A stretch of 30,684 nucleotides of DNA from Hyphochytrium catenoides (taxonomy: Eukaryota; Sar; Hyphochytriomycetes; Hyphochytriales; Hyphochytriaceae), in contig FLMG01004490.1 in assembly GCA_900088475.1 (NCBI GenBank), positions 8,461 to 39,144 of the forward strand. Reading direction: 5' to 3'. The notes beneath the pieces were generated by a model. It saw only the letters and a list, made by a program, of their open reading frames with translations. It had not been told where the DNA came from and made no database searches. The position numbers were made by a program, and so were the translations under genes. Positions 1-30,684 of this stretch are shown here, in pieces; positions within the stretch are counted from its first letter, which is position 1; the number at the start of each line of letters is the position of its first letter.

Positions 1-252
1 CGAGGGTCTCAGGCTTTGCGAGAGGAGTTTTTGAAGTCTCTGACAGCCCTGCCGAAGCTTCACACGCTAGATGTTTCCTGCTGCGAGCGCCTGACAATGG
101 AGAGCCTGGAGAGGGCTCGAAAGCTGTTCCGCCCCGAGGTTGAGATCATCGACAGCTTTCCCCGCTTTCCACTAAAACCACTACTCGACACTGTCACGGA
201 TCAGCCCCAGGTTGAAGCAGGAGGAGCAGAAGCGGCCACAACCTTGACTTGA
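1..252 (+). CDS. 3' end of a leucine-rich-repeat protein (5' partial)
   Basis: The reading frame is open from the window edge to a TGA at 250-252, so this is only the last exon or part of it. The segment reads LKSLTALPKLHTLDVSCCER followed by LTMESLERARKLF. That is the LxxLxxLDVSxCxxLT pattern of cysteine-containing (RNI/AMN1/F-box type) leucine-rich repeats. The tail after about residue 55 is rich in Pro, Ala and Glu and is probably disordered. A CAG at 10-12 could be an intron acceptor, in which case the exon starts at 13. LRR proteins of this class are often substrate-binding subunits of SCF ubiquitin ligases, but no F-box is visible here because the 5' part is missing. The family assignment rests on about one repeat. 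Confidence 0.6.
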   Translation, partial: RGSQALREEFLKSLTALPKLHTLDVSCCERLTMESLERARKLFRPEVEIIDSFPRFPLKPLLDTVTDQPQVEAGGAEAATTLT

Positions 253-1540
253 AGTGCGCTGCAATAATTCCGAGGATCTTCTCTGTACGGTGACTGCTCC
301 TCACCTAGGCTACATCAGTTTGGCGATGGCTGTTTGTCCGATCTCGAGGAAGCTGGCTCGACATCAAGATATGAAAGAGGCAGTAGAAGAATGGACGTTT
401 TCTGATTAGGTGTACTCTTATTAGTGCCTCACTCTGCTAATACAAGCTCACGCTACAATGACTGGAAGTAACCGATGCATGACAGCCTTCAGATCATCTC
501 TACATCTGCCATGCAGCTTCAGCAAGCAACAGCCCCAAAGTCTACTCACTGCTGCGTAGCCCTGGAAGGAGTCTCAGCAGCTGCTGCCTGGTCCACCCCG
601 GAGCCCATGTCCCTCCGCTGTGTCTGTGTGGTGAGGCCTGAGGGAACAGGCGACATGATCATCGGCCTCTCATCTGCGGAGCGCCAACTCGTCTGCTGCT
701 CTGCCCTGGCCTTCCTTTCCTTTCCTTTGTCTGCGGCTGGGGGACGGACACTGGACCTTCCAAACTATGTTGAAAGGTGTTGAGCTCTCTATGTAGTGTG
801 ATGCAGAAGGTCCGTTAGCGGTCTCTCCAGTGGGGCCGCTAACGGCCGGCTGGAAGGTGGCGTAGGCTGTGTTCGGTCCTCCTCTCTCCTCTCTCTCTCC
901 TTCCCTTCTCACCCTTCCGAAGCGGGGATTTGAATCTATCTGCCGCCAGCTCTCCTCCCACTCCCGCCCTCCTGATCATTCCGCGGCGCCTTCTTTGAGC
1001 TCTGAGCTCTCTCTCTCTCTCTCGTGCCGGATCGTCTGCCTGAACTTATAAAGCTTGAGACTTTAGAAGCTCCTTGGTGGACGCTGGCCTGTCATCAGGC
1101 ACATTAGTTATCTAAACTCTTGCCCGCATCGTTACCTTCCGTGCTCCTTATGACAAGAAAACTTTTGAATCACTCGGGTTCTTGGTTCTCTCAATGCATC
1201 TGTCCCAAGCGACAGACAGGCCAGTCAGGAGCACGGCCGCGCGACTAGAGCTCTGACTCCGCCCGTTACTACCTTTCTTCTCTCCAATAAGAGGAGAGCA
1301 ATTGCCCGGCTGCTATTGTGGAACCTTTCTGGAAACAGCGTGAAAATTTGCAAGAGGTGCACACTTTTTGCCTTGCCTGGAAGACTGACCCACGCCGCCG
1401 CTGCCGCAGGATGGTTAATAGCTGCTGCTGACCCTGAGTGCCAGCTACTGAGATGCAAGACAACCAGGACGCTCTGGATTGAGCATAGACTAAGCTCCCA
1501 AACATTGGCTGGGTAGATTAGATAGAGAGGTGGAAGGGAG
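253..1540. other. Spacer with CT-rich tracts and an inverted repeat
   Basis: No convincing exon was found. The open frames here (for example 475-783 and 1225-1647 on the minus strand) are short, lack recognisable motifs and have no matching splice partners. The stretch holds a 10-bp perfect inverted repeat at 812-845 and a (CT)n run at 1007-1023. The last part is presumably promoter and 5' UTR of the HMG-box gene that starts at 1541. Confidence 0.6.
812..845. promoter_or_regulatory. 10-bp perfect inverted repeat with MYB-like half-sites
   Basis: CCGTTAGCGG at 812-821 is matched exactly by its reverse complement CCGCTAACGG at 836-845, with a 14-nt spacer. Each arm contains TAACGG or its complement. 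This matches the MYB consensus YAACGG and resembles the plant and algal mitosis-specific activator core AACGG. It could be a paired factor-binding site or an RNA hairpin. It lies about 700 bp upstream of the HMG-box start and 560 bp downstream of the LRR stop, so the target gene is uncertain. Function is inferred from the motif only. Confidence 0.35.
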
Positions 1541-2338
1541 ATGGGGAAGCGTGAGAAGCGTCGTCTCCATAAGAAGGCGCCAGGAGCGCCAAAGCGGGGT
1601 AAAAGCCCGTACATTCTCTTCAGCATGGACAAACGGGAAGAGATCAAGGCACAGCTGGCCCCAGACGCGAAGGTGAAGCAAAAGTCACCATGCCGTGTCT
1701 TTTCTTGGTCCTCAAAGTCTCTTTGTTCTCATCTTACCCGTCACTCTGCCGCCCATCATCACGCTGCTTCCAGGTGACAGAAGTAATGCGTGCGATCGCT
1801 GATGCTTGGTCCCGGCTATCCGAGGAGGAGAAGCAGCCCTGGAAGACCGCGGCAGATGCTGACAAGCAGCGGTATGAGGAGGAGATGGCGAACTATGACG
1901 GGCCGCTGAGAGTTCCTAACAAGCGTGCAAAGAAGGATCCGGTAAGCAGCCTTCCCACCCTTTGCAGCAGTATGATTTCTACTAATGTGAGAATATATGG
2001 TAGGAAGCTCCAAAGCGCGCGATGTCGGCCTTTCTGTATTACAGCCAAGTCATGCGGCCACGGATCAAGGCGGGACATCCAGAGAAAGGGAACACCGAGA
2101 TATCCAAGCTGCTTGGGGAATACTGGTCACAGTGTTCGGAGGAGGAGAAGGAGGAATACATTGAGAAGGCAAGGGAGGATCTAGCGCGGTACAAGCGGGA
2201 GATGGAAGATTGGAATAGCGTGCGGCATGGTGGAGGTAAGATAACACTTGTGTCAAGAGAGATCGCTAAGCTGCTCTGAAACAATTCTCTGCAGAGGATG
2301 AAGAGGAAGAGCTGGACTATGATACGACAGGCGCTTAG
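1541..2338 (+). CDS. HMGB-like protein with two HMG boxes and an acidic tail
   Basis: Four exons, 1541-1672, 1774-1941, 2004-2235 and 2295-2338 (TAG), join in frame to give 191 aa. Introns are GT-AG and 59-101 nt long. Box A runs from about residue 16 (APKRGKSPYILFSMDKREE) through DAWSRLSEEEKQPWKTAADA. Box B starts near residue 101 (APKRAMSAFLYYSQVMRPRI) and contains LLGEYWSQCSEEEKEEYIEK. Both show the Pro-Lys-Arg start, aromatic core and Trp/Lys pattern of HMG boxes. A short acidic C-terminus (EDEEEELDYD) follows, as in animal HMGB proteins, and the N-terminus is basic (MGKREKRRLHKK). HMGB proteins bend DNA without sequence preference and assist nucleosome remodelling and transcription in the nucleus. 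The conventional ATG follows an in-frame stop. An alternative identity is an SSRP1-like or plant-type HMGB protein, but two boxes plus an acidic tail favour HMGB. Confidence 0.93.
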
Positions 2339-3510
2339 AACAAGGAACTTCACAACCCCCAGTGGGTTGTCTCGAGCTCTAAAGCTGTGCTGGCCTCTCT
2401 CCTGTCCGCTGTGAGCCCTAAGCCTTTTAGGAGGCGGTAATCGGCCGCGCAACGAGTCATTCAACCTCTGCTCTTGTCTCCACGCGGTTTCCGGCTGTAC
2501 TGAAGGCGATCAGGGAGGATGTTGTGCCAGGGGCCACAGGGAACTGTGGGCCACTATACTCCCTAGCAGACATAGACCAACACACATCCATTCCCTCTCC
2601 CATCTGCAACATCTGCATGGGTAAAGTGCTAGCTTTCCTCGTGAGCTCGGCGAGAGTGCTCATAGAGAGCCCAGGTCGGGGCGGGCAGCGAGCACTAGCG
2701 AAAGAACTGTGTATACCTTATGCCACTTATTTCTACCTATTGTAAATACACTCTTCTCAATACCTAGCAGCCCCTCTGGCACGTCTGGCGCTAGTCATCC
2801 TTGCCATCAGCTCCCGGACGCAGGAGAATGCCTTTATTTGCGGACTAGCGGGAGCTGAGTTGGTGAAGAAAGCACCGGGATTGGGTGAAGCATGAGAGAT
2901 GTGAGAGGCGGCGATGCTTATTGCGTAGATGGCGATGACAGATATCAGCGGCTGTCTGTTGATGTAGGCAATGCAGGTGGGGAACGGCAAGCCCAGCACA
3001 GCCAAGGATTTAAAGAGTGCATGCCGCCATGACCTCGGATTCTATACTTTAACATGTGAGCTGTGAGGCCCAGGAGAGTAGGGAGGGAGACATGCGGACC
3101 TGCGAGCTCAACTTGGTCCCCGCCCGCCGGAGCAGAGGCGGCGTCTGCTTCTCCTGCTGCCGCTTCACATCCAAGGCATACGAGACTGCTCCACTATTGG
3201 TAGCTGAGCAATGCAGCTCCTGCAAGACCTGCTAACGACTAAGGTCTCGGCTGCATCAGCCCGACGTGAAGAGCCAAAACAAGCGCTAAAATCCCGGAGC
3301 ACCTTCCTCCTTCCTTTCCCTCCTCTCCCTCCTCTCTCCCTCTGTCAGGAGCTCTGCTCGTCCTCGGGCCCGCTCCCGCGCCCGCCGCCAGTGAGCCATC
3401 ATTTGCCGATAATCTCCAGCAGAGAAATCATCTTCATCAGCGCATCCACCTCTAAAGAGACCGGATTCTGCCCGCTCGGCCACCTGTGGTCCTTCCTTCT
3501 CCTCGTCGTC
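2339..3510. other. Spacer between the HMG-box and FATP genes
   Basis: This holds the 3' UTR of the HMG-box gene, with TGTAAATA near 2741-2748 as a possible polyadenylation-type signal. It also holds a weak minus-strand spliced candidate (2757-3231, listed separately) and the FATP promoter and 5' UTR. From about 3300 to 3360 it is a long pyrimidine tract, and near 3366-3392 it is GC-rich. No other gene is supported. Confidence 0.5.
2757..3231 (-). CDS. Possible small spliced protein (weak candidate)
   Basis: I do not recognise this product. On the minus strand an open segment at 3231-3100 ends at a possible donor (CAG|GTCCGC) and rejoins in phase after an acceptor (TATAG) at 3041. It then reads to a TGA at 2757-2759. 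The second exon encodes a hydrophobic stretch (PLISVIAIYAISIAASHI) flanked by basic residues, so a single-pass membrane protein is possible. The first part contains VKRQQEKQTPPLLRRAG. Against it: the donor is poor, no start codon or upstream exon could be placed, and the plus strand has a competing short Cys-rich frame at 3092-3235. Treat it as a hypothesis; it may be noise. Confidence 0.28.
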
Positions 3511-5569
3511 ATGACGCTGTTGATAGACGGCGTCCCGGAGGGTGGAGATGTCCTTCGCATCCTTGCGATAGTCCTGGCTCTTTATCTGCTCTATCATGCG
3601 AGTTGGACTTATCATGTCATCAGGACCCTGCCCAGAGATCTCAGGTAAGCTTAGTACCCGTCGATGCGCTGATGAGCCTTCGTTGGTCCTATCGTCATTG
3701 CCGTCCTAACCCCTGGGTGCGCCTTTCTTTGGCTCACCATGGCGTTCCGCAGCGCCTTAATGACCTTCATCCATGTCACGGTCTCCATGAAACTCTTGGC
3801 GCGCCAGGGAAAAACAGTGCCGGAGCTCTTCGATGAGACGGCAGCCCGTCGGAAGGACGCGACCGCGATTATATTTGAAGATCAGCGCTGGACGTTCACG
3901 CAACTGCGGGATCGGACCAACGCCGTGGCGAACTACTTCAGCCGACAGGTAGCCCCTCCCTTGAGCTCTATGTTGGGAAGCCTCTAACAGCCTTGGGTAC
4001 GTGTTGCAGGGCTATAAGAAAGGCGACGTCGTCTCGCTGTTTATGGACCAGCGCCCCGAGTTTATTGCCTTCTGGTTAGGCCTTGCAAAGCTGGGAGTCC
4101 AGGTTGCGCTGATCAACTTTAACCTCCGCGGCGCCCCTCTTCGGCACTGCATCAGCACTGTGAGCTCCAGAGCCATTATCGTCGGAAGCGAGCTCTCTTC
4201 TTACCTAAAGGAGGTGCAAGGAGAGCTTGAAGGTGTGGAGGAGGTCTTTATCTCTGGTGGAAAGCAGGAAGGGTACAGAGCTGTGGACGAGGTGCTGAGT
4301 GCCGAGAGCACAGCGCCTGACTATCCGCGACACCCTGGTGATTTCCACGAGAAGCTGCTCTTTATCTTCACAAGTGGGACCACGGGCCTGCCCAAGGCCG
4401 CCATCGTCCGCAACGACCGGTTTTATTATCAGTTCAAAGCCATCAACGTCTTTTTCCGCATCCGCCCCGCGGACATTATCTACGTGACTCTGCCCATCTA
4501 CCATAGCGCAGGCGGAGTGGTTGGCGTGGGCAACATGCTCCTGGCGGGGGCCACGATTGTCCTCAAGAAGAAATTCTCCGCCAGTAACTTCTTCAAGGAC
4601 TGCACAGAGCACAAATGCACTGTCATCCAGTACATCGGAGAGATCGTGCGCTACCTCAACTCCACGGCGCCATCGCCGTACGATACAGCGCATAACGTGC
4701 GGGTGGCCATAGGGAATGGTCTCAATGGCAAGGTTTGGGCGGAGTTCCAGGAGCGCTTCCACATCCCACAAGTAGGAGAGTTCTATGGGGCGACGGAGGG
4801 CAACACAAGCATGGTAAACAGCGTCAACAGAACCGGCGCTTGCGGCTTCAACTCCATCTTCCTACCTTTCGTCTACCCAGTACGTACCGTGCGCTTTGAC
4901 GTGGAAAATGAAGAGCTAATCCGCGATAAGAGGGGATTTTGCATTCCATGCCGTCCAGGTGAGATTGGAGAGCTTATCGGCTATGTCAACATGAAGAGCC
5001 CGCTTCGTAAGTACGATGGCTACGTAGGCCAAGAGCATACACAGAAGAAGATTGCACGGGACGTCTTTCGCAAGGGTGACATCTGGTTCCGCACTGGAGA
5101 CCTGCTGATGATGGATGCAGACGGCTTCTACTATTTTAAGGACAGGATTGGGGACACTTTCAGGTGGAGGGGGGAGAATGTCTCGACTGCAGAAGTGGAG
5201 GAGGTCGTAGCCAGAGTTTTGAATAATAGCACACCTGTGGCCGTCTATGGCGTCCAAGTACCTGGCAGTGACGGCCGGGGCGGGATGTTGGCCATTGGCG
5301 GGGGTGAGGAGGAGCAAGTGGAGGGGTTGTACGAGAAGCTGAAGAGTCAGCTTCCTTCCTACGCCGTCCCACTCTTTATCCGGCTCCTGCAGTCGATGGA
5401 GACTACAGGGACTCACAAGATCGTCAAAACAACGCTGAAGCAGGAGGAGTTCCATCCCGCGCGTGTTGGCAAGGACCCGGTGCTGGTCCTGGACAGGAAA
5501 GAGGGCAAATACGTGCCTCTCGATGCCGCGCGGTACCAGCAGATTATGGCAGAGCAATGGAGGTTCTAG
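3511..5569 (+). CDS. Fatty acid transport protein / very-long-chain acyl-CoA synthetase (SLC27/FATP family)
   Basis: Exons 3511-3644, 3753-3948 and 4010-5569 (TAG) give 629 aa, the usual FATP length of about 620-650. The N-terminus has a hydrophobic anchor (VLRILAIVLALYLLYHASW, from about residue 14). The AMP-binding P-loop FIFTSGTTGLPKAAIV is at about 228-243. Further family signatures are YGATEGN, WFRTGDLLMMDADGFYYFKD, and IGDTFRWRGENVSTAEVEEV, which is diagnostic of FATP rather than ordinary acyl-CoA synthetases. The C-terminus has the ATP-dependent ligase Lys region (GTHKIVKTTLKQEEFHP). The enzyme couples fatty-acid uptake to ATP-dependent CoA thioester formation at the ER, peroxisome or plasma membrane. 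Start choice: this ATG opens the exon that carries the membrane anchor; the longer open frame upstream is low-complexity. It is convergent with GCP5, with 337 bp between stops. The FATP subtype cannot be assigned. Confidence 0.95.
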
Positions 5570-5906
5570 CCTCTTAACGCACCAGAAGAGGTAGGAAGGG
5601 CTCTCTGCCTGAACTAGGAGTTGGCTTTCAAAAAGAGATGAAGGAGAGGAACAACGAGGAGAGAGGGAGACAGGAAAGGTAACGGCGTGCGAGCCAAGGA
5701 ACTGAACATATTCTTATTATATAAAATGAGTTCGACGGGATAGGGGAGCACGGTCTAGTGTAGCACTGTGTAGGCAGCCTCATCTGGAGGTCCAGAGCCA
5801 AATGCTAGTGCTATTCAAGGATCAGGGGCTGTCGCTAATGGAGAAAGAGACGGTGAAAAAGTGTTAGAGTGGTAGCGGAGAAGTCAGCGAGTCACTCGGT
5901 GTGGAT
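5570..5906. other. Convergent 3' spacer between FATP and GCP5
   Basis: This carries the 3' UTRs of two convergent genes. The part just after the FATP stop is purine-rich (about 5625-5690), followed by an AT-rich patch (TTATTATATAAAATGAG near 5713-5729) that could carry 3'-end signals. I see no open frame with coding character. Confidence 0.6.
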
Positions 5907-8900
5907 CTACGTGAAATAGTCGTTGAAGTTCAGTTGGCAGAGCGCCTCACTCAGGTACTGGGCGGCTTTGGTCCTGGCCATGGCTGTCAATATGATGATT
6001 ACGTATCGATTCGCCTTCATAAACTCGTCTGCCGTGTCTTGAGCTAGTGCGAGGTGCCGTGAGCGCTCCTGCTCCGTCATTCTGAGACCTGAAGGTGAAA
6101 GTAACACCGAGATCGTGAGATAAGGCAGAAATGGAAAGACTTTAAGGCAAGGGTGAACAGAATGGCATAGAGGACTCTAGGCAATCGGGAACTTGGCCGC
6201 AGATCATGCAGCAAGCACGAGAGGTTCAATGGTTTGGTTAGCGGACCTGACCTACCTTGACTGAGGTAGAGGGCAAGCTCCTGCCTAAACTTGATAGCAA
6301 GGTTCATCATGTCCCTGAGGTAGTGGAGCACCATCTTACTCCGCGGTACCAGGAAACAGCGCTCGAGAATAAGCTCTAGATACTCCTCATGGGCTCTCTT
6401 CAGGGCCTCCACTGTATCTGCTGCCTCTAATGCGGCCTCCAGTCGCTTCCAAGCGGTGTGAAGGACCTGGTTGAGCAGAAACGACTGCAACCCGCTGAGG
6501 AAGTGGAGAATTTGGCTTACTACGGCTAAGAGCCTATATCAGCAGGGCGAGACGAGATCTCAGTACAATAACAATGATTATCCGGAAGACGAGAACGTGA
6601 GATAGACACCACAGAGAGGAAGAGCAAAAGATGATCGGAAGGGCGCAGCTAGGTGGAATCTGGGAAAGGATTGTCCAGAGGGAAAGATCTACATGCCTGC
6701 GATGGGAAGGTGAAAGCACAAGCTTCTTCCTCGCCTCCAAGTGTAATTGATCGTACAGAGAGCGGACCCGCTTGACCTGCAGGAGGAGACGCATCGCGCT
6801 GTTATACTGCCGGAGAGACTCCTCGCTCAGGATCATCCTAAGAGGTCCTTCTACAACGTACTCAAACCGCAGCAGGGCCATGATGTTCACGTCTGAAGGG
6901 GGGCAGCGGGCGCCGGACTCTTCAACAGTGACTGAGAACCTATCAAACATCTGCCGGACGTGCTCGGGGTCCACCGAACGGTTGCGTTCCCTTTCAGCTA
7001 GACAGATGCTGCCATAGATTTGGCTGGTCAGTGTCTGAGAGAGAGAGGCACTCAACAGGTGATTCAGGACAAAGGAGTCCGCCCAAGAAACATCTCCGCT
7101 GTTAAGTCTGACGCAAACAAAGCGGACCAACGGCCCTAGCAACTCCTCGTCCGCCATGAAGAAAAATGACCGCATAGCTCTTAAGTGCGCTGCAAGCTGC
7201 AGACGGAGGAGGAACGAATCCCTCAGAGCTCTGTCTACTAGCTGGTAGTGATTCAGTACTGGTTGGCACAGCTGCTGGTCAAGCACGCGGGGCCATGAGG
7301 CCGTAGGGTCACCTAGCGCAGCCATCACACGGTCCGGCCAGCCTTCAAAAGTAAATAGCGTGTGATTGTCGGAACTGCCGCTTGAGAAGACGTGCCGCAG
7401 AAGATGCGCCTTCACCCCTACTTCATACAGGACCGGCGCGAGGTCAAGGAGGAAGGCTGGTATCGCCGCTTGATGTATGCCGAACTTGCTATCGCTCCTC
7501 CCTTCTTCAGCTGAGGTCAGAAGTGCGTCAACCTTGTGGATGAATATCTCTCCATTGAGATCCAGTAACTCCCCTCTCCGGATCCAGGGTTCGAAGATCT
7601 GGAGGTAGCAGGCTAAAGACTCTGAGAACACAGCAGCAAGCCGCTGGGATGGTGAACGCAACCTCTCAGACCCCGTGAAGGTTTCTTGGGCTCCTTTCCC
7701 AGCTAAGGTCCTGTGAAGAGACGTAAGGAGAGTCGCAGTCTGAGTCCTGCAGCCGTGTCCGTCCGAATCCCCTGATGTTAGGACGTGGCACTCCATAGCG
7801 CTACGAGCCACCCTACTTAGGGCTGCGAAGGTGTCCAAGTCTTGCTCCAGCAGTGACAAGAGCTCCAGCACTGACATTTCCCCATCGGCACTCAAGTCCA
7901 GGAGCCGTTCCTCAAACTCCTCTACTAGACTGGACAATGCGCCACTCATTGCCCTCACGGTGGAGGAACCTCTGCCCTCATTAGCCAGCTCAGCACAGGA
8001 AAGTACAAAGTCTCTGCACGGCTGCAGATAGTTCGCCAACTCCAAGAAGCGCTGGAGCACCTCAGAGCAAAGCGATGGCGAAAGTCCGGCGAAGGCGATC
8101 GCTCCAAGCTGCTCCTTCCTCTTGAACCAGCGATAACCTTGTGAAGCAGTATCTTCCTCAAAGATGACGGCCGGGAAACCTCGAAGAAGCCAGTGCAGAA
8201 GCTGTACCATCCGTACCTCTGGGAAGATCTTACAGGGCAAACATAGGCCAAGGGACTGAGAGGGATCACTAAGAGGGCTGGCGGGACGAAGAGTCTCCTG
8301 CCAAAGCCGCCGCTCGTCTCCAAAGCCAAAGGAAAGCCCGGTCACCTCTTCAAGTGTCATTTGTTTTAGCTGTGCACTTAACTCTGGAAGGGTCGGGCTT
8401 GTCTCGACCTCCTCGTCATGTCCAGCAGCGCCATCTTGGCTGCGAGGCTCAATGGGAACAGGTAGATCCTCAACTGGCGGGTCCTCATGATCCGAGAGGC
8501 CCGAGTGCTCCCAAGTGGATGTGCTGTCTGAGCCGCAGCTGTCCTCCGACGATAGGTTCTGTTCCTCATCCAGAGCTTGTGGCTTCTCTTCAGCAATGAG
8601 CGTCCCATCGGTGAGCTCGAGCTCAAACTCGTCGAAGGGCTCCGAGAGCGATGTGGGCCGATCCGAAAGCAGGAGTAACAACCGGAGGATGTCCTAGAGG
8701 ACCAAGACCGGTAAGAAAGGACGGTCATTGGCCACGAAGAGTAGTGATCTTGGCCCGAAGACACTGTTAACGCGGTGAAACTTACGTGTGCGAAGGGATC
8801 TTTGGGTCCGACCCGCTTCAATAAGACTTCCACCTTGGCCCATAAGCGCATGGCCAGCGTAGGCTAGAGGCAGCAGGTTAGCAGTGGAAAGGCTTTAGGG

Positions 8901-9251
8901 AGTGAAGAGGAACTCGTGTCACGCCCTGTTAATCGGCTCAGCGACGGAGATCTTACCTTCGCATGGTACTGGAGTTTGTCCACAATCCTGCCGGGAAATC
9001 AATCTGTGAGCATCATCTCAGAGGAAGACAGTCTATCTCACGCTCGCTCGTGGTACTTACCCTTGCACCTCGCGGATCACTTCCAACTCATTGGTGGCTG
9101 GATAGCGGTCATCGAGGATGTTGCCGGAGACAAAAGCTGCGGCATAATCGAAGTCTTCTTTATCGATGTCTGAGGGTAAGAGTCGCGACACTAGAGCCTC
9201 GCTCAGGCGCTGGCGCTCAGCGGCGAGCTCTTTATAAAAGTCTGAAGCCAT
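5907..9251 (-). CDS. TUBGCP5: Gamma-tubulin complex component 5 (GCP5)
   Basis: Exons on the minus strand: 9251-9061, 8987-8957, 8863-8786, 8693 to about 6720-6610, about 6533 or 6525 to 6256, and 6088-5907 (TAG), about 910 aa. All junctions are in phase except the exon 4/5 donor, which I could not fix. The N-terminus follows human GCP5: FDYAAAF, IVDKLQYHAK, then DILRLLLLLSDRPTS and a Ser/Asp/Glu-rich linker (EEQNLSSEDSCGSDS). The GRIP1 part contains EPWIRRGELLDLNGEIFI. The GRIP2 part contains FFMADEELLGPLVRFV, then ILHFLSGLQSFLLNQVL and LKRAHEEYLELILERCFLVP. It ends LCQLNFNDYFT. GCP5 is a gamma-tubulin-binding spoke of the gamma-tubulin ring complex, which nucleates microtubules at centrosomes or equivalents. 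GCP4 (too short) and GCP6 (much longer) fit less well. The start is the ATG that opens the conserved N-terminal region. Confidence 0.88.
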
Positions 9252-9771
9252 CCTCTCCTTCTTGCGCTAGCAACGACCGTCTACGCTCTTGTACACAAGG
9301 GAGACATGCTATTGCCACCTCCCGTCCGGAGTTGGACACCGGCTTTCAAGAGCATTCTAACTCCTGAATGTATGCCTTGGCCCCTCGCCGCTTGAGTCTC
9401 CATATAACAGAAAGGGATGGTGTCCTTAGTCTCAGGAGGCAACGTATGACAGTCTAAGAGGCGCGCCGTCTGATTCTCCAGCTCCTACTAAGTCCATGAC
9501 AGGCTGAGTGACTACTTAGCTTCCTATTGCTAGGATCTTCCCCGTCCTCTCTTCTGCCTCTCCACTATGTTCTCTGATCTGCCCGGCGCTCTGTGTCTGT
9601 CTCGCTCTCCCTCTTCCGCCTGTGGGGCGGCGCTCATCGTCTCATCCTCGCCTCCCTCCCTGCCTCCGCTCCCTCTCTTGGTCCTTTCTCCTTCCTCCTT
9701 TCTCACTTCTCACACAAGCGCTGGGGCCTTTCGGCTTTCCCGCCGCTAACAATTCCAAATAGAATTCGGAC
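9252..9771. promoter_or_regulatory. Divergent promoter region between GCP5 and a small gene
   Basis: GCP5 starts leftward at 9251 and the small two-exon gene starts rightward at 9772, so the 520 bp between them probably hold both promoters. The right part (about 9535-9720) is strongly pyrimidine-rich with repeated CTC/TCC, as seen before other starts in this window. The GCP5-proximal part shows no clear TATA box. No coding exon is supported. Confidence 0.45.
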
Positions 9772-10119
9772 ATGGCTTGCCCTCCGTGGTACTTTCGAAG
9801 GAATATCAAAGGTGAGCCAAATTCTTGACCTTCCATCCAGGATATTCGTTATTGTAGCCTTTGATTTCGTTCATTATGGTTGCTAATATCGGTGAGCTTT
9901 ATTTATTCTCGGGTTGGCTCAGATCATACCATGGCCCTGCTGTCTCTGGGACAGAAAGGAACTTACAGAGACGGCGGCACCGTCCCCAGCCTGACGCCGC
10001 ATTATCCGAGGCAAAGAGAGCAAGGTCCTGCAGGGAAGGTGGCTGTCCAACCCGGCGCTGCAGCCTCCCAGCCCATTGAAGATCTGTTCAGCCCGGTACT
10101 CCAGCTGCAAGCTCTCTAG
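9772..10119 (+). CDS. Small two-exon hypothetical protein (78 aa)
   Basis: I do not recognise the family. Exon 1 (9772-9811) starts MACPPWYFRRNIK and ends at a good donor (AAAG|GTGAGCC). Exon 2 (9923-10119) follows an acceptor (TTGGCTCAG) and reads through to TAG. The two exons join in phase and total 79 codons including the stop. The product has a WYFRRN start, LLSLGQKGTYRDGGTVPSLT in the middle, a Pro/Gln-rich linker, and a hydrophobic-acidic end (PIEDLFSPVLQLQAL) that looks like a short interaction helix. No signal peptide or membrane segment is visible. It is divergent from GCP5 and convergent with RRP1 (264 bp between ends). The consistent phase and compact, non-repetitive sequence support a real gene, but without a homologue it stays tentative. 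Confidence 0.5.
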
Positions 10120-10383
10120 AAGGTCGCTCTACCGGCTAGGAAAGGAGTGACAGCGAGGAAGGTATGCGTTCTCTCGAGCTCGGGGTAATGAGAGGGCAAG
10201 GAGACATATGAGACATCGGTAACAGCCGCTTGCAGCACAGCAGGCAGGTGCCTGCTGGAATGGCTACCGTCCAGCCTTGATAGTGGTACAAAGATAAATA
10301 ATAAATTAAAGGCTAAGAGGGACTGTGACTGCCCCACGGTTATCCCTAACGGCCCAGGCGGCAAGACACCTAGCAATGTATGA

Positions 10384-13300
10384 CTAGAAGAAATCCGCCG
10401 CGCGCTTGCGACTCCCCTTCGAACTGGTTCCGTTCACTGAGGGAGACGGAGTGCTGGCCTTTGACATGCCCTTTAAGTCCTTTCCCTTACTTTTTTTAAG
10501 CTCCGGTGTGCCGCTGTCACCTGAGCTGTACTTTAGCACTCCTTTCACCGGCGTAGCCTTCTCTCCGTCCAGAGAGGTTCTGGGAGACATTTTCAGCCGC
10601 TTGACAGAGGCAGTGTAGGCTGGACAGAAGAAGAAGAGAGGAGGAGAAAAATGCAGAGAGCAGAAGATAAAGAGGGGACAGGAGTCCAGTCAGGTCTTGA
10701 GAGTCCACGTTTGTCTCAGTGTCTGTGAGGCCTACCAAGCGCTTCATTCTTGTTGGAGAACTTGACTCGTTTGACGGCACTGCCCTTCAGAGGCTCCTGA
10801 GACGGCTTCTGAGAGGCTTTGGACGGCTTCTTAGCTGGGTTCTTCTTCATGGCAACTCGGCTGCAGTGCCGGCAATGGGTGGACGACGGTGGAATTAATC
10901 CTTTTCCCCAGCCTTTACAGCCCTGACACCGAGGGTAGCGCTGCTTCCCTTTCACCACTGGGAGACGGAGAAAGTTAGTGCTTGTGACAGAAGGTGTGCT
11001 TGTGATGACAAGAGCAAGAACGAGAGAGACAGCAGGGAAGGGGCCCTTACCGAACTCTATCGTAGACTTCGCAGTCTCCCCAGCGCTCTTTTCCTTCGTT
11101 GCTTGTTCCATCTTTGTTCCCTCGGTCTTATCCTTCAGATTCAGCTTTCCTCCGCTCTTCTTCTTTGTCTTCTCAGCCTGCTGGTCCTGCTTAGCCTGCT
11201 GGGGGGCCTTGTTCAGTGTCTTAGCTTCTTTCTTAGCCTGCTCCTCCTTGCTCTTCTCGGATGTCAGCGTCTTAACCTTGCTTGTTTTTCCGTCTTTCTG
11301 CTTGCTCGCTATTGCCTGACTCTTCTTGCTTTCTTCTGCTTTTCCCTCCTTCTGGGCTTCTTTCTGTTTTTTGGACTCTGGTTTGCTATCTTTCGCGTCG
11401 GGCGCCGTCTTGCTCTCTTCTTTCTCAGTGCTATCCTTTCCTTGTTCCCTTTGAACTTCCACCTTCTGAGCCTTTGACTTCTTCTCCTTTTTCAAGGTAG
11501 TGCCCGTCTCGGGCCCAGCACCACTCTGCTGCTGCTTCTCTGTTTCAGACACTTCATCTACTAGCTTCCGCTTCTTGCCTTTCCCTGGCTTGTTGGCCTC
11601 AGCAGCACTTTTATCGGACGCTGTGGAGCCGTTTCCTTGTCCCGTCAGGCCAGTGTCCTTCTTCTCGTCGTGTTTCTCCGCCGTTCTGGGTTTCACTGCC
11701 TCTGCCTTGGTCTTTTTAGTTTTCTTCTTTGGAGGCTCTGTCACCTCCTCGGGCTGTTTACTTCCTTGAATTTCCTCCTCTTCTTGATCTCCCTTCGCCT
11801 CGGACGCGTCGGGCTGCGAAGTAACCTTCTTGCCTACCAGCTTTGCAAGCTTGAGCACCCTCGCCCGACACTTGTCCACGAGTCCTCTTCTCAATGGGAA
11901 TGGTAAGATAGAGGAGAGTGAGGGCAAGATAATTCCATGTTAGTCCTTCTCGTCTTTCCGACGGCAAGGGAGAGAGCGCCACTCTTACTCTTGGGAGCCG
12001 AGCTCAATCAAATAGTCTCGCCAAACAGACAGATCCACGCGAGGGAAGCCGCTCTGGCTCGACCCTTCTTCTTCTTCTTTGTCGGTCTCGGGTTCACTCT
12101 CCTCTAAAGCCCCGAACTTGTACTTATCCAACATTCCCCTGGAAAATGAGAGAACCAAACGACAAGCGTCAGAAAGAAACGAGAATTGAAGAGAGGACAA
12201 TCGTATCCGAGGGTGATCTTGAAAGATTGAGAGAAGAACAGAAAGAGAAATGGACGTAGATTGTTACCTTAGGACTTCATGTCCCACTCTTCGGTACACG
12301 ACATCCTCTGTTGAGATGGCAATTGTGCGGGCAAAAGGAGCAAGAAGGGTCTTAAACGTCTCGGATCCGACCTGTGTACCAGACAAGAAGCGCTCATTAA
12401 AGGGTGTTGCCAACGAAACCAGTTAGAGAAATGCTCAGAGACCAGCAGTGGCAAGGGCATGGGGCGACGAAGAGCGTGAGGGCGAGAGCTAAGCTCCCCT
12501 AGAGCCATACAAGAGTAAAGGCTACTAACTTATAGCTGTACACCTTTTCTCTTACCTCTCTCCCTGCGGCGGACTCGAGCTCTGTCATGAAGATGTCGGC
12601 GATGTGGAAGCGAAGGCCATTGGGATCTGAATGCAGAGCCTCCTCATAGACGGAGGCAAATCTGTGCATTGTGAAAGGTTAGGCTCAGCAAATAGGAGAG
12701 CAAGAGACAGAAGAGATTCGAGAGAGAAGGAGAGACTGTCTGCAGCCCTACTCAACGCCATCGTCATTTGGAAGAGGCGAGACGCTAGCGAGGCGGCAAT
12801 TGAATCTTGCACTATCACGATGTCGCGGACCAGCATTCCAGAGCTGGCCGGACTGACGTACGATAGTGCGGGAAAGCGGGCGAATGCTGATTGAGGAACA
12901 AACAGTCGAGGAGTAGAGTCAACTAGAGGCAAGATAGAGGGGCGCCACGGAGGGGAGAGGGAGACAGAGAGAGCAAGAACCTTTCGACCAGGTCTTTCTT
13001 CATCTCCTTGTTCTTGAGGTAGAGGAAAGCCTGATGGAATGCCTTTCGAACCAAAGAATAGAACTTATCTAGCCTGCGGAAGGATAGAGAAACAGAAAGA
13101 GAGAGAGAGACCGCGCAAGATAGCGTTAGACGACAATCCAAAGGATGTACTCACTTCTAGAAGCAAGGTGTCAGCATTTACATAAGGAAGAAGGAGCCTG
13201 ATAGTAAGATAGGCACATACAGAGCCAAGATGACGGACGATAAGACAGGCAAATGTGTGTGTGAAAGAGAGAGAGAGAGAGAGGGAGAAGAGGCAAAGAG

Positions 13301-13681
13301 AGTTTAGAAAGCGCGAATACGTTTCCCTTACCGATGCTTATCCAGGCCCAGCCACTCTCTTTTCATTGTCCTCAGGAAGCACTGGAAGTACAGCAATGCG
13401 CTCTCCTCAGTGGGAAAGATATGGATCAGAGCGGCAAGGTTCTCGGCCAACTCCTGCTGAACAGGAACCTTGTCTGACATCCACATGCAATAAAACAGGC
13501 CTTTCCAGATCTTCATCAGGTCCAAGTCGGTCAAAGCCGAGCGCCTGCTCAGCCAGCGGCGCAGGGCCTTTACAGCTTTATCTCGTACTCTTTTGTCCAC
13601 GTGCGCCATCTTCCGGCCAAAATTGAAGGTCGAAGTTGTCTCTTCGGCCATCTGGGCCGCGTCCAGACTGACCGAACTCAT
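10384..13681 (-). CDS. RRP1: Ribosomal RNA processing protein 1 (RRP1/Nop52/NNP-1)
   Basis: Eight exons on the minus strand, 13681-13332, 13073-12981, 12661-12556, 12371-12268, 12138-11989, 11889-11051, 10957-10736 and 10619-10384 (TAG), sum to exactly 700 codons (699 aa). The Nop52 domain fills about residues 1-210: FNFGRKMAHVDKRVRDKAVK, WKGLFYCMWMSDKVPVQQEL, RLDKFYSLVRKAFHQAFLYL and DPNGLRFHIADIFMTELES. An acidic segment follows, then about 280 residues of Lys/Glu-rich low-complexity sequence in exon 6. Next comes a CX2CX14CX2C motif (Cys 558, 561, 576, 579), an RVKF motif (611-614), and an RRP1-type C-terminal element (TPVKGVLKYSS). RRP1 is a nucleolar factor needed for pre-rRNA processing in 60S subunit assembly. 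The exon 6 acceptor could be 3 nt later (11886). An ATG at codon 11 is an alternative start. Confidence 0.92.
13264..13284. repeat. (GA)n microsatellite in RRP1 intron 1
   Basis: A GA dinucleotide run lies inside the first RRP1 intron (13331-13074), next to a short GTGTGTGTG run. On the gene's strand it is a CT run, like the pyrimidine tracts seen in several introns of this window. Confidence 0.85.
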
Positions 13682-14567
13682 TGTTCTAGGTAGGAGGCGG
13701 CGAGTGCTGGCGGGCTCCTGCCTTGCTAACTAGCGAGTGTGTCCTAGTCGATGGCAGTCTGTCAGGTGGAAGGCGTGATCAGCATTCTTCGTCGTGGTCC
13801 CTGTCTGGCGTGCGCCACTCTGTGGCGGTCAATTGGTCAATGCAGCCAGAGGCTGGAGAGGGAAGGAGTGATGGCAGTGGCAGAGCACAGAGTGACTTGG
13901 CTCTTCCCTTCTCTTGGATGTAGGGTGAGACAGAGTCAGTCCTAGATGCGGAATTGAGCTGTTTGATCATGGGGGGAGGGAGAGACAGAGCGAACAGATA
14001 GGTAAATAGAGGGGTCGAGAGAGGAAGGGTCAGAACCCAACAGCAAATGAATGGCGAGGGAGGAACAATCTCAAAAGCTTCTTTGCAGCGCGAAATATTC
14101 CCAGACTGGTGGCCTGAACATTAGCTGAGGCGCTGCTGTAGGGACGCAAGAAATAAATTTGACCGAAATATTGTAAAATACCACTCCTGGAGTATTTCTG
14201 AATCTGGGGAGGCTCCGAGGGATTATGAGACAAGAGGTGCTCTTTCTCTCCCCTCTCTCTCTGTCTCTCTTTCTGTCTCTCTCTCTCTCTTAAGGTCTCT
14301 GTCTCTGTCTCTCTCCCTCTCTTCTGCTCTGTACTTCATTCTCTCTCTCTTTTTCTCGTCATTTTTCTCGTTCTTTGTCTTGCCTCTTCTGCTGCTGCAG
14401 CAGGTTGGAGGAAGGAATCTCCCCGGCCTCTGTCCTCGCTGTGGAGGAAAGAAGGGGCCACCACGATAGGAGGATAGCGAGGAGGATACCGGAGAGGAGA
14501 GAAGCGCTCGCGCTGCGTGAAGCAGAGGAAGAAACTGCAGAGGACCTGAAGAGATCAGCAGCATAAG
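13682..14567. promoter_or_regulatory. Divergent spacer between RRP1 and the membrane-protein gene
   Basis: Both flanking genes start outward from this 886-bp region, so it probably holds both promoters. Most of it is GC-moderate, but about 14085-14205 is noticeably AT-richer (for example AAATAAATTTGACCGAAATATTG). From about 14236 to 14395 it is a long CT-rich tract. A minus-strand frame at 14030-14233 is open but shows no motif, so I do not call it a gene. Confidence 0.5.
14236..14395. repeat. Long CT-rich microsatellite tract
   Basis: This is a nearly continuous pyrimidine stretch of CT, CTGT and TTTCT units broken by short interruptions. It sits about 170-330 bp upstream of the start at 14568. 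The minus-strand open frames through it (ERERDRDRD-type peptides) are products of the repeat. It may act as a polypyrimidine promoter element or simply be expanded simple sequence. Confidence 0.85.
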
Positions 14568-17221
14568 ATGCAGCATCGCGTAGTGTACCGGCTCTGTGGC
14601 CCCGCTGCCAGCAGCAGCCTCGGCCATGGACTTCAGAGAGCAGCAGGACGTAGGCGGCCGCTGGGAGGCATCCCGGCGCTGGCGCGTTTTGAAAGCGTGA
14701 GCGCCGCTGGCGGCCGGCCAACCCACATCACGCCCCGGCTCGCTCAGCAGCGCGCCGCGAAGGCCGCACGGCTGCAAGCGGAGGAGGAGGTACGCTGCTT
14801 GCAGTGCTGACAGTACTCATAGTGGACCCTCACCTGCTTCTGTCAACGTCAAGGCCAATCGGCCCGGACTTTTTAGGCGTCACGTTCTTCCCTTGGCGCT
14901 TTGGACCTTTGCATCTATCAGTGGCGGAGGTGCGGTCTCCAAGTCTGCATTACCTGGGCCTCTTTAAGCTAGCTGATGCTAACCTGACCCGGGCCGCCTG
15001 CTACTGCTCTCTCCCCTTTGTCTCTCTCTCTCACTCTCTCACACATAGTGTACATGCTCAACAATGATCCGTCGGTGGGGCTAGCGGAGTCGTTCACCTC
15101 CACGATGAGTGAGTACCTCTTCCCTGCAAGCACTTTGAGTCTGGGCTATAACATCTGGAACGACCTTTCCTAGATCTTCTGAAGTTAGACGATGAGAAGC
15201 TGACAGAGGAGACGTTGGAAGGCCTGGCAAGAGCCACAGCGACCAATGGTAAGCAAAGAAGATCTCTTCTCTTCCTCTCATCTTGGGCAGTACCACGTCT
15301 CTCAGACTGTGCCCTCTTCTGCCCTCCATGTTTGGGTCTGCCAGAGTCTCTCCTCCTCCTCCATCTTTGCTTTTGGCTATGCAAGGAGGCTATCTCCACT
15401 AGGCTCCTCCTCCCTCCTCCCGCTTGGCCAAGTTGCTTCACCTTAGCTCGCGCCCCTCAGACACCGCCAAGAGGCTGTTCCTGGATTCCCCAGAGCACTT
15501 TCTGAAGCTTCTCGACTTGGTAACCTCCGGTGAGGACTACACCTATCGTCAAGATAATACCTCGTCTCTTGTCTCTTGGAGCTGTGCCCTAATGGATAGC
15601 GTGACAGGAAAGAGTGTGACAAGCAGGCAGCACGCGGCAAAGTGCATTGAGAACATTACATTGGCGCCAGACTGCGGAAAGAAGGTAACCTAATCTCGTC
15701 GTTTTTCTTCTTCTCTATCTACATTCTTCCAGGAATACGTCTCAATTGGTCCACACTGACAGGTGCTGGAGAGCGGGCTGCACGAGCAGATTATTGGCAC
15801 AGTGGCAGGGAAGAAGAGGTGCGATATTCACTTTGAGATCTCTACGCATGAGCTTCCACTCTTGCCAAACCTATTTTCTCCGTCCGCCGCTGAAGTGCCC
15901 TCCTTCATCCTGTCTCCTTTTCCTTCCAGGTCACTATTCGTGGTAAAGACCTTGACGTCGGCTGTTGCCAACTTGGTGGGACCAGGTACAATCTATCAAT
16001 CTATTTCTGGGCGTTGGGAACGTGATGCTGACGTGCTACCTCGTGCCCTCCTCCCTTCCAGACGAAGAAAAGAACTGGCAGCTGGTCGAGGCAGGAGCCA
16101 TACAGCTGTTCCAGGCAGTTAACAGCCACAAAGTGCTGCAGAGAGAGAAGTTTAAGATAGCACTTGAGCGGCTTTGTGCCACAGCTGTCACGCGTCCAGG
16201 TGGAGTCCTTCACGACTTCTCCAACCTACCTTTCGTGGTCCTACTACGTGTTCTTGCTATTCTATGCCCACTTCTTTCTTTGGGTTGATCTGGTCCTCTT
16301 TTTGCTTTATACTGCATAACCTTAGCTGTATCCTCTCTCCATCGCTTCTTTCAGAGAGACTAGCGACCCTAGGATTGGATGGTGAGGAGCTGCAGCAGGT
16401 GCAGGAACTAGGTTGGCAAGCTCTCAAGGCAGCAGAGTCGCCTTGGCACGCGATGAGGAACACCATCATCGAGTCTGGAGTGTTGCTCTATTTTCATACT
16501 GCCGTGGGAGGCGCAGGTAATGTATGCCTTGGAGTCTCCTGTGCACTTGTCTCTATGGTCACCTTCTCCTGGTTGATCCGTGACCTCTTCAGCGACTCTG
16601 AAGTTTGCCCCAAACGTTCGGCCTCAGCTCAGGTTTTAGCCGGTCTTAGATGTACACTGTGTCTAACCTCCTACCTGTGTCTTTAACCCTTCTAGTCTGG
16701 GGAGCAATAGAGAGCTTTAGAAAGGGAGAGGCCGCTCGTGCAGTCCTTCGAAATAGTTTGAGAACCTCGATAGTGACTTCCCTTGTGCCAATCTACTCGG
16801 TAGGTGACGGGAAGAGATAATACCGGGCTGTCTCCCCTTCTCTCCTCTTCATTTGGCCCCTCTTTCCTCGTGCATCTGCTCCTCTCACTTGGATAACCAT
16901 CCGACTTACCCTTTCTTGTTGCCATTGCGACAGGTTGGCGCTGTGGTCAGCACTTTCAACTATCTGAGGCGTAGAATGGACAAAGACGAGGAGAAGTTTG
17001 CTTTTTACTCTCTGGCAGGGCTGTCAGCGTACCCGCTTTATAGAGTTCTACCCATTGTCGAGAGCTATGCCCCGAATTGGCTAGGAGGGCACATTGTGGG
17101 CTTCGTCTCCTTCTTCTTGTACATGTTGGTGACTGAGAATGACCTGCTGAAGAACGATATGGAGCTCAAGCAGCGGGACCTTAAACAGCAGCAGAAGCTG
17201 CAGGTCCACTCGTCAGCTTAG
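14568..17221 (+). CDS. Predicted organellar membrane protein with armadillo-like helical repeats
   Basis: Eleven exons join in phase: 14568-14789, 14854-14929, 15049-15108, 15174-15248, 15461-15684, 15763-15818, 15930-15985, 16062-16199, 16355-16516, 16696-16799 and 16934-17221 (TAG). They total 487 codons (486 aa). The N-terminal 70 residues are rich in Arg and Ala with no acid until FESV, as in mitochondrial presequences. A hydrophobic segment (HVLPLALWTFASISGGVYML) follows near residue 84. Residues 120-340 are helical with ARM/HEAT-like character (HAAKCIENITLAPDCGKK, HEQIIGTVAGKKR). Near the C-terminus are further apolar segments (SIVTSLVPIYSVGAVVSTF and HIVGFVSFFLYMLV), then a charged tail. 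I do not recognise a named family. Exon 2 is the least certain because its acceptor is AAG, but it is the piece that restores phase and supplies the membrane segment. Confidence 0.7.
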
Positions 17222-18052
17222 AGAAAGCCATCGAGATGCATCGAGAGGCTCAGCCAATCACACACTCGGAAGGATCAGACAGCAGATTTCATTCACCTGG
17301 AGCTGCTGAGCCCGACCTCTTGCCATTGCCATGATCACCATCTGAACCCACAGCGTCATGGCTGACGAGGGTGCTTCTTGGTTAACCGGAGTGCCCGCTA
17401 CGTGGCCGGGATAGTGAAGGACGAGAGGTATAGGTGTTGAAACCTCCGAAGGTCCGCTAGAGAATTTGCAGACAGCGAGGTTAGGTGACACTTGTCTCTG
17501 CCGCTTACACTGGGCATAGCGCACATCAGATGATATTGACTAATCTGGCTGTTATTGGCGTTGAGCATCAATGAGAGTTGCGAAGGAGCTGCAGCTGACC
17601 AGAAGGAAGAGTAAGGCATTTGACCAAGGATGTCAACTCAATGAAAGCAGATATTCCCTGGAACATGTTCGTCCTCTGTCGATATTACGCATTGTTAATA
17701 AAGCCCGGTGCCTGCTGAGCAGATAGCGTGCGATAGAGGTATGAAGACAGAGCTTCCTGTTCGACGAGCTAGTGCCATTCTCTGCATGTCAACAATCTAA
17801 TAGTGGGTGAGACCCCCAGCCAAAGAAGAGTGGGAAGCACTCTAACTAGGCTATGACTGCCATGATGCTTAACCTCTAGGGCCCAATCTTGGCAGGGAAG
17901 CTAGGCTAATATCTAGGCTATTATCGTACTCTCAATTCTACGTTCGTCTATGGAGAGTTCGAGACAAAAATATGTAGAGAACGATGCTCAGTCGAAGAAG
18001 CACATGAGGATGGCTCTCTTAGAAAGACAAGCAGGGGAAAGGGGAAGCGCCC
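17222..18052. other. Convergent spacer between the membrane-protein and receptor genes
   Basis: This holds the 3' UTRs of two convergent genes. A TTAATAAAG at about 17695-17703 resembles a plus-strand poly(A) signal but is nearly 480 bp past the stop at 17221. Open frames (17258-17524 and 17398-17619 on the minus strand) are short, lack motifs and have no splice partner that I could find. Confidence 0.5.
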
Positions 18053-21000
18053 TTACAGTCCTGGGCCATCAATGCTGGCTACCGTTCCTTTCTTGGCGCT
18101 TGACTGCATTATGAAGGTCGTCGCCGCTTCCGTCCTCACAAACCTTTGAAAGGTGGGAAGCAGCAGACTGAGAACTTCCTTCTCCAGAACCTTGGCTGTC
18201 TCCTCAAGTTCCGTGCTACTCATCAGCACCTTGCCTCGGCCGCTATCCTTGCTCCGTATTACCTTCCTTAGGTCAGCAGAGATGTTGAGCTCACAAGGCG
18301 ATTGCAAGGCAATGTACTTGATCACTATCTCCTTGAAGATAAGAGCACGTTTCTCCGGCTGCTCTACCTCGAAAAAGCGAGACAGATCCTCCCAGGCCAA
18401 GAGGTTCTCCTCAGCCATTTGCTGCACGAGGAACTGTCGGAACTTGGTTTTGAGCAGCAGATCCGACACTAGCGCCTGCTTCAGCTGCTCACAGGTCGCA
18501 ACAGAGGAGAGAAGCTCAAAGTTCCTAGGGTAGAGGAGAGAGAGAATGTCGGCATGTAGAGGAAGGAGGGAATGTTGGCATGAGACGCGTCCCAGCATAG
18601 CGGAATGGGAGACAAAATGAAAGAGAAAGAAACTCGTGGAAACCCGCAGGAGGGAAAAGGAGAGAACCCAAGCTCCTATGAACGCGGCGGTAATTAGGGA
18701 AAGAGGAATGAGAGGGCAGTCATACGAGGGAGGCTGGTTGAAAGGCATAGAAGATAAACTTACATATGATGCCGACTCTGCACGGCGTATGTCCCCGACC
18801 TTGACACCCTGCTGGCGATCAGCTTTGGCAGGAACCAGGCCAGCTGGAAGACCGTGATCTCAAGAAGGACTGCGTGCTGGAGAAAGATCTGAGGTCCCAG
18901 AGGGTACATGTCAATCGTCAGCCCCAGATAGAGCCTGATCGACTCAAAGCCAAAGAGAACTACGGCTGCCAGGCGGAACTGGCGGACGTGAGGCATATAC
19001 CTCGCCAGGTCGCTGGTCTGGAAGAGCAGAAAGGCAAGTGAGGCGCCAAGAACTACCTTCCATATCGCCACAAAGTACGCCACACGCTGAGGCCGGAACC
19101 GAGTGGGCACCCCGACTATCCATTGACTCATAATGGTTACCTCGGTCAAGGGTCTGGCGGCTGCGGGATCCTCTACAATATCAAAGAAAGAGCTTATGGC
19201 CGACGCAGCATAGATGAACGGAAGTCCCACGGCGATCGCGCGTTGCAGCTTCCTCATCTTTTTCAGAGAGTGCGGCGACCGCAATGCACTTTCATCTCCG
19301 CCCAGAAAGCCGAACTTAAGGATGGCAATGGGCGCAGAGATTGTGCTGATTATCAGCGTGGCGAGGAGCCCATCGAGTATGAAGGCGTAGTCATATGGGT
19401 CCATCGCGGGAGGCACCCACAGGAAGAAGACGAGGCACGCTTGAGCTAGCAAGGAGCCCAACAGGATGGTTTGCGATGGGATGCCTGCTGCCATGAAAGC
19501 GTTCTCTCGGCGGTGACGGACCAAAGCTCCCAGCAGAAGAGCTGTGCTCAGGAAGGTGACAGCAAAGTGGCAGATGAGACCGCTTGAGTCGGCTGAGCCT
19601 AGGACTAAGTGGTTACACTCGATCGCGTTTGCAGGCAAAAGAGTTTGCCCATGGAGGCAGTGACTCTCTGGCTTCCAGTTGAACGTCACAAGTAGACTCT
19701 GCTCGTCTGTGACGCACTGTGACCCCAGCGTGGGCTGCATATCTGACAGTTGGCAGAGCGGCTCGGGCTCTAAGACGGAGTATTGTCCTACCCGGATCTT
19801 TCTCAACAGCTTGCGGCTCAGCTCTTGGGCTTCAGCTGTGGGCGGGATTGCGATGTCGAGGTCCGTGTTCAGGGCCCACTTGGCAAAAGAAGCATACACA
19901 AACGCAAGAGAGTGGTAATCTTCCTGCCAGTGTCTCCGTATCGCGATATTGAAGGCTGAGGCTATGGGCCAGCAGCCAGCTTCCTCATAGACTGGGCTGA
20001 CGGGCTTGAAGATCAGCCCGGTTGCCCCTTCAAGGGGCTTGTTGTCCTCGTCCTCTGACACTGAGTCATACAGCTTTGCTCCTGGAATGCCCGCCTGACA
20101 GGCCTTCAACTGAAGAGATGAGCTGGACAGCGGTCCTCTCCCCCGGGTGCTTTCGCCGTTATCGCTGCTGGGGACAGGCAGAAGCAGGTCCAGCGTGCTC
20201 TGGAAGATCTCAGGAGAGGTCCACACCAGCCCCAGCCCGCCAACCGTGGACGTGACTGCGGCAGTCACTAACTCATCTCGAACCATTGCACGGATATTGG
20301 TGCTGCCCTCAAGGAGGCGGGTTGTGAGGCCGTTGCAGTCATGGAAAAAGCCAGAGTCCACAGCGTCAAGAACCGTGCAGACTGTCTGGGCTAAGAGAGT
20401 GCGTGGACCGTCAAGATAGAGTTGAATAGATACTGAGGGTAGGCTAGCACTTGGGTTCAGAGCCTGAATTTTCCCGTCATTCCACTACCATATCGTGCCC
20501 TTTAGAATCTCTCCTAGCACCTCCAGAGAAACATTGAGCCGAGCGACTCCTTGCAAGTTGAATATCAAAGACACGGGAAGTGTGAAGAGAGGCAAGAGCA
20601 CGTGATCCTGGAAGCCCGCGGAGGCTAAAGAGAAGCTCTGGCTGGCAAAAATGGACAAATTGCTTGCCATTCCTAAGCCTATATCCTCGATCAACGGACC
20701 AGACCTGAGGTTCGAGCCCGCTTCCTTATTAAAGCCATCATAGTAAGAGGCCAGGAAGGTATCGAGGAAGAGTCCTGGCAGCCCAACGACTGGCCCCAAG
20801 TCCTTCTTAGCCAATTGCACTAGAGAGCAAGCATCCACCGAGCAGTCTGTGACTCGATCTGTACCAAGATTACTGGGGGCACAAAGGATCTTTGTCTGTA
20901 CGTCTGCGTCGATAAAGCTTCGAAAGTATTCAGTGAGCGTTGAGAAGCCCGTCGCCCTAGCGATGTCACTGAACTGTTGGCTGGTCAGCGCCCAGTGAAT

Positions 21001-22274
21001 CCATTCCAGCATGGCCTGCCGCTCATGGCAGGTGTTCATGGTGACGTTGGTTCTAAAAATAAGATAGGAAATGGAGATGATAGGCCAGCCGCCGCTGGCA
21101 CTGGTGTCGATAACAGGGGCCCTCCAATGTTCGTCGAACTGGGCCTCAACCCAGACCAGTGAGGCCATGACGGAGTCTGACGAGGCTACGACAGGTGTCC
21201 CAGCTCTGTTCATGAGACGAGCGACTGGCAGATGATAAGTGGAAGCTTCACTGAGAACAACATAGCCGATGCTGTAGGGCGTGCTTTGCACCTGGAGGCA
21301 GCAGGTGATGAGTCGAGTAAGTCTTCACTGTCCCTTGTTGTTTCTTCCGTCTCCTCCTCATCAAACAAAAAGCTTAACTTACCGTCACTGCAACGCCTGC
21401 CGTCCCCTTCGCCTCGTAGTATCGCCAAGTCCAGCCCTGGCCATCCCTGCAGGTCACCTCATTGAACGTCCCCGTGCCTGCCAGGCGGCTAGCGTTTGCT
21501 TCTGGACCGCACCATCGAGGCTGCTGAGACGAGGGCACTCGCTGGCTGAAGACTGTATCAAAGGATCCGAGCGCTGATGTCATGACTTGAGACGTTCCTG
21601 AGGAGTCCTGTCTCACGACCAGGGTGATGGGATAATCGATAGGCTCCAAGCCTGGGTTCAGGGCTTTTATCTCAGGATCATTCCACCTGCAGAAGAAAGG
21701 AGAACAAAAGCCGAACCCATACTAAGAGACTGCAGACCCGCCGCCGAAAGGAAAGGAACCGAGCACTAGCAACGCGAGCAGCTTCTTCCACTTACCACGT
21801 GATAGCGCCCCTGAAGATACGAGCCAACACCTCGCGAGATAGGAGGAGATCCTTTACACCTGGCAGATTGAATACTGGCACCACGGCTGAGAGACAGAGG
21901 GGAACCTGCATTAGGTCCGTGTAGGTGGCAAAGTCACTGCTATCTAGCGGAGCATCTACCACACCAAAAGCTGAGAGATTCGAAAGGAGCTTGGTCTTCC
22001 CAGCCCCAGATCCCACGGGATCATAGTTAATGCGTGTTGGGATCTCCCCAGCTGAAGTGCTGGAGGTGAACTGATGGTATAGGCGGTTAACTCGTCTCAG
22101 GAGATCTGTGGGAAGCGTGCCTCCCGCCACGTAGAGAGACACAGGGGGAGGATTCTGAGGGCTTCCATCAGCCTCTCCTGTGCTTAGGGTTAAACCGGAG
22201 CTCCTAGTAGGAAGCCAGAGTGAAGAGCTCATGAAGAGGAGACATGGGAGGATCCTGAGACAGATATTTCGCAT
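18053..22274 (-). CDS. Receptor with two PstS-like domains, seven membrane segments and an RGS domain; in-frame TAG
   Basis: Exons 22274-21796, 21686-21383, 21291-18764 and 18524-18053 (TAA) join in phase to 1261 codons. An internal TAG occupies codon 530 (20487-20485). Residues 1-27 look like a signal peptide. PstS-like domain 1 spans about 45-400, with GSGAG (88-92), VVDAPL (Asp107) and RQDSSGT (185-191), matching the phosphate-binding residues of bacterial PstS, then SIGYVVLSEA. Domain 2 (about 425-800) keeps the fold pattern (LEVLGEILKGTIW, WNDGKIQALNP) but not the ligand motif. Seven hydrophobic segments lie at about 832-1092. Residues 1104-1235 form an RGS domain (EENLLAWEDLSRFFEV, CELNISADLRKVI, LLLPTFQRFVRTE). 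RGS domains accelerate GTP hydrolysis by G-alpha. I infer a plasma-membrane phosphate or anion sensor linked to G-protein signalling. The TAG could mean a pseudogene, a sequence error or readthrough. Confidence 0.88.
20485..20487 (-). other. In-frame TAG inside the receptor's second PstS-like domain
   Basis: The frame is open on both sides. The upstream part ends LEVLGEILKGTIW and the downstream part begins WNDGKIQALNP. Aligned with domain 1 (GAITWWNDP), the TAG occupies the position of the first Trp, so one G-to-A change of TGG explains it. The codon also falls at the position where domain 1 carries its intron. No intron of plausible size can remove it without losing conserved sequence. Confidence 0.85.
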
Positions 22275-23479
22275 CTTGCTTAGGAGTATAGTTTGCTCCT
22301 CGCTGAGTGTAAGAAGACGACGCTTGCCCCGCTTCTTCCCGTCTTAGACCTCATACAAAAGCGCTATCATGATGACTAGGGGACAAGTGATGTTGGAGAC
22401 GGAGAGGTAAGAATGATGACGAAAGACTTGCAGGGCCACTGTCTCCCGCTGACGCTGCTGCACAACTAGGCGAGTATCTTGTTTGTTGCTGCTCTGATGG
22501 CTGCGGTGGTCTTCCATTACGGCTACGCACGCAGGTGCAAATCTTAGACTAAAGAAGAATGTTCTGAAGTAGTGGAGAGGAGGCCAGGAGAAGAAGAGGT
22601 CGGCCCTCGCTCTCCTCGTCAGTGATCTTAGTAACACGGCTGCTCGCTGATCGAGCGCAAGATTCTCTTGGGTAGAGTTTCTATTATTGATCCTTTGGAG
22701 GAGCCTGCCGCAGGAGAGAGAGACGAGCAGCATCCCTTCCCTGGGTTGGGACAGACTTCGATAGCATGGAACAGAGGAGCCAGATTGTCGCTGCCCAGCG
22801 CGATCCGTAACCGCTGTGATGGTGAGGCTAGCAGCTGCTGGTTATCTGGGAGGAAGTAGATTCCTTCTCTTTGCCTTCCTTCCTCTTAATCCCCTTGCCA
22901 CTGTGCTGCCAAGGACTTATGTGTCTACTTTCCTGGGAGGGACAGACTGGTCTTCACTCTTCTCTCATCATCTCCCTTTCTCATTCTTCCTTCTTCTCAC
23001 TCTATTCGGTGATGGCAACAGTGATGGAAGGCGAATCATATGTATAAATAGCATAACCTCAAGTTTCTCAGAGCCAAAAGAGAGCTGCTCGTAGTAGTGG
23101 AGAGAAAACGATGCAGTTGGTGGCACTCAACACCTTCTCTGTTCTCCTCTTGCTCATCCTTCCCTCTTGCAGAAAGAGGCTTATTCACTAAGCTACCGCT
23201 GCTTTGGCAATGGTGGCCGCTGGTGAGCGTGGGCCCGTAACTGCCCAATAAGACGAACAACCAGGAGGTGGCGGAGGTGACCTACGAACAGATGAAGAGA
23301 AGGAAGGACATGCCTCCTCCGGGGACCTGCTCTCTGCTGCTGGTGCTCAGCTCTTCTCTCGTGCGTTCAGAAGATGATAGGAAAGGTTGGTTGGCATCAT
23401 CTCCTCCTCGGTCGGAGGAGGAGGTGACTGGAGGCGACAGGCAGGAAGCAAGCTGAGTAGATTCCTTCTCCTCTCATTG

Positions 23480-23635
23480 TCTTGCCTTTGCCTAGCTCGG
23501 CTGGAGGAGTGCACCAGGAGGGGACTGGACCAGGAAAGCCAAGTGAGAAGGAGGGGGAACGGAGGGGGGAGGAGAGAGAGAGGAACGGAGGCATCGAGGA
23601 GGAAAGGTGAAGAGAAGAGGAAGACAGAGAAACCG
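23480..23635. repeat. Purine-rich tract with G runs
   Basis: The plus strand is dominated by A and G over about 150 nt, with GAGGGGGAACGGAGGGGGGA near 23551-23570. Several runs of three or more G lie close together, so quadruplex or triplex formation is possible. There is no sign that it codes for protein. Confidence 0.6.
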
Positions 23636-24373
23636 TTGGCCTAGGTTTATCCAGTGATCAGAGCGCGCGAGACACGATGATAGACGAGGAGTGGGAGGAG
23701 GGGGAAGAGCAGCGAGCTGCAGCGATTATGTGTCCGTTACAAGGGGAGGGGGAACTCTGGCTCTCGCTCTGTCTTCTCTTCCTGTGCTATTCAGCGAGAC
23801 AGAGTCACAGAGAGACAAAGCCCCTAGGAAGAAATGACAGGAAGTAAGAGAGACAGAGATTTAAAAACTAACTACTGCCCCGCCCCACCCCTGGGTAAGT
23901 GGCTCTACCCCCGAGGCCTCCCCCTGATGGAGGAGTGAGAAGCCTCCATAAAGCTGATCGTGGATCAGAAGAGCTTCCCTTGTGAAGAACCTGCACTTCT
24001 AGACGAGCGAGCACTTTGCATCATCATCGGCCCCCGCCTTCTTCTTCCTTGATTGTCGAGATCATGCTGCTGTACGCACACACACATCGCGCGCCACGAT
24101 TGACGCTGTACAAGCCAAAGGATCTTCTTCTTGTTGATGAGGTGAGGAGGAGGACGGAGACGAAGACCGGCCACACCTCTCTTACTTGTTCTATCAACTA
24201 CTATGAGATTGATCATCAGCATAGTAAACGATAGTTCTTCTATCTCCACCTACGACCGGCAACTCCTGACAAACAGAGCCTGGTATTCAGAGCTGCGGTC
24301 TGCGAAAACCTTCCTAGAACAGACGTACTTTAGTAGTAGAAAAACAATGCAAAAGCCGTCTCCATCTTCAACT

Positions 24374-24391
24374 TCATCATCATCATCATCA
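24374..24391. repeat. (TCA)6 trinucleotide run
   Basis: Six tandem TCA units. In one plus-strand frame this would give a Ser run (SSTSSSSSSEPSD), but the surrounding frame has no other coding support. Confidence 0.8.
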
Positions 24392-25198
24392 GAGCCGTCT
24401 GATGTCGTTGTTAATGTAGTTTGTCCGCCAATATTACCTGTTGTAGATAGCGGTTAGCGGTACCTTCATCCGATAGTTCCAGAGTGCAGTTGTTGGCTTG
24501 GCATCTGCATCTTCAGTCTTCAGGCCGCATCTTCAGGCAGCAGGTGGCGGCGTGGGCGGAGCAGAGACAGGAGAGGATGCGGCGGCGGTGGGTCCTGGCA
24601 GGGAGCAGAGGCCCAATAGGGACCCTGCGCTGCTAGAGGAGGAGAGACAAGGCTTCCAAGAGGACGTTACTACCAGCACTCCAAGGTAGCTCACAAAGGC
24701 ACAGGCGTTAGGCAGCAGCGTGTGGCCTCAAGCAGAGGCTTCGCCGCGGCCTGACAGCCCGCCGCATCTGGTCCACTATCATCATCATTGAGATGGTTCT
24801 GCTCAGTATCTTTTAACTTATAGTGTTCGCTGCCTGACACAAAGGGAAGAAGGACTTCCTTAGCTCTCCATCCAGTTGCTGACTCCCTCCTCCTCCTTTG
24901 CAAAAACGTTGGGCAGCGCCTCGTTCCTACTCTGTCTTTTCTTTCCCTCTCCTGCCTCCTGGACTACTTGTGCCGCCCTACCTACTCACTAGTGAGGACG
25001 ATGGGAGGGCTACGACCTTTGGACGAAAGAAAGAAAGCGAAGACCTGCGCTGGCGGTCGTCGCCTAACGTATTTCTTGGAGGAGAAAGGCTCACAAGAAG
25101 GAGGAGCATCAAGTGGGAGGTTAACTCCTTCTTTGCCCCCAGCCAGCTTTCGAGTCCTCACAGACCGCTTCCTCCTGCCATAAATCAACTCTTTCCAG

Positions 25199-27745
25199 CG
25201 GCGACACAGAACCTTTACTGCGTGGCGGCCGCTGGACGGCAAGACTGCGATAAGCAATGGTCACTTCTCTCTCATTAAGGAGAAGCACCGCCTAGAAAGC
25301 GACGAACGGTTTGTTTTCACCTCTTCTGCAGCCAAAAGAGCAGTAGAGACGGGAAATGAAGAGCTTGTCAAGTGGCTGCATACGCACGCTCGACACTCTA
25401 GAGTGTGTTCTCTCACGATGCCAGCAGGGGAAGGACACCAGGAGCCCCGGTATAAGATCTCTTGGATGGTCGCTCTCTGCTGCAAGGATGTCAATGATCG
25501 TGAGATGACACGAGCCTTCGAGCACTGCTCTCTGGAGCTTGTCCAGTGGCTTTGTGCCAACGGCCACACCAATCCCTTAGCGGGCGATGAAGATCTAATG
25601 CAGGACCCGTCCACTCTCTACGTCATGCTGAGGTTCAAAGATCTTGACGTTGCCAAATGGCTTGTTCAGGGAAATAAGACAGCTTTGGAAAGATTGAGCA
25701 ACTGGGGGAGAGACTGTTCTAGGACGCTGCGTATTGAACAGCTAGGTCTCAAAGGCGTGAAGTGGTTCAGGCAGACTACTGGAGAGTACTGCCAACTTAG
25801 CGACAGCCAATTGCACTATCTCGTGACACACAAGTCCGATGGTCCTGCTGCAGCTCGCTGGCTGCAGGGGCAGAAAGTCAGTCCGCACCGTCCTGCGTAC
25901 GATGAAGCTTCCACTTAACGAATTTCCCTTGTGGTGCCTCCAGCAGACGGCATATAGCTCCATTGTTCGAGAGGAGTTGGGCATGGTTGTGGCCAACGCT
26001 ATCGCCTACGGAGAGGTGACGCTCCTAGATTACCTGGCAGAACAGGTTTGTTGTTGGACACCGGATATTGCAGAGGTGGTGGAAGAAGCCATAGTACACG
26101 GTCAGTCCTCTGTTCTTGAATGGGCCTTGAATAGGACGCAAAGCGAGATCTCTAGCCTAGTGCCTCGTCCTCATCCTGGTCCTTCCTTGCAATGCTGCTC
26201 TAAGAAGCGAGCCTTTCTACGGTTACTGAACGACAGGGCACCTGCTCTGTACTCGCACTACGTACCTGCGGCAGTGCGAGACAGCTTTGAATATACGGAG
26301 ACGACTATTCGCATGTTAGCTGAGGCAATTGAAAATGGGCAAGCGGACGTCCTTCGGGGATTTACCCTATCCTGGAAGCGAGTCATGGAACCTCAGACGG
26401 TGCAGGAGGACCTGTCTCGTGCGGTAGGGGTAGCGATGGAGCGAGGAAACATAGAAAGTGTAGAGGTCCTCTTCAAGAAAGAGCCGTGGATCTCATGTCG
26501 TTCCTGGGCTCGTACGATGGTTCAATCTGCGGAGAAAGCCATAACAAGTGGCCCAAAGCAGATGATTCACCTCTTGCAATCCTTCAAAAAGGGTAGGGAC
26601 TGCCTCGAGCAAGTGTTGAGATCCGTCATTAGATCTACAACGGCCGAGAGCTATAATCCCTTGCGGGCGGCTCTCTCCCTCGATCCTGATCTTCTCAGTC
26701 CAATTCTGGACTCTGGTGCTATGGAATCACTCTGTTTCTCTGGACAACTGTCCAAGCTACAGCTTGTTCTGTCGGCAAACTCAGTAATGCAGATACCTGT
26801 CACGCCCGACGCAGTTCTTATCGCAGATAAGCGAGGCGATAAGCCGATGATGGAGCTACTCTTGGCTAACTGTCGCGCGTGGATCTTTCCCCCCCACGTT
26901 CGTGGGTCCTCCCAACCAAATACGCCTATCTTTCTCAGCTAGTACAAATGGGAGAGGGGAGCGGTATGGATGAGGATGAGGACGAGAGTTACGTGATGGG
27001 CTACCTTGGATATGAGCCGGACCTTGAAGACTTATATCCAGCGGTTGAGTGTGAACAAGTGGAGATGCTACAATTGTTCTACTGTTGGATTGGCAAAGAT
27101 ACTTTGCCAGTTCACCTACTGTCGCATGCCATAGAATCTCACGCTTGGAAGTCAGCACAGTGGATTGCCGCTTCTTCTCCTACCACCTGCCACCAGTTCA
27201 TTGCGATCTTCGTAGGCATCTTGCAAACCGCCCAGCTCTACATCCAGGAATACGAAGAGGCTCTTGCTGGTGCCCTGGGCCCTGGGTGGCTAGAGGAAGT
27301 ACAAGAGGTGATCAGAACCCGCGAGAATGTAGGATCCTCAGATTTTTTGCCTCAGTCGGCGGTAGGACCCTATGTTCGTCGTGTATCTGGTGAGAAAGAT
27401 GAAAAAATGGCAGAGTTGTTGACTCTGGTGGATAGTATGAGCGGTTTGTCCGTCTACAGGCTTCCAGCCGATGATAAGGAGGAAGTAGAAGAGGAAAGAT
27501 GTCACTGGGTCTGGGAAAATAGAAGTATCAAGTCTCACCCGCTGCCTTGCTCACCGCGCTGGAGAGGACCTACGAGGAGTGGAGTTGGCGCCAACAGAGG
27601 AGGGACCCTTGGCCGGAAGATCAGGACTAAAAATCGAAAGACCATTCTCTTACTCCGTGATTGTTTGCTTTGTGAGATAGCAGTCCTAGTCGATAACCTC
27701 TTCGTATGGCAGCTGATCAAACAAAGGGAAATACACATTGGCTGA
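25199..27745 (+). CDS. Degenerate ankyrin-like repeat protein with two frame changes (possible pseudogene)
   Basis: The open frame starts after an acceptor (CTCTTTCCAG, 25189-25198) and runs in one frame to a TAA near 25917. Coding character then continues in the +1 frame to a TAG near 26942, and returns to the first frame until TGA at 27743-27745, about 845 aa in all. It carries many A-x-x-x-G-x-x-x-x-hydrophobic helical units: ISNGHFSLIKEK, AKRAVETGNEELVKWLHTHA, LDVAKWLVQGNK, AIAYGEVTLLDYLAEQ, AVGVAMERGNIESVEVLF. This is the pattern of degenerate ankyrin repeats common in large protist families, which usually mediate protein binding. The second change follows a C7 run at 26889-26895; a 41-nt GTTCGT...CTCAG intron would also fix it. 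A 31-nt intron could fix the first. Both would be shorter than other introns here, so indels are likelier. The 5' end is unresolved; an exon ending at AAGTGGGAG|GTTAAC near 25120 would join in phase. Confidence 0.6.
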
Positions 27746-28420
27746 TGCTCTGCATGCGGCTAAAAACCCGAAGAACGCCAGGGAATGAAGAGGAGACTCA
27801 AGAGAGAGGCAAGATTCGAGGCCGTAGCCGAGAGAGCTAGCATGAGATGCTATGGCCCCTGCACAAGCTACTTCTTGAGTCAGATCCTGCGGCGAGCCTC
27901 TCTTTATCCTCCTTCGGAGTTCTCGGCTTCAAAACCTCACTGGACTTACCAGTGTGTGACTTTCCCTCTCCATCAGAGGCACGACTTAAGCTTCTCTGAA
28001 CGTCAGCAGCTTAGCTCTTTTCGTTTGCGCATATGTTCCCAGCACGGTTCTCCCGTATGCAGCGCGGGAATCTAACTCACCATGTCCTACATCCAAGGCG
28101 TTCTCTCCATCTGCCCTACATGGCCTTCACCTATGACCGCGTTGCCGCCGATGAGTTGGGGCCTATGGGGCTTATGTTTCTCCGCGCGCCCGTACTTCCT
28201 CGTAGCTCTCGTACCGCACCCAGAGCGAGAGAGAAGGTGGCTTGCAACAGAGAGGTAAAAGCTGTGGTCGACCTGACAGTGCTAATCAGGGTCTTCATGG
28301 ACCAGTATCGTAATGCTGGGCGGTGCTACTTAGCTTCACTATAGGAAGTTCAGAGCGCTTTCAAGGGCAGAAGAGAAGACGAAGGTCGCCGAGAGAGAGG
28401 TAAGCAGGACCATAGAGTGG

Positions 28421-28455
28421 GAGAGAGAGAGAGGGGGGGGGGAGGGAGGAGAAGA
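28421..28455. repeat. GA run with a G10 homopolymer
   Basis: A GA dinucleotide run passes into ten consecutive G (28433-28442) and then GGAGGGAGGAG. It is simple sequence prone to slippage. Confidence 0.85.
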
Positions 28456-29060
28456 GATTAGGGAGAAATGTTTCTACGTAATCCCGAACGTGTCTCTTCT
28501 TTGTCTCTCTTGAGGTACCAGCACGTTAAACTTTTAAGGAAAGAGGTTTATCGTTTTACTCTTTATCTCTAGCGGTCCGTGTATGTTAGTCCTAAAGCCA
28601 CCCAGAGAAGCAAGCACATGATGCGAGATGAGAGGGCCGTCCGTCACCTTCCCACGCCTAGTCTCTCTTCTTTCGGTCGCGGGAGCTGGAGGTTGCTGCC
28701 CTGAGGGAAGAAGGGAACAGTAGAGGCAAGAAGCTGAGTAATTTATGGCATTTTAAGGAAATAGTGCGGAAGGAGACCCTCCCCTCTCTCCCTCCTTGTC
28801 TGTTCTTCGACTCTTCGCTCTCACCTTCCCACTCCCTTTCTTGCTTGAAGTCTTCTCCTGCCTCTCACTTTGCACTCTGTACCACCGCCTACCTTGTTCT
28901 CTCCAAGGTCAGCCAAAGTGTCTTGATCTCTTCAACGAAGAGGAAGACCGTGGGAACGATGCACCTCCAAACATCTTTCTGGTGGTGTCTGTGCGGATCC
29001 GAGCACAGAGACAAGAATTAGGACCAAGATGTGGAGATATGGGTTGAATGAACCGCACAC

Positions 29061-29126
29061 AGAAGAGAGAGAGAGAGAAAGAGAAGAGAGAGAGAGAGAG
29101 AGCGAGCGAGAGAGAGAGAGAGAGAC
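29061..29126. repeat. (GA)n microsatellite
   Basis: About 65 nt of GA repeats with a few A or C interruptions. The plus-strand peptide it implies (ERERERA type) and the minus-strand Leu/Ser-rich peptide are repeat products and not evidence of genes. Confidence 0.9.
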
Positions 29127-29306
29127 GAAGTAGGCACAGACGCTGTAGGACAGCTAAGGCAGAGGCATACTGGAGAGAGGGAAAGTCCACTGGGAAGAGA
29201 GAAAGAGACTTCGCTAGGAAGAGGTACACTTTGGCACCCCCTATTTGACCTCTAAACATATTCTCCAGCTGCAACTCCTCCCATGAACCTGCTGCCTTGC
29301 TCACAC

Positions 29307-29452
29307 GTCTCCTTTGAGGTGTCTCCCAGAGTCATTGCGGGCGCCGTCTAGGAGAGGGGGAGACGAGAACGTCCAGGGGCACTGGACACCAGTCCAGAAC
29401 AGGGTGATCCAGCAAAGAGCCCGACGACAATGGGAGACACCTCTAGGGAGAC
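29307..29452. repeat. 22-bp imperfect inverted repeat (20/22)
   Basis: The 22 nt at 29307-29328 match the reverse complement of 29431-29452 at 20 of 22 positions, with a perfect 13-bp core (GAGGTGTCTCCCA). The loop is 102 nt and contains a smaller palindrome near 29380 (CTGGACACCAGTCCAG). It may form a hairpin in RNA or be the ends of a very small decayed element. It lies just downstream of the proposed stop of the acidic gene. Confidence 0.6.
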
Positions 29453-29492
29453 TGTCGAGCGGCAGAGGTGGGAGGAGAGCTGGAGACTATGT

Positions 29493-30424
29493 TCAAGAAG
29501 CCAAAAGGGATGTATCCAACGGTTCTTTGTCCCTTCTAGGGACCCGGGAGAGAGGACGACCTGAAGAAAGGCGAGAGAGAGGAAAGGACTAGTTTCTCTC
29601 CTGTGTCTTACCTTCTTGAAGATCATCCCGAGCAGTGTCACCCTCCTCCCAGCACTCTTCTTCACCATACTCCTCCTCCTCTTCCGGCTCCTCCTCCTCA
29701 TAGTCATCCCCGTCCTCGAATTCGCCTCGTGAGTCCTCTTCACGGCTGGCGCCCGTCTTCCAGGACCAGCCTGGGATGCAGCCGTCAGCGGCGCTCCCTA
29801 GAGCGCAGATAAACAGGTGAGAACTGTAGCTTCTCAGGAGCCCATGAGGCAGAAGGTAAGCAGAGAACAAAGGAAGAGAACGGAGAGGGGAGACAGAGAA
29901 TCAATGACAGCAAGGCAAACACGTACCATTGTGGAGCCCATCTCGAGTGTCACTCTCCTCCCAGCAGTCTTCGTCACCATACCCCGGCTCCTCATCCTCA
30001 TAGTCATCCTCCTCCTCTAACTGCGACTCGCCTCTTGAGTCCTCTTCACGGCTGGCGTTCGTCTTCCAGGACCATATTGGGATGCCGCTGTCAGCGTCGC
30101 TCCCTAGAGCACACATCAGCCAGGTGGGGAATATAGCGTTTCAGGAGCTCATGAGGCAGAAGGCAAGCTGAGAAAGGAAGAGTCCGGATGAGCCGGGATG
30201 GAGACAGAGGGTCGATAATGGGATGGCAGGCAGGAGAAGAGAGGGAGAGAGAAAGGAAAGAGAGAGACCAGACAACGCCTTGGTCCATAACCGCTTACCC
30301 GTAAATACTCCTTCAAACCTCTCCTCCTGCTCCTCATCGTCGAGCTCTTCTTCAGAGCCATGCTCACTCCGCGTGCCTGAAAAGAAGCACTGATGATGAT
30401 CTTCCTCATCCGCCTCACTGCTGT
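29493..30424 (-). CDS. Acidic protein with tandemly duplicated exons (5' incomplete)
   Basis: I do not recognise a family. Three minus-strand exons, 30424-30299 (126 nt), 30103-29927 (177 nt) and 29797-29612 (186 nt), are all multiples of three and all enter and leave in phase 1, so they join without shift. A short last exon, 29560-29493, may end the gene (RPLSRVPRRDKEPLDTSLLA, TGA). The first of these exons encodes DSSEADEEDHHQCFFSGTRS and more acid. The next two are clear copies of each other: each carries WSWKT.ASREEDSRGE, then a DDYE-rich acidic run, then CWEE.DT. Acidic runs like these occur in nucleolar proteins and histone chaperones, but no domain here proves such a role. A Cys-Trp-Glu-Glu core and a Trp-Ser-Trp core are the only conserved non-acidic features. 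The 5' exons lie beyond 30424 and were not found; they may be outside the window. Confidence 0.5.
29620..30181 (-). repeat. Tandem duplication of exon plus flanking intron (two copies)
   Basis: Copy 1 covers about 29620-29879 and copy 2 about 29934-30181. Similarity covers the exon and extends into the 3' part of the upstream intron: plus-strand CATGAGGCAGAAGGTAAGC near 29843-29861 against CATGAGGCAGAAGGCAAGC near 30150-30168. The homology crosses the splice site, so this was a DNA-level tandem duplication and not retroposition. Confidence 0.8.
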
Positions 30425-30684
30425 CTGCTCGATGAAAGAGAAAGAAAGAGACAAAAGGAGCCAAAGTAAGAGACAGGTATCAAGAGTGAAAAGATCTGGA
30501 AAGGTCAACTCGGAACAGCGAGAGAGAAAGAGAGAGAGGAAATGCTGTCCCATTGACGGCCTCACGCTCTCATGTCAACAGTTTCTCATTGCGACTCCCC
30601 GTTCCACCCTTTCTTAGAGACAGGGCGCGGCGTTTTTTCCTTAAGAAATAGATGGAAACGCTGCCGCGTCACCGAGCGTGGCGG
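30425..30684. other. Right edge: probable intron or 5' region of the acidic gene
   Basis: On the minus strand the part next to 30425 is pyrimidine-rich (CTCTTTCATCGAGCAG at the acceptor), consistent with an intron. Further right I see no exon that enters in the required phase. The extreme edge has an AT-rich block (GTTTTTTCCTTAAGAAATAG) and GC-rich ends. Confidence 0.4.

Follow-up and report, generated by a model that had tools for sequence, protein, structure and literature searches.

A gene on the minus strand of the window (the whole stretch of 30,684 nucleotides of Hyphochytrium catenoides DNA that was analysed) encodes, in its spliced model, a tandem pair of PBP domains, a block of seven hydrophobic segments between roughly residues 834 and 1087 and a C-terminal RGS domain, and in this domain order, PBP-PBP-7TM-RGS, as predicted from the sequence, we place high confidence. 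By sequence comparison the gene is a derived class C receptor, a descent traced through its paralogs (linker plus 7TM), and together with the paralog C365 it forms a divergent class C subfamily carrying RGS, a placement based on the same order in C365 and on seven further paralogs without RGS. The best overall explanation, which we regard as evenly poised, would be a class C receptor with two tandem PstS-like domains, a Cys module, a 7TM and a cytoplasmic RGS domain, in which phosphate tunes G-alpha deactivation.

Gene model

The gene was modelled from 22274 to 18053 on the minus strand as four exons with 1260 codons; all three introns begin GTAAG and finish AG. Exon 1 (21796..22274) holds a hydrophobic, signal-peptide-like N terminus and the N-terminal half of PstS-like domain 1 (best E 2.5e-8 to PstS chains), exon 2 (21383..21686) continues this domain with the RxDxSGTS phosphate-binding motif, assigned by PstS comparison, and exon 3 (18764..21291) comprises, according to the profiles, the end of PBP domain 1, PBP domain 2, a Cys linker and the seven membrane segments. 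The linker, with four conserved Cys, and the divergent class C-like 7TM that follows it occupy 18764..19797 within exon 3 (Pfam, paralog profile). The 7TM is separated from the RGS domain by a phase-2 intron (18525..18763), and exon 4 (18053..18524) carries the RGS domain and the C-terminal tail with the stop TAA. The domain order given in the first-pass annotation is supported by the spliced model, the profiles and C365, and its four-exon layout with a signal-peptide-like start was confirmed in the minus-strand model. What it overlooked, in describing one spliced frame, is an in-frame TAG at codon 530 within PBP domain 2 (minus strand; 20485..20487 in plus-strand coordinates), which interrupts the open frame in this assembly. 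Two AlphaFold models of the window copy, computed from its letters without an alignment, had pLDDT values of 42.7 and 45.3, too low to serve for fold searches.

Ligand-binding domains

Pfam, run on two pieces, one each side of the TAG, placed PBP_like_2 over its cut-off (E 3.5e-24), a type II domain instead of a type I Venus-flytrap ectodomain, which was absent. In the comparison with PstS structures, domain 1 gave a best E of 1.6e-29, and the matched sequences (19 of 19) were all named phosphate-binding or phosphate-transport. The PstS phosphate ligands (T10, F11, S38, D56, R135, S139, G140 and T141, letters that agree with the E. coli K-12 protein) are identical in window domain 1 at seven of eight positions, the exception being F11, a backbone contact, which is replaced by L. 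Six other first domains retain 2–4 of these ligands each, so that window domain 1 is the best preserved among the seven aligned. Pfam missed the second PBP domain (E 0.24). It was matched at 3.5e-12 by a profile built from PstS together with six other first domains, and at 6.1e-35 by one built from seven other second domains; 1000 shuffled sequences gave no more than 2.8 and 5.7 bits, respectively. An almost complete phosphate site is found in domain 1 only, the ligand residues being gone from domain 2. The earlier claims of PstS kinship and of a phosphate-like anion as likely ligand are both borne out at this level, and a phosphate-type ligand, with phosphate the likeliest, is moderately favoured for the receptor.

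Bacterial PstS, which has the fold family and these seven ligands in common with domain 1, is a soluble ABC importer subunit, unlike the window receptor. That the window protein is itself a transporter-like phosphate importer appears hardly credible: no transport function is known for 7tm_3, which is a receptor fold, the RGS domain suits G-protein control, and Pfam returned no permease or ATPase domain in the gene. The proposal comes from Plasmodiophora brassicae, whose PBP_like_2+7tm_3 fusions are termed a transporter class in the cited portion of PMC4815078, four of them being likened to phosphate transporters.

Membrane segments and class C descent

Against 7tm_3 the window gene scored 15 bits (E 0.02), below the cut-off of 33.5, with a match spanning profile positions 10–251 of 251. 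A profile built on six class C paralogs that have no RGS matched the linker plus 7TM at E 2.3e-16; among 1000 shuffled sequences, 500 each from the window gene and C365, the highest score was 7.9 bits. With the 7TM alone, a profile of seven paralogs gave 6.1 bits for the window gene and 7.0 for C365, both under the best shuffle (8.4); the window 7TM was also missing from the 18 places of a genome search with 7tm_3, and a genome search with the window 7TM plus RGS gave 11 matches outside the window, all within the RGS part or the stretch leading up to it and none over the 7TM. With 7tm_3 short of its cut-off and the isolated 7TM no better than the shuffles against the paralog profile, the case for class C descent draws on the linker, C365 and the weak but full-length Pfam match. 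C365 itself reached 33.3 bits against the same cut-off of 33.5 (E 5.1e-8, hmmscan) and 37.6 bits in the genome search, and all five non-RGS paralog frames scanned lay at 94.7–142.3 bits to 7tm_3. The 7TM of one C896 paralog matched GABA-B2 structures at 1.1e-16 and that of C183 at 4.9e-12.

The TM3-ECL2 Cys pair (by eye) and the TM6 'EAK' motif (E/D-x-K type) both appear to be missing from the window 7TM, a segment in which the alignment has limited certainty. The Cys pair is present by eye in C365 and six other aligned paralogs, C604 being ambiguous in ECL2; EAK is lost from C365 as well and kept in the other six aligned paralogs, and the TM7 PKL is retained in both the window gene and C365.

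RGS domain and paralogs

The RGS domain of the window gene was found over cut-off (E 8.6e-10, 39.5 bits against 23.9) and shares 46 of 120 aligned residues with that of C365 (z 18.1). Its EEN and N positions, which we assume to have a role in RGS domains, align with RGS3 and RGS5, and at the position aligned by eye with RGS4 D163, taken here as the reference, the window gene has Pro and C365 Asp. At least two near-complete G-alpha genes are present in the genome, which also has an opsin matching HcKCR2, in agreement with its identity as H. catenoides. Among the profile assignments expected in the first-pass annotation, PBP_like_2 and RGS held, 7tm_3 and the second PBP domain fell short in Pfam, and the loose resemblance to class C was strengthened through the paralogs.

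C365 forms one continuous model with no stop in 1288 spliced codons, two PBP stretches and an RGS domain (1.4e-12), and its pre-RGS intron lies at the same position (26 residues ahead of the aligned KFR) and in the same phase as in the window gene. Within the H. catenoides genome, RGS was seen joined to the PBP-7TM architecture in these two genes only. Seven more class C paralogs have PBP_like_2-type ectodomains without RGS, in six of them seen as a tandem, and type I tandem ectodomains are found on C633 and C594. In all, eight or nine genes combine a type II PBP_like_2 ectodomain with 7tm_3, counting C183, for which just the second domain was seen and which is placed by alignment only, because Pfam gave no family for the piece containing that domain. 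The general contrast drawn earlier, that class C receptors use a type I fold instead, therefore finds no support in this genome, and type II PBP_like_2 on 7tm_3 is also described in the cited portions of PMC3251606 and PMC4815078.

In-frame stop

No frame-preserving donor/acceptor pair that would bypass the TAG was found under the thresholds set (donor GTRNG up to 400 bases before; acceptor with 8 of 12 pyrimidines up to 400 bases after; intron of at least 45), and exon 3 contains no GTRAG donor within 450 bases of it. The coding signal persists in frame in all three parts tested downstream, and the TAG is the one lesion in 1260 codons, with downstream splice sites, frame and codon bias kept. 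From the absence of a plausible splice bypass and the coding signal that continues past the TAG, we conclude that it is probably a recent, perhaps allele-specific, nonsense change. An allelic change is possible because of the SNP level reported for the genome (96% two-way SNPs, frequency about 0.0275; PMC5795050, portion cited).

It is unlikely, in our estimate, that the window gene is a decaying pseudogene with C365 alone functional. The TAG does sit in a domain core, and both Cys of TM3 and ECL2, kept in C365, are gone by eye from the window 7TM; the single lesion, the intact downstream features, the best-kept phosphate site of the seven aligned first domains and the possible allelic origin argue against decay. 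Since the seven hydrophobic segments and the RGS domain lie downstream of the TAG, the window copy as assembled would end after codon 529, predicted to yield soluble domain 1 at most. A secreted soluble phosphate-binding protein, with the 7TM-RGS part silent or a separate product, would fit the signal peptide-like start and whole domain 1 within residues 1–529, and is nonetheless improbable, as the TAG splits domain 2 halfway through the conserved WND region, the next frame starts mid-domain and C365 is one continuous model. More improbable still is production of the full protein by readthrough of the TAG or by its recoding to an amino acid: the frame is continuous with coding bias on both sides and some protists recode TAG, but six paralog frames, picked as open, contain no stop, TAG included, in 6070 codons, and a selenocysteine tRNA serves TGA, not TAG. 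Such a tRNA has been reported for this genome (PMC5795050, portion cited).

Proposed mechanism

Orthophosphate, or a close anion, would close domain 1, and domain 2, without ligand residues, would be structural or would relay this closure. Apparently lacking the TM6 motif by which class C receptors couple, the 7TM may no longer be mainly an exchange factor. It would instead bring the tethered RGS domain to G-alpha or take it away, and outside phosphate would thereby tune G-alpha deactivation in a receptor-GAP, as proposed for plant AtRGS1. A receptor-GAP rather than GEF output is suggested because both RGS members are without the 'EAK' motif, and we hold it just short of evenly balanced. An ordinary class C exchange-factor GPCR, whose tethered RGS domain merely shortens its own signal, would agree with the class C kinship, and self-desensitising fusions may be mechanistically plausible; we nevertheless consider it unlikely, given that EAK is present in the other six aligned paralogs and missing in both RGS members, and that the window gene is also without the TM3/ECL2 Cys pair.

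Relation to known systems

Both kinds of protein, PBP_like_2+7tm_3 fusions as well as 7TM-RGS proteins, have been published before. The fusions of P. brassicae (PMC4815078) and SPPG_06488 of Spizellomyces punctatus (PMC3251606) join, like the window gene, an ectodomain of the type II PBP_like_2 family to a class C 7TM; unlike it they are without RGS and, in the portions cited, are described as transporters or glutamate-family receptors, RGS as a term occurring nowhere in the main text of PMC4815078 and once in PMC3251606, in the reference list. Diatom class C GPCRs (PMC3727952), likewise stramenopile, include seven with PBP-like N termini, three of which resemble the periplasmic portion of sugar transporters of the ABC type; the portion cited gives PBP1 (type I) in a figure legend and, unlike the window gene, mentions no RGS fusion.

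AtRGS1 (PMC3386157), the Naegleria fowleri proteins (28 putative 7TM-RGS proteins; PMC9283941) and MoRgs7 (PMC6405168) likewise combine seven membrane segments with an RGS domain at the C terminus, share the receptor-GAP logic, and are set apart by their descriptions, which in the portions cited include no large binding ectodomain. GPR158, a class C receptor with GAP rather than GEF output through RGS7-Gbeta5, resembles the proposed window receptor, whereas its RGS is a separate recruited protein and its ectodomain a PAS fold (PMC8611064, portion cited). Oomycete GPCR-bigrams, from a related stramenopile lineage, also join a 7TM to a C-terminal signalling domain; their accessory domains are PIPK, INPP, AC, PDE and TKL, and an RGS fusion is mentioned for plants (PMC6033456, portion cited). 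The main text of the H. catenoides genome paper (PMC5795050) contained GPCR, RGS, 7TM and G-protein zero times by term counts, and the cited portions of PMC12716839, PMC3307776 and PMC5784254 have no bearing on the fusion.

The first-pass annotation knew of no system with this order, which stands for the PBP_like_2-7tm_3-RGS combination (no report found in the literature searched, judged outside H. catenoides from papers alone) and not for its constituent fusions. Related RGS architectures may be shown by De Mendoza et al. 2014 (GBE).

Tentatively, and judged less likely than not, the window gene may represent an inverted-sign nutrient receptor: a class C protein that has lost the exchange-factor motif and gained a covalent GAP, such that extracellular phosphate would set G-alpha deactivation within one polypeptide. 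To our knowledge, extracellular phosphate receptors in eukaryotes are few and the ligands of 7TM-RGS proteins largely unknown. In plants, a sugar-regulated 7TM-RGS protein is the proposed model case (PMC3386157, portion cited), whereas in H. catenoides the ligand would be predicted by the ectodomain. If true, a single protein would let its ligand (from kinship with PstS), its receptor class and the GAP sign of its output each be proposed and tested piecewise, and would show a route by which class C receptors change their output, via the gain of RGS.

Gene model and in-frame stop

The window gene was rebuilt on the minus strand as four exons joined over GTAAG...AG introns; its ATG at 22274 and its TAA at 18053 reproduce the gene ends of the first-pass annotation. 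The predicted product opens with a hydrophobic stretch, followed by the two binding domains, a linker, the seven hydrophobic segments and, last, the RGS domain. The single uninterrupted spliced frame described earlier was not obtained: as assembled, the gene itself has a premature stop, an overlooked in-frame TAG at codon 530 (20485–20487, minus strand), which interrupts the conserved 'WND' stretch of domain 2 and separates 21324–20485 from 20484–18760, neighbours in one frame in the ORF list. No frame-preserving intron removing the TAG was found under the donor and acceptor thresholds used, nor any GTRAG donor in exon 3 at ≤450 bases from it. Codon bias, trained on six paralog frames (6070 codons; C365, a second gene of the same domain order, included), was positive in frame on both sides of the TAG in each of the four parts tested (z relative to shuffles, 5.4 to 9.1). 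The 6070 training codons held no stops, but since these frames were picked as open ones, this speaks only weakly against TAG being read as sense. The preferred reading is an allelic or recent nonsense change; the gene may also be an older pseudogene, or the TAG may be read through. The genome paper gives two-way SNPs at a frequency of ~0.0275 (PMC5795050).

Elsewhere in the window, an acyl-CoA synthetase-like AMP-binding enzyme frame lies at 3965–5566 on the plus strand (Pfam AMP-binding, 1.7e-43), and a gamma-tubulin complex component gene at 6080–8693 on the minus strand, in two neighbouring frames (GCP_N_terminal, GCP_C_terminal).

Binding domains and predicted ligand

Pfam was run on the window product in two pieces, divided at the stop. 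Domain 1 was over the cut-off for PBP_like_2 (E 3.5e-24) and matched solved PstS structures at a best E of 1.6e-29, 19/19 matched sequences being named phosphate-binding or phosphate-transport, in agreement with its earlier assignment as PstS-like. The second binding domain, likewise proposed from the sequence, was missed by Pfam (E only 0.24) and recovered by family profiles, built from PstS plus six other first domains (E 3.5e-12; best of 1000 shuffles 2.8 bits) or from seven other second domains (E 6.1e-35; best of 1000 shuffles 5.7 bits).

The eight phosphate ligands of PstS are T10, F11, S38, D56, R135, S139, G140 and T141, and these letters agree with the E. coli K-12 sequence. Window domain 1 keeps 7/8, the eighth being changed from F11 to L. 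Two to four are kept in the six other aligned first domains (four of eight in C365), a set to which C183 and the middle C896 gene do not contribute, and none to two in eight second domains (one in window domain 2). Because domain 1 holds so many of these residues relative to the other first domains, a phosphate-type anion is the best guess for the ligand of the window gene; the paralogs, C365 included, perhaps bind a different one.

RGS domain and the paralog C365

The RGS assignment held, with a Pfam E of 8.6e-10 (over cut-off) and the structures of RGS3 (2.4e-4) and RGS5 (6e-4) as the only two matches at 0.001; in the alignment with these structures the EEN and CELN stretches are preserved. 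The last helix has Pro where C365 has Asp, presumably at the equivalent of RGS4 D163.

C365 serves as the main control for this architecture. Its PBP1-PBP2-7TM frame spans 1132 codons with no stop and two PBP_like_2 stretches, its 7tm_3 score is 33.3 bits (E 5.1e-8) against a cut-off of 33.5, and its RGS exon has E 1.4e-12; spliced, it gives 1288 codons with 0 stops and the first Met at codon 10. The intron preceding the RGS domain has phase 2 in both genes, with 26 residues separating its junction residue from the aligned 'KFR'. Identities between window and C365 were 96/326 aligned residues for PBP1 (z 17.7), 75/295 for PBP2 (z 5.8) and 46/120 for RGS (z 18.1), as well as 75/327 for linker plus 7TM (z 10.9) and 58/257 for 7TM alone (z 7.0), the z of the membrane parts being inflated since shuffling breaks hydrophobic runs. 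The RGS fusion therefore predates the window/C365 duplication, and the window architecture does not come from two neighbouring genes having been wrongly joined.

Seven-membrane part

This is the weakest part of the architecture case. The suggested class C resemblance stood for linker and 7TM together but not for the 7TM alone. When the Cys linker was added, a six-paralog profile scored the window at 55.9 bits (E 2.3e-16) and C365 at 30.5 bits (1.2e-8), while none of 1000 shuffles exceeded 7.9 bits; Pfam 7tm_3 was under cut-off (E 0.02), and a 7TM-only profile of seven paralogs gave 6.1 bits for the window and 7.0 for C365, both below the top score among 1000 shuffles (8.4 bits). The window 7TM was not among the 18 genomic PF00003 (7tm_3) matches at E 0.01 or better, and a genome search with window 7TM plus RGS returned 11 places outside the window, all RGS parts or their approach. 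In TM6, six non-RGS paralogs of the alignment have 'SEAK', which aligns with GABA-B 'NDSK'; the counterpart is 'PHVR' in the window and 'PNGR' in C365. The TM7 'PKL' is present in both.

Receptor family in the genome

The genome searched comprised 42.5 Mb in 1105 contigs and the published assembly 65.7 Mb in 4758 scaffolds (PMC5795050); the searched set is therefore different or filtered. It yielded 11 matches to PF12849 and 44 matched stretches to PF00615 (RGS). With the window, nine type II PBP receptor genes were counted, on contigs C995, C604, C858, C896 (three genes), C183 (counted on its second domain alone, Pfam giving no family there) and C365, in a sorting that leaves out C197, C433, C438, C361 and C1006. 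The three tandem-PBP class C receptor genes on C896 (L044–L046) lie within ~20 kb in two orientations. Tandem type I domains (Peripla_BP_6, ANF_receptor) in one chain were found in the 7tm_3 genes of C633 and C594 (L068, L069), and by eye only in C913, so ectodomain doubling occurs in both PBP types in this genome. Opsin genes were noted on C887 and C585, the latter a two-exon rhodopsin gene whose aligned part, reaching residue 262, is identical to HcKCR2 (PDB 8h87), disregarding three query letters at the exon join (one V plus XX filler).

Only the window gene and C365 among the nine have an RGS match nearby on the right strand; that of C183 is on the opposite strand, that of C896 is ~20 kb away from any receptor gene, and the genome-wide PF00615 search gave none for C995, C604 and C858. 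Of the eight strongest RGS places, six besides C365 (L001, L003, L005–L008) show membrane-like segments, either in their own frame or in one upstream; L002 shows none. Together with the large RGS set, this points to a sizeable family of 7TM-RGS proteins in H. catenoides.

Relation to known receptors and proposed mechanism

PBP_like_2 on a 7tm_3 receptor has been published for S. punctatus SPPG_06488 (PMC3251606) and for P. brassicae (PMC4815078), and class C receptors with periplasmic-binding N termini for diatoms (PMC3727952); 7TM-RGS proteins have been published for plants, and 28 putative ones for N. fowleri (PMC9283941). The uniqueness of PBP_like_2/7tm_3 fusions to P. brassicae, suggested in the available text of PMC4815078, is contradicted by the H. 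catenoides receptors. A term count gave 0 mentions of GPCR, RGS, 7TM or G-protein in the available main text of the H. catenoides genome paper (PMC5795050), and the literature searched (papers only, with incomplete coverage) showed no protein combining tandem type II PBP, class C 7TM and RGS.

The domain architecture is real and replicated; it brings together two kinds already known, and for one gene the ligand hypothesis is good. Proteins of the window type would be receptor-GAPs, class C receptors that have lost exchange-factor features and act through the tethered RGS domain. Possible partners are two near-complete G-alpha genes, on C746 and C559; a third place, on C1089, was over cut-off only together with its neighbours. 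Class C receptors can act by way of an RGS protein, as GPR158 does (PMC8611064), and AtRGS1 is an example of the fused form (PMC3386157).
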